Source of the DNA: a virus
Strand: one strand, 5' to 3'
Length of the DNA: 47,254 nucleotides
IMG/VR virus record: IMGVR_UViG_3300037245_000677
Span: 1 to 47,254 of that record
How positions within the stretch are numbered: position 1 is the first letter of the stretch; each line of letters begins with the position of its first letter. This document shows, in pieces, positions 1 through 47,254 of this stretch. Position numbers and translations under genes: made by a program. The notes under the pieces are model-generated. The model saw nothing but the letters and a program-made list of their open reading frames with translations, searched no databases and was not told the origin of the DNA.

Positions 1-46
1 GGGGGTGGGGGTTGGTCGTACTCCCCATGGGGTAGGGGGTGGGGGT
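1..46 (+). other. G-run tract with quadruplex potential and palindrome
   Basis: Five runs of 4-5 G (1-5, 7-11, 29-32, 35-39, 41-45) sit around the 10-bp palindrome CCCCATGGGG at 23-32. Four or more close G runs can form a G-quadruplex, and the palindrome can form a cruciform or bind a dimeric protein. The same tract recurs at 47119-47164. Its location between terS and the terL-side genes makes a packaging role possible; that is inference. Confidence 0.55.
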
Positions 47-136
47 ACATAGAACAATGACAAATACCCCAGAAAACAGAGGGGGAGGGTGTGACTATCG
101 CATACATGGAGCACACACACATACAAGGGGGGGGTG
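1..136. repeat. Direct terminal repeat, left copy
   Basis: Bases 1-136 recur at 47119-47254. The first 126 bases are identical, position 127 differs (G here, T at 47245), and the last nine agree again. The repeat is non-coding, rich in G runs and CA repeats, and lies between terS and the rest of the late operon, where packaging sites are often found. It is either a true short terminal repeat or the overlap of a circular/permuted assembly; the sequence alone cannot tell which. Confidence 0.9.
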
Positions 137-257
137 ACTGACTGAGTACCAGCACACACATACACACATCAAGGCTATTAACCACATGCATTGATAGTGG
201 TATAGCATACGCATACATACACATCATGGTATATGATCCTGTTGTCCTTATTAAGCT
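137..257. other. Non-coding stretch downstream of terS
   Basis: No convincing gene is present. It holds CA-rich repeats and one small inverted repeat (ACCAC 181-185 with GTGGT 197-201). Together with the terminal repeat it forms about 325 bp of non-coding DNA, counted round the circle, between terS and the next late gene (start 47050). This is a candidate pac/cos region. Confidence 0.4.
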
Positions 258-743
258 CTATTCAATGCTTAGTATCTCGTTGTTAGCCTCAATTAAAGCA
301 ATTAGCTCTGCCTTTGTCTGTGGTCTGTGGATAACTTCCCCAGTGGTTGTTACTTCTGACTTAGTCGAGTAGTTAAACCATGATTGTAGTACTAAGGACA
401 CGACACGCTCATTGTATATGCCTATTGCTGCGCCTTCTAGTATGTCATCATGGCAGCGTTGCTTAGCGCGCGTAATAACATCACTGTAGTTATTGATTTC
501 ATCATCATATTCACCTTTGATATACCTTGAAACAGATTGAGAACTATTGAGGTCTAAAGCTTCCCTGCACATTCTACCAAAGAATGGAGGTCTAACAAAT
601 TGAATGATATTACCACGTTTAGTAGTTTTAGTTGCAAGGTCTGAATATTGCACTTTGAACCAACTATCTATATCAGCTTGCATATCATCTGAATACTGAT
701 ATTTTCTATGACCGTTATATTTTGGTGTATCAATGCTATTCAT
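258..743 (-). CDS. terS: Terminase small subunit (P22 gp3-like)
   Basis: This 161-residue protein resembles the DNA-packaging gp3/small terminase family. A helix-rich N-terminal half contains PPFFGRMCREA. The typical C-terminal signature ITRAKQRCHDDILEGAAIGI is followed by YNERVVSLVLQSWF. The small subunit recognises the packaging site and recruits the large subunit. The start at 743 is preferred because GGAG lies about 11 bases upstream; the next upstream ATG (764, seven codons longer) has its AGG too close. It is transcribed leftward into the terminal repeat, and on a circular map the small genes before terL follow, so it is the first gene of the late operon. A single exact DnaA-box-like 9-mer (326-334) inside the gene is expected by chance. 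Confidence 0.75.
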   Translation of the reverse strand: MNSIDTPKYNGHRKYQYSDDMQADIDSWFKVQYSDLATKTTKRGNIIQFVRPPFFGRMCREALDLNSSQSVSRYIKGEYDDEINNYSDVITRAKQRCHDDILEGAAIGIYNERVVSLVLQSWFNYSTKSEVTTTGEVIHRPQTKAELIALIEANNEILSIE

Positions 744-876
744 TAAGATTGTAGCTCCAATCATTCCTATCTAATATATAAGTAAGCTTAGTATATAAAC
801 CTATAAGATAAACGTTATACCTCGTATTAATAGCTTTAGGGTAGCACAGATCTAATAGCGTTGTCAAATCACCTAT

Positions 877-973
877 ACTGTATACATTGCACAAATAAGG
901 ACAGTATACATGACATAATATACAAACTTTAAAAAGAACGTAAATAACTGTTGACAGTCTAACAGTATACATG
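877..973. repeat. Three GTATAC-centred 12-mers (putative operators)
   Basis: ACTGTATACATT (877-888), ACAGTATACATG (901-912) and ACAGTATACATG (962-973) share the palindromic core GTATAC. The copies are 24 and 61 bp apart, start to start, so not evenly spaced. They lie between divergent operons, the usual place for repressor or activator sites. No binding protein can be assigned from sequence. Confidence 0.5.
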
Positions 974-1095
974 TTATTGTATAATCATGGTTCGAGCAAA
1001 TCACATCAAGTCATCAATCGTTTTACATCACATTTACACTTTACAAATTGACTTACTACTTGCTTAACTGGTTGAACATTGAAAACTGAATATCG

Positions 1096-1139
1096 AAGAT
1101 TAAGGGAAAAGATTAATCTTGCTGTACAACTGATATAAT
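1096..1139 (+). promoter_or_regulatory. Early promoter (extended -10) with overlapping inverted repeat
   Basis: TGATATAAT at 1131-1139 is a TGn-extended -10 hexamer that can work with a weak -35. The region where the -35 would lie (about 1111-1116) is covered by the inverted repeat AAGATTAA (1096-1103) / TTAATCTT (1113-1120). A protein bound there would be well placed to block or aid RNA polymerase. It reads toward the first early gene at 1256. Confidence 0.5.
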
Positions 1140-1255
1140 TAGCAATGCGAACAGATTGCCATGACATTATAAACAAGTGGAAGAACAGCGTAACAATTAA
1201 ATTACTTAAGGGTATTAAGTTAGTATCTTTAAATGAATTTAATTGGAGTAACATT

Positions 1256-1426
1256 ATGAAAATAGGAAATATAGTAGAATATCTAGGCTGTCCAGTATGT
1301 GACTGTGTATCCATCAAACTACACGATACCAGAGCGACATATAACGCTACACCTCGTAAATGTCCACGTTGTTGGGGAATACTAGAGGTGAGAGAAATGA
1401 ACGCTACAGACGCTATAAACGCTTAA
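1256..1426 (+). CDS. Small zinc-ribbon-like protein
   Basis: A 56-residue protein with two CxxC pairs (CPVC near residue 10 and CPRC near residue 35), the pattern of a treble-clef or zinc-ribbon knuckle. The start at 1256 is chosen because GGAG lies eight bases upstream; upstream in-frame ATGs have no binding site and would run into the promoter. It is the first gene after the divergent control region, so probably immediate-early. The function is unknown; such peptides often bind host proteins or nucleic acid. Confidence 0.55.
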   Translation: MKIGNIVEYLGCPVCDCVSIKLHDTRATYNATPRKCPRCWGILEVREMNATDAINA

Positions 1427-1457
1427 GAAATAAGCGGAAGAAAAAGGAGTTAGAAAC

Positions 1458-1601
1458 ATGAAACCAGAAAAATACGGAGATAAAGTATATTACAAAGGTC
1501 AAGCGTGGTTTATCAACTACACAAAGAGCAACGCAACCAGCTATTACATAACAGACTATAGCGGTCATACATTAACGATCCAGATTAGCGATTTAGCATA
1601 A
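1458..1601 (+). CDS. Small hypothetical protein
   Basis: A 47-residue protein preceded by AAAAAGGAG with good spacing. It is rich in Tyr, Thr and Lys (KVYYKGQAWFINYT), suggesting a small beta-rich fold such as an SH3-like barrel. It is not a recognised family. It belongs to the chain of short early genes. Confidence 0.5.
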   Translation: MKPEKYGDKVYYKGQAWFINYTKSNATSYYITDYSGHTLTIQISDLA

Positions 1602-1625
1602 CAACAAAAGAAAGAGGTAAAAGCA

Positions 1626-1787
1626 ATGACAATAGTAAGAGATAATAGCAAGTATGAATTTGATTATGATAACCAAGCATGGACAAAAGACGGTAAATAC
1701 ATGGACTGTAATCACCCTGTAAGCATGGATTGTAAGTGCTATGGGAAAATACATAAGGGTGAAACATTCAGCGGTGAACCATACTAA
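1626..1787 (+). CDS. Small hypothetical protein
   Basis: A 53-residue protein starting at ATG 1626 behind AAAGAGG. It contains several Cys/His residues (CNHP...CKC) that could bind zinc. No family is recognised. It lies in line with its neighbours in the early cluster. Confidence 0.5.
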   Translation: MTIVRDNSKYEFDYDNQAWTKDGKYMDCNHPVSMDCKCYGKIHKGETFSGEPY

Positions 1788-1859
1788 TCAACAACCGCAG
1801 TTTTAAAGGGCATCTGTAAAAACCCTATTCCACGAATAAATTATAAGGAAGTAATTAGC

Positions 1860-2036
1860 ATGAAAACATTATTTATACAATACAGTTTTAACGGTCCAAA
1901 GTGGGAACTATGGAATACAAACGTTGAAACTATCAATGAGGCATGGGAAGAATTAGACGATAGGCATTTAATAACAGATGGGGCAACATTATATTATGGT
2001 GATGAAATAATGACAATAAACGGAGGGTTTCAATAA
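1860..2036 (+). CDS. Small hypothetical protein
   Basis: A 58-residue acidic protein with several aromatics, behind AAGGAAG. Its stop overlaps the next start (TAATG), showing translational coupling to the membrane peptide at 2036. The function is not recognised. Confidence 0.5.
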   Translation: MKTLFIQYSFNGPKWELWNTNVETINEAWEELDDRHLITDGATLYYGDEIMTINGGFQ

Positions 2037-2188
2037 TGATTGAACTAACAAGCAAACTTAACATGTATCTATGGGAGAATCAAATCTATTACTACATGTC
2101 TGAATCAGATCTAACAAGAGGGTTTGCCTTCTTATGTATCATTGGAATATTAACGTTAGTCGTAATAGTAGCGAGAACAAGACGTTAA
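2036..2188 (+). CDS. Small single-pass membrane protein
   Basis: A 50-residue protein with one strong C-terminal membrane segment (FAFLCIIGILTLVVIVA) followed by a basic tail (RTRR), predicting a cytoplasmic C-terminus. The start shares one base with the previous stop. Its role is unknown; early phage membrane peptides may act in exclusion or host takeover. Confidence 0.5.
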   Translation: MIELTSKLNMYLWENQIYYYMSESDLTRGFAFLCIIGILTLVVIVARTRR

Positions 2189-2338
2189 AGAGAGTTAAGC
2201 GTTTAAGCCACATATATACGGTATTCTACACGGAGCAGTAAAAACCCTTTTTATTTTACGATTTATTTTAACTTCGTATAACATCACATATAACACGCAT
2301 TATTTATAGAACATCATACAACACGAAAGAGGTACATT

Positions 2339-3127
2339 ATGACTAATTATGAAGAAAAGAAACAAGCACGCATTGAGAGATACAATGAATTAGCAGGCAA
2401 AGCAGGGGCTAGAAGCAACGATTTGGCAAACGAATCAAGCGAGATGGTAAGAGCAATTCCAATGGGTCAACCTATAATGCCTGATCATCACAGTTATAAA
2501 AGTGATGTTGCATATCGAGAGAGAGCAGGTAACAAGATGCGTAAGAGCTTTGAAGAATCAGATAAGGCAGAGTATTACAAGAACAAAGCAGAAGCAGCAG
2601 AGAGCAACACAGCCATCTCAAGCGACGATCCTGAAGCATTAACCAAGTTAAAATCCAAATTAGAATCATTGCAAGCTCACCAAGTACATGCAAAAAAGAT
2701 AAATGCATATTATAAGAAAGTTGGAACGCTTGACGGTTGCGAGTTTGCAGAAGATTACGATCATAAGGCACTTGCAAGCAATATAGCATATAGTTGGGAT
2801 AAACGTCCATATGCTAGCTTTACACTAACAAATAATAATAGCAAGATGAAAGCAACCAAAGACCGCATAGCAAGACTAGAGCAATCAGCTAACACAGAAT
2901 ACCATGATATATTATTTACTGGTGGAGCTATTCACCATGACACAGAGCAGAACAGGGTGCAATTAATATTTGATGATGTACCAGATGCAGAAGTTAGAGC
3001 AATATGCAAGTCCTTCGCTTTTAGATGGTCCAGAGCTAACACAGCATGGCAAAGACAGCTAACAAGAGCTGGACAATACGCTGCAAGATCAGCAGTTAAA
3101 GAAATTGAAGCAACACAAGGAGAATAA
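2339..3127 (+). CDS. DUF3560 domain protein
   Basis: A 262-residue protein preceded by GAAAGAGG. The N-terminal ~90 residues (ERYNELAGKAGARSNDL, then a Gly/Pro/His-rich stretch and SYKSDVAYRERAGNKMRKSF) match the DUF3560 family, seen in phages and conjugative elements. A charged helical middle follows (about 75-110). The C-terminal part (about 190-262, VQLIFDDVPDAEVRAICKSF and FRWSRANTAWQRQLT) resembles an adjacent module often found with it. The molecular function is unknown, and its early position would fit interference with host DNA processes. The domain call is confident; the role is not. Confidence 0.7.
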   Translation: MTNYEEKKQARIERYNELAGKAGARSNDLANESSEMVRAIPMGQPIMPDHHSYKSDVAYRERAGNKMRKSFEESDKAEYYKNKAEAAESNTAISSDDPEALTKLKSKLESLQAHQVHAKKINAYYKKVGTLDGCEFAEDYDHKALASNIAYSWDKRPYASFTLTNNNSKMKATKDRIARLEQSANTEYHDILFTGGAIHHDTEQNRVQLIFDDVPDAEVRAICKSFAFRWSRANTAWQRQLTRAGQYAARSAVKEIEATQGE

Positions 3128-3135
3128 GCAAATGA
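3111..3135 (+). repeat. Repeated 25-nt translation-start leader, copy 1
   Basis: These 25 bases contain AAGGAG, a short spacer and an ATG, and recur exactly at 3879-3903 in front of another gene. Identity extends on both sides of the ribosome binding site, more than a shared Shine-Dalgarno requires. Duplication of a gene-start unit or a common regulator are possible causes. Confidence 0.6.
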
Positions 3136-3389
3136 AACAATCATATATCATAAGCAAACCACATTTAGAATATGACGAGTATATTATAATTGACATGGAG
3201 AAAGAAACTTCAACGATCCATTTAATCGACAGGGAGAGAAATATACATTTTGGTGCATCAACATACAATGTTAAGCATGTAGGATATGAAGGTGTAGGCA
3301 TTAATCAAGGAACATTAAAAGATAGATTACATCTACTTGGTTGGAGCGTGGAAAGAGCCTTTAAAACTCCGACAAGAAAATATAACTAG
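3132..3389 (+). CDS. Hypothetical protein
   Basis: An 85-residue protein. The start at 3132 is chosen because AAGGAG lies nine bases upstream; a longer reading from 3105 would overlap the preceding gene. Sequence such as YDEYIIIDMEKETSTIHLID suggests a mixed alpha/beta fold. No family is recognised. Confidence 0.55.
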   Translation: MKQSYIISKPHLEYDEYIIIDMEKETSTIHLIDRERNIHFGASTYNVKHVGYEGVGINQGTLKDRLHLLGWSVERAFKTPTRKYN

Positions 3390-3435
3390 TTTCTATAAAA
3401 CACGCAATATTCACAACATGAAAGAGAGATTTATT

Positions 3436-3636
3436 ATGTTAACATCACTATTTAATAATAAAGAAGTAAAGCAAATTCACAAAGCACATGACACAAACGG
3501 TAATGGAGTTTACAAGGTATTCTATACAGACGATACAAACGAGATAACAAGGGATCCAGAGTATAAGCTATCCTTTGCAGCAGATAAGATGTACAAGAGC
3601 CTAAGCGGTTTATATGGGAGCAGGTGCAAGTCATGA
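3436..3636 (+). CDS. Hypothetical protein
   Basis: A 66-residue protein with the start at 3436 behind AAAGAGAG, the same weak site type used by the genes at 1626 and 2339. A longer reading from 3418 lacks a binding site. Its stop overlaps the next start (ATGA at 3633), so translation of the pair is coupled. The function is unknown. Confidence 0.5.
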   Translation: MLTSLFNNKEVKQIHKAHDTNGNGVYKVFYTDDTNEITRDPEYKLSFAADKMYKSLSGLYGSRCKS

Positions 3637-3878
3637 CATACAATGAATGGATTGATACATTAATAGATGAAAAAGGCTATGACGTAAACGACATAATACT
3701 AGAAAAAGAAGGATCTAGCGGATTGAATATAATTGAGCTTGGAGCTGTTATAGATCAGATTAAAGCTTGCGCTCTCAAGGAACGTAAAGCAATAAGAAAC
3801 ATGATAGTAAGGATTGACTTTGCAAATGGGAATGTCCTACATTATTTTAAACACCTAGCAAATGCAATGGTAAGATAA
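3633..3878 (+). CDS. Hypothetical protein
   Basis: An 81-residue protein coupled to the preceding gene by a 4-base ATGA overlap; GGGAG lies upstream. It is mostly helical, with hydrophobic and charged residues alternating in the middle. No recognised family. Confidence 0.5.
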   Translation: MTYNEWIDTLIDEKGYDVNDIILEKEGSSGLNIIELGAVIDQIKACALKERKAIRNMIVRIDFANGNVLHYFKHLANAMVR

Positions 3879-3903
3879 CAACACAAGGAGAATAAGCAAA
3901 TGA
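3879..3903 (+). repeat. Repeated 25-nt translation-start leader, copy 2
   Basis: Exact copy of 3111-3135, including AAGGAG, the spacer and the ATG at 3900. Confidence 0.6.
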
Positions 3904-4433
3904 TTAACAATAAATATATCATCGGTGACATACTAACAGCATCTTACTCATTGGAATATGTAGTAACCAAGATAAACAAAGCGACTTATGACCTAACCAC
4001 CAAGTACGAGCTTGACAAGAGCGTTGAGTATCCAAGCATAAGGCGCATACATCAAAGCAAACTAGAAAGCTACAGATACAATAAAGCTGGACACATGGAA
4101 GTATCATCAGCCAAAAACGAAACAATTCCAACCGTTAAAATTAACGATATATTTGTAAATTCGTGGGGGTATGACCAAACAAATATAGACTTTTATCAAG
4201 TGGTTAAAGTTTCAGCAAGCGGGAAAACTATATCAATCCAACGTATGAGCGGAAAGATATTAGAAGAAACTAGCAACATGAGCTATAAAGTAATGCCTGG
4301 ATTACTTAAAAAGGATAGTGATATTATGACCAAGAAGGTTAGCAGCTATCGAGGTAAGGCGACTATTGGCTTCAACCATGGAGCTGGTTACAAGTGGGAT
4401 GGAAAACCCGAAAGAATGAGTTGCTACGCATGA
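3900..4433 (+). CDS. Hypothetical protein
   Basis: A 177-residue basic protein translated from the repeated leader. It has beta-type stretches (KYIIGDILTASYSLEYVVTK; QTNIDFYQVVKVSASGKTIS) resembling the short phage family in which a transcription-factor-like SH3 fold is followed by a basic tail. It is not firmly assignable. Its stop overlaps the next start by ATGA. Confidence 0.5.
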   Translation: MINNKYIIGDILTASYSLEYVVTKINKATYDLTTKYELDKSVEYPSIRRIHQSKLESYRYNKAGHMEVSSAKNETIPTVKINDIFVNSWGYDQTNIDFYQVVKVSASGKTISIQRMSGKILEETSNMSYKVMPGLLKKDSDIMTKKVSSYRGKATIGFNHGAGYKWDGKPERMSCYA

Positions 4434-4615
4434 GTAGATATTATAAAATGCCAAAGAAATATAACAGTATGCGAAAGTATCACGGCAAATGCGAAGAATG
4501 CGGAGAGCGTACACCGTTCGATAAAATACATAGTTGGGTAGATGGATCAAACATATCAATAACATACTACTCTCCTTATCTGTGTAAATCATGCTATGAC
4601 ATGGCACATAACTAA
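4430..4615 (+). CDS. Small zinc-finger-like protein
   Basis: A 61-residue basic protein with two CxxC pairs (CEECG near residue 23 and CKSC near residue 53), typical of a small zinc-binding knuckle. The start is set by the ATGA overlap with the previous stop; the longer reading from 4394 is embedded in that gene. A nucleic-acid-binding role is possible but not shown. Confidence 0.5.
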   Translation: MSRYYKMPKKYNSMRKYHGKCEECGERTPFDKIHSWVDGSNISITYYSPYLCKSCYDMAHN

Positions 4616-4625
4616 CCAACCGCCA

Positions 4626-4644
4626 GCCGTGGCATTGTAACGGC
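4626..4644 (+). promoter_or_regulatory. Leader hairpin, copy 1
   Basis: GCCGT (4626-4630) and ACGGC (4640-4644) pair around the 9-base loop GGCATTGTA. The hairpin ends 16 bases before the start of the gene at 4661. A second copy at 5306-5324 keeps the loop except one base and exchanges the closing pair T-A for A-T, so pairing is conserved while the sequence changes. This points to a functional RNA structure near the ribosome binding site. Confidence 0.55.
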
Positions 4645-4660
4645 AGAAAGTGAAAGTATC

Positions 4661-5290
4661 ATGGGATTAGACATGGATTTAAACAGAGTGAAGAAAGTAA
4701 ACAACTTGACATTTGACATGATTATGAACATTGGTGAGGTTGCAATAGCAGCACTAACAACATGGGAAGGAAACGAAGGCTTAAGACAAGCGCAGGAAGC
4801 AGCACCAACAATTAACGATCTGTTTTTCCTATCGTTCAAGTACGACTTTTACAAAGATGGATCGGTAGCATTTGCCCAAGAACTCATGGAATGGCGAAAA
4901 GCAAACGCTATCCACAAATGGTTTGTCGAGAATGTCCAAGATAATGAAGATGATTGCAGAAGTTATGAGCTTACCTTAGAGAACCTAATCAGGTTAAAAG
5001 ATATTTGTTATACGGTTGCAAACAGTACTAAGTTGATAGATGGTAAAATAACTAATGGTTATACATTTGATTCATCAGGAAAGCGTATACCTAACTATGA
5101 AGATGGTAAGTTCATGGAAGATAGCACGAAGGCAGAGGAACTTTTGCCAACTGCATCAGGTTTCTTCTTTGGTAATACAGAATACAACGAATGGTATTAC
5201 ACAGATGTATACGAAACAGCGCTACAACTGGACATGATGATTAAAATGTTTGATGATAGATACCATTATTATTATAGTAGTTCTTGGTAG
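4661..5290 (+). CDS. MGLDMxL-family phage protein of unknown function
   Basis: A 209-residue protein whose start (MGLDMDLNRVKKV) and the motif WRKANAIHKWFVENVQ mark a widespread phage/prophage family of unknown function, in which the N-terminal MGLDMYL and a YWRKxNxIHxWFV motif are diagnostic. The C-terminus (FFFGNTEYNEWYYTDV) fits the same family. The binding site is weak (GAAAGTGAAAG) and lies just after a hairpin, so translation may be regulated. Confidence 0.65.
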   Translation: MGLDMDLNRVKKVNNLTFDMIMNIGEVAIAALTTWEGNEGLRQAQEAAPTINDLFFLSFKYDFYKDGSVAFAQELMEWRKANAIHKWFVENVQDNEDDCRSYELTLENLIRLKDICYTVANSTKLIDGKITNGYTFDSSGKRIPNYEDGKFMEDSTKAEELLPTASGFFFGNTEYNEWYYTDVYETALQLDMMIKMFDDRYHYYYSSSW

Positions 5291-5305
5291 AACACAACAG
5301 CCCAA

Positions 5306-5324
5306 GCCGAGGCATTATATCGGC
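5306..5324 (+). promoter_or_regulatory. Leader hairpin, copy 2
   Basis: GCCGA (5306-5310) and TCGGC (5320-5324) pair around the loop GGCATTATA. It sits directly before AGGAGG and 11 bases before the start at 5336. It differs from copy 1 by a compensatory change in the closing pair. Confidence 0.55.
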
Positions 5325-5335
5325 AGGAGGACACA

Positions 5336-5476
5336 ATGGAATTTATAACAATGAAAGAGATGATCCAACTAGCTAATAAAACCATAGCCGTAGCCAAAGA
5401 GAATGAACAGCTGCTTATTACAATAATGCGACTTGAAGGCGAAATAATTAGACTGAAAGGAAATAAAAATGATTAA
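5336..5476 (+). CDS. Small coiled-coil protein
   Basis: A 46-residue protein behind a strong GGAGG. It is one continuous predicted helix with heptad-like hydrophobics (AKENEQLLITIMRLEGEIIR), so probably a short coiled coil that dimerises. It overlaps the next gene by eight bases, suggesting coupling. The function is unknown. Confidence 0.5.
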   Translation: MEFITMKEMIQLANKTIAVAKENEQLLITIMRLEGEIIRLKGNKND

Positions 5477-5828
5477 AGTTAAAACAACAATTACACTCAA
5501 AGACGGAACTACAAAGACAATAGAGGGTAAAGGAATCGCCGCTATAATGATGATCGATAACGAATCGTCTGCTGTATTGGTAAATGGGGAGTTAACTAAA
5601 GGTGAGTGGCTAAGTATTTTGGATAATCTGGATAAGGTCAAAGAAAGAATATACGAAGATGAACCAATACTTAAGATGATACATGAAGGGCCAAGCGAAA
5701 GTGATATGCAGGAAGCAATGCAAACGTTTGATAAACTGTTTTCAAAGTCACCAGGTGGGGAGCTATCAGGAGTACCAGAGCTAGACGAAATACTAGCATC
5801 GTTTGAGAAGAAATCACATGACTATTAA
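5469..5828 (+). CDS. Hypothetical acidic protein
   Basis: A 119-residue protein. The N-terminal half is a beta-rich module (MIKVKTTITLKDGTTKTIEG). The C-terminal half is helical and acidic. It starts inside the previous gene and ends inside the next, so all three are likely translated together. No recognised family. Confidence 0.55.
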   Translation: MIKVKTTITLKDGTTKTIEGKGIAAIMMIDNESSAVLVNGELTKGEWLSILDNLDKVKERIYEDEPILKMIHEGPSESDMQEAMQTFDKLFSKSPGGELSGVPELDEILASFEKKSHDY

Positions 5829-6084
5829 ACAACTAATGATTAAGCTATACGGCTATGCAGTAGTCCTAATAATTCCACATGGTGTATTAGTATTCTTTGT
5901 ATTCATAGCATGGCTACTTGATCCTTACAATATGGAAATGAAAAGGTTTGCTGTAACAAGTGGGTTAACATTATCTATCCATGCAGCTGTACTATTCATA
6001 ATATTAGTTTTTCACACAATATACATGGCTGCTTATGATTGGAGATATTCAAGGACAAGAAAGATAAGGAGAAATTTGAAATGA
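5818..6084 (+). CDS. Small two-helix membrane protein
   Basis: An 88-residue protein with two hydrophobic segments (about residues 12-32 and 45-67, the second including SIHAAVLFIILVFHTIYMAA) and a strongly basic C-terminus, so both ends are probably cytoplasmic. It overlaps the upstream gene by 11 bases and the downstream start by ATGA. The role is unknown; it is far from the lysis genes, so a holin role is less likely. Confidence 0.55.
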   Translation: MTIKQLMIKLYGYAVVLIIPHGVLVFFVFIAWLLDPYNMEMKRFAVTSGLTLSIHAAVLFIILVFHTIYMAAYDWRYSRTRKIRRNLK

Positions 6085-6302
6085 AATACACATTCACAAC
6101 AAAAGAACCGATAGAGGGCTGCTATAATTGCCCCATATGCGACAGTAATGGCTGGTGTGGTATCAATGAGGATATACGCTCACAAGAGCTTAGACCTAAG
6201 ATATGCCCTTTGAAAGAAGCAGACAGCAAAAAGACCCTCGCAAGCGAAGATCTAAGTGCCGAAAGAGAATTAGGTAACATGAATAATCTCGAGGGGATAT
6301 AA
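6081..6302 (+). CDS. Cys-rich putative zinc-binding protein
   Basis: A 73-residue protein starting at 6081 behind AAGGAG. The N-terminal half has a dense Cys pattern (CYNCPICDSNGWCG and a later CPL), as in the short phage proteins that carry a YNCPICxxxxWC zinc site. The C-terminal tail is charged and likely disordered. The function is unknown. Confidence 0.55.
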   Translation: MKYTFTTKEPIEGCYNCPICDSNGWCGINEDIRSQELRPKICPLKEADSKKTLASEDLSAERELGNMNNLEGI

Positions 6303-6351
6303 CCTGATTATAGCACAACGACAATAAAAATGCAAAAGGAGGGCATACAAC

Positions 6352-6582
6352 ATGCCTAAACACTTATTAACAAAAGACCAGCAAAAAAGGAAAACCCTAT
6401 ACGACAGGAAACATTTCACGACATTAACAGCAAAGGTAAGCAAGCCATATAAGGCTGAGCTACTAGACTATATTGCACAAACAGGAGGGTATCGCAACGG
6501 TAAGCCAGTAACTAACATGAACAGCTTTTTGCTGTATTGTATCGAGTTTACAAGAAAATATGAATGTGAAAGCGAGGATTAA
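6352..6582 (+). CDS. Ribbon-helix-helix-like DNA-binding protein
   Basis: A 76-residue basic protein behind AGGAGG. A short strand (FTTLTAKVSKPYKAELLDYI), a helix, a loop containing Gly residues, and a second helix (NMNSFLLYCIEFT) fit the ribbon-helix-helix fold seen in Arc/MetJ and plasmid copy-control proteins. It would bind DNA as a dimer, and is one candidate for the operators at 877-973. The assignment rests on pattern only. Confidence 0.5.
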   Translation: MPKHLLTKDQQKRKTLYDRKHFTTLTAKVSKPYKAELLDYIAQTGGYRNGKPVTNMNSFLLYCIEFTRKYECESED

Positions 6583-6584
6583 CA

Positions 6585-6938
6585 ATGCGGATAATATCAC
6601 AAGACGGAAAGATAGACGTTAATTATAAAAAAATGGTTATATATACGGAAAAGGTAACCCTGAACAAAACTATAAAAGGAAATCCTGATGCGGTTATGCA
6701 AGAGCTTAAGCAAGATAAGAGAATTAGTTATAAGGAACATAGAGTAATTGCACACAAGACTTGTGACGAATACTGGATACTAGGCAAATACCCAACCGAA
6801 CAAAGAGCTTTAGAGGTCATGGCGGAGATAAATGAAATGTGGCAGGGCGAAAAGCAAGAATTAATAGATACTAATGGTGACACTGTAAGAACTGTGTATC
6901 TTAATCTTGTCTACCAAATGCCACAAGCGACAGAATAA
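6585..6938 (+). CDS. MRIISQDG-family phage protein
   Basis: A 117-residue protein starting MRIISQDGKIDV, the characteristic start of a family common in phages and integrative elements of Bacillota. It has a central IAHKTCDEYWILGKY strand pair and a helix (ALEVMAEINEMWQ). The function is unknown. It follows the ribbon-helix-helix-like gene by two bases, so the two are probably co-translated. Confidence 0.6.
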   Translation: MRIISQDGKIDVNYKKMVIYTEKVTLNKTIKGNPDAVMQELKQDKRISYKEHRVIAHKTCDEYWILGKYPTEQRALEVMAEINEMWQGEKQELIDTNGDTVRTVYLNLVYQMPQATE

Positions 6939-6972
6939 AAGCATAGCAATAAATAGAAATAGCTAGAAACGG

Positions 6973-7001
6973 TTGACATTGGCGAGTAAATAGGCTACAA
7001 T
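6973..7001 (+). promoter_or_regulatory. Sigma-A/70-type promoter for the recombination genes
   Basis: TTGACA (6973-6978) and TACAAT (6996-7001) are separated by exactly 17 bases: a perfect -35 and a one-mismatch -10. It starts about 30 bases before the ribosome binding site of the SbcC-like gene at 7040 and would serve that gene and the downstream RecT cluster. Confidence 0.8.
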
Positions 7002-7039
7002 AGAATCAGGCGAAAGCCAAATAATAAAGGAGAGTACAC

Positions 7040-8971
7040 ATGAAACTAAAAAAGCTAGAAATCAAGTACTTCAAGAAGATTGAGGATAAAACCTTTAACT
7101 TCGCAGAGGGTAAGAACGTAATCATAGGTCATAATGAATGTGGCAAAACTTCGACTTTCGATGCAATCTCATGGTTGATGTTCGGAAAGGATAGCGTTGG
7201 CTCATCAAAATTCAGAGTAAAAACACACGATCTAGAAGGTATTGATATTCCAGATGTAGACACAACCGTTAGTGCAACATTCATCTTAGATGATGGAAAG
7301 GAATTATTTCTAAAACGTGGAATTATTCAGAAACGCAAGAACTACGTCAATGAGTTCTGGATAGGTGAGGATAAAGTTACATCAACAGAATTTAATACCA
7401 CTATTGCAACGCTTATAGGCGACAAAGATTTATTCAGAATATTATCAGATGCAGCATACTTTTGTAGTCCATTATTCAAATGGGAAGATAGACGAAAGTT
7501 CCTACTTGGATTGGTCGGTGGAGATAATACCAAAAAGATATTACTATCTCAAAAGAAGTATGAACTAATAGGGGAGGGGTTAAGAGAAAATGACACAGAG
7601 CGACTACTTAAACGCTATAAGGATAGAAAGGCAGAACTGGAAGGGGCTTTAACAAGGCTACCAATAGAGATTGATGTTAAATATGCAAGTCTCGAAGAAT
7701 TAGAACTTGGGGATATGAGCGAAGATGAGCTGATAACTGCTGTATATGGATTAGAAACTGATATAGCATTAGAAATAGCAGATAAGGCTTATGCAAGGTC
7801 AGAGAACCACAAGTCCAACCTAGCTTATCACAAATTGCAAAACAGGCTAACCGATATTGACAGGGCAATGTCCGCTATCACTCAAAGAGCTACTAAGCAA
7901 GCTAACATCGACATGCAAAACCAATTCAAGGTTGTTAGGGATTTACAGTTTGAGAGGGATAATCTGACAAGAAGTAAGCTACACGATCAATCGGAGTTAT
8001 CGCAAGCATATAGTGAATTAGAGGGATACAAAGAAACTCTAGCAGATTGTATAAACATCATATCAAATGCCAAGCAAACAAAATTCACGCTTAATAGTGA
8101 AGATACCACATGTCCTACCTGTAATCAATCGTTACCTAATCAAAGAGATGTTGTTGCGAAACTAAGCAAAAACTTCTTCCTAGAAAGAGATAAGCTTATA
8201 TCCAAAACCCAAGAATCAGTTGACATGATACAGAAATATATCGAACGTTCAGTGAAAGCAATAAAGGGATACGTTAGCAATACAACATCCTATGGCGTTA
8301 AGATATCCACCAACTCCGAAGAACTAGCAAAAGCAAATGAGCTGTCCATGGCATTACAGGACTTTAGAGTTGATCCAACAGAGCTAGACGATAACCAACC
8401 ACTTATAGCTGAAAGAGATACTCTTAATGCTAAAAACTTAGAAATAGTACAGTTTGATGGGTCAGAGTATGACTTGAAGATACAGGAGCTTGAATTAGAG
8501 CTTACAGCGTGCAAGGACAGCCAAAAGGTATACGAGGTGCATGATAACATGGGTAAGGCAATAGATGTGCTAGAGAGCGTGCTAGAGGGCTTAAATGACG
8601 AAGATGCACGACTAGACATGAATACTGATTTATGCAAAGAGTACATCAAGCGTTCAGCTTCTATGTTATCCAATAAAGTCAATAAGCTATTTACTGATGT
8701 TAAGTTTGAAATGTTTGAAATGCAAAAGAACGGTATCCCAAAACCAGCATGTAATGCAATATCAAAGGGTGACACATGGGGAAATTGGTCACAATCACAA
8801 AAGGCTAGAGTTGGTATCCATGTAATAGAGGTCATTGGAAAGCTTAAAGGATTACAAGTACCAGTATGGATAGAAGATGCAGGTATCATATTCGGAATTG
8901 AAACAGACTTGCAGACTATAGAACTAGATGCTACAGATTTGAACACTACACCATTGCAGATGAAAGGATAG
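7040..8971 (+). CDS. SbcC/Rad50-like AAA ATPase
   Basis: A 643-residue SMC-like ATPase. Walker A GHNECGKTS lies at residues 30-38. Long helical arms follow, and the zinc hook CPTC is at about 358-361, the hallmark of Rad50/SbcC dimers. The C-terminal ATPase half has a signature-like SQSQKARVGI (from about 584) and a degenerate Walker B, VWIEDA (about 609-614), as usual for short phage versions. It likely processes or tethers DNA ends for the RecT annealing protein encoded next. It has its own promoter (6973-7001) and a clear AAAGGAGAG site. No SbcD-like nuclease is adjacent. Confidence 0.85.
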   Translation: MKLKKLEIKYFKKIEDKTFNFAEGKNVIIGHNECGKTSTFDAISWLMFGKDSVGSSKFRVKTHDLEGIDIPDVDTTVSATFILDDGKELFLKRGIIQKRKNYVNEFWIGEDKVTSTEFNTTIATLIGDKDLFRILSDAAYFCSPLFKWEDRRKFLLGLVGGDNTKKILLSQKKYELIGEGLRENDTERLLKRYKDRKAELEGALTRLPIEIDVKYASLEELELGDMSEDELITAVYGLETDIALEIADKAYARSENHKSNLAYHKLQNRLTDIDRAMSAITQRATKQANIDMQNQFKVVRDLQFERDNLTRSKLHDQSELSQAYSELEGYKETLADCINIISNAKQTKFTLNSEDTTCPTCNQSLPNQRDVVAKLSKNFFLERDKLISKTQESVDMIQKYIERSVKAIKGYVSNTTSYGVKISTNSEELAKANELSMALQDFRVDPTELDDNQPLIAERDTLNAKNLEIVQFDGSEYDLKIQELELELTACKDSQKVYEVHDNMGKAIDVLESVLEGLNDEDARLDMNTDLCKEYIKRSASMLSNKVNKLFTDVKFEMFEMQKNGIPKPACNAISKGDTWGNWSQSQKARVGIHVIEVIGKLKGLQVPVWIEDAGIIFGIETDLQTIELDATDLNTTPLQMKG

Positions 8972-8973
8972 AT

Positions 8974-9174
8974 ATGTACAACTTAACGAGAATGAGCAAA
9001 GCCCAATTGTCAGGTTATCAATCTTGCATTGAGGATATGTTAGAAGTCGCTAAGCCAGTTAGAAATAGTCCTATTAGGGCGGCTTCCATGTGGGCTGACT
9101 TCATGGAACTCCGTGTGGATTCACTGAAGATGATACAACAGCACAACCGATCAACAAACAAGGAGATAAAATAA
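8974..9174 (+). CDS. Hypothetical helical protein
   Basis: A 66-residue protein two bases after the ATPase gene, and so probably translated with it. It is mostly helical (QLSGYQSCIEDMLEVAKPV). No family is recognised. It is conserved in context only, between the SbcC-like gene and recT. Confidence 0.5.
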   Translation: MYNLTRMSKAQLSGYQSCIEDMLEVAKPVRNSPIRAASMWADFMELRVDSLKMIQQHNRSTNKEIK

Positions 9175-9263
9175 TAGAAGCAAAGTTATTGAACTTACTC
9201 GAAGATTTAGGTGTAGTAACAGAAGATACACTTCCAGACCACCTAGATAACCAAAACTATTAA
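9171..9263 (+). CDS. Possible 24-30 residue ORF without a standard start
   Basis: An open frame reads EAKLLNLLEDLGVVTEDTLP and ends at TAA 9261-9263. AAGGAG lies correctly placed before ATA codons at 9171 and 9174. The first conventional start is TTG at 9189, too far from that site. It may be a gene using a rare ATA start, one whose ATG mutated, or a decayed remnant. Low confidence. Confidence 0.25.
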   Translation: MIEAKLLNLLEDLGVVTEDTLPDHLDNQNY

Positions 9264-9278
9264 TAAGGAGAAATAATA

Positions 9279-10097
9279 ATGAGCGAACAAAAACCACAAC
9301 AATTTGACTTAATGACATCTGATGATAAGAGGTCCTTAATAGCAGGTGCAGAGAAATCCGTAATGGCTATGAAAGACAAAGGACTGATCGAAGTACCACC
9401 GAACTATTCAATTGGTAATGCTTTAAACTCTGCATATTTAGCTATATCAGATGTAGTAGACAGAGATAAAAACCCTGCTTTAAGTGTATGCACTAAGTCA
9501 AGTATAGCCAAGGCACTATTAACAACTGTAACACTAGGGCTTACACCTGCTAAGAACCAAATATATTACATCGTGTATGGTAAAACCCTTAACGCACAAA
9601 GATCATATCTTGGAACTGCTGCCATTGCTAAGCGCATGAAAGGTGTCGAGGGCGAACCAAGAGCGCAAGCTATATTCGAGGGTGATAATGTAACATTTGA
9701 AACTGTAGAGGGTTATAAGGTCAATCTGAAACATCAACAAAAGTTCGGGAATATCGATACTAGCAAGGTCATTGGGGCATATGCAACCATTAAATACAAT
9801 GGTGAATATATATCCGAAGTAATGACACTAGCACAATGCAGAAAAGCGTGGCAAATGGGAAAAGCTAAAGGAGTTAGCCCAGCACATACAGGTTTTCCAG
9901 ATGAAATGTGCAAGAAAACTGTTATCTCTCGCTTATGTAAGATGATAATAAATACATCTGATGATAGCGACATTCTAACGAGTGCATTTAATGAATCAGG
10001 ATTTGTGCAAGCAGATACCGAAGAGCTGCTAGAAAACAACATGACTAACGCTGCTGAAGCTAGCGATACTGTGCCAACAATCGACATAGAGGATTAG
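9279..10097 (+). CDS. recT: RecT-family single-strand annealing protein
   Basis: A 272-residue protein matching RecT throughout: the N-terminal helix region (SIGNALNSAYLAISDVVD), the family core with LTTVTLGLTPAKNQIYYIVYG, the QRSYLGTAAIAKR stretch, and the C-terminal DEMCKKTVISRLCK helix. RecT coats single strands and pairs homologous DNA during phage recombination and possibly replication. It follows a clean AAGGAG. The acidic tail (residues ~250-272) is as in other family members. Its partner exonuclease is not obvious; the SbcC-like ATPase and MBL-fold protein are the neighbours. Confidence 0.9.
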   Translation: MSEQKPQQFDLMTSDDKRSLIAGAEKSVMAMKDKGLIEVPPNYSIGNALNSAYLAISDVVDRDKNPALSVCTKSSIAKALLTTVTLGLTPAKNQIYYIVYGKTLNAQRSYLGTAAIAKRMKGVEGEPRAQAIFEGDNVTFETVEGYKVNLKHQQKFGNIDTSKVIGAYATIKYNGEYISEVMTLAQCRKAWQMGKAKGVSPAHTGFPDEMCKKTVISRLCKMIINTSDDSDILTSAFNESGFVQADTEELLENNMTNAAEASDTVPTIDIED

Positions 10098-10105
10098 GGG
10101 GTATT

Positions 10106-10483
10106 ATGTTTAGAAATAAATATCTTATTAGTGAGAACGACCGACTTCGCAATTTAATTGCTGATTCAAAGAAACAATTCGGATTTTTAGAAGAAGAAAT
10201 CAAGGAGTTAAGATCGCAAGAACGTAAGGTATTAAGGGAAGATGTTTATGTTTACGAACGTCTTAACACAGAAAACCTTAATTATTATAACGAAAACAGA
10301 GAGCTTAAAGAAGAAATCAAAAAGCTTGGTGCTAAAGCATATGAAAAAGAAGAACTAATAGCAGACCTCAAAAAGAGCCAAGTATCGACTGTAACTGTGG
10401 AAACATACGCTGGAAACGGTGATAAAACAAACACAGAGGTAACCACACACACAGTGCCATATGTGACATCTGATGAAACTTAA
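10106..10483 (+). CDS. Coiled-coil hypothetical protein
   Basis: A 125-residue protein dominated by charged helical repeats (residues ~10-100, FLEEEIKELRSQERKVLRED and LKEEIKKLGAKAYEKEELI), predicting a coiled coil, and a Thr-rich C-terminus. It overlaps the next gene by 11 bases. The function is unknown; a structural or adaptor role for the recombination set is possible. Confidence 0.55.
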   Translation: MFRNKYLISENDRLRNLIADSKKQFGFLEEEIKELRSQERKVLREDVYVYERLNTENLNYYNENRELKEEIKKLGAKAYEKEELIADLKKSQVSTVTVETYAGNGDKTNTEVTTHTVPYVTSDET

Positions 10484-11195
10484 AACAATCAGTTCTGGTA
10501 GCGAGGGTAATTGTTATGTAGTCGAATACGACAATCGTTATTTAGTGCTTGATGCAGGTGTACCAGAACATAAGATTATGCAGGCGGTGGATTATAAGCC
10601 GTCTGCTATCATTGGAGTTTTCATCACTCATTGGCACAACGATCATTCTAAAGCTGCTAAGGACTTAATCAAAAAAGGTATCCATGTATCAATGCCACAA
10701 GCAACCGCTGATGCACTCTCAATCAAAAAAACCTATTGTCTGCATATAATGGAGCATGGCGAGAGATTCAACGTTAGAAAGCATAATGACGTGTCTGTAA
10801 TGCCCTTTGATGTGAAACACGATGTACCTAACATGGGTTATCTGTTTAAACTAGGGAAAAAGAAGATAGTCTATATCACGGATGCAGTTGATATACCTGT
10901 AAAGTTCAAAGGGATTCACGCTTTAATAGTAGAGTGTAACTTCATAAATGAAACATTACTAGCAAGCGATTTACACGACAAGCTAAAGCAGAGAATAGCA
11001 AACACCCACTTATCACTAGAGATTCTATCCGCTTATGTTAAGTCCATGGATAGATCTAAACTCAAAAGCATAACATTAGTGCATATATCCGACAAAAGAG
11101 GTCGAAACCAAAAGATGATTGATACTATTCAGAACATAGTTGGCGATAAGGTAAAGGTTAGGATAGCCAAGAAAGGAAGGACGATAACGTTATGA
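10473..11195 (+). CDS. MBL-fold metallo-hydrolase
   Basis: A 240-residue metallo-beta-lactamase-fold protein. The metal motif HWHNDH is at residues 53-58, and later metal ligands are likely His114 (DVKHDV) and Asp137 (ITDAVD). Such proteins often accompany RecT in Bacillota phages and may act on nucleic acids or nucleotides; the substrate is unknown here. The start lies within the end of the preceding gene. It overlaps the following HTH gene by four bases, placing it in one operon with recT and the methyltransferase. Confidence 0.8.
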   Translation: MKLKTISSGSEGNCYVVEYDNRYLVLDAGVPEHKIMQAVDYKPSAIIGVFITHWHNDHSKAAKDLIKKGIHVSMPQATADALSIKKTYCLHIMEHGERFNVRKHNDVSVMPFDVKHDVPNMGYLFKLGKKKIVYITDAVDIPVKFKGIHALIVECNFINETLLASDLHDKLKQRIANTHLSLEILSAYVKSMDRSKLKSITLVHISDKRGRNQKMIDTIQNIVGDKVKVRIAKKGRTITL

Positions 11196-11380
11196 ACCAA
11201 AAATACTACACAAAAAAAGAAGTCGCTGATATGTTAAGCGTTACTATAAGGACTGTAGACAACTATAAAAATGAAGGTAGACTTAAGTACACTTATCTCA
11301 GCAAGAACGGAGATAAGACACCTAGAATCACTCAGAAGGATTTTGATGCGTTTAAGGCATCGTTGGAGATGAGGGTATGA
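11192..11380 (+). CDS. Small MerR/excisionase-like HTH protein
   Basis: A 62-residue protein with the classic YTKKEVADMLSVTIRTVDNY helix-turn-helix and a wing (GDKTPRITQKDFDAF), as in MerR-type and Xis-type DNA-binding domains. It overlaps its neighbours on both sides (4-base ATGA with the methyltransferase-like gene at 11377), so the two are co-translated. It is too short to carry a sensor domain. It may regulate the operon or direct the neighbouring enzyme to DNA; the latter is speculation. Confidence 0.65.
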   Translation: MNQKYYTKKEVADMLSVTIRTVDNYKNEGRLKYTYLSKNGDKTPRITQKDFDAFKASLEMRV

Positions 11381-12042
11381 AAATATTAGTAGCATGTGAA
11401 GAAAGCCAAGTAGTAACCATGGAGCTAAGGAAACTAGGACACGAAGCGTATAGTTGCGATATATTACCAACAAGTGGTGGATTCCCTGAATGGCATATAC
11501 AAGGTGACGTGTTGTCAATATTAAAACCTAGCGTGTATGACTATGACGGAAGAGAGTTAATACCGCTAAATATTAGCGATGGTACAGTCCTAGCAGTAGA
11601 AAAATGGGATATGATAATAGCCTTTCCACCTTGTACATATCTAAGCAATGCAGGAGCAAGACATTTATATCCTAAAGGTATATTAAACAACGAAAGATAT
11701 GATAAAGGCATGAAAGCAAGGGAGTTCTTTATGCAAATATACAATGCGGATTGTGATAAAATAGCCATTGAAAACCCTATCTCATCCAGAATATTTAATA
11801 TGCCACAATTCACCCAATATATACAACCTTACGAATACGGACACCCTTATACAAAAAAGACTAGATTATGGTTAAAAGGGCTTGAAAGCCTAAAGCCCAC
11901 TAACATAGTGAAAGTAGAATCTAATACAAAGCTAGCAGGAAATTGGTTTAATAAAGGTGGAAGTGATAGACAGAGAAACAGGTCTAAGACATTCCCTGGA
12001 ATAGCAAAAGCCATGGCAACTCAGTTTGGAGGTACAACATGA
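11377..12042 (+). CDS. C5-cytosine methyltransferase-like protein
   Basis: A 221-residue protein with C5-methyltransferase motifs: a cofactor-binding start (ILVACEESQVV), the catalytic-type PPC motif at residues 84-86 (FPPCTYLSNAGAR), and ENP at 132-134 (IAIENPISSRI). The usual target recognition domain and motif IX-X tail are very short or missing, so it may be a compact version or act on unusual substrates. This short family is common in Bacillota phages beside recombination genes. It could protect phage DNA from restriction. The start is fixed by the ATGA overlap with the HTH gene. Confidence 0.7.
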   Translation: MKILVACEESQVVTMELRKLGHEAYSCDILPTSGGFPEWHIQGDVLSILKPSVYDYDGRELIPLNISDGTVLAVEKWDMIIAFPPCTYLSNAGARHLYPKGILNNERYDKGMKAREFFMQIYNADCDKIAIENPISSRIFNMPQFTQYIQPYEYGHPYTKKTRLWLKGLESLKPTNIVKVESNTKLAGNWFNKGGSDRQRNRSKTFPGIAKAMATQFGGTT

Positions 12043-12452
12043 ATAGAACAGCAGCAGCAAACTACAACCCAACTCATATAGTTCTTGACGGTATATCATA
12101 CACAGCCTGGGATGCAGACCTCGTTATCCACGCAAGCCACTATGAACCCAACTACAAGTTAGGGCATAGGCTTTCAGCAGATGCGGACCTAGCAGAACGT
12201 TGCAGGAAAGTTCATAAAATGAAGAAAGATGGCATTAAGCTAAAAGATGCATGTTCTAGCTGCATGGTGACACAAGGGCAATATAAGGCGATATACCAGT
12301 TCAAAAAGCCAAAAGTTAAATTCAACTTAGAATATTACTTAAAACACAAGGATACACTCTCTAGGCTTCAAATGGCAACCAATACACATATGTCGTATAG
12401 TGGTTTTTGTAGGTGCGCTAGGAATTATGAGAAAGGGGTTAAGGATGAATAG
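12039..12452 (+). CDS. Hypothetical protein with HTH-like segment
   Basis: A 137-residue basic protein overlapping the methyltransferase-like gene by four bases. The middle (KKDGIKLKDACSSCMVTQGQ) has the look of a helix-turn-helix and the C-terminus has a CRC pair. No firm family. It shares the operon with the modification gene. Confidence 0.45.
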   Translation: MNRTAAANYNPTHIVLDGISYTAWDADLVIHASHYEPNYKLGHRLSADADLAERCRKVHKMKKDGIKLKDACSSCMVTQGQYKAIYQFKKPKVKFNLEYYLKHKDTLSRLQMATNTHMSYSGFCRCARNYEKGVKDE

Positions 12453-12460
12453 AGGTAGTT

Positions 12461-12703
12461 ATGGCTAAGTATAAGATATTTGTACCAGACAATGATGATG
12501 AATACGAAATAGTGAAAGTAAACCCTGCATATATTGAAGATAAACGAGCCCTTATAATGCGAGAACATGATTTTGCTATAATGGATAAACTCCCTGGAGT
12601 TACAGAAGAAGATATGGCAGAAGCTATTGACGAACTTAGGATCAGACTACGATACGAAGCAAAAGAAACGGACTGGAAAGGGATTATGTTAAATAAAGAT
12701 TAA
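12461..12703 (+). CDS. Hypothetical acidic protein
   Basis: An 80-residue acidic protein with a beta-type start (AKYKIFVPDNDDEYEIVKV) and a C-terminal helix. It follows the previous gene by eight bases and closes the recombination/modification operon just before the first 41-bp repeat. The function is unknown. Confidence 0.5.
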   Translation: MAKYKIFVPDNDDEYEIVKVNPAYIEDKRALIMREHDFAIMDKLPGVTEEDMAEAIDELRIRLRYEAKETDWKGIMLNKD

Positions 12704-12707
12704 CAAC

Positions 12708-12748
12708 GAACCACAGGTTGATGAATGAAATTAGGTTGACAAATGAAA
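12708..12748 (+). repeat. 41-bp direct repeat with -35 box, copy 1
   Basis: Recurs at 13686-13726 with one mismatch and ends in a TTGACA (12736-12741). The two copies bracket the methyltransferase and signal peptidase genes. No good -10 is visible in this copy because a ribosome binding site follows immediately. Confidence 0.8.
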
Positions 12749-12762
12749 GGAGGAAATTAAAT

Positions 12763-13281
12763 ATGAATAACGATTTTGCAATAAAAAGTAGTGGCCGTGA
12801 CGAGTGGTACACACCAAGGTATGCTGTGGAAGCAATACTAAGCTACATAAAACCTAACTCAACAATATGGTGTCCGTTTGACACAGCCGATAGTAATTTT
12901 GTCAAAATATTCGAGGAAGAAGGTCACAAAGTCTGGGCAACCCATATAGACTATGGAAGTGATTTTTTCGAGTGTCACGCTCCAAATTGTGACTATATAA
13001 TAAGCAATCCACCCTACTCGATAAGAAACGACATTCTGATAAAGTTATTTAGAATAGGGAAGCCGTTTGCAATGTTGATGAATACCAATGGTTTATTTGA
13101 TAGTAAAATTAGATGGGATTTATTTAAGAACAACCAGTTCAGTTTGATATACTTACAAGGCAGAGTGAACTATATGAAAGAATACGGAAAAGTCGAGAAG
13201 TCAGCTCCGCCATTTCAAAGTGCTTATATATCTAGTGGGATAACAGAACAACAAATTGTTTTCCAAGAAGTGATTAAATAG
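12763..13281 (+). CDS. NPPY-type DNA methyltransferase (adenine-N6-like)
   Basis: A 172-residue protein starting at 12763 behind AAAGGAGG; a longer reading from 12718 crosses the repeat and lacks a site. DEWYTPRYAVEAIL near the start and the catalytic motif NPPY at residues 82-85 (YIISNPPYSIRND) are typical of short phage adenine-type methyltransferases. WCPFDTADSNFVKIF stands in the cofactor motif region, which lacks the usual DPFxGxG and so deviates from classic enzymes. It probably modifies phage DNA against restriction. It lies between the two 41-bp repeats with the signal peptidase gene, suggesting it was acquired as a cassette. Confidence 0.65.
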   Translation: MNNDFAIKSSGRDEWYTPRYAVEAILSYIKPNSTIWCPFDTADSNFVKIFEEEGHKVWATHIDYGSDFFECHAPNCDYIISNPPYSIRNDILIKLFRIGKPFAMLMNTNGLFDSKIRWDLFKNNQFSLIYLQGRVNYMKEYGKVEKSAPPFQSAYISSGITEQQIVFQEVIK

Positions 13282-13284
13282 TTG

Positions 13285-13290
13285 TTGACA
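13285..13290 (+). promoter_or_regulatory. Isolated TTGACA before the signal peptidase gene
   Basis: TTGACAAAT followed by a GGAGGAAAT site resembles the end of the 41-bp repeats and of the following leader. No matching -10 is seen at 16-18 bases. It may be a remnant third copy of the repeat end. Confidence 0.3.
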
Positions 13291-13306
13291 AATACCAGGA
13301 GGAAAT

Positions 13307-13687
13307 ATGAAAGTAAAATATAAATTAATAATAACATTTCAACTCTTTTGCATAACATTATTATTGGTATTAACATCTGGTTATCCCTTGGCAATTATGA
13401 CAGGCAATGGCAATTCCATGCAACCAACATTACAAGACGGGTGTATCCTACTATATGCGAAAATTCCAACACGTTACAACGTTGACGATTTAGTAATATT
13501 TGAATACAAGGACGCTAATCTTTGTAAGCGCATAGTCGGTGTTGAAGGCTCTATCATTGATGGTGAAGTTGTTCCTGAAAATACAGTTTACGTACTAGGC
13601 GACAATCGTGATTTCAGCTTAGACAGTCGAATTATAGGATATGTACCAATACCAGACATTGTGGGAAAGGTGCTGTATCATGATTGA
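13307..13687 (+). CDS. Type I signal peptidase
   Basis: A 126-residue protein with an N-terminal membrane anchor (residues ~6-31) followed by the full set of signal peptidase I boxes. Box B GNSMQPTL contains catalytic Ser37. Box D CKRIVGVEG has catalytic Lys74. Box E GDNRDFSLDSRIIG is at 98-111. It would sit in the membrane with its active site outside and cleave signal peptides of exported proteins. It is shorter than most host enzymes but retains both catalytic residues. Phage-encoded copies are uncommon. It lies in the 41-bp repeat-bounded cassette, far from the lysis and tail genes, and is read with early genes. Confidence 0.85.
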   Translation: MKVKYKLIITFQLFCITLLLVLTSGYPLAIMTGNGNSMQPTLQDGCILLYAKIPTRYNVDDLVIFEYKDANLCKRIVGVEGSIIDGEVVPENTVYVLGDNRDFSLDSRIIGYVPIPDIVGKVLYHD

Positions 13688-13726
13688 ACCACAGGTTGAT
13701 GAATGAAATAAGGTTGACAAATGAAA
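13686..13726 (+). repeat. 41-bp direct repeat with -35 box, copy 2
   Basis: Matches 12708-12748 in 40 of 41 positions. Its TTGACA (13714-13719) is the -35 of a complete promoter at 13714-13742. Confidence 0.8.
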
Positions 13727-13742
13727 TACAATCGTGTATAAT
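13714..13742 (+). promoter_or_regulatory. Perfect consensus sigma-A/70 promoter
   Basis: TTGACA (13714-13719) and TATAAT (13737-13742) with a 17-base spacer. It would drive the HTH gene at 13765, the nuclease gene and the replication genes behind them. The -35 belongs to the 41-bp repeat. Confidence 0.85.
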
Positions 13743-13764
13743 CTAAAGTAAAGGAGGGCAAAGG

Positions 13765-13917
13765 ATGAAAACATTGAAACAAGTAGCTGACATATTTGGA
13801 GTTACTAGACAAACGGTTTTGAACTGGGTTAACTCTGATTATATTAAAGCTACTAAAATCGGTGGACATTACAGAGTAACAGACGAAGAAATCGAACGAC
13901 TTAAGGCAGGTGAATAG
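13765..13917 (+). CDS. Small excisionase/MerR-like HTH protein
   Basis: A 50-residue protein behind AAGGAGGG. LKQVADIFGVTRQTVLNWV is a canonical helix-turn-helix and IGGHYRVTDEEIERL a wing, as in the Xis/MerR-like excisionase-type domain. It is the first gene after a perfect promoter. Two bases separate it from the nuclease gene at 13920, so they are almost certainly co-translated. It is a candidate autoregulator or DNA-targeting partner. Confidence 0.7.
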   Translation: MKTLKQVADIFGVTRQTVLNWVNSDYIKATKIGGHYRVTDEEIERLKAGE

Positions 13918-13919
13918 GG

Positions 13920-14450
13920 ATGAAGTTTAAGAAATACACCCCAGAAGATCTTATGCAAGATGATTACAACTATAATGCTCTTTGCAAAACAACTAAAGAC
14001 TATATAGAAGGCGAGCTAAAAGATTATAAATTCAGGCTACTAGAAGGCATGGTAGGGTGTGCATCACCTATAGAGCAGATTATGTCAGCCGCACTAGGAG
14101 AAGTAAGTTATCATTGGAAATTAGTAAAGATGGGAATTGAATTTGAAGAAATGGATACACAGTATGAAATTGTTCACGATAAAAAATTATACTATGGTGA
14201 TCTGCACATATTAGCTCTTTCACCATCATCAGGTAAAGGTGTTCGTGTAATAGTTGAATGTGACGGTCACGCTTTCCACGAAAAGACAAAGGAACAAGCA
14301 AAAAATGACAAACAGCGAGAACGTGCCTTTATGCTAGAAGGCTATCATATTATAAGGTTCACAGGATCAGAAATATATAATAACCCTCGTAAATGTGCCT
14401 ATGAAGTCGTAAAGATAATATGCAAATTGTTTATAGATATGAAAGGATAG
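13920..14450 (+). CDS. DUF559/Vsr-like PD-(D/E)XK nuclease
   Basis: A 176-residue protein with the signature of the DUF559/very-short-patch-repair endonuclease fold. SPIEQIM at 49-55 holds the early acidic residue, GDLHIL at about 93-98 holds a metal-binding Asp (94), and VIVECDGHAFH at 110-120 holds the E-x-D core. The trailing helix/strand is KNDKQRERAFMLEGYHIIRF followed by TGSEIY. Vsr enzymes nick DNA at mismatches; the target of this one is unknown. It could repair phage DNA or attack host DNA. It pairs with the HTH gene just upstream. Confidence 0.75.
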   Translation: MKFKKYTPEDLMQDDYNYNALCKTTKDYIEGELKDYKFRLLEGMVGCASPIEQIMSAALGEVSYHWKLVKMGIEFEEMDTQYEIVHDKKLYYGDLHILALSPSSGKGVRVIVECDGHAFHEKTKEQAKNDKQRERAFMLEGYHIIRFTGSEIYNNPRKCAYEVVKIICKLFIDMKG

Positions 14451-14454
14451 CATT

Positions 14455-15264
14455 ATGTTAAATGAAAACTTCTACACAGTTCAAGGATGGATGGTTAACG
14501 AGTTGAAACTCAAAGGAAATGAATTAACATTGTATGCAATCATATACGGATTTACTCAACGTGGTAGTGACAATATATTTATAGGAAGCATCAACTATCT
14601 ATGTTCTTTTATCTCATCATCTAGACAAACGGTAATAACTAACATTAATAGCCTTATCAAAAGAGGTCTTATCGTTAAAACGCAAATAATGTATGAGGGC
14701 AAAATAACCAACAGTTACACTAGTCAAAAAATTAGACTAGTCAAAGATTTAGACCCCACTAGTCAAGAAATTGGACAAAAATCCGAATCTACTAGTCAAG
14801 AAATTAGACCCAATACGTATCCTCCTTCTAATAACGATACTAATAACGATGCTAGTCTTAGTGACTTGAAAAACAAATGGAACAATGAATGCCACCTTAA
14901 AAGCATAGTAGCGATAACTCCGAAGCGTTCACCTTTATTGAATGCTAGACTTAAAGAACATGGCATTGAGAGTTTTAACACCTTGATTGCAATTATTAAC
15001 AGGACCCCATTTCTAAAGGGTGATAATCCTCGTGGATGGGTAGCTAGTTTTGATTGGGTAATTAAACCTGATAACTACGCAAAGATTCTTGAAGATAAGT
15101 ATGTGTCTATTGTTAAAAAATCCAAAGCTCAGCAAAAAGATGATGAATACGAAGCAATGAAAGCAAGCTACTTATCAAAGGATCAACCTGATGATAACAT
15201 GATTGAAATCAACTCAACTGACTATGATATTACCGATGAACCGAAAGGATATGACTATGACTAA
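14455..15264 (+). CDS. Phage replication initiator (winged HTH)
   Basis: A 269-residue protein. The N-terminal winged helix-turn-helix (residues ~5-80, with LTLYAIIYGF and SSSRQTVITNINSLIKRGL) is typical of phage replication initiators and replisome organisers. A low-complexity linker (~85-140) follows and a helicase-loader-like C-terminal domain (NPRGWVASFDWVIKPDNYAK) ends the protein. Four direct repeats lie inside the gene at the linker (14719-14809), as in lambda O, so the protein probably binds its own gene as the replication origin. Genes for a possible loader and DnaB follow. Confidence 0.75.
   Translation: MLNENFYTVQGWMVNELKLKGNELTLYAIIYGFTQRGSDNIFIGSINYLCSFISSSRQTVITNINSLIKRGLIVKTQIMYEGKITNSYTSQKIRLVKDLDPTSQEIGQKSESTSQEIRPNTYPPSNNDTNNDASLSDLKNKWNNECHLKSIVAITPKRSPLLNARLKEHGIESFNTLIAIINRTPFLKGDNPRGWVASFDWVIKPDNYAKILEDKYVSIVKKSKAQQKDDEYEAMKASYLSKDQPDDNMIEINSTDYDITDEPKGYDYD
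14719..14809 (+). repeat. Four iterons within the initiator gene (putative origin)
   Basis: Four 19-bp direct repeats close to ACTAGTCAARAAATTAGAC lie at 14719-14737, 14736-14754, 14758-14776 and 14791-14809. Each contains ACTAGT and has inverted ends (AGTC...GAC; copy 1 with its flank makes a CTAGTC/GACTAG palindrome). They sit in the linker-coding part of an initiator gene, with AT-rich DNA around, matching the known pattern of phage origins nested in initiator genes. They encode TSQEI-type peptide repeats. Confidence 0.75.
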
Positions 15265-15730
15265 CCACGAAATGATGAACATAACCGATATATTATATGG
15301 AACATACGATATAGCATTTAGCGAGAAAAAGACAGCTATCTGGAAAAGAACCCTAGACAGATTCCCATATCAAGAAGTACTGAAAGCTACAGATGATATT
15401 TGTGCATCAGAAACAGACAGATTCAAAGTCAACCCTGCAAGAATCATCGATCAAGTAATATCGAATAATGTAAAGTTACCAACAGCAGACGAAGCGATTG
15501 CTGTAGTTCTAAAAATGGTCAATGCTAGAGGTAAGAATCGTGAGAAGCTTGATGTAGAGTATCCCCTAGTCGCTGCATGGTTAGAAGGTGCTGGTGGAAC
15601 AATGGTTGTAGGAATGAGATCTGAATCAGAAATAGCTAAGAATCTACATTTCGCATGGAAAGATATTGTTAAGAATCATATACTTGAAATTAAGAGTGGA
15701 AATGTGAAAATGCTTATGATTGGAGGATAA
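15257..15730 (+). CDS. Putative helicase loader/inhibitor (G39P-like)
   Basis: A 157-residue protein. The start at 15257 is favoured because AAAGGAT lies seven bases upstream; 15251 is an alternative. The N-terminal part has the spacing of phage SPP1 G39P-type proteins: an initial helix, then IWKRTLDRFPYQEVLKATDD, then a Pro-containing region (KVNPARIIDQV). The C-terminus (MVVGMRSESEIAKNLHFAWK) is less diagnostic. Gene order (initiator, this gene, DnaB further on) supports a loader role. Moderate confidence. Confidence 0.5.
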   Translation: MTNHEMMNITDILYGTYDIAFSEKKTAIWKRTLDRFPYQEVLKATDDICASETDRFKVNPARIIDQVISNNVKLPTADEAIAVVLKMVNARGKNREKLDVEYPLVAAWLEGAGGTMVVGMRSESEIAKNLHFAWKDIVKNHILEIKSGNVKMLMIGG

Positions 15731-15733
15731 CCC

Positions 15734-15919
15734 ATGTACAAAGTAAGATTCGCACCAATAGGGGATAATTGCTGCAAGTTATGCGATGTAAGAAAAGTAG
15801 GTTGTCACGATGTAGATAATTGTGCCAAATGGCGAGAGCATATCAGAATCCAAGACATAGAGCGAGCTGAGAAAACGATTAGCTATAGCAACTTTAAAGG
15901 AAGGGCGAAGGGATTTTAA
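15734..15919 (+). CDS. Small Cys-rich protein
   Basis: A 61-residue protein with five Cys in the first half (NCCKLCDVRKVGC...NCAKW), likely a zinc knuckle, and a basic C-terminus. It starts three bases after the previous stop. The function is unknown. Confidence 0.5.
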   Translation: MYKVRFAPIGDNCCKLCDVRKVGCHDVDNCAKWREHIRIQDIERAEKTISYSNFKGRAKGF

Positions 15920-15922
15920 AAT

Positions 15923-16579
15923 ATGAAAACACTTAAAATACATGAATTATTAGCAAACATAAAGGAACACGAGGGGAAGAGGTTTAGAGTAGAATTTGCA
16001 CTAATGGTGATAGGTCAAGACGTAGACAATTTGAATTACATTGAGGATGCCGAGATAATAGTAAAAAAAGGAAAATTAATGTTTCAACAATTTGAGGTAT
16101 ATGTTTCAGCTGACGCAGAACTAGAAGAAATCATTAAACATTGGATGCCTAAGTTTCCTAAGAAACACGACCACTACTATACTATTAATACAGGTGGATA
16201 TATAGAGAAGTTAACTAATTGTACTGAGGGACGTACAAAATATAGATATACTGTGCATAACTGTTTCCCTTACAAGTTATACTCAAAACAACACCTAGAA
16301 AAAGACCACGTATCATCATTTGGCATAATCAAAAGGTTGGCATACAAGTTTGCTGTCGAGTGCTGTGATGGTCGGTGGTGTAGTGAGGAAATGATAAAGA
16401 ATGGTGACGAAACAGGCTTCAATGTTTTCAATGATACAGAAATGGGTGTATGGAACGTAAATCAGTGTGACTTTGACGCAAATGTAAAATGGTTTGCAAT
16501 AATAGAAGATTCCCAAGCATTCGCCAAATACCTGAACGACATGAACTATAATATGTGGGGAGAAGTTAGAGATGAGTGA
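15923..16579 (+). CDS. Hypothetical phage protein with YYxI...GxI region
   Basis: A 218-residue protein. The central segment (HDHYYTINTGGYIEKLTNCT, a variable part with GNYF-like HNCFPYKLY, then a helix ending RLAYKFAVEC) matches a repeated phage pattern of unknown function. An N-terminal helix/strand part and an acidic C-terminus flank it. Its stop overlaps the next start by eight bases. Confidence 0.5.
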   Translation: MKTLKIHELLANIKEHEGKRFRVEFALMVIGQDVDNLNYIEDAEIIVKKGKLMFQQFEVYVSADAELEEIIKHWMPKFPKKHDHYYTINTGGYIEKLTNCTEGRTKYRYTVHNCFPYKLYSKQHLEKDHVSSFGIIKRLAYKFAVECCDGRWCSEEMIKNGDETGFNVFNDTEMGVWNVNQCDFDANVKWFAIIEDSQAFAKYLNDMNYNMWGEVRDE

Positions 16580-16868
16580 AACTAAAGTATATGAAACGAT
16601 ATTTAACGGAGAATCAAAAATAATACCTATGGCAGACGTTCAACATATAGAGCGCGGTGAAATGCAAGGACACTTACAATTGGTTTTAGTAACTTGCCAT
16701 ACCAAATATAACTATGAACGTGATATGTACGAAAACGCAATACATATTTCTGATTACGAGAATAAAACTACAGGTTATAAATCTACCGAAGCGTCAGACT
16801 TCCTTAAGTCATGGTGCTGGTATAGACATGGGAAGGACGGAGTTGCAGACGTAATGGAGGATGAGTAA
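16572..16868 (+). CDS. Hypothetical protein
   Basis: A 98-residue protein overlapping the previous gene by eight bases and ending one base before the DnaB start. Sequence IPMADVQHIERGEMQGHLQL and a YNYERDMYENAIHIS stretch predict a small beta-rich fold. No recognised family. Confidence 0.5.
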   Translation: MSETKVYETIFNGESKIIPMADVQHIERGEMQGHLQLVLVTCHTKYNYERDMYENAIHISDYENKTTGYKSTEASDFLKSWCWYRHGKDGVADVMEDE

Positions 16869-18176
16869 ATGAGCGATTACCAGAGAACACCACCCCATAA
16901 TATCAATGCAGAGAAGGCAATCCTGGGTGCAATAATCTTAAATAAGACCGCTTGCGAGAAAGCCCTCACAGCCATTTTGCCTACTGACCTTTATCTTATG
17001 TCACATCGAACCATATTTGAAGCTGTACTAGCCCTGAACGGCTCACACAGTGCAATAGACACCATAACGGTAACCGAAAAGTTAGAAAGTAACGATGAAC
17101 TAGTAAATGCAGGTGGATTTGAGTATTTGGCAGAGTTAACAAACTTTGTTCCGAGTGTAGCAAATATAGAAGATTATTGTAGGATTGTAAAAGGCTTATC
17201 TAATCGCAGGCAGATGATTGAGATTGCAGGAAAGTTAACAGAAGCAAGCTTTGAAGATGAAGATTATGAGAGTACTTTAGACAAGTTTCAAACAGAGCTT
17301 AACAACATAGAATCCGCTAAGGAAGATACAGATAAAACACTATCAGAGTTCGTAGAACAGGCTATAATTAACATAGAATACGACATCAAAAACAAGGATA
17401 ATATTAAGGATATGCCAACTGGATTTCCTGACATAGACAGGATGATTGAGGGATTAAGACCAGGAGAAATAACGGTAGTGGCAGGCATCCCAGGATCGGG
17501 AAAAACAACGTTCGTTTGCAACATGATGTATCGAGTACAAAAGATTAGATCCGATATTAAAAGCTTGTTTATATCCTGCGAAATGACTGGAAATGAAACA
17601 GCCGAAAGAGCCTTGTCCTATATGGGTGATGTAGAAGCGCTTAGGATACGTGGACGTAGGTTACAAGAGTATGAATGGAAGAAAATAATGAGTGCTGCTG
17701 ACAAGGCTTATGACTACAACATTATAATTGAGGAAAATCCAAGAGTATCATTAAGAGATATAGCAAGACTGATTAAAAAGCATGGTTCTAACTTAGTAGT
17801 AATCGACTATTTGCAGATAATGAAACCCATAGAAAAGCTTAAAGAAAGACGATTCGAGATAGATGCAATTATGAATGAGCTTAAGGCAATGTCTAAAGAT
17901 TTAAACTGTCACATCATCCTCTTATCACAGCTAAGCAGGGGAGTTAATACAAGGTCAACTAAAAGACCTGTACTATCAGATTTAAAGGAATCATCAGGAA
18001 TAGAACAAGCGACTGACATAGTAATGTTTATATACAGAAATTCAATATATTCTAAAGATGAAGATGATAAATCAGCAGAGATTATTATATCCAAGGCAAG
18101 AGGTGGAAAGACAGGGACGGTATTTTTGGAATTCAACGGAGATAAATATTTATTCTATGAAGGAGATAACACATGA
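16869..18176 (+). CDS. dnaB: DnaB-type replicative helicase
   Basis: A 435-residue hexameric helicase. The N-terminal helical domain (PPHNINAEKAILGAIIL) continues to about residue 110. A linker follows, then the RecA-like motor with Walker A GIPGSGKTT at 206-214, an E-rich ISCEMTG at about 235-241, Walker B VVIDYLQIM at 310-318, and the C-terminal LKESSGIEQATDIVMF. It unwinds DNA at the phage fork and would cooperate with the host polymerase, since none is encoded here. GGAGG lies just upstream within the previous gene. Confidence 0.92.
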   Translation: MSDYQRTPPHNINAEKAILGAIILNKTACEKALTAILPTDLYLMSHRTIFEAVLALNGSHSAIDTITVTEKLESNDELVNAGGFEYLAELTNFVPSVANIEDYCRIVKGLSNRRQMIEIAGKLTEASFEDEDYESTLDKFQTELNNIESAKEDTDKTLSEFVEQAIINIEYDIKNKDNIKDMPTGFPDIDRMIEGLRPGEITVVAGIPGSGKTTFVCNMMYRVQKIRSDIKSLFISCEMTGNETAERALSYMGDVEALRIRGRRLQEYEWKKIMSAADKAYDYNIIIEENPRVSLRDIARLIKKHGSNLVVIDYLQIMKPIEKLKERRFEIDAIMNELKAMSKDLNCHIILLSQLSRGVNTRSTKRPVLSDLKESSGIEQATDIVMFIYRNSIYSKDEDDKSAEIIISKARGGKTGTVFLEFNGDKYLFYEGDNT

Positions 18177-18340
18177 TTAAATGGATAATAGCAGCAGTAG
18201 TAATGCTTTTACTGATATTAACTTTCTCGATAATGAAAGTAGCAAGTGATGCAGACGATCAGATGGATAAGTTATGGGAGAATTATAAAGATAAGTATGA
18301 CGAGCATCACCTAGACGTTAAGGAGGAACGAGATGAATAA
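18173..18340 (+). CDS. Small membrane protein
   Basis: A 55-residue protein starting in the ATGA at the end of dnaB. The N-terminal membrane segment (IIAAVVMLLLILTFSIM) is followed by an acidic, helical tail. The next gene starts inside its end. The function is unknown. Confidence 0.5.
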   Translation: MIKWIIAAVVMLLLILTFSIMKVASDADDQMDKLWENYKDKYDEHHLDVKEERDE

Positions 18341-18644
18341 ATCAGAAGCGATAAAGGTATTAAAAGATACCATAAACGAACTAAAAGAATTGATAGAGCA
18401 AGTCAGGGGGCCAGGGGAAAGCTTATTGGAAAGCAGAATCGAAGCACTCCAATTAGCCATAGAATCTCTGCAAGGTGGATGGATTAGCGTTGATACACCA
18501 CCAAAACTACATAAAAATGTAAATGTAAAACTAAAAGATGGAAAATATACTCACTCGTGGTTACATGGAAATGGATATTGGGCGTACAATATTAACCCGA
18601 CTCATTGGCAACCAATCCAACCACCAACCGACAAAGGAGATTGA
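18333..18644 (+). CDS. DUF551 domain protein with N-terminal coiled coil
   Basis: A 103-residue protein. Residues 1-45 are helical (a short coiled coil). Residues ~50-100 match DUF551: GGWISVDTPPKL, a strand pair, and a closing THWQPIQPP. DUF551 is widespread in phages but of unknown function. Translation is coupled to the membrane peptide by an 8-base overlap. Confidence 0.7.
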   Translation: MNKSEAIKVLKDTINELKELIEQVRGPGESLLESRIEALQLAIESLQGGWISVDTPPKLHKNVNVKLKDGKYTHSWLHGNGYWAYNINPTHWQPIQPPTDKGD

Positions 18645-18646
18645 TT

Positions 18647-19024
18647 ATGATTAAATTATTAAATAAGATAATAGCAATATTAAAAAAGAGAAACATTATA
18701 AGGACTAAAGACATTAGCGACACCTACCATACCATAGGAGAGCTATACGAGCATAGAATGGTATTGACAGCAGCACTGTTTAATACATGGCATAGAAACA
18801 GCTACATTACGTGTGGCAAGTCGTGGCTTCACCATGATGATACCATGTTTGACGGTATGTTTATTGTTTTTGCAGAAATAGATGGAGATCAAATAAGTTA
18901 TCATTACAACGCTGACCATTGGGATCTATTCGATATACTTGAGATAGAAAAAGCTCCTGAATGGGATGGACATTCATCTGATGATGTGGTTGCAAGTTTG
19001 ATTGAATATTGCGCAGGTGTTTAA
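18647..19024 (+). CDS. WDGH-motif phage protein
   Basis: A 125-residue protein starting behind AAAGGAG. It carries the family pattern with TMFDGMFIVFAEIDGDQISY, a following HYNADHWDLFDI, and the C-terminal APEWDGHSSDDVVASL. This family occurs in many phages without a known function. The stop at 19024 lies directly before two tiny membrane ORFs. Confidence 0.6.
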   Translation: MIKLLNKIIAILKKRNIIRTKDISDTYHTIGELYEHRMVLTAALFNTWHRNSYITCGKSWLHHDDTMFDGMFIVFAEIDGDQISYHYNADHWDLFDILEIEKAPEWDGHSSDDVVASLIEYCAGV

Positions 19025-19025
19025 A

Positions 19026-19106
19026 ATGACCAAAACAATTAAAACCAACATAGCAGTGATAGCGGTTATACTTCTCGTGGTGATAGTAAGAGTGCTATGG
19101 CTATAA
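19026..19106 (+). CDS. Tiny membrane peptide
   Basis: A 26-residue peptide with a basic start and one hydrophobic segment (IAVIAVILLVVIVRVLWL). The ATG almost abuts the previous stop. No separate binding site is evident, so translation may depend on coupling. Support is modest. Confidence 0.35.
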   Translation: MTKTIKTNIAVIAVILLVVIVRVLWL

Positions 19107-19195
19107 CAAACACATCAATGCTAAACTTCATCCTATACGTTGTAGCTCCAATTTGCGTGCTAGTGTGGTGTTTGGCGAGAGAGGAAGGTGACTAA
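19097..19195 (+). CDS. Tiny membrane peptide
   Basis: A 32-residue peptide overlapping the previous one in another frame, with one hydrophobic segment (LNFILYVVAPICVLVWCL) and a charged end. The overlapping pair of membrane peptides may be a real unit or chance ORFs. Confidence 0.35.
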   Translation: MAITNTSMLNFILYVVAPICVLVWCLAREEGD

Positions 19196-19196
19196 T

Positions 19197-19349
19197 ATGG
19201 ACGTAAAACCGATTGAGGAAGTTGAGATATGTGGTTTCTGCAAACATTATTCGAGAGCTGGATATTGCAAACTGCATAACTGGGTAAAGCAAGACTATCA
19301 TGGTTGTTCGGACTGTGAATCTGTTTGGAAAGGATTAGAAGATGGATAA
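19197..19349 (+). CDS. Small Cys/His-rich protein
   Basis: A 50-residue protein with six Cys/His in a zinc-knuckle pattern (ICGFCKHY, YCKLHN, CSDCE), resembling short phage proteins of the CxxCxxY...YCxLH type. The next gene starts inside its last codons (ATG at 19342), showing coupling. Confidence 0.5.
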   Translation: MDVKPIEEVEICGFCKHYSRAGYCKLHNWVKQDYHGCSDCESVWKGLEDG

Positions 19350-19665
19350 TAAAACAGTTATAGGAATTGTAGGGGAAAATGATTCTGCCGTAGATGTAAG
19401 AAAACTAGAGTTTCCTAAATATGAAGAATTAAAGGAAGTTGATTATTTTAAAACAAAGCACTTCCTGATAAACATAAATGGTATTACCTTGAGAGTTCGC
19501 TGTTCCTGTAGTGGGTACATACACGCAAGTGTGCATATGTTTGATAATCGTATGCATTATAGCATTAAACTTGAAAACAACGAAGCTAATTATAAAAAAG
19601 TGTGCAGATTGCTCAGAAGGCATTATAACATCTTGAAGTGTTATGCACCCAAGTATATTAAGTAG
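19342..19665 (+). CDS. Hypothetical protein
   Basis: A 107-residue protein, basic at the C-terminus (VCRLLRRHYNILKCYAPKY). A beta-rich centre (INGITLRVRCSCSGYIHASV) is evident. No recognised family. It is translated in an overlapping chain with its neighbour and ends just before the RusA ribosome binding site. Confidence 0.5.
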   Translation: MDNKTVIGIVGENDSAVDVRKLEFPKYEELKEVDYFKTKHFLININGITLRVRCSCSGYIHASVHMFDNRMHYSIKLENNEANYKKVCRLLRRHYNILKCYAPKYIK

Positions 19666-19675
19666 GAGGGGTTAT

Positions 19676-20158
19676 ATGATACAATTCACAATACTAGGAG
19701 ATCCAAAAGGTAAAGGCAGACATAAGGCAAGATATACTGGAACATTCGTGCAAATGTATACACCAAAAGATACTGTGAGTTATGAGAACTTAGTTAAAAT
19801 GTCTTTCGTGCATGAAAAGCAAATGATGTTACCAGAAGGGCCAATCAAAGTTGAGATTAAAGCATACTTGATGATACCGAAAAGCATGTCAAAGAAGAAT
19901 AGGCAACTAATCAAGGCAAACAGACTGTTCCCGACAAAGAAACCAGACTTCGATAATATAGGAAAGATTGTATGTGATGCACTAAATGGATTAGCATACG
20001 GCGATGACAAGCAAGTAGTAGACGGCAGAGTAATAAAGCTGTTTGGCGAACAACCAAGAGTAGAGGTAAAGATGTGGACGATGGAAGAAGTTAGAGAAAT
20101 CGAAGAACAAGAGTACAGAACTAAGATCGTAGATGAATTATTTCCGAAGGAGGGATAG
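19676..20158 (+). CDS. rusA: RusA-family Holliday junction resolvase
   Basis: A 160-residue protein starting at 19676 behind AGGAGGGG. It has the RusA order: a start strand (MIQFTILGDPKGKGRHKAR), a substrate strand, and the acidic active-site motif KPDFDNIGKIVCDALNG with Asp91, Asp93 and Asp101, plus Asp110/111 in YGDDKQV. RusA cuts Holliday junctions made during recombination and replication and would act with RecT and the SbcC-like ATPase. The C-terminal acidic tail is short. Confidence 0.9.
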   Translation: MIQFTILGDPKGKGRHKARYTGTFVQMYTPKDTVSYENLVKMSFVHEKQMMLPEGPIKVEIKAYLMIPKSMSKKNRQLIKANRLFPTKKPDFDNIGKIVCDALNGLAYGDDKQVVDGRVIKLFGEQPRVEVKMWTMEEVREIEEQEYRTKIVDELFPKEG

Positions 20159-20159
20159 G

Positions 20160-20204
20160 ATGAAAATTTACACAAAGCAGCTTGCGCTAATTGATAATAT
20201 GTGA
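20160..20204 (+). pseudogene. Possible truncated gene start
   Basis: Behind AGGAGGGATAGG an ATG opens 14 codons (MKIYTKQLALIDNM) and stops. A good binding site before so short a frame suggests the stub of a gene cut off by arrival of the HTH/HNH pair that follows; no downstream remainder is recognised. Confidence 0.3.
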
Positions 20205-20210
20205 TACAAT
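20182..20210 (+). promoter_or_regulatory. Putative promoter for HTH/HNH pair
   Basis: TTGCGC (20182-20187), a 17-base spacer, and TGATACAAT with an extended -10 (TACAAT 20205-20210). The weak -35 is offset by the TGn extension. It begins 30 bases before the HTH gene start. Confidence 0.5.
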
Positions 20211-20239
20211 GTGATAAACGCTAATAAGGGAGCATAGAC

Positions 20240-20407
20240 ATGTTGTATAAAATAGGTAGGTTTGCAAAAGAAATCGGAGTAACTCCACTAACATTGAGGA
20301 ATTGGCATAAAAAAGGCAAGCTGATTCCCCATAAGGTTGATACTAACGGTAATAGATATTATTCACCTAAACAATTAATAGACTATATGGGTGATTCTGA
20401 TGGGTAA
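20240..20407 (+). CDS. Stand-alone IS607/MerR-type HTH protein
   Basis: A 55-residue protein closely resembling the N-terminal MerR-type DNA-binding domain of IS607-family serine recombinases (YKIGRFAKEIGVTPLTLRNW, then GKLIP, then NRYYSPKQLIDYM). The recombinase domain is absent, so it cannot transpose by itself. It has its own putative promoter and overlaps the HNH endonuclease gene by eight bases, suggesting they function together or that it regulates the nuclease. Confidence 0.7.
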   Translation: MLYKIGRFAKEIGVTPLTLRNWHKKGKLIPHKVDTNGNRYYSPKQLIDYMGDSDG

Positions 20408-21170
20408 AATAGTTGATATCACTGGTAACAATTATGGAAGGTTAACTGTTGTTAGATATCATTCCACGAAAAATCGTATAGTGTTTTGGGAATGCTTATG
20501 CGAATGTGGTAACACCACTATAGTTCGTGGCAACAACGTGAAAAGAGGTGGAACAAAAAGTTGCGGGTGTTTACGTAAGGAAGGTTGTTCAAAAACCCAC
20601 GGATTTACCAATACAAGAATGCATGGTATTTGGTGTAATATGAAACAAAGATGTAAAAATACAAATCACCAGTCATATACATATTATGGGGAAAGAGGTG
20701 TTACTGTATGTAAAGAATGGGAAATAGACTTTATGTCATTCTATAATTGGGCTAATGAAAATGGGTATGAAGAACACTTAACAATTGACAGGATAGATAA
20801 TGATGGCAACTACGAACCATCAAATTGTAGATGGGCTACGTATAAAGAGCAAGCTAGCAATAAATCAGATAATAATCGGATAGAAATAGATGGAGTTGTG
20901 AAGAATGTCACGCAGTGGTCGGAGTTTCATAATATTAATAGGTCGACATTGAATAGAAGAATATCCGAAGGCTGGGACAAGAAGGACTATTTCATAAAAC
21001 TAAACAGAAGATATATAGAAATAAATGGGGTTGTAAAAACCATGGCTCAATGGGCGAGATTTTATGGAATTAAGTATGTAACACTAAAACGTAGAGTATA
21101 CGCAGGTTGGGATAAAAAAGATTACTGTTTGCAACCAAGCAATAATGACAGACTAGGAAAGGAAGGGTAA
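20400..21170 (+). CDS. HNH homing-type endonuclease with two C-terminal repeats
   Basis: A 256-residue protein. The N-terminal AP2-like DNA-binding part (GRLTVVRY, WECLCECGN, TKSCGCL) covers residues 10-60. The middle HNH region, about 75-150, has YYGERGVTVCKEW and the core DRIDNDGNYEPSNCRWAT. Two tandem 40-residue NUMOD-like HTH repeats lie at 161-200 and 206-245, both starting IEI(D/N)GVVK and ending GWDKKDY. It would cut at a specific site and promote its own spread. The start is the ATG at 20400 inside the HTH gene's last codons. Confidence 0.85.
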   Translation: MGKIVDITGNNYGRLTVVRYHSTKNRIVFWECLCECGNTTIVRGNNVKRGGTKSCGCLRKEGCSKTHGFTNTRMHGIWCNMKQRCKNTNHQSYTYYGERGVTVCKEWEIDFMSFYNWANENGYEEHLTIDRIDNDGNYEPSNCRWATYKEQASNKSDNNRIEIDGVVKNVTQWSEFHNINRSTLNRRISEGWDKKDYFIKLNRRYIEINGVVKTMAQWARFYGIKYVTLKRRVYAGWDKKDYCLQPSNNDRLGKEG

Positions 21171-21174
21171 GATT

Positions 21175-21318
21175 ATGGTAGTATTCAAACGAAAAAAGCG
21201 GTTCTTCTTTGGACATAAGCTAAAGAATAGAAAATACAGGCGACATTCACAGTGTAGCGAGGATGGTTATAGGTTCAAGGTGCTTGCTATGCAGTATATG
21301 CGGAGGGTTGGGAAATGA
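21175..21318 (+). CDS. Small very basic protein
   Basis: A 47-residue protein with about one third Lys/Arg (VVFKRKKRFFFG, KNRKYRRH). It probably binds nucleic acid or membranes non-specifically. The stop overlaps the next start (ATGA). Unknown function. Confidence 0.45.
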   Translation: MVVFKRKKRFFFGHKLKNRKYRRHSQCSEDGYRFKVLAMQYMRRVGK

Positions 21319-21608
21319 AATATAGAAAGAAATCAGTTATGATAGATGCATGGCAATTCACAAAGAAAAACTACCATGCACAAGCGCCTAGATTCATAAG
21401 GCATAGCAACGATGTAACCTTATGGTCACAGTATTGCGGAGATGTAATAGGTGGTGAAATAAAGACATTAAGTGGGGTTGTTCAGATTGGCGAAAACGAT
21501 TGGATACTGAAAGGGGTTAAAGGCGAGTTCTATCCATGCAAGGATGATATATTCATAATGACTTACGAACCAGTATTCGAACTGACTTACGAATCAGTAC
21601 TTGACTAG
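21315..21608 (+). CDS. MKYRKKxVxIxAxQ phage protein
   Basis: A 97-residue protein of a widespread phage family starting MKYRKKSVMIDAWQF, with the central GDVIGGEIKTLSG and IGENDWILKGVKGEFYPCKD and the end IFIMTYEPV. It is often found near the end of early regions. The fold is probably a small beta barrel; the function is unknown. It is the last gene of the rightward operon. Confidence 0.7.
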   Translation: MKYRKKSVMIDAWQFTKKNYHAQAPRFIRHSNDVTLWSQYCGDVIGGEIKTLSGVVQIGENDWILKGVKGEFYPCKDDIFIMTYEPVFELTYESVLD

Positions 21609-21687
21609 CTTAATCAAATAACATATACTTAACCAGCACATCACGAAATTTATAAACACAAATCGACAGATGGGTTCTCAAATATTT

Positions 21688-21726
21688 AAAAGACCATGGT
21701 TTTCATATGCCACGGTCTTTTTTTGT
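21688..21726. terminator. Bidirectional terminator between convergent operons
   Basis: AAAAGACCATGG (21688-21699) and CCACGGTCTTTT (21710-21721) pair with one A-C mismatch around a 10-base loop, followed by a T run on the + strand and, read from the other strand, a T run from the AAAA. It lies between the last early gene (21608) and the end of the late operon (21731), so it can stop transcription from both sides. Confidence 0.85.
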
Positions 21727-21730
21727 TGCG

Positions 21731-24700
21731 TTACAAGCTTGGTAATGTAGGACGGTTAGAGGTAGTAGGAGCTATATTAGATACATTCCCTAGACTTGGT
21801 AGTCTTGATGGTAGCTTGGTTTGGGTTTTGTATGTGCCATTTATGATAGCTGGTTTAGCTTTGTTATAAGCCTTATCCCTATACTTATCAATAGCTTTCA
21901 TCTTATCTGGGAATGTTTCAGCATTTTTGTACTCTCTTGAATTAAGTCCATTTTGAATACCTTCTGCTATCATTTTATCCATATAAGCCTTCATGCTTGT
22001 ATCAAGAGTATATATTTTACCATCTTTTGTAAACTTTTCAGGTGAGTGTGATACTGTCGTTGCAGAAACATTAACTTCATCTTCTGGTTTTTCATTTTGG
22101 TTATAGTCAAATATTTGTTGTTCAATGTCTAATGCGGTATTATATTCTGTTGCGCTAATGTTAGATTTATTATCAACTTTTATTAAAGCACCAGGATTTT
22201 GCTTCTTAACAGTATCATGTTTCATCTGTTCGTAGTTGCTAGTATATATATCGTTAAGTTCTTGAGCTTGCTGCGTTTTAGACATTTGCTTATAGTTACG
22301 AGATTTCATTATCGTTTCAATGTCTTGACCTATCTGACTGTTATAACCTCTGACTGTCGCATCAGGGATTTTATATTTAACGTTGTTGACAGATACTTCA
22401 TTACTATCTATATAGCTAACTGTAATATTGTTGCCATCTTCACCCTTTACACCTTGATGTCCTATCACTTCTTTGTTTGCAGGTTTAGTTATGCTTGTTG
22501 ATGGTGCATACTTGCCTAATATAGCTTCGCCTTTAGCTTGTGTTTTTGCTTTCTGAGCTTGATAGTAAGCGGTGGGATCTGTTGATTCTACCATGTCCTC
22601 TAATGCTTCTGTCTTTGCTGAGTTAAATCCTTGAACTATAAGGTTATCATCTTCGTCATAAACACCTTTACGCAACATATCGTATTGTTCTTCTGATGAT
22701 GCAGCTTTAAATTCGTCGGTTTTCATTACAGCGTTATAAGTTTCTTGTTGTAAATCACGTAACGATTGCCTGTCTTGTGTGTCCAAGTCATACTTTACCT
22801 TGTTGTAAGTGTGCGAACTAGGGTTATCAGGAAGCATATCATACCCTTTATTATGTAGAGTTAATGCACGGTTGGTAAACAATGCATCGTCAGTATCGTA
22901 CATCTCGCTTATCAGTTCTTCGGGTTTTGATCCTTTCATATCCCTAGCGTTTATAGCTATATCATTACGTTGCTTGTTTAAGTCCAATAACATTTCACGT
23001 TTTTCTTCACCCGTGAAGTCTGGATCATTACTAATCTCACGCATAGCTTTTGATATATCAGACAGTTCATCCTTTACACTTGCTAAAAATTCATGTTCCA
23101 TGGTTTGAGCAGGGTTTAGACTATCCTTGTTACGGTCTAGTTTGCTGTACGTATCGTATACGTATTCAACGCCTTTGCCAGTTGACATATCGCTTACCGT
23201 GAATCCTCTTGCTACATCACCCAGTACAGGAAGTTTAAACTGCTTATCAGCTCTTTGGATTTTGTCGCCTGTTATCTTCTTGGATATTTCATCGTACAAG
23301 CTTAAGCCCATACTGCCTAGACCACCTGTAGAACTACGCATAGCGTTATCCCATATTCTAGGGGAAGCCCAGTTTGTTTCTTTGCCTGTTTTCTGTACAA
23401 TAGATGCTAGTTGTTTTGCTAACTCACTTGTCCTAACGTCTTGTTGTTCAGCATAAGGAATATCTTTCTCTCTCTGAGGTATGATAGGTGCATCCCTAAA
23501 TATAGATTTATTAGCCCAACTTTCTATCAATGGTACTGCAAATTGTGGTATATAGTTAGGTAACTGTTGTTCTAGCGTTGTGCTTAAGAACCCATCAAAT
23601 ACTTTCTTGTCTTTGCCATAACCGTAATCAATGAATCTGTCAACTACATTAGACACTACAGCATACTCAAATGGTTTAGGGAATCTTAAGATTGTGTTAG
23701 TGCCAGGTAATGGAATTTGATAGAAAGTATTTCTTAACCAATCAGGAGCATCATCCATCTTCTTTTTCTGTTCATCATTGGCTACAAGGTAATGCATTGC
23801 TTTTTGTAATATAGTAGGTAACACGACACCAACCCCAAGTCTAGCCATTACAGCAGCAGGGTTTTTCTTAATGGACCTTATCATCTTGCTCTTGCCTTGA
23901 ATGTCAGCATTGAAGAAAGGAACTAACTTATTTATAAATTGTCCAGCTGTACCACTACGAGTAAAGTTCTGTAAATCTTTAGCTAAATACGCTGCTTGTG
24001 CTGGGTCAACTCCTTGATCAACTAGTTTCCTGAACATACCAACTCTAGTACCTAGCTCTGTAAGCTCTGTTAAATCTCGCATTGCATTTATAGGGTTAGA
24101 GTATGTAAGCGCTTTATCTTGGAATTTATTTCGTTTAATTTTATTTATAAGTTTTTTAGAGTAGTCTATATCACTAGACACTAAACCACCCTGTCCGCCT
24201 AGATTAGCATTAAAGTCTTTAAAGTATTGGTCTTTCTTAACAACACTCGCTATACCTTTAGCGAAGTCTGTTGTTGGGTTAAACCCTTCGTTTATCATTG
24301 CGTTCATAACGTCTCTAGCAGGGTTTCTAGCTGCGAATGTTGGTGTTAATGTTGCTCCAGCTCTTAGAAGTTTAGCAGGGGCAGACAATGCTTTCATTAT
24401 TACATTAGTAGTAGGACTATCAGATTGCATCTTAGACATTGCTTTATATACAGCTGGGTCAGTGTAATAATCTACTGGCTCACCTTTTTCGTAAACTCTT
24501 ACGTGTTTCTGTGGATTGTATGTTTCAAATTCTTCCAACTTGCGGATATATTTACCCTCAACATCTTGCTCAGCAAGGGCTTTGAATATTTGTCCGCCCT
24601 TGGTTTTGTACATTGTATCCATCATTTTAAAGGTGTTGTTAACCATATTTACGATAGGATCAATAGTCTTTCTGGACGATCCTTTAATCCTTTTGACATC

Positions 24701-26995
24701 TTGATCAGGAGCTACCATTGAACCAGAAAACGAATTATTAAATGATTTAAGGTTTTCAAAGGCATCTGCATCCATCACACGGTTAAAGGGTACATAGTTC
24801 TCCCATTTATTTTTAATAGCATTATATACATCATCAGTTATTCTACCACTTTCATGGTACATATCTAAAAGGTTATTGCTATAGTTTACGAGTTCTTTAC
24901 GGGCTTTTTCAAGAGCTGGTTTGTCTTTATATTTATTGATAGTAGCTAATATGCCTTGCTCCGTTTTGCCTGTGTCTATACCCTCCATGGTTAAATCCCA
25001 TGCATGAACAGCACTAGCGTAATCGCCAATGTCTTTGTGAGTGTATCCTGCTTTTTTAACATCTTCAAGTATAGGTACGATATTATCTTCTACATACTGA
25101 ACAGCTTTACCTTTTACACCACTATGCATATTAGCATAAGCATTAAGACTAGTTTTGACGTTATCAGACCTGATACCTGTGATTTGTTGTTCTAATCTTC
25201 CTAAAGGTTCAAACTTATCAATTACGGCGACCTTAAGTTCTTCTTTTATTTCTGCTTTAGTCTTTCTTTTCTTAGTTGGGTCATACTCTATAGTTTCTCT
25301 AAATTTATCAGGATCACCCTCTGCTTCGTATCCCGCCTTATCTCGTTCAGCTATTTGAACACTTTCTAAAGGCAACTCTTGGAATGATTCGCTAGGGTCT
25401 CTTATAAAGGCATCAGATGGCGGTAAATCAACTTCTGGTGCTTGGGTAGGTTGTTCTATGGGTTGAGGTTGGGTTTCGGGTGTAGGCTCTTGTAGCGCTA
25501 CTTGTTGCTCTAAATCCTCTACAATAGGCGTCATGTTAGTGAACATTTCTAAATCGTTATTAGCTTCCGCTTCTGCTAGAGTTGTTTTTGCATCTTCCAA
25601 ATCCTGTTCAAGGGTTTGTTCCTGTGGCGCAACTTCTAGTGACTGTTGCTCTAAACCCTCTATAATAGGAATCATGTTTCGTTGCATGGCTTCATCACCA
25701 TTAGCTATTGCTTCGTCTAATGTTGTATGTGCATCTGTTAGGTCTTGGTCTATGTTTGACTGTCCGATATTACCAATAGCAGAAGTTCCACCACCAAGTA
25801 AACCACCCATTAAAGCGCCACCAAGAGCAGATTGACCTAATCGCTTTGCAAAGAACTCTGCCATAGTTGCGGATTGAGCTTCTTTCTCAGATGCGCCATT
25901 TTCAATTAGATTATCTTTATATAAATTAAATTCCGAACTATCTTTCATTATAAGAATATCGGATATAGTATTTGCTAATTCAGTTATTGTCTCTTGCCCT
26001 GCTTCAACTCCTGCATTTTTAAGCATATTAATGGCAAGAGCTTTAACTCCTGTCTTGGATAGACCTTTTATGCCTATCTTAGCTATATTGTCCGCTAACA
26101 TCCCTAAAGGAATAGCTTCTGTTGCTGCTTCAAATGCTCCTGCAAGAGTACCCATTACTAAAGCTTTCTCTTTAGATGCACCACGTTCTAATGCGCTAGA
26201 TGTAGTATCACCTGCTACAAGAGAACCCATATATGAAGCACCTAATACAGGGTTTACTACACTTAATGCTATACCACCAACCATATCTGCTGCACTATAA
26301 GCGAGATTGCCTGCAAATTGTCCAGTCTTGCCTAAGTCCTCTAACGATTTACCCCTTGCTTCGCTAACTATTTGAGAATAATCCTTAGTAATATCCTCAG
26401 CCATTATGCTTTTAGGGAATAATATAGTGTTAATTAAGCTTGGGCTTTCACCTTTAGGAACATTCTTAGCTAAGAATTGCGACATTGCAGAATCTTCTTT
26501 TAGGGGAATTCTAGTTGTGAACTTGTCGCCTGTCTTTTCTCTTATGAGGTCACTACCAGTTTGAAAGTAGTCCAACATTCTAGTTGGAGAAAAAGCGAGA
26601 GCTTTAGTAGTAGCCTTTGTCTTATCGGTAGATTTAGGAGATAACTTCCCACCTAACGTAAACATATCATACAACTTCGATAAAGTATTCTTGTTGGTAG
26701 CTATTCCCCTTTGTTTTGCACTTGTTTGCAGTTGGGATAGAGTAGGCGCGGATTGTCTAGTTGGTTGCTTAGGGGGTCGTGAAAGACTAGGCAATGACGC
26801 TTTAGGTTGTGACCTATACGCTTCTGTCAACTGAACCCGTGCGGATCTACTAGGTGTGGCTCTCTGTGGAACAGTAACTTTAGGTTTTGGTTTAGGTTTT
26901 GGTTTAGAAACAGGCTTACTAGGAGTTCGTCTTTTGCCAACATTCAAATCATCCTGTCTAGCTTGTTTTAATATATCATCAATACTGAATGGCAT
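21731..26995 (-). CDS. Giant polyvalent virion protein (LPD38 domain)
   Basis: A 1754-residue protein, the largest in the genome, behind AAGGAGG. The N-terminus (about 15-90) is Lys/Pro-rich (PKPKPKPK). A Gly/Ala-rich hydrophobic stretch (about 230-390) may cross or disturb membranes. Two related repeats of about 45 residues lie at about 415-505 (QDLTDAHTTLDEAIANGD; QDLEDAKTTLAEAEANND). A region near 880-1080 (FAARNPARDVMNAMINEGF, then a Phe/Tyr-rich core) matches the LPD38 domain of phage polyvalent proteins. Such proteins are usually packaged and injected with the DNA. I see no lysozyme or polymerase motif. It is the last gene of the late operon. Confidence 0.7.
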   Translation of the reverse strand: MPFSIDDILKQARQDDLNVGKRRTPSKPVSKPKPKPKPKVTVPQRATPSRSARVQLTEAYRSQPKASLPSLSRPPKQPTRQSAPTLSQLQTSAKQRGIATNKNTLSKLYDMFTLGGKLSPKSTDKTKATTKALAFSPTRMLDYFQTGSDLIREKTGDKFTTRIPLKEDSAMSQFLAKNVPKGESPSLINTILFPKSIMAEDITKDYSQIVSEARGKSLEDLGKTGQFAGNLAYSAADMVGGIALSVVNPVLGASYMGSLVAGDTTSSALERGASKEKALVMGTLAGAFEAATEAIPLGMLADNIAKIGIKGLSKTGVKALAINMLKNAGVEAGQETITELANTISDILIMKDSSEFNLYKDNLIENGASEKEAQSATMAEFFAKRLGQSALGGALMGGLLGGGTSAIGNIGQSNIDQDLTDAHTTLDEAIANGDEAMQRNMIPIIEGLEQQSLEVAPQEQTLEQDLEDAKTTLAEAEANNDLEMFTNMTPIVEDLEQQVALQEPTPETQPQPIEQPTQAPEVDLPPSDAFIRDPSESFQELPLESVQIAERDKAGYEAEGDPDKFRETIEYDPTKKRKTKAEIKEELKVAVIDKFEPLGRLEQQITGIRSDNVKTSLNAYANMHSGVKGKAVQYVEDNIVPILEDVKKAGYTHKDIGDYASAVHAWDLTMEGIDTGKTEQGILATINKYKDKPALEKARKELVNYSNNLLDMYHESGRITDDVYNAIKNKWENYVPFNRVMDADAFENLKSFNNSFSGSMVAPDQDVKRIKGSSRKTIDPIVNMVNNTFKMMDTMYKTKGGQIFKALAEQDVEGKYIRKLEEFETYNPQKHVRVYEKGEPVDYYTDPAVYKAMSKMQSDSPTTNVIMKALSAPAKLLRAGATLTPTFAARNPARDVMNAMINEGFNPTTDFAKGIASVVKKDQYFKDFNANLGGQGGLVSSDIDYSKKLINKIKRNKFQDKALTYSNPINAMRDLTELTELGTRVGMFRKLVDQGVDPAQAAYLAKDLQNFTRSGTAGQFINKLVPFFNADIQGKSKMIRSIKKNPAAVMARLGVGVVLPTILQKAMHYLVANDEQKKKMDDAPDWLRNTFYQIPLPGTNTILRFPKPFEYAVVSNVVDRFIDYGYGKDKKVFDGFLSTTLEQQLPNYIPQFAVPLIESWANKSIFRDAPIIPQREKDIPYAEQQDVRTSELAKQLASIVQKTGKETNWASPRIWDNAMRSSTGGLGSMGLSLYDEISKKITGDKIQRADKQFKLPVLGDVARGFTVSDMSTGKGVEYVYDTYSKLDRNKDSLNPAQTMEHEFLASVKDELSDISKAMREISNDPDFTGEEKREMLLDLNKQRNDIAINARDMKGSKPEELISEMYDTDDALFTNRALTLHNKGYDMLPDNPSSHTYNKVKYDLDTQDRQSLRDLQQETYNAVMKTDEFKAASSEEQYDMLRKGVYDEDDNLIVQGFNSAKTEALEDMVESTDPTAYYQAQKAKTQAKGEAILGKYAPSTSITKPANKEVIGHQGVKGEDGNNITVSYIDSNEVSVNNVKYKIPDATVRGYNSQIGQDIETIMKSRNYKQMSKTQQAQELNDIYTSNYEQMKHDTVKKQNPGALIKVDNKSNISATEYNTALDIEQQIFDYNQNEKPEDEVNVSATTVSHSPEKFTKDGKIYTLDTSMKAYMDKMIAEGIQNGLNSREYKNAETFPDKMKAIDKYRDKAYNKAKPAIINGTYKTQTKLPSRLPSLGNVSNIAPTTSNRPTLPSL

Positions 26996-27023
26996 TATAT
27001 GTCCTCCTTGTTGAAAACTGTTA

Positions 27024-28088
27024 TCATCTTTCCAGTGATAATCCCATGTCCCTACGTATCATGTTTAAATCTGCTCTAGCCTGTTGTGCAGCCGTTAATC
27101 CTGATGATCGATTATTATATTGACCTGCTCCGTAATTTCTAGCTACGACTTCATCAGGTGTTAGCGCCTTTCTAGCTCCTGGAGTAATTCCACGCTCATA
27201 CTCTTGTTCTAACAGCCTTATATCTTGGTCTGCTATAGTATAAGTTTCTCGAGGGGTGCTTGGTTTAGGTTTAGGTTTAGGTGTGGATTTAGTTGTACTT
27301 CTAGTGCTTTTTGGTGCAGCACTTACCGTAGAACCACCACCAGAGCCACCAGTAGCAGGTTTTCTGCCTCCAGGAGACCACTCAGCCCATTCAGGATGTT
27401 GTTGATACAAGGAATACATACGATTCATCCTAGATTCTTCTATATCGCCCATAGATGATGCTACATCACCTTGATAACCAATATCGAGAAGTCGTCTTTC
27501 TCTGCCTAAGTCTGAATATTGTTGTTGCTTATCTCTAGCCAATCCAGATAGTGCTTGTTGGTTCTGTGTCGTTAATCTTGATTGTTGCGATAATGCTTGA
27601 CCTTCACCTAATCCCATCTGCGCCATTTGCTCCGTAATTCTCTTAGCGTTTTGCATATAAGCAGCATTTTGCGCTCCTGCTAATTGTGAAAATTGAGGTT
27701 GAACTCCTTGTACGTCGCCCTCTAACCCAACTCGACCTTGTTCAAATGCAGATTGTATACCACCTAGACTAGCAAGCCTTTGCTGCTCCGCCATCTGATT
27801 TATCATGTCTATTTGAGGTCTACCGCCAAATCCAGTATCGGATAAAGTGGGTAACTGAAACTGACTAGGTGCATAAATGGATGATATAGTTTCTGGTGTT
27901 GCAGTACCAGTTGGAGATATGTTATTGTTATTTTGGTAGCTAGAAACAGCCCCACCTGTAATGGGTCCAAAATCTCCATCTACCTTACCAGTATAATCTC
28001 CTGTGCCTGTAAGTGCATTCTGTAGTTGGGTAACATCATCACCCTGACTACCTTGCTGTAATAAATTTGTAGATAATGTTTCAGCCAT
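27024..28088 (-). CDS. Virion protein with peptidoglycan-binding domain
   Basis: A 354-residue protein. Residues ~10-72 form a PG_binding_1 domain (LLQQGSQGDDVTQLQNAL; GKVDGDFGPITGGAVSSYQ). A Gln/Ala-rich helical region follows (~95-215, RITEQMAQMGLGEGQAL), then a Ser/Thr/Lys/Pro linker with PKPKPKPS. The C-terminal part is charged. It is expressed between the endolysin and the giant virion protein and shares the Lys-Pro linker with the latter, so both are likely ejected internal proteins, this one anchoring to the cell wall. Confidence 0.6.
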   Translation of the reverse strand: MAETLSTNLLQQGSQGDDVTQLQNALTGTGDYTGKVDGDFGPITGGAVSSYQNNNNISPTGTATPETISSIYAPSQFQLPTLSDTGFGGRPQIDMINQMAEQQRLASLGGIQSAFEQGRVGLEGDVQGVQPQFSQLAGAQNAAYMQNAKRITEQMAQMGLGEGQALSQQSRLTTQNQQALSGLARDKQQQYSDLGRERRLLDIGYQGDVASSMGDIEESRMNRMYSLYQQHPEWAEWSPGGRKPATGGSGGGSTVSAAPKSTRSTTKSTPKPKPKPSTPRETYTIADQDIRLLEQEYERGITPGARKALTPDEVVARNYGAGQYNNRSSGLTAAQQARADLNMIRRDMGLSLER

Positions 28089-28105
28089 TTATATCACCCT
28101 TTCGT

Positions 28106-28816
28106 TTACTTTAGTATGTCGTTTATAGCTCTTAAATGAGCCTGTAGTTCAATTAGTTCTTCTTTTGATATATATATCCCATCTTTAAGGGGTTCAGGTT
28201 CTAGGGGTACTGGTTCGTCTACAGGTCTTAGATATTGGCTTGCTACCCATCCAACTACACCGTCATAATCTATTTTAAACCATAAACTGTTACCTTCAAG
28301 CTTTTCATCGTCTAGGTATTTTACACGGTCTGTATTATATAGGCTTCTTATAGGGTCTGAACTTGTTCCTGCATTTTCTCTTAATGTTAAGTATGTATCA
28401 ACTTTGACTGCATACCATTCACTACGCTTGATTTTAATATCATCATCTTTGGATAGTATTCTTAATTTGCCGAATCTATTCCAATCTCTTGATTTCATAG
28501 GCTCTCTAATAACTCCATAGGCTCTACCTTTTGCTTCAATAATAGATCCGTTATCATATATTCCAACATGAGTAATCCTTAACCCATTGAATTTAAATAC
28601 CAAGTCGCTAGATTTAAGATCACCTCTTTCAATGTGGAAACAACCTTTTTCGTATATGGTGTTAGCTGTGGAATCTTTGAAGTAAAGACCTATGTTTTTA
28701 AGACAGTAAACTATTAATCCACTACAATCAAATTCATCTGGTCCATCTTCACCCCATACATAATCGTCACCAACTTGTTTTAATGCTAAGTTGATAAACT
28801 CTTGATTTTTGTTCAT
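28106..28816 (-). CDS. Endolysin: NlpC/P60 peptidase with SH3 domain
   Basis: A 236-residue lysin. The N-terminal NlpC/P60 domain (1-120) has the catalytic Cys31 in FDCSGLIVYC and His83 in THVGIYD, with a later polar residue in the AKGRAYG stretch. Residues ~128-205 form a bacterial SH3 domain (YLTLRENAGTSSDPI, GWVASQYLRP) that binds peptidoglycan. A short C-terminal helix (EELIELQAHLRAINDI) follows and may dimerise. It cuts cell-wall peptides to free progeny. It lies directly behind two holin-like genes. Confidence 0.88.
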   Translation of the reverse strand: MNKNQEFINLALKQVGDDYVWGEDGPDEFDCSGLIVYCLKNIGLYFKDSTANTIYEKGCFHIERGDLKSSDLVFKFNGLRITHVGIYDNGSIIEAKGRAYGVIREPMKSRDWNRFGKLRILSKDDDIKIKRSEWYAVKVDTYLTLRENAGTSSDPIRSLYNTDRVKYLDDEKLEGNSLWFKIDYDGVVGWVASQYLRPVDEPVPLEPEPLKDGIYISKEELIELQAHLRAINDILK

Positions 28817-28817
28817 T

Positions 28818-29024
28818 TTATATATGTCCTTTATTAGTAGGCACGTTTATTATACCGAATGCAATCAATATAACACCTATAGCGTCCAATACTGCTAAGA
28901 AGGTTTCGTGTGCTATTGGTTCATAGCCTAGCACTTTAGTTATAACTATCCATATCGCTCCTGCTACTGCTGTCCATAATCCCCATGACCTAAATCTATT
29001 TTGTACTGTAACTTTTTGTTCCAT
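28818..29024 (-). CDS. Holin
   Basis: A 68-residue protein with two hydrophobic segments (LWTAVAGAIWIVITKVLGY and FLAVLDAIGVILIAFGIINV) and a polar N-terminus, like the phi-LC3-type/Phage_holin_1 holins of Gram-positive phages. It ends one base before the endolysin start, the standard holin-lysin order. It would form membrane lesions that release or activate the lysin. Confidence 0.75.
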   Translation of the reverse strand: MEQKVTVQNRFRSWGLWTAVAGAIWIVITKVLGYEPIAHETFLAVLDAIGVILIAFGIINVPTNKGHI

Positions 29025-29029
29025 TGTGA

Positions 29030-29272
29030 TTATTCCTTTCTGTTGTTAAGTGTTCTTATATCTTTTTTCATGTCGCCCACATCTTCTTTCATGTTCTTGA
29101 ATTCGATCTTAAGTATAGATACGTCGACACCTATTTCGTTTACCTTGCCAAGTATAGCCTTGTCATTATCACTATGATCTTTCCTGCCAGACCTTACGAA
29201 TGCTAATGCAACTATTAAAGCAGATATAAACGCTATTATGCTTCCCATTGTGATTGTTCCGTCAAAGCTCAT
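29030..29272 (-). CDS. Holin-associated membrane/coiled-coil protein
   Basis: An 80-residue protein with one N-terminal membrane segment (TMGSIIAFISALIVALAFV) and a long charged helix with heptads. The layout is like an inverted XhlA (which carries its membrane helix at the C-terminus). It is a plausible accessory holin. The binding site GGAGGCG is within the end of the preceding gene. Confidence 0.6.
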   Translation of the reverse strand: MSFDGTITMGSIIAFISALIVALAFVRSGRKDHSDNDKAILGKVNEIGVDVSILKIEFKNMKEDVGDMKKDIRTLNNRKE

Positions 29273-29623
29273 TTATTCATCGCCTCCTTGAATCTCGGGT
29301 GATAAGTAATAAGCTATTTCAACCCCTAGTATTATCTGAGTAAATAATGATTGCTGCGTTGTTGGCACTATCGCGCACGCTACGCCAAATACTAAGCATG
29401 CATACAACGTACATTTAGAAAATGACATTGCGTGCCTAGTTGTGCCGAACGCCGCCTTGCCTAATCCATAGCCTAAAACCAAGAAGCCAAACTCGAGTAA
29501 TTTATCGAACCATAAGGCAGTCAAAAACATTGATATAGTCGTGATTGATTGTGCTACAATTTTATACATATTCTCGAAATATTTGCTCTCTATGATTTCT
29601 ATGAGTTTGTTTCTTAATTTCAT
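29273..29623 (-). CDS. Short AgrB-like membrane protein
   Basis: A 116-residue protein with about three membrane segments (SITTISMFLTALWFDKLLEF; FLVLGYGLGKAAFG; CTLYACLVFGVACAIV). His64 and Cys71 (RHAMSFSKC) have the seven-residue spacing of the catalytic pair of AgrB, the peptidase that processes quorum-sensing peptides, which has His and Cys in a similar GGxHAxxxxxC context. The protein is shorter than full AgrB (about 190 residues) and lacks GG before His. Alternatively it is a three-helix holin. It lies after an orphan 44-residue peptide gene and before holin-like genes. Confidence 0.5.
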   Translation of the reverse strand: MKLRNKLIEIIESKYFENMYKIVAQSITTISMFLTALWFDKLLEFGFLVLGYGLGKAAFGTTRHAMSFSKCTLYACLVFGVACAIVPTTQQSLFTQIILGVEIAYYLSPEIQGGDE

Positions 29624-29641
29624 ATAGCTAATCCTTAAGTG

Positions 29642-29776
29642 TTACTTTCTTAGTTTGTTAGACATTGATTTGATATGCCCTTTGAAGCCGTTGAAGAACC
29701 ATAGGATGGAATAATCGTTACCCTTTTTTAACGGCTCTTGTTCTGGTAAATGTTTGTTTAGTACTGCTTCTAGCAT
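29642..29776 (-). CDS. Orphan 44-residue peptide beside the AgrB-like gene
   Basis: A 44-residue peptide behind AAAGGGGG, with its ATG overlapping the previous stop (ATGA). The first half is mildly acidic with a PEQEPL stretch; then comes an aromatic core YSILWFFNGF and a basic tail. It is next to an AgrB-like gene, where AgrD peptides reside, but the order of charge (acidic before, basic after) is opposite to AgrD and there is no Cys. It may be a substrate peptide, a lysis regulator, or unrelated. Confidence 0.5.
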   Translation of the reverse strand: MLEAVLNKHLPEQEPLKKGNDYSILWFFNGFKGHIKSMSNKLRK

Positions 29777-30396
29777 CAGCTTGCCCCCTTTATTCTGAAT
29801 TTATATATAACGAACAACACCATGTGCATTTCTAACGATAGTGATAGCTCGATCATATTTTCCATTGCTTGACTAATGGCCGGTATTGAATCGAACCATA
29901 TATACATAACTAATAATTGGTATCCACCAGTCAAGATTATTAGACCTATTAATATAAGTGTTGTTATGATGTGATTCTTGACGCGCGACTTGATGCACAA
30001 GTTATAAGCAATATTACTAAGCAACATTAACGCAACGACCGCGTAGGTCGATACATTCGGTATTGCTAATATGTCTATAATCGCTATGACTAACAATGCA
30101 ATCCATGTAAATTTGTATACATCTTTGAGATTTGCATTATTTGAGAACGATAGTAATATTGCGACATTAAATGATAACAATAATAAATTTAATATATGTC
30201 TAGTGCCTATGAATTGCAGGAGTTTATAACTTGCCATATTTTCAGATAATTTAAATACGATAAAGTCAGTGCCTGTAAATATCCTTAACACCAATCGAAT
30301 AACCAACGCAAGCGCTATCCCCATGAATACAACCGCCCATGAGTAATTATTGCCATCTCTAGTTATCTTTAATGCGAATTGTTTAATCTTATTCAT
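29776..30396 (-). CDS. Six-helix membrane protein in the lysis region
   Basis: A 206-residue protein with about six predicted membrane segments (around residues 18-40, 60-85, 97-115, 118-136, 143-170, 190-204) and positively charged loops. There is no kinase, enzyme or transporter motif. Size and helix count resemble the sensor half of AgrC-type receptors, but that is a weak match. It begins one base after the stop of the 32-residue peptide gene and overlaps the next by ATGA, so the cluster is translated together. Confidence 0.5.
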   Translation of the reverse strand: MNKIKQFALKITRDGNNYSWAVVFMGIALALVIRLVLRIFTGTDFIVFKLSENMASYKLLQFIGTRHILNLLLLSFNVAILLSFSNNANLKDVYKFTWIALLVIAIIDILAIPNVSTYAVVALMLLSNIAYNLCIKSRVKNHIITTLILIGLIILTGGYQLLVMYIWFDSIPAISQAMENMIELSLSLEMHMVLFVIYKFRIKGAS

Positions 30397-30495
30397 CTAC
30401 CTATCCTTATATCCCTGTCCTCGGTTCGCTCCTAGTAATGCAAATGTGAATAGTCCTATGAAGTAAGCTAGTAGTAGCCATGTCCAGTGTATCAT
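30397..30495 (-). CDS. Small membrane peptide
   Basis: A 32-residue peptide with one hydrophobic segment (WTWLLLAYFIGLFTFALLG) and a basic tail (NRGQGYKDR). AAAGGAG lies upstream, and the ATG overlaps the previous stop (ATGA). It is a possible accessory lysis or holin-regulating peptide. Confidence 0.55.
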   Translation of the reverse strand: MIHWTWLLLAYFIGLFTFALLGANRGQGYKDR

Positions 30496-30887
30496 GTTAT
30501 TGCTCCTTTCGGGTGCTTTTCTTTAACCGATTTTATTTTCTTGTACCAAGTGCTATCAATATCTATCCTGCCCTTGCTATCTATTGCATCCCATAAGTCA
30601 TTCATTTGCTGTGGGATATTGTCGTATTCTGCGTATCTTTTAGACTTGTAATCGTCTTGATTTTCATGATTAGCTATTATTGAGTATATCCGGTTTGTTT
30701 CGTCTAATGTAGCCCTATCCTTTAAAATAGGCTCTACACCAGATTGTGTGCCGATTATACTATTATCATCCTCTTTGTCGCTGCACTTATAAGATGCTAT
30801 CACGTTAATGTTGAGTATAGGTAGCCCGCTTAACTCTTCTAATAGCTGTGGTATGTTGATGTGGTCTGATTTTGCTTTTATAATCAT
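30492..30887 (-). CDS. XkdW-like tail-fibre-associated protein
   Basis: A 131-residue protein whose C-terminal half has the pattern RYAEYDNIPQQMNDLWDAID followed by STWYKKIKSVKEKHP. This is the variant of the RxAEYPxIGDQLDALW motif typical of proteins encoded just after tail fibres in Bacillota phages. It starts in the ATGA at the tailspike end. It probably helps fibre assembly or attaches to the fibre. Confidence 0.6.
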   Translation of the reverse strand: MIIKAKSDHINIPQLLEELSGLPILNINVIASYKCSDKEDDNSIIGTQSGVEPILKDRATLDETNRIYSIIANHENQDDYKSKRYAEYDNIPQQMNDLWDAIDSKGRIDIDSTWYKKIKSVKEKHPKGAIT

Positions 30888-33800
30888 CGTACTTCACCAC
30901 CCCAAGGACTTACTCCAGGTGCAGGCGTTCCAGCTGTATTGCCTGGTACTACTAGCCCAGATTGTCTTTTTAAGATACTATTGTCGAAAACTAGCCATTG
31001 AGTGCCTGGAATAGCCGTTGTTGTGAAGCTTGTGCCTGCTCCCTCTAACCTGTAATTTGAGCCTGTTACCATTGAAATGAAAGTTACAAACGATGTCAAG
31101 CTACTAGTGTCAAAAGAAATATTCAATGCTTTGATTTTTGCGTTAAGCTCCATGAAGAACACGGTATTAAATACGCCAGATATTTTTATACTATTGTTAT
31201 TATCAGCAAATCGTATTGATGCATCTTGTGCCAAACTTGCCAACCTCCCTGCGTCTTTAAAATGCACGCCATCGATTATGAACAAGCAAGCACCCGAAAA
31301 GTTCAAGCAATGCCTTGTACCAGTGCTGCCATTACCGTCAATTTGCAAGTTCTTCATGGTGAATGCGGTGTTTGCGTTTGCAGTATCTGATTTTGTGAAT
31401 ATACCCAGTAGCCCTGTACCTTGTATAATTACACTATCCTGATTAGCCGAATTTCCCTGTAGTATTACTTGCCCTCCTCCAATTGGATATTTAACATTTA
31501 TTATCGCCGTGGGTGTGTATGTAACCGTTCCAACACCTGTCGCCGTCCACAGGTCTATTATAACATTATGTATCGATATGTCTAGCATTGCAGCAGTATC
31601 TATTGCAAATTGAATAGTTAGAAATGGTGTACCAGTAGTTAATCCATCGTTAGCATCCGACCCTGAAGGGCTAACAAAATATGTGCGGTCTGCTGTTAAT
31701 AACTCTCGTCCTCCACCTCCACCACTTGGAACAGCCCAGTTACCTTGACCGTTCATAAACTCGGTAGATGCATTGCTTAGCTTTTTAAGGAATCCGTGCT
31801 TAGTGGTAGATGAATCGTTTGTTATAACATCAGTTAGTCCTATGTTATCAGCCGTTATATACTCGTGTGATGTTTCTCCTGCATTAACCTGTATCAACTT
31901 AAGAGCTTGCGCTAGATTGGATGAGGGTGTATCTGTTAACCCTAGATAGGTTGTTATGCCGCTAGAACCTGCTGCGCCACCTGATATTGTATTAGGATCA
32001 AGACCTCTTAAATCTCTATAACCTTGTGTATCATCATATGTGAATGTAGTTCCTGATTTCCTGAATGTAAATCTTGCAATCAAGAATGCAACACCTTTAT
32101 ATTCGCTTGGTATATCGTATACAGTATAGTTTAAAGCATCTGAAATCGCTGAATCCAATTGTACATAACTACCTATTGGAAGGTTGCATAATATATGGGA
32201 TAGTTCTCCCGACTTATTGCATATTCCCCATACTACAATACTAAAATATCTATTATTTAAAGTATCACCATTAGCATCATCGGTTAAATCATTAAGATTA
32301 TCGGTAGTTCTCCATGGTGTAACAGGATCATTAATAACATGTATATCATCACCTATCGACATATCTTGTACTGGATAATCATGTAGATGTAGTTGGAATA
32401 CCTTACCTGCCGTTACTGATACGAATACATCACTAACTCCACCTGTAACCGTTAATGAACCTTCCGTTCCTGATTCCCAACCTGCACCAAAAGCCCTTAT
32501 TCGTCTTGTTATATGTGTTAAATGTCCTTGGAATGTAGTTGTATCTTCAATCTCATCATTTACGTTCTGATTAGCTAATGCACCTGCTGATTGTGTCATT
32601 GATGCAGACCATAGCGATATATGTGCTATCTTTATATGTTGAGCTACTGGAAAATCACTAGTTGATAATGCCAGCACCTTAGCTGTCTTAAGAATATAAA
32701 CAAAGTTCTCTTGTGGGTTTTCATCTGTACCAGGAGTTAATATTATAGTTGCCCCAGGGTCAGTATCTAACATTGTGAATCCATCACTAAACATCATAGT
32801 TTCGTCAGGGTGTCCGTTTGTAGGGGTTAATGTACCAGTTACGGTTGCACCGTCAGATGTTATTCTAAAGTCAAAGGATTCTCGCATTACACCATTCCAG
32901 AAGTTAGTAATAGTGTCTATCGCTTCGCCTTTTACATCAACAACCAATACCCCATCTGGTGCGGTTGCTGCATTAGCGATTCCACCAATTTGAACAGGAT
33001 AGTCGGGAAATTGAGGTTTAACATTAGTAAGACCTCCTGCTGTTGTAGGACTGCCCCATATATTATCTCCGTTAGAGAACATGGAAGTATCAATGCCTCT
33101 TGCTTTACCGAATTTTGTAGCAATTCCTAATTGTCCTGATGGTATATCCATTGTCGTAACCCAAACATCACGAGTAAAACCGACGTGCGTGTCGAATATT
33201 GCTTTTTCTATATGAGGTAATTGGTTCGTTGCTCCACCTACAGGATGAACAACTCTACCATCATCTATCTGAGAACCTGTTGCATTCCAGACTAAAATAT
33301 ATATTTCCTGTCCTATTTGTAATACAGGTCCTAACCCAGTAACTATATTAAGTGTAAAGTCTGTTCCGTTCCAATGTATAGTACCCTCAGCAGTACCAGG
33401 AGTTGCAGGAGTAGTATCAAATATTAATTGTCTTATATCTTCTATTCCGAACTCACCCATACTTAAATCGCCTTGCATAGGGTCATTGCTTGCATCAAGT
33501 TTAAGATAAGTTGTATCGAGATTAGTTATATCAGATATTGGAATACCACTATCTTTGATTAACTTTCCTGTCACATCATCATAAGTTGCTATGTTGTTAT
33601 CTACAGCACCGTTAGGACCTGTTACATCACCTATAGCACCTGTGTTTGCAAGAGGTTCCCATGCGTTATTATTATAACCGTAAAGAGTAGTACCATCAAA
33701 TCTAAGTCCATGAACACCACCATTTAAATCATTGCTTGATATACTATCAAATATATGCTGAGTTAAAGTATTACGTTCTACTAAAGAATATAGATTTAAA

Positions 33801-33952
33801 GCTGAATTAAAATCGCCTATCTTAATCTTATTAGTGCCTGATTTAACATACCAAGTACTACCAATAGGAGTAGATTGCTCGATAATATCAACACCATTGT
33901 ATTGCTGTTTAAGTGCGCTAATAAAATCAGTTTTGTTTTTCTTTACTATCAT
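30884..33952 (-). CDS. Tailspike/fibre with C-terminal beta-helix
   Basis: A 1022-residue receptor-binding protein. The N-terminal part (~1-250) is a fibre with TG-rich repeats. A central domain includes the GVAFLIARFTFRKSGTTFTY and YRDLRGLDP features seen in many fibre proteins. A Gly-rich linker (SGGGGGRE) precedes the C-terminal domain (from about 755) starting YFVSPSGSDANDGLTTGTPF, with repeated short strands ending in IQGTGL and MKNLQIDGN. This is the pectate-lyase-type parallel beta-helix of tailspikes. It would bind or degrade surface polysaccharide. Confidence 0.7.
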   Translation of the reverse strand: MIVKKNKTDFISALKQQYNGVDIIEQSTPIGSTWYVKSGTNKIKIGDFNSALNLYSLVERNTLTQHIFDSISSNDLNGGVHGLRFDGTTLYGYNNNAWEPLANTGAIGDVTGPNGAVDNNIATYDDVTGKLIKDSGIPISDITNLDTTYLKLDASNDPMQGDLSMGEFGIEDIRQLIFDTTPATPGTAEGTIHWNGTDFTLNIVTGLGPVLQIGQEIYILVWNATGSQIDDGRVVHPVGGATNQLPHIEKAIFDTHVGFTRDVWVTTMDIPSGQLGIATKFGKARGIDTSMFSNGDNIWGSPTTAGGLTNVKPQFPDYPVQIGGIANAATAPDGVLVVDVKGEAIDTITNFWNGVMRESFDFRITSDGATVTGTLTPTNGHPDETMMFSDGFTMLDTDPGATIILTPGTDENPQENFVYILKTAKVLALSTSDFPVAQHIKIAHISLWSASMTQSAGALANQNVNDEIEDTTTFQGHLTHITRRIRAFGAGWESGTEGSLTVTGGVSDVFVSVTAGKVFQLHLHDYPVQDMSIGDDIHVINDPVTPWRTTDNLNDLTDDANGDTLNNRYFSIVVWGICNKSGELSHILCNLPIGSYVQLDSAISDALNYTVYDIPSEYKGVAFLIARFTFRKSGTTFTYDDTQGYRDLRGLDPNTISGGAAGSSGITTYLGLTDTPSSNLAQALKLIQVNAGETSHEYITADNIGLTDVITNDSSTTKHGFLKKLSNASTEFMNGQGNWAVPSGGGGGRELLTADRTYFVSPSGSDANDGLTTGTPFLTIQFAIDTAAMLDISIHNVIIDLWTATGVGTVTYTPTAIINVKYPIGGGQVILQGNSANQDSVIIQGTGLLGIFTKSDTANANTAFTMKNLQIDGNGSTGTRHCLNFSGACLFIIDGVHFKDAGRLASLAQDASIRFADNNNSIKISGVFNTVFFMELNAKIKALNISFDTSSLTSFVTFISMVTGSNYRLEGAGTSFTTTAIPGTQWLVFDNSILKRQSGLVVPGNTAGTPAPGVSPWGGEVR

Positions 33953-33956
33953 TGTT

Positions 33957-35090
33957 TTACCTTATGCGCTTGACTGTCAGGTGAGTAAAAGCAGTATCAC
34001 CTAGTACACGCTCGTTTATACCATAAGTTGTGTCGCTTGATATTGTAATGTAATCGCCAATTGTTAGAGGTATAATATCGTTTATAGCTAGTTGATACGA
34101 TTCATTGTCAAACCTGACATTTAGCGTTGTAGAAACTATAGACCCGTTAATGTTTATCCTTGCTTCTGAATATTGTGAAATCGCTGTAGTAGTTAGACCT
34201 ATAGATGCGCTTGAAGTAATTAGATAATCTCCATCTTGAACGATCGTTATGCGATCTGTATTAGAAACATTGTCATGCATGCCAAAACTATCTTCTACCT
34301 CATTGTTCCAAGATATAGTAGTACCGCTTACTTGGTCTGATGTTCTTGATACTTTGCAATATGGCATCCTAGCAGATGCTTCTTCCACATCGACAGTATC
34401 AGCTTTTTGTATCCAATCCGTCCAATCGCCACTAGACGAATGAAAAGTTCGAGTATACATAGTTGAATTGGTAGCGTGAATTAATATTTGAAAAAATCTA
34501 ATACTACTATGATTAATAGATAGAATAGTAGCAAACGTAGCAGGAAAGTCTGTATTGTCTGTTTGACCACTTTGTTCAAAGTTGCCTGCTTCTATGGTAC
34601 TCTCTGAAACTCTTAAAGGATACGATGCATATGTATTACCATTAGTTGATGTAATTACATGAGTAATCCCGCTTTTCAAGCCGACATTAGTGTTAACCTC
34701 ATTAATAGATGCTTGAACACTTGTTTTGTCAGTTGTATCAAGAGCTGCTAACGAACCGACTTTAACATCGGTTGCTAATTTGGCATTAGTTATAGTGCCA
34801 TCTGGTGGGGTAGAGCCTGTTCCTGCTGCTATAACTATAGCGTTGAACTCTGCCTGTGTATCGCCGAACCCATCACCACCTTGGAAACGACCTATTGCAT
34901 CAGTTCCACTGTCACCTTCCGTAACGGAAATTAAGTTAGTCTTGATGTTATTAATATCAGTTAAATCTTCTTCGCATCGAGAATCGAAATTGCTTTGAAC
35001 TATAGAAAAATCTCCGACAGATTTACCGTATTCGGCTACCTGATCTGAATGGTTAAATGTATAGCCTGCTCTATTTTCTGTTATTGCCAT
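33957..35090 (-). CDS. Tail fibre/needle-like protein with C1q-like tip
   Basis: A 377-residue protein with a helical N-terminal portion, a fibre region (DGTITNAKLATDVKVGSLAA) and a Thr/Ser-rich shaft. The C-terminal ~130 residues (TISWNNEVEDSFGMHD, DRITIVQDGDYLITSSASIG, THLTVKRI) show the C1q/TNF-like jelly-roll pattern used as a trimeric tip. It is encoded between the gp10-like hub and the tailspike, so it is likely a fibre attached to the hub. Confidence 0.6.
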   Translation of the reverse strand: MAITENRAGYTFNHSDQVAEYGKSVGDFSIVQSNFDSRCEEDLTDINNIKTNLISVTEGDSGTDAIGRFQGGDGFGDTQAEFNAIVIAAGTGSTPPDGTITNAKLATDVKVGSLAALDTTDKTSVQASINEVNTNVGLKSGITHVITSTNGNTYASYPLRVSESTIEAGNFEQSGQTDNTDFPATFATILSINHSSIRFFQILIHATNSTMYTRTFHSSSGDWTDWIQKADTVDVEEASARMPYCKVSRTSDQVSGTTISWNNEVEDSFGMHDNVSNTDRITIVQDGDYLITSSASIGLTTTAISQYSEARININGSIVSTTLNVRFDNESYQLAINDIIPLTIGDYITISSDTTYGINERVLGDTAFTHLTVKRIR

Positions 35091-36992
35091 TTATCTCACC
35101 TCTCGTTGTACTAGGAATGTAAAGTCAACACTTAACATGCCTAACGCTGTTGATTCTGTTAGACTTTCTATCTTAATTTGATAATAGCCTACCTTTTTTT
35201 GTTTTACTTTCTTTTTATATAGATTAGGGAAGTCACCTGCTTCATAAGTCCATGTACTATAACTTACTGTGGAATAATCGAATAATGAAGCTGTGAACGT
35301 AGTCCATAACTTCCAGTTTTGTCGTCTATCGTTTCTACTATACAAGTCGGCTGAAACATTATTCCCTTGCTTTAATGCTACAAATACAGACCTGATTAGT
35401 TTAAGATTAGTAGTTGTATTATATGAGAACAACTTACTAGTCCATCTTTTCTCAATTACCTCTACTTCACCCTCATTATCATCTGAGTTAATATCGCCAT
35501 CTGTATTAAAGTCTTTAAATCGACATATAGTACCCTTGTCACTTCTACCCCAATACATAGCACCGTTTATCTCTAGGATACAGTTAGCCTTGAAATCATC
35601 TAATCTGTACCATGCTCCGAATGTTGGGCTACTTTCGTCATAGTCATATACCCATGAGAAATCTAATGTAGGATGAAGAAGCCAATATTTCTTATCAAAA
35701 TCTATGCTTATATACGTATCAAGCTCACCAAGTTCTAATATCCCAAGAACTGCAAGTGAATTAAACTCTATATTCCTATCAATCTTCTCTGATACATTTC
35801 TAACATTGCGCTCATTAAACGGATCAATAGATGTTACTTGGAATACACCTTTTTCAGTTACAAATGTAGGGAAGTTATTCAATTGATCTGTTGCATCATG
35901 TCCGCTTGAACCGATAGCTCCATTTAGCTTTTCATGCCCGAATAATGGATTACCACCATTGTCTATATACTCCCTAGTGTAAATTGATTTCTCTTTTATT
36001 ATTACCAGCCTGTTATATAGGAACGAATAACTCTCTATTGCGTTATTAGCATTCCCCACTATCACAATACCTGTATCAGGGAAGTATGTAGCGTCTAATA
36101 AACCGCTTCTATAGTCGTTATTTTTGAAGTTAATATTACCTGACAAGAATACTCTATTACCCTCTGTTGCACCCCATACAGCGTTTATAGTAGTGTTTCT
36201 GATTAATATATCACGTCCTGCTATGGTCTTGAATGCTGTTATGGTTACATTGTTAGTGGACGTAGGTGTAGGGTCTGTTGGTGCGCCGTGTGGGGCGCTT
36301 CCTGCTGAGAAGTCTATTGTGCCTAGCGTTCTATCTACTGTGAACTCTGTACCCTCTGTGAGCGTTACCCCACTTATATCAATCTCTACTATAGTCGCAT
36401 CTAAATCTTGTAATACTAAGACATATGTCGTTGATACACCATCACCTGTGAATAACTGCGTAAATCCTGCTTGAATCAAATTAAAATCTTCCAATACTGT
36501 TCCGCCACCTGATGGAGGGGTATCAGTTGTACGAATTGGAATATATCCTACAACGTCCTCTACAGTTGTACCATCATAAACAAGATAACTTACACCGTCT
36601 TGGATATAAAGATTATCATTGAAGTTAAATCCTCGTATAGTAACATCTTCTACACCATCGAATATTTCCGTATAGGTCAATGGCTCTATGGTAATATCAT
36701 CTATAGAATATAGTTTAGTTCCAAATGCAAATATATATATAGGACCTGTTGATTTATCATACTTTAATAAACAGTTAATCGAACCAACACCTAAGCTATC
36801 AAATAAAGTTATCCATCCTTTACGACCATCTAAAGCACCTTTATCATCTGATAACATGTTAATAACATCAGGACTTTCTTCTTTGGTAATTTGGGTACTA
36901 TTAGCTGAAATGTTAATTCCCATGAACTTATCAACATTTAATGTGTATTCTTTCTTAATTGGTACTTTCCTTCTATTTGTAGGATATGCCAT
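35091..36992 (-). CDS. P22 gp10-like tail hub/nozzle
   Basis: A 633-residue protein rich in beta strands and Trp/Tyr/Gly repeats (SFLYNRLVIIKEKSIYTREY; DFDKKYWLLHPTLDFSWVY), as in P22 gp10-type packaged-DNA stabilisation proteins, which close the portal and hold fibres. Residues ~165-260 look like an extra domain with a Pro/Thr-rich segment (GAPTDPTPTSTNN). ATG 36992 is chosen because GGTGG lies upstream; a GTG at 37004 would add four residues. Confidence 0.7.
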   Translation of the reverse strand: MAYPTNRRKVPIKKEYTLNVDKFMGINISANSTQITKEESPDVINMLSDDKGALDGRKGWITLFDSLGVGSINCLLKYDKSTGPIYIFAFGTKLYSIDDITIEPLTYTEIFDGVEDVTIRGFNFNDNLYIQDGVSYLVYDGTTVEDVVGYIPIRTTDTPPSGGGTVLEDFNLIQAGFTQLFTGDGVSTTYVLVLQDLDATIVEIDISGVTLTEGTEFTVDRTLGTIDFSAGSAPHGAPTDPTPTSTNNVTITAFKTIAGRDILIRNTTINAVWGATEGNRVFLSGNINFKNNDYRSGLLDATYFPDTGIVIVGNANNAIESYSFLYNRLVIIKEKSIYTREYIDNGGNPLFGHEKLNGAIGSSGHDATDQLNNFPTFVTEKGVFQVTSIDPFNERNVRNVSEKIDRNIEFNSLAVLGILELGELDTYISIDFDKKYWLLHPTLDFSWVYDYDESSPTFGAWYRLDDFKANCILEINGAMYWGRSDKGTICRFKDFNTDGDINSDDNEGEVEVIEKRWTSKLFSYNTTTNLKLIRSVFVALKQGNNVSADLYSRNDRRQNWKLWTTFTASLFDYSTVSYSTWTYEAGDFPNLYKKKVKQKKVGYYQIKIESLTESTALGMLSVDFTFLVQREVR

Positions 36993-36997
36993 ATACT

Positions 36998-37987
36998 TTA
37001 CCACCCATAAGTGTTAATAACAGAGGTTGAACTTTGATCTGATGTATCAGTTATTTGTATATCGTTTAATTCAATATAAGCATCGTTCTTGAAGTTCATA
37101 CTCATACCTGGATCTTCGTCATGCTTTAAGTTGCTTGCTATTAACATTACCAAAGCAGGACACGCTTCATCAGGTAAATCTAAAACGAAATCATCTTGTT
37201 CATTAGGATAATTTTGATTGCCAGGATCTAAGTCTGGAACAACAATAGGATAAGCATAATAATTAATCCTAAACTCACCTTTATCAAAGTAATACAAAAA
37301 TATTCTTTTAGATGATCCGCTATGTGTATCAAACCTAAAATCAGAGTATCCCTCGAATTGCTCCATTTCATGCTTCCATTCAACTTTATTCTTTTGGTAG
37401 AAATCGACTGGTAAATCATAAGGTACATATGGTTCGTATATAGGAAGGTCAGCAGTAGGGAATAAGTCAGCGAATAATGCAACCCATCTATAAGGGTATC
37501 TGTATATTCCGCTAAAGCGTATTCTAACGTCATTATCAAGGTCTACAGCACCTATAGCACCGTTATAGCTAACATAACCTTGACCTGTAGTTGAAACATG
37601 GTTGATGGTATCTAGGATAGTCCATACATCAGTTGCGGTTTCTTCCTCGATGAATATTGTTGCCGTTCCTGCTACTTGGAATGAATATGCTTGTGCGCCA
37701 ATAGAAGAGAATGTTTCATCATTATCTATTGCTATTGTTTCGTGAGTTTCTTCACCGTTCCATGTTCTAGTACCAAGTAAATTATCAGGCATGTTCTGAG
37801 CAATCTCGAATATCTTCTTTATTTTACTACAGCTTCTAGCAACAGTTTTTTGATGCATGTTAATAAGAGGTGGTACAGATATGAAATAATCAGCGACGTT
37901 ATCGCCAACATCAATATCACCTGCATTAGATTTCTCACGCATTAGATTTAAAACTTCGTCTTTAATTCTGCCTACTGTATAACTCAT
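36998..37987 (-). CDS. P22 gp4-like head-tail adaptor
   Basis: A 329-residue protein. The helical N-terminus (~1-60, IKDEVLNLMREKS) and C-terminal parts (~180-320, DLPVDFYQKNKVEWKHEMEQ; LPDEACPALVMLIASNLKHD) match the small podovirus adaptor fold, with a beta-sandwich-like insertion (~75-165, YSFQVAGTATIFIEEE). The adaptor sits under the portal and joins the hub encoded next. Length exceeds P22 gp4 because of the insertion. Confidence 0.65.
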   Translation of the reverse strand: MSYTVGRIKDEVLNLMREKSNAGDIDVGDNVADYFISVPPLINMHQKTVARSCSKIKKIFEIAQNMPDNLLGTRTWNGEETHETIAIDNDETFSSIGAQAYSFQVAGTATIFIEEETATDVWTILDTINHVSTTGQGYVSYNGAIGAVDLDNDVRIRFSGIYRYPYRWVALFADLFPTADLPIYEPYVPYDLPVDFYQKNKVEWKHEMEQFEGYSDFRFDTHSGSSKRIFLYYFDKGEFRINYYAYPIVVPDLDPGNQNYPNEQDDFVLDLPDEACPALVMLIASNLKHDEDPGMSMNFKNDAYIELNDIQITDTSDQSSTSVINTYGW

Positions 37988-37991
37988 ATTA

Positions 37992-38255
37992 TCACCTTAC
38001 TTGAATGTGTCTTAATGCCTTTGAACCTGCTGCTGATATACAATACACAGATTGTGTTACTACTATCTCAGCGTCTATATTAAGTGGATAACCTGTAGTT
38101 ACTAATACATCTGCATCACCTATATATATAATTGCATCTGAATGATTATGTAATATAGTGTCAATACCATTAACATTCATTAAGGTTGCTGTTGCTGCTA
38201 CAGTTAACTCACCATAAACACCTAATACATATCCTAATTGTTTTACACCTGTCAT
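37992..38255 (-). CDS. Small head/tail completion-like protein
   Basis: An 87-residue beta-rich protein (LTVAATATLMNVNGIDTILH, AIIYIGDADVLVTTGYPLN). It is similar in type to small virion decoration or completion proteins with a GDxxVTTxxG core. It is located between the LEM-like gene and the adaptor, all with their own ribosome binding sites. Precise role unclear. Confidence 0.5.
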   Translation of the reverse strand: MTGVKQLGYVLGVYGELTVAATATLMNVNGIDTILHNHSDAIIYIGDADVLVTTGYPLNIDAEIVVTQSVYCISAAGSKALRHIQVR

Positions 38256-38530
38256 GATTGTTTCTCCTTTATTTTAGATATTAAATCATCTGTTGACATA
38301 GTTGCATATTTTGGTATGCCTAGTTTTTTTGCTAATGGATAAAGGTCTTTTATCCTATTTGGTTTTTTGTTAACAATCTTATTAACAGGTTTATTAACAG
38401 GTTTATCCACAGGTTTATTAACAATCTTGGCTTCATTAGGTATTAATTCCTTTAGAATTTCCTGTATATTCCATAATAATCTATGTTCAGGTTTATAACA
38501 TTCTTCTTTAGTTATGTTATGTAAATCCAT
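38252..38530 (-). CDS. Virion-region protein with VNKP repeats and SAP/HeH-like end
   Basis: A 92-residue basic protein. The start at 38530 follows AAAGGTG. Residues ~36-56 are tetrapeptide repeats (VNKPVDKPVNKPVNKIVNKK). The C-terminus (IKDLYPLAKKLGIPKYATMS, then TDDLISKIKEK) has the helix-extended-loop-helix/SAP-like pattern found in small phage head-region proteins. It may bind DNA or other head proteins. The repeats are encoded by 12-bp tandem repeats. Confidence 0.55.
   Translation of the reverse strand: MDLHNITKEECYKPEHRLLWNIQEILKELIPNEAKIVNKPVDKPVNKPVNKIVNKKPNRIKDLYPLAKKLGIPKYATMSTDDLISKIKEKQS
38367..38423. repeat. Five 12-bp tandem units with DnaA-box-like 9-mers
   Basis: 9-mers at 38367, 38379, 38391, 38403 and 38415 (TTGTTAACA, TTATTAACA x2, TTATCCACA, TTATTAACA) are spaced exactly 12 bp. 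Only the unit at 38403 matches the DnaA consensus TTATNCACA. The repeats encode VNKP-type peptide units, which could explain them fully. Confidence 0.5.
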
Positions 38531-38577
38531 TATAATCACCTTTAATTTAAAGGGGCATATTACAGCCCCTATGTTGT

Positions 38578-38961
38578 TTATGCTACTTCGCAACCGTTAT
38601 TTGATTCTATGTACCAACCTGTGCCATCAGATATTAATACTATAGAATCTAGTACTGTACCGAATGTTATAGTTGTGCCATCTTCAAATACTGCTGGTAC
38701 AAGGGTTACTGCTGAATCAACGTTTATAGCCTTGATGGTTATACGCTGTCCTGCCGTCCCTGCTGCTAAAGTTGCTGCTACACCTTGTGTTGTTGCATCT
38801 AGTAGAGCAAGAGTATCTGTTAATGCTATTGCTGGTGTTACTACCGTGTACTCTGTTGCAGTACCAAATACCTGTCCTGTTAAATCACCAGTTACGTCGC
38901 CTGTTAGAGGTCCAATGAACCCTGCTCCTGTACGTATGCTACTTGTTTTTGAATTACTCAT
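38578..38961 (-). CDS. Head decoration/fibre-like protein
   Basis: A 127-residue protein with an N-terminal Gly/Thr-rich anchor (GAGFIGPLTGDVTGDLTGQV) and a beta-rich C-terminal domain ending DGTGWYIESNNG, a motif common in small phage decoration and fibre proteins. It is encoded directly after the capsid gene, supporting a head location. Confidence 0.5.
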   Translation of the reverse strand: MSNSKTSSIRTGAGFIGPLTGDVTGDLTGQVFGTATEYTVVTPAIALTDTLALLDATTQGVAATLAAGTAGQRITIKAINVDSAVTLVPAVFEDGTTITFGTVLDSIVLISDGTGWYIESNNGCEVA

Positions 38962-38968
38962 AATCCAC

Positions 38969-39991
38969 CTACAAACTAGCGATCGATGTTCCGCTTAAGC
39001 CCTTAGAAACCATCAATGTACCCTGCCAAGATGAACCAGGCTCGATTACTTCTCTGCTGTCAGAAGCCCATACTAAAGCACCTGTGTTATTTTCTATGTA
39101 TGATCTTGTAGTTAATTCGCTACGTACTTGATGTACAAATGGACGTGTTTTCTTCATGTAATTAGAATCACATAAGAAGAAGAATGTTGATCCTGCTGTA
39201 GCGCCTGATGGTAAGTTTAGATATTCCCACTCTACAACGGTATAGCGACCAGCGTTAAATACACCAGCTCTATCTGTTGATTCTGGGTTACCTGTTGCGT
39301 TCAATATTTCATAAAGCTTACGTTTTTGAAGCGTATCAGCTCTTGTCAAGCATGGAATTATAATTGTGTCAGGTTGAAGTCCTAATAAATCACCATTAGC
39401 ATCACGTTGACCCTTCATTTGTCCTTCTAAGACAGTTAGACTTTCGTCTGTTAATGTACCATCAAAAGAGTTTGTTTGGTCTTTATAACCTTTTGTCTTG
39501 GATTCATGGTCTATTGCGAATAATGCTCCACCGTCACCAACTTTACTTTGATAAGTAACACCGTCATATACAAAAGTAGTACTTGCTGCGTTCGCTAAGA
39601 AAGCTGCTCCATATTCTTCTATTGTACGATGATAGTTAACTATAATGTCACTTGAATCTTCTATGTTGAATTGATTATCTTGAACCATTCTACGAGAGAT
39701 ACGATACATGTCTAACCAATCGTATTGATTCTCGATTGTCTTTGTCCAGTCGTCCTGTGTCTTAGATTCTGGATAAGGTGCATTCTCGCCACTTGACTTA
39801 AATCTAGAGTTAGACGATGTACGTCCACCATAACCCTCTGCCCAATTGTCTGAGTTCTTATATGGGAAGATTATAGGCATTTTTGAGTTCTTTACAGCAA
39901 GTGATTCCTGCTGTCTTAAATATTGTGCTATAGGAGCATTAAGCTTACCTATCGCTGTACTGTTATCTACTGATCCAGCTAATACTATCAT
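38969..39991 (-). CDS. Major capsid protein (HK97/Mu gpT-like)
   Basis: A 340-residue protein behind AAAGGAG, encoded after scaffold and a small head protein. The long first helix is preceded by an N-arm. The central region (ALFAIDHESKTKGYKDQTN; GLQPDTIIIPCLTRADTLQ) and the final strand (STFFFLCDSNYMKKTRPFV, EVIEPGSSWQGTLMVSKG) match the HK97-fold capsids related to Mu gpT. It forms the icosahedral shell. Confidence 0.8.
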   Translation of the reverse strand: MIVLAGSVDNSTAIGKLNAPIAQYLRQQESLAVKNSKMPIIFPYKNSDNWAEGYGGRTSSNSRFKSSGENAPYPESKTQDDWTKTIENQYDWLDMYRISRRMVQDNQFNIEDSSDIIVNYHRTIEEYGAAFLANAASTTFVYDGVTYQSKVGDGGALFAIDHESKTKGYKDQTNSFDGTLTDESLTVLEGQMKGQRDANGDLLGLQPDTIIIPCLTRADTLQKRKLYEILNATGNPESTDRAGVFNAGRYTVVEWEYLNLPSGATAGSTFFFLCDSNYMKKTRPFVHQVRSELTTRSYIENNTGALVWASDSREVIEPGSSWQGTLMVSKGLSGTSIASL

Positions 39992-40003
39992 AATTACTCC
40001 TTT

Positions 40004-40426
40004 CTATAATACGTCTGATAACGTGTTGACGAAGTGTCCAATAACCTCGGAAGTTGTAGTTACACCATCGGTTTCATCTATCTGGAATACTCCTGCTGTT
40101 TCTGTTCCTGTTATAGCTGTAGCTGCTGTTGTCAATGTAACCACTGCACCTATTAATGATTTAGCTATAGTTGCTGTTGAAGTTACTTTAAACCTCTGTG
40201 TGGTTCTTAATGGTTGAACAAGTATGGTTGGAACGCTTGTTAATCCTTCCCCTTTTTCCATACATATATACTGCTGTGTTCCAGCTGATGTTACTGCTGC
40301 TTTTACTAAGATACCAGATGATAAAGTAAGAATTTCACTTTGAGCATAGTCAGTACCGTTTGTTCCTATTTTTTTCTCTAATGCTTGCACATTAGCTACT
40401 TGATCACTATATTGTTCGAATAGCAT
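40004..40426 (-). CDS. Head protein between scaffold and capsid (decoration-like)
   Basis: A 140-residue, strongly beta-predicted protein (LTLSSGILVKAAVTSAGTQQ; VTLTTAATAITGTETAGVF). It is located exactly where capsid-stabilising/decoration proteins are usually encoded. I cannot name the family with certainty. Confidence 0.55.
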   Translation of the reverse strand: MLFEQYSDQVANVQALEKKIGTNGTDYAQSEILTLSSGILVKAAVTSAGTQQYICMEKGEGLTSVPTILVQPLRTTQRFKVTSTATIAKSLIGAVVTLTTAATAITGTETAGVFQIDETDGVTTTSEVIGHFVNTLSDVL

Positions 40427-40438
40427 TTATTGATCCTT

Positions 40439-41299
40439 TCAGGGCATTTCGCCCGAATTTTTTGCATCAATGATTGCTTTTGCTATGTCTTGGTCTGTCC
40501 CTGGATAGCCCATCTTTCGCCAACTAGCTATCTCACTTACTTTCGCTTGTGTGCCAGGTTCTCCGCCTACAGCTCTTGGCTGATTGACGTGTGCAAATGA
40601 GTTCTTGCCATTTATCGCTCTTTGTCGTTCCTGTTGAATAATAGCGTTTCTGTTAGCAAGTGTATAACTGTCAGATAGGGATAAATTGTTTTTCATATAC
40701 CCTGCTATCTTGTCAGCGTTAGGTAACGTAGATATATCGTCATAGCTAGAGAGTGTTTTACCAAACTCTGTATTGAAATCATTGATGTCTTTACTTGTTA
40801 TATCGTTAACTTTTATTGAAACTTCTTGTTCGATGGTTGAAGCAGTAGGTTGAGCATATTGTTGTGGTTTATTCATTTGAGATAAATCATACTTTGCTTC
40901 CGCTTGATTGCGTTCTATTCCCTCGGCAGTCATATAAAGTTGAACTCCATGTTCACGCTGTGCTGTTTCTGCGTCTTTTTTAGCGAGGGCTTCTCTGTAC
41001 TGCTTTTCGGTTGTTATATATGCAAAATTAGTTCCTGCTTTGGCTGCTTCCTTTGCATAAAAAGCATCACGTTCATCTTGTGCTTGGTTAGATTGTGCTA
41101 TAAGTTCTTTATATTCTTTGTTTTGCTTACTCATTTCAGCGAACTTATACTGTTCTTTTTCCTCTTGCGTGGGCTTAGGAGTAGGTTCTTGCTGTTCATC
41201 CTGTGCTGGTGTGAGATCACCTGCTGGCTCTGGTTGTACGTCTACAAACACTTCGTCAGCTATAACATTTGGTTCTACAGGGATTATATTTTGTTCCAT
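40439..41299 (-). CDS. Scaffolding protein
   Basis: A 286-residue acidic protein of low hydrophobicity. An acidic N-terminus (about 1-40), long helical Lys/Glu/Gln-rich stretches (~45-140, EEKEQYKFAEMSKQNKEYKE) and a C-terminal region with GYPGTDQDIAKAIIDAKNSG are the usual form of phage scaffold proteins, which template the procapsid and leave before packaging. It is located between the portal and the capsid gene. Confidence 0.7.
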   Translation of the reverse strand: MEQNIIPVEPNVIADEVFVDVQPEPAGDLTPAQDEQQEPTPKPTQEEKEQYKFAEMSKQNKEYKELIAQSNQAQDERDAFYAKEAAKAGTNFAYITTEKQYREALAKKDAETAQREHGVQLYMTAEGIERNQAEAKYDLSQMNKPQQYAQPTASTIEQEVSIKVNDITSKDINDFNTEFGKTLSSYDDISTLPNADKIAGYMKNNLSLSDSYTLANRNAIIQQERQRAINGKNSFAHVNQPRAVGGEPGTQAKVSEIASWRKMGYPGTDQDIAKAIIDAKNSGEMP

Positions 41300-41359
41300 T
41301 TTTATTATCCTTTCGTATGACGGTACAATGCCCCGAAATGGCTAGGTTTTAAATGTAGA

Positions 41360-41515
41360 TTATTTAGGGAAAGCGTTTTTGTAGGTTTTCATGCTTGACC
41401 CTCTAGTACGCAAATCATTGCCCTTGAATATTTTAGGGGTAGAAGTTCCGCCTGTTGGAGCTGTTGCCTTAACGACACCCTTAGCGTTGGGTTTCATGCG
41501 GTCCATTTTATACAT
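41360..41515 (-). CDS. Small basic protein between portal and scaffold
   Basis: A 51-residue basic protein starting eight bases inside the end of the portal gene behind a very strong GGAAGGAGG. It is Gly/Thr/Lys-rich with a central TAPTGGTSTPKIFKGNDLR segment and likely disordered. Unknown role; a minor head component is plausible. Confidence 0.5.
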   Translation of the reverse strand: MYKMDRMKPNAKGVVKATAPTGGTSTPKIFKGNDLRTRGSSMKTYKNAFPK

Positions 41516-43535
41516 TCTGTGGTCCTCCTTCCTGCATTGATTCTGTTAATATCTGTACCTGTTTTTCAGGTGGTACATTCTGTATGAAGTTAATTAGATC
41601 ATCTGGACCCATTGCACTTAATGTTCCAAGTACCTTTGCTGCTATTTCAGATGTAGGATCAACTTGTAGGTCCTCTAATATCTCCTTAGCCATTGGGAAG
41701 TCTATAGTCGCTAATACCTCCCATGCTTGGATTGGTGTTAACATACCTGCATTAAGAAGCACTTGCACCTGTTGATAAATATATTCTTTATCGTTTGGTA
41801 TCTCGCTACTTTTTACAGCTTTAAAGGTGAAGTCAGTATTAAAATACCATTCACCAGATTTATCTTTCATTAATAATTCGTATTTATTATATTCGCTATA
41901 TTCTGTTGCACTATAACCTCTTTCGTTATAATAAGGTCTACTCTCTTGTGTAAAGTTAAGGTCAAACCAAAACATAAGTTCAAATAATCGTTCGTAATAA
42001 TTAAGTTTATTCTGTGCTGCGCTCATTAGAATGCTTTTAGTTTGATTGATCTGTAATTCTTTAGCTTTACCCGACTTAGCAGATGGATCATACTTACCTT
42101 GGAAAGATGATGTTACATTTAATGTACTTGCTGCATCTGCATAAAGCTTATCAGCTAACATTGTATCGTCTTGAATTGGTGATTGAGTTTCAAACTTCTT
42201 AGCACCCTCAATCTGAGAAGGAGTACCTCTAATAACTCTATACACATCATTGCTAATTTCTTCGTGCATTTGATTATCAAGGAATATAATACCACTAGAG
42301 TTAAGTATTTTTTCTTCTCGTCTATGGTATATCTTTTTATGAGATTCTTGTAGATCGCTTATTAATGCTACATCTGAACGACCTCTAAACATAAAGTTAA
42401 GTGGTACATTCTTTCTTATTCCAACAGGGAAGTATTTAGGAACTGGTATATCTATTTTTGTACCAGCAGGAACTATACGTTCCGTAACTATCTTTTCTTC
42501 TTTTTCTTCTACATCTATTGGAACACCGTTATCGTCACGAATAACTATCTTTCTTTTATAAGTATAGACTAAAGGTGTAAGTGTCATATCTTCTTCTGTG
42601 GTAATCTGTGTAATCATCTTGGTTTTGAACTTCTTCTTGCCACATTTATAACATTCTTCTGTACCCTGTTCATTTTCTGCGCCACACTTAGTACATTCTG
42701 ATACTCTTGGATAATAATATTTAGGTAAATCTACTAATATCTCGTCGTTAACCCATGAGAACTTACCTACGTCACCATCTTCATCATAATAGAATCTGGT
42801 AATTTGAGTTACTATATCCTTATTCAAGTCACTTGCTGTACTAGCCACTTCTAAACCGTTTACATTAGTACTTACATTTGTATTAGTAGATGCTGCTTGT
42901 GGGTATTGTTCACCGTTTGATACTGGATATATACCATATTCTTTAAATATATCTTGCTTAGTTCTTGCTGCTAGGGTATGGACATGATCCATTTCTTCAA
43001 TGTTGTATATTCTAGCCTGTGGAATGATGTTTTTAGGATGAACATTAACAATCTCTTTTTCACCTAATGCATCTCGTGAGCCTTTATTTAAGTTCCAGTT
43101 CATTATAGTACATGCTATTCCATGCATATATGTATTGCGCTCGTTTATATCGGTCATACCATAAAAAGGCATAGAATCAATATCGGATAATATTTTACCC
43201 TGAATCATCTTCGCCTGACCTGCCATGCTTTCTCTTCTTGATTTAACTGCTACTGTTGGAATGCTTGTATCTACTTTGGCTTCAATCAGTTCAGATGTGA
43301 AGTTCCTAACAACATTAGTCTCTTTTATAGGTTGATTTGATTTACTATTAACATTAGCTAGTGTAGAACTGCTACCTTTATAGCGTTCTTCAAAGAAGTT
43401 AAATACATCATTTTGATCATACGAACTGTAATCGTCTAGAAACTCAGCTTTAAATTCGTTTAATTTATCACTAGCGATCCTATTATCGTCCATATCTTCA
43501 TCCATATGCTTTGTTTTTGTGCTAAATAAAGCCAT
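41508..43535 (-). CDS. Portal protein with inserted zinc ribbon
   Basis: A 675-residue portal. The N-terminus (DQNDVFNFFEERYKGSSSTL, then VRNFTSELIEAKV) and helical C-terminal part (EYIYQQVQVLLNAGMLTPIQ) fit podovirus portals that gate DNA entry. Near residues 278-297 lies CTKCGAENEQGTEECYKCG (CX2C-X10-CX2C), a rubredoxin-like zinc ribbon flanked by beta segments, an addition to the usual portal fold. A perfect promoter with DnaA-like boxes (43579-43651) lies just upstream. Confidence 0.8.
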   Translation of the reverse strand: MALFSTKTKHMDEDMDDNRIASDKLNEFKAEFLDDYSSYDQNDVFNFFEERYKGSSSTLANVNSKSNQPIKETNVVRNFTSELIEAKVDTSIPTVAVKSRRESMAGQAKMIQGKILSDIDSMPFYGMTDINERNTYMHGIACTIMNWNLNKGSRDALGEKEIVNVHPKNIIPQARIYNIEEMDHVHTLAARTKQDIFKEYGIYPVSNGEQYPQAASTNTNVSTNVNGLEVASTASDLNKDIVTQITRFYYDEDGDVGKFSWVNDEILVDLPKYYYPRVSECTKCGAENEQGTEECYKCGKKKFKTKMITQITTEEDMTLTPLVYTYKRKIVIRDDNGVPIDVEEKEEKIVTERIVPAGTKIDIPVPKYFPVGIRKNVPLNFMFRGRSDVALISDLQESHKKIYHRREEKILNSSGIIFLDNQMHEEISNDVYRVIRGTPSQIEGAKKFETQSPIQDDTMLADKLYADAASTLNVTSSFQGKYDPSAKSGKAKELQINQTKSILMSAAQNKLNYYERLFELMFWFDLNFTQESRPYYNERGYSATEYSEYNKYELLMKDKSGEWYFNTDFTFKAVKSSEIPNDKEYIYQQVQVLLNAGMLTPIQAWEVLATIDFPMAKEILEDLQVDPTSEIAAKVLGTLSAMGPDDLINFIQNVPPEKQVQILTESMQEGGPQNV

Positions 43536-43578
43536 TAATATTCTCCTGTAAAGTGTCAGTTGTTAATAACATACGTAA

Positions 43579-43607
43579 TTATAAGCTAAATGTGCATAAA
43601 TGTCAAG
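43579..43607 (-). promoter_or_regulatory. Perfect consensus sigma-A/70 promoter before portal
   Basis: Read on the - strand, TTGACA (43607-43602) and TATAAT (43584-43579) are separated by 17 bases. It would start a late transcript just upstream of the portal gene, independent of terL. A DnaA-type 9-mer (43592-43600) lies in its spacer and four more are just upstream. Confidence 0.85.
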
Positions 43608-43651
43608 TTATCAACAGTTTATACACACGTTTATACACATAGTTATGCACA
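43592..43651. repeat. Cluster of five DnaA-box-like 9-mers
   Basis: On the + strand: TTATCAACA (43609-43617), TTATACACA (43619-43627), TTATACACA (43631-43639) and TTATGCACA (43643-43651). On the - strand: TTATGCACA (43592-43600). Four fit the DnaA consensus TTATNCACA exactly, and the fifth differs at one place. Starts are 10-12 bp apart, about one helical turn, so bound proteins would line up on one face. This may be an origin or a DnaA-controlled promoter. Confidence 0.75.
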
Positions 43652-45418
43652 TTAGTTCTTCCAAAATTCTTCTCTTGGTTTTAATAGTCCTCTATCCACA
43701 TATCGTTTAAGAAGCATTGGCTTAACTTCTTCTGGTGAACTCATATAATCTTCATAATAATCTGCTCTTAAAGTTGTTAGATCATAATCAGCATATGCCT
43801 GAGCTTCATTTGTATATTGATCATCTCTGCAATATCTACAGATAGCAGATGCCATTACCATATCGTCATGTTGTCCAAGCATAGCTTCTGGTTTTCCTTT
43901 ATCGTTTCTTGCAAATGTGTTAGCTTCTTTAATAAAGACAATATCTCTAATATTCTCTGGCGATTCCCTTACTATTACCCTTAGACTATCCAACATTAAT
44001 GGTCTAGTTTTCTTATTAGTATTGAACCCATGTTTCTTAGGAGTACCACCTACATAACTATCAGGATCACCTTTTTGGGTGTACATATTGTCATATCCCA
44101 TGCGCAGTATTTCTTTCATAGGATGGCTAGAAAAGTTAGTTTCAATAGCCATAAGAGCGTTATTAGGACATTCGTTAAGCAACCCATAATACTTACCTAA
44201 ACAATACAGTTGCCTTGCATATAGGTCCTCGTCACCACTCATATGGACACTTGCTACGTCATGTTCAGTTATATTATTCATGCACAGTGCAGCGTTCTTA
44301 TCTGAGCCATCACCTGCTGTATCAGCACCTATAACGTATGGAGTATGTATCCTTGGTTCTTCGTATATCCTTATATCCCCGAATGCATCATCTACCCATT
44401 TTATAGTATCATCGATTATCACATGGTTAAGATATTCAAAGAAGAAATAGCCCCTTGTTAAGCCATTTTCAGCTATATACTTATCCATAATAACTCTACG
44501 CTCATTTATATTATATTTATCGAAGTATATTCCACCAACGATACCCCATTGTCCTAGAGCGTATACATTATATTCGTTCTTATCATGCTTTTCCATATCA
44601 CGAAGGACTTGCCTGTCTGAATATTTAAGGAACTTATTATCAAGGAATGTAGTATGTAATATGACGGTATTGTAATAATATATTTCTTCTTCATCTCCTG
44701 TATCAGGATCAATTACGGTAATCTTCTTAGATAGGTCTATGGATTCGTCTGCTTTATCATATCGAGTGAAATCCTCGAATATAGCCTTACCTCTTAAACA
44801 GACCGTTTTATCATCTTTACCATCAAAGAATCTGCCCTTTATCCACGATGTGATGGACACAGGGTTAAAGCTTAGCATTATCTGCATGTATCCATCATAG
44901 CCACGTAAACGTCTGTCAAGCTCTCTTAAGTCCTTATGAAGTACTTGGTCGGCTTCTTCTATCCAAATTGATGTAATATCGAATATAGATTTTAGTTTTT
45001 CAACATCATCTAACCCTGCGAATAATAATTCGTTGCCAAATAACTTTATTCGTTCGTTACCTTGACCTACATTAAATACCCATGGCAAATCAGGGTAACG
45101 TAATAATGCTCTTGCTTTTAATAATGGGAATTGTGATTCTGTAATTTGCTTTCTTTCATTTCTTATGCACAATATTCTATGTGCTTGACCTATATTCTCT
45201 TTAGTTTCATGGACAATACGATCTAGAACCTTATCGGCAGCTTCATAGGATTTGCCTGATGCAGATCCACCTATCATTACAAGGTATCTACCCATATACT
45301 CTCTAATAGGCTTGTAGACCTTGTTACGCTCTTGCTTTTCCTTTACAAGAAGATTAGATATAGCAACTTCGGCTCTCAGTGTTTCAAGCTCTATTGCTTC
45401 ACGATCAATGATTGGCAT
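43652..45418 (-). CDS. terL: Terminase large subunit
   Basis: A 588-residue packaging motor. The ATPase part has Walker A GGSASGKSY (50-58), Walker B IWIEEAD (151-157), and coupling motif LSFNP (182-186). The nuclease part has the RNase H-like acidic residues Asp366 (GADTAGDGSDKNAA), Glu426 (MAIETNFSSH) and Asp518/519 (GQHDDMVMA). It pumps DNA into the procapsid and cuts at unit length or headful. It starts in the TAATG overlap with the preceding gene. The nuclease tail looks like the PBSX-type Terminase_3/6C group. Confidence 0.92.
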   Translation of the reverse strand: MPIIDREAIELETLRAEVAISNLLVKEKQERNKVYKPIREYMGRYLVMIGGSASGKSYEAADKVLDRIVHETKENIGQAHRILCIRNERKQITESQFPLLKARALLRYPDLPWVFNVGQGNERIKLFGNELLFAGLDDVEKLKSIFDITSIWIEEADQVLHKDLRELDRRLRGYDGYMQIMLSFNPVSITSWIKGRFFDGKDDKTVCLRGKAIFEDFTRYDKADESIDLSKKITVIDPDTGDEEEIYYYNTVILHTTFLDNKFLKYSDRQVLRDMEKHDKNEYNVYALGQWGIVGGIYFDKYNINERRVIMDKYIAENGLTRGYFFFEYLNHVIIDDTIKWVDDAFGDIRIYEEPRIHTPYVIGADTAGDGSDKNAALCMNNITEHDVASVHMSGDEDLYARQLYCLGKYYGLLNECPNNALMAIETNFSSHPMKEILRMGYDNMYTQKGDPDSYVGGTPKKHGFNTNKKTRPLMLDSLRVIVRESPENIRDIVFIKEANTFARNDKGKPEAMLGQHDDMVMASAICRYCRDDQYTNEAQAYADYDLTTLRADYYEDYMSSPEEVKPMLLKRYVDRGLLKPREEFWKN

Positions 45419-45657
45419 TACATATCCTCGTATTCATAATCTAAATGCTCTATTTTCTTATCTGCTATATACAGAAGATTACTAGTTTGTTCCTGTAAAG
45501 CATAGCAAATCTTCTTAACAATAGTTACTTGGCTATCTAATTCACCACTCTTAATGCTATCAGTATCTACTATAACATCGTCTATATCAAGGCAAGCATT
45601 AGCTACATCTCCTGAGAATGCATTTAAATCTCTTTTAAGTTGTTGTGATTTAGTCAT
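45418..45657 (-). CDS. Hypothetical small acidic protein before terL
   Basis: A 79-residue acidic, mainly helical protein behind AAAAGGAC, sharing one base with the terL start (TAATG). Unknown function; its position before terL raises the possibility of a packaging accessory protein. Confidence 0.5.
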   Translation of the reverse strand: MTKSQQLKRDLNAFSGDVANACLDIDDVIVDTDSIKSGELDSQVTIVKKICYALQEQTSNLLYIADKKIEHLDYEYEDM

Positions 45658-45669
45658 GGTTTAGTCCTT

Positions 45670-45828
45670 TTAATTATCTTTTATTGCTTCCATTAAATCT
45701 TTGTATCCTATTACTGTCCAACCAGATAATCCATCCGTGCCTATATGTACTTCGTCTATTCCTTGATCGTTTCTATATACCTTTATAATGTTATCGTTTT
45801 CTTTGCATTTATAGATAGTTTCTTTCAT
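45670..45828 (-). CDS. Small hypothetical protein
   Basis: A 52-residue protein starting at 45828 behind AAGGAC; the longer reading overlaps the previous gene. It has a beta-rich pattern (NIIKVYRNDQGIDEVHIG). No family. Confidence 0.5.
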   Translation of the reverse strand: MKETIYKCKENDNIIKVYRNDQGIDEVHIGTDGLSGWTVIGYKDLMEAIKDN

Positions 45829-45830
45829 AA

Positions 45831-46253
45831 TTAGTCCTTCAAAAGTTTCTCTCGTATGTTGTCGTAGCATTGCTTGGTGATTTGCCTAGTTTGAATACCA
45901 TAAGCATCTTCGTATTCTGCATAGAAATTATTGTCTTTATCCATCCTAATAGATTTAAAACTTGTCATACTGACTGTCATAGTCGCACCCCAAATAAGGT
46001 CTACCGTTTCAGGTTTGCTATGTTCGCTCTTTAAGCAACAAGATGGTGTAAAGTGTAGCATTGTTTTATCGAATATCATGTCACCTTCGCTGTAACTCAT
46101 TGCTGAACTGTTAGTACCTCTGTAAATATTGTTAAAATCGTCTTCAAGATGTTTGCATTTAAGGTCTATATAATCAATTCTATTATTAGCCTTAAGTATA
46201 TTCTCGTTAGCTTTAATTATCATTGCATGTAGTTCATTAAATTTTCTCTTCAT
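45831..46253 (-). CDS. Hypothetical protein
   Basis: A 140-residue protein behind AGGAG. The N-terminal helix (~1-40) includes NELHAMIIKANENILKANNR. The central part has a Cys pair (SCCLK), and the C-terminal half is charged. Unknown role in the short-gene run before terL. Confidence 0.5.
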   Translation of the reverse strand: MKRKFNELHAMIIKANENILKANNRIDYIDLKCKHLEDDFNNIYRGTNSSAMSYSEGDMIFDKTMLHFTPSCCLKSEHSKPETVDLIWGATMTVSMTSFKSIRMDKDNNFYAEYEDAYGIQTRQITKQCYDNIREKLLKD

Positions 46254-46254
46254 A

Positions 46255-46590
46255 CTATATCTCCTGTCTTTTTATATTACTTATTATATAAAAACAAGAA
46301 GTTTTATTCTTCATAGCCATAATGTTAATTATCAATGCTGGCGTAATAGGGATTAAAAATACAACTTCTACCATACCTGCGAATCCAGCTATTAAAAAAG
46401 AAATGCTCAATATTACATACAGAGATATTTTTATCGCACTAACTATACCGTATAAGTTTAACTCTGATGTGTACCCTTTTATGGCGAAATCACCATATGG
46501 AATGAAGGGGGTTTTGAATATTGATGCTATCCATAGGTACGTAATTGGAATTGCGCATATAACGATTGTGAATATTAAATATTTGTTCAT
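46255..46590 (-). CDS. Membrane protein with three helices
   Basis: A 111-residue protein with three to four hydrophobic segments (YLIFTIVICAIPITYLWIAS; LYVILSISFLIAGFAGMVEV; VFLIPITPALIINIMAM) and a basic C-terminus. GAGG lies upstream. It is far from the lysis genes, so its role is unclear. Confidence 0.55.
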   Translation of the reverse strand: MNKYLIFTIVICAIPITYLWIASIFKTPFIPYGDFAIKGYTSELNLYGIVSAIKISLYVILSISFLIAGFAGMVEVVFLIPITPALIINIMAMKNKTSCFYIISNIKRQEI

Positions 46591-46593
46591 ATC

Positions 46594-46737
46594 TTATACC
46601 TCATTTAAATAATCCTGAACCGCAATTACGGCAGTTGGTGGTTTTGAATGTCTTTCGTTAAACTCATTAATCATAGAATCTTCTTCTTTTTTAAGATACG
46701 CTTTTATAGCTTCTTTCATTTTATCGTTTAATTCCAT
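46594..46737 (-). CDS. Small charged hypothetical protein
   Basis: A 47-residue, mainly helical protein (KMKEAIKAYLKKEEDSMINE) with start at 46737. It ends three bases before the next gene. Possible spacing and sequence support it as real, but no function is visible. Confidence 0.45.
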   Translation of the reverse strand: MELNDKMKEAIKAYLKKEEDSMINEFNERHSKPPTAVIAVQDYLNEV

Positions 46738-46750
46738 ATCTCTTTACCCT

Positions 46751-47050
46751 TTATTCTTTCTTTATACGGTTCTTTCTTGTATCGGTAAGTGATGTTTTTC
46801 CTGCATATTCTTCTGCAAAGTTCTTAACATCTACATCGTCTATGTATGCTACTATTCCGAGTATTATTATTTTGCAATCCATAATATCTCTATGCTTATC
46901 AGTATATTCTAAAAGTAATTTCTTTTCTAATTCGTATAACTCAGTCTTTTTAAGCACAAGTCTATCAGGTAAACATTCTATGCTTTCTCTTATGTCTAAT
47001 CCTTTTGGCTCGTTAGCTATTATTGCGTAACTTACTTGAAATTCTAGCAT
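46751..47050 (-). CDS. Hypothetical protein, first gene inside the right end
   Basis: A 99-residue protein starting at 47050 behind AAAAGGAG; the longer reading to 47146 would begin in the terminal repeat. Helical with a charged middle (KKTELYELEKKLLLEYTDKH). On a circular map it directly follows terS and the terminal repeat. Unknown function. Confidence 0.5.
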   Translation of the reverse strand: MLEFQVSYAIIANEPKGLDIRESIECLPDRLVLKKTELYELEKKLLLEYTDKHRDIMDCKIIILGIVAYIDDVDVKNFAEEYAGKTSLTDTRKNRIKKE

Positions 47051-47118
47051 TGTTAGTCTCCTTTTAAGTTGTGGAATTTTAATAAATATATTGTGTGGAG
47101 TATCTCTATACAGTAGGA

Positions 47119-47254
47119 GGGGGTGGGGGTTGGTCGTACTCCCCATGGGGTAGGGGGTGGGGGTACATAGAACAATGACAAATACCCCAGAAAACAGAGG
47201 GGGAGGGTGTGACTATCGCATACATGGAGCACACACACATACAATGGGGGGGTG
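47119..47254. repeat. Direct terminal repeat, right copy
   Basis: Same 136 bases as positions 1-136, with one difference: T at 47245 where the left copy has G at 127. The preceding 68 bases (47051-47118) hold no gene. Confidence 0.9.

Follow-up and report, generated by a model that had tools for sequence, protein, structure and literature searches.

The terL-portal gap of an uncultured phage contains a consensus promoter with DnaA-box-like sites both upstream of it and within it. The window analysed here is the whole of the IMG/VR phage record IMGVR_UViG_3300037245_000677 (47,254 bases), and we read its segment at 43.58-43.65 kb, with about even confidence, as a regulated internal late promoter of the portal/capsid module controlled by DnaA boxes. 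The first-pass annotation of this DNA had suggested that host DnaA represses or times the expression of portal and downstream late genes, or that the site is a second replication origin; this interpretation is supported in part, the best-supported reading being that the portal promoter incorporates an array of DnaA type. The ingredients of such a promoter are known and their placement is new, and DnaA-box promoters conserved in an uncultured virus clade came as a side result.

The genome is probably complete and circularly joined, since a near-perfect repeat of 136 bp (135/136 identical) occupies both of its ends, 1-136 and 47119-47254. This repeat is G-rich on the + strand, internally repetitive and located between the terS-like gene and the next late gene. 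Early and replication genes are read rightward and make up most of the first 21.6 kb, while virion genes occupy 47.2 kb to 21.7 kb and are read leftward. The order of the late block, followed across the join, is terS-like, several small genes, terL, portal, major head protein and tail genes, with terL upstream of portal in one leftward gene block (Table 1). The assignment of terL is solid. The portal protein of the window itself matched no family, and its call is made by transitivity, because its homologues match phrog_156 ‘portal protein’: the L003 homologue (47% identical to the window protein) at 4.7e-16 and four more distant ones at 1e-37 to 1e-57. Its AlphaFold model was unusable (pLDDT 42). 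At residues about 281-298 the portal protein carries a zinc-ribbon-like insertion with four cysteines (Cys-x2-Cys...Cys-x2-Cys), which is conserved in relatives.

Table 1 Features of the window discussed in the text; box centres are counted from the inferred start at 43571
Feature	Position	Strand	Remarks
terS-like gene	258-764		late block
DnaD/O-like initiator gene	14455-15264		
Major head protein gene	38969-39991		late block
Portal gene	41508-43535	-	675 aa; first gene of the module read from the promoter
terL-portal intergenic region	43536-43651	-	116 bp, 28% GC; holds the promoter and all boxes
Inferred 5' untranslated leader	43536-43571	-	about 36 nt; Shine-Dalgarno-like AGGAG before the portal ATG
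Start point	about 43571	-	inferred from the -10 position
Perfect sigma-70/sigma-A promoter	43578-43606	-	TTGACA-N17-TATAAT, 12/12 consensus matches, reads into portal
-10 TATAAT	43583-43578	-	
Exact box TTATGCACA	43591-43599	-	in the promoter spacer, centre about -24; on the promoter's strand, inverted relative to the array
-35 TTGACA	43606-43601	-	followed by the 17-bp spacer
Near-match box TTATCAACA, one mismatch	43608-43616	+	centre about -41; one base from -35
Exact box TTATACACA	43619-43627	+	centre about -52
Exact box TTATACACA	43631-43639	+	centre about -64
Exact box TTATGCACA	43643-43651	+	centre about -76; directly adjoins the terL stop codon (begins 43652)
terL, terminase large subunit	43652-45418	-	phrog_3717/phrog_2; TIGR01547 above its cut-off

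The leftward strand of the gap reads TGTGCATAA-cta-TGTGTATAA-acg-TGTGTATAA-ac-TGTTGATAA-c-TTGACA-t-TTATGCACA-tttagct-TATAAT. The perfect promoter that had been reported between terL and portal was recovered in full on the - strand, and no RNA family of note was found at this site. Promoters of the TTGACA-17-TATAAT type are rare in the window, with two in the genome against about 0.1 expected from shuffles, and the box array coincides with one of them. The other, at 13693-13742, overlies an 18-bp tandem repeat; a short ORF and the initiator region follow downstream of it, and it has no DnaA boxes.

Four exact TTATNCACA boxes and one box with a single mismatch fall within 61 bp. The word TTATNCACA is the DnaA-box consensus of B. 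subtilis, in which any base is allowed at N (PMC4447404). Four of the five boxes stand head-to-tail on the + strand, upstream of -35, with starts 11, 12 and 12 bp apart. The exact copies vary among themselves solely at N (A, A, G, G), the linkers in between are variable, and the near-match has C at position 5 and A at position 6. The sigma-70 promoter is thus both flanked and overlapped by boxes, as expected of a DnaA-regulated promoter.

The clustering is well beyond chance. In the window, TTATNCACA occurs nine times exactly versus 3.9 expected, and 600 dinucleotide shuffles never placed more than two exact boxes in any 61 bp, where four are observed. Among 19,793 gapped 9-mers of the form xxxxNxxxx in the window, TTATNCACA shows the highest local clustering (four), and a value of three is reached by only four others. 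The first-pass annotation was right in every particular of its description that could be checked: the number of exact and near-match sites, the four boxes on one strand (for which it gave 10-12 bp spacing), the fifth on the other strand inside the promoter spacer, and its judgement that five phased boxes in 60 bp exceed chance.

A functionless tandem duplication of a 12-bp unit, which happens to lie beside a strong constitutive promoter, is another explanation of the repeats. Two copies share 10 of 12 bases, the array lacks conservation in relatives (see below), and another repeat with a 12-bp period at 38.37-38.42 kb is coding. We nevertheless regard such an origin of the array as very unlikely: the eight fixed bases are constant in the exact copies and divergence is confined to N and the linkers, and the inverted fifth copy in the promoter spacer is no product of tandem duplication. 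The coding repeat (38366-38423) is the second strongly clustered word family of the window; it consists of 12-bp tandem repeats of TTTATTAACAGG, includes one exact DnaA box and encodes a PVNK/PVDK linker in a 113-aa ORF.

We searched 2.9 million viral contigs for three boxes separated by gaps of 1-5 bp, which allows spacings of 10-14 bp. Such triple arrays were found in at least 120 contigs versus three for the reversed-motif control, i.e. they are at least 40-fold commoner than the control. Among the matches listed, 301 of 314 spacings (96%) were 11 or 12 bp. The window, with same-strand boxes at 11, 12 and 12 bp, therefore has both word and geometry in common with the viral arrays. The base composition of its boxes is atypical. 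N is C in 77% of the boxes of the viral arrays among the matches listed, mostly with G on both flanks, while no exact box of the window has C at position 5 and the G flanks are mostly missing; we counted this against DnaA, these traits being usual and not defining. Triples with only A or G at position 5 are rare (5 of 157 matched triples). Such boxes fit a DnaA of different host preference or an array of moderate affinity, and they also leave room for a different protein.

In that case the repeats would be the operator of another regulator, of phage or host, that reads the DnaA-box-like TTTATACACA / TGTGTATAAA and controls the portal promoter, and DnaA would not be involved. We treat this as a possibility to be taken seriously, though a distinctly less probable one. 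The A/A/G/G variants at N and the scarcity of G flanks are unusual for viral DnaA arrays, many proteins encoded in the window have no assignment, and a plan of 12-bp direct repeats would suit other oligomeric regulators equally. On the other hand, the motif is clustered at this site only, hence there is no phage-wide set of operators, the four exact copies differ solely at the position that is degenerate for DnaA, and the boxes are spaced as in canonical DnaA arrays. No Bac_DnaA_C or other DnaA-like domain was detected among the proteins encoded by the phage, so that, on our preferred reading of a DnaA-controlled promoter, the candidate reader of the boxes is the DnaA of the host. As the relatives of TerL are mostly in Bacillota (one, in a Vallitalea MAG, is 50% identical), a host in this phylum is a reasonable guess, no more.

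The viral arrays occur in different gene neighbourhoods. Some adjoin replication genes, namely those for a DnaB helicase (L122) and a primase/helicase (L056), and one an integrase gene (L015); others, in several viral contigs that are unrelated, lie beside genes for the large terminase (four lineages: L061 group, L031, L110 and L116), the small terminase (L118 group) and the tail sheath (L115). All that these neighbours show is that arrays also occur outside replication modules. In one contig (L041) the array is directly upstream of another perfect TTGACA-17-TATAAT. Overall, the link between triple arrays and strong promoters is weak, with promoters scoring at least 10 near 18% of arrays and 15% of controls; promoters of at least 10/12 that start no more than 60 bp past the array in the same direction were found for 8 of 123, versus a few per bin elsewhere. 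The spacer box was also considered as a general phage device and rejected, as it was not enriched (57 versus 77 in the reversed-motif control). With the spacer box alone not enriched, it is the overall plan that matters and not the single site.

Searches of phage records and of viral and genome contigs found no close relatives, the best matches being 47% identical for portal and 54% for TerL; the nearest relatives are 40-47% identical. An exact box within 400 bp upstream of portal was present in none of 64 related loci, some of which are incomplete there, and boxes are absent in the relatives of TerL and portal that are about 25-54% identical. The nearer relatives examined have no strong promoter upstream of portal either. 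With homologues devoid of boxes and the nearer ones devoid of a strong promoter, promoter and array appear together only in the window, which would make them a lineage-specific unit. In the relative G005, two boxes 11 bp apart were rejected as an array of the window type: they form the centre of a palindrome located where a 465-aa ORF begins. This palindrome (L225:2320-2365) has the form GCATACTGTGCAT-N14-ATGCACAGTATGC and contains two DnaA-box-like words.

The other option raised in the first-pass annotation, that the phage has a second replication origin dependent on DnaA, appears highly improbable. Points in its favour are the clustering of DnaA boxes, the AT-richness of the gap (28% GC; least stable local 50-mer at the 98th percentile) and the arrays of some other phages, those near the helicase and primase genes of L122 and L056. 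However, the turn of GC skew that had been proposed as a check is missing at 43.6 kb. The cumulative curve has its turns at 21.7 kb and close to the ends of the sequence, and from 21.7 kb onward it declines almost without interruption; since the skew tracks gene direction, it is a weak indicator of origins. Neither terminal box has a run of DnaA-trios (three trios) within 45 nt, and a consensus promoter occupies the site. Moreover, the phage owns a DnaD/O-like initiator with iterons, a helicase loader and a DnaB-type helicase. The iterons, four 20-nt CACTAGTCAARAAATTAGAC-like repeats at 14718-14809, form a set of the type usual for phage origins, lie inside the initiator gene and are the likely phage origin. 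Head-to-tail boxes 11-12 bp apart are what the window shares with bacterial oriC and with phage DnaA-box arrays; it differs from them in having no DnaA-trios and no skew turn, in the consensus promoter at the site and in iterons placed elsewhere.

Returning to the portal promoter, we infer from the sequence and spacing of the boxes that host DnaA binds the array. Repression of the promoter by the bound protein is probable, at a weaker level of inference: with one box between -35 and -10 and another adjoining -35, DnaA would block RNA polymerase. In the mechanism that we propose, the consensus promoter would be read leftward into portal and then into capsid and tail genes. Host DnaA would cooperatively fill the four head-to-tail boxes upstream of -35 together with the spacer box, and at high occupancy it would block RNA polymerase, keeping the strong promoter silent early. 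Phage replication would multiply the boxes, titrate DnaA and free the promoter, and capsid gene expression would thereby be coupled to phage copy number. In the main variant of this scheme, DnaA bound upstream (boxes at -52 to -76) would activate at lower occupancy. The arrangement suggests that the host replication machinery may help to time or limit the production of virus particles.

Clusters of DnaA boxes of the datA type have been proposed to titrate DnaA. The array in the window might accordingly be a sink, which when replicated soaks up host DnaA and stops host initiation, with the promoter merely adjacent. A box cluster on a multicopy genome would indeed titrate DnaA, but each genome contributes just four or five boxes and a sink has no need of a placement around -35 and -10, and we consider this explanation unlikely.

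DnaA is an established transcription factor that acts at box-containing promoters as repressor or activator (PMC8203912). In the DnaA-regulated bacterial promoters, repression or activation depends on occupancy and nucleotide state; at nrdAB of E. coli, low DnaA activates and high DnaA-ATP represses (PMC8203912). The promoters of dnaA (autoregulation), nrdAB, gua and mioC resemble the one in the window in having boxes within and around the promoter (PMC8203912). The latter differs from them in being a phage promoter that serves portal and virion genes, with candidate boxes arranged as four head-to-tail copies plus one in the spacer. In the literature searched, we came across a single phage precedent: in lambda, host DnaA modulates transcription from early/replication promoters by binding at box-like sequences of pR / pO and ori-lambda (PMC3985674 and references therein). 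The lambda sites belong to the early/replication region and exert their effect via replication, whereas those of the window are arranged around a late structural promoter that is remote from the initiator gene. For phages, no late promoter with DnaA boxes was encountered in the open-access full-text literature searched.

It is often unclear how phages time their late genes when they have no dedicated late activator. If the portal promoter is controlled as proposed, its DnaA boxes would let it count phage genome copies in a simple way by means of the host's initiator, and DnaA would be a direct player in the lytic programme, beyond origin activation of the lambda type.

Viral contigs were also scanned for a tandem pair of boxes with TTGACA following at no more than 30 bp, and related loci were collapsed afterwards. 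Among the matches listed, most such loci fall in two clusters. A periodicity in the distance from box to -35 was not significant across unrelated clusters after collapsing (p about 0.97), so the peaks at 6, 17 and 28 bp come from two clades. The quality of -10 after a box pair with TTGACA was about equal to that after all TTGACA in those loci.

In one of these clusters, an uncultured virus clade, a strikingly conserved cassette recurs in 22 aligned contigs (L466, L469, L470, L473, L475, L477, L479, L485, L494, L496, L497, L503, L509, L511, L514, L517, L526, L527, L531, L550, L552 and L039). It reads about ATCAGTAAGATTTATCTGTGGATAAACCTGTGGATAACTAT, then, after a spacer of variable length, TATTGACATGTGGATAACT, followed by a TGATAT-like -10 and ATATATG; it can also be rendered as ATCAGTAA(G/C)AT, two tandem TGTGGATAA boxes and then TTGACATGTGGATAAC, in the last of which a DnaA box within the spacer is joined to -35. 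The cassette thus has two tandem boxes upstream of -35 and a third in the -35/-10 spacer, centred near -25 (-24 in the window). No sequence relation of this clade to the window phage was detected, and the pieces of the cassette that were tried had no match in 50,697 phage records.

The cassette is an independent case of the plan seen in the window, namely tandem upstream boxes plus a spacer box. In L466, L469, L477, L503, L514, L517 and others the upstream tandem boxes are 11-12 bp apart, as in the window. The differences are that the boxes of the clade are canonical TTATCCACA, that its spacer box is oppositely oriented, the one in the window being inverted, that the upstream boxes stand at a different distance from -35, and that the genes that follow are of other kinds and seem leaderless. 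We put forward tentatively, as a general proposal that we think rather doubtful at present, that promoters with built-in boxes for host DnaA, whose level or nucleotide state would set expression, exist in phages of several unrelated lineages, and that in the window phage titration driven by replication would act as the early-to-late switch. As at least one clade of uncultured viruses has conserved DnaA-box cassettes, this idea is testable in several systems. The genes downstream of the cassette are of different kinds, with start codons that are often almost at the expected start point of transcription, and 12 clade records contain three to ten exact TGTGGATAA each, versus none to two for the reversed word.
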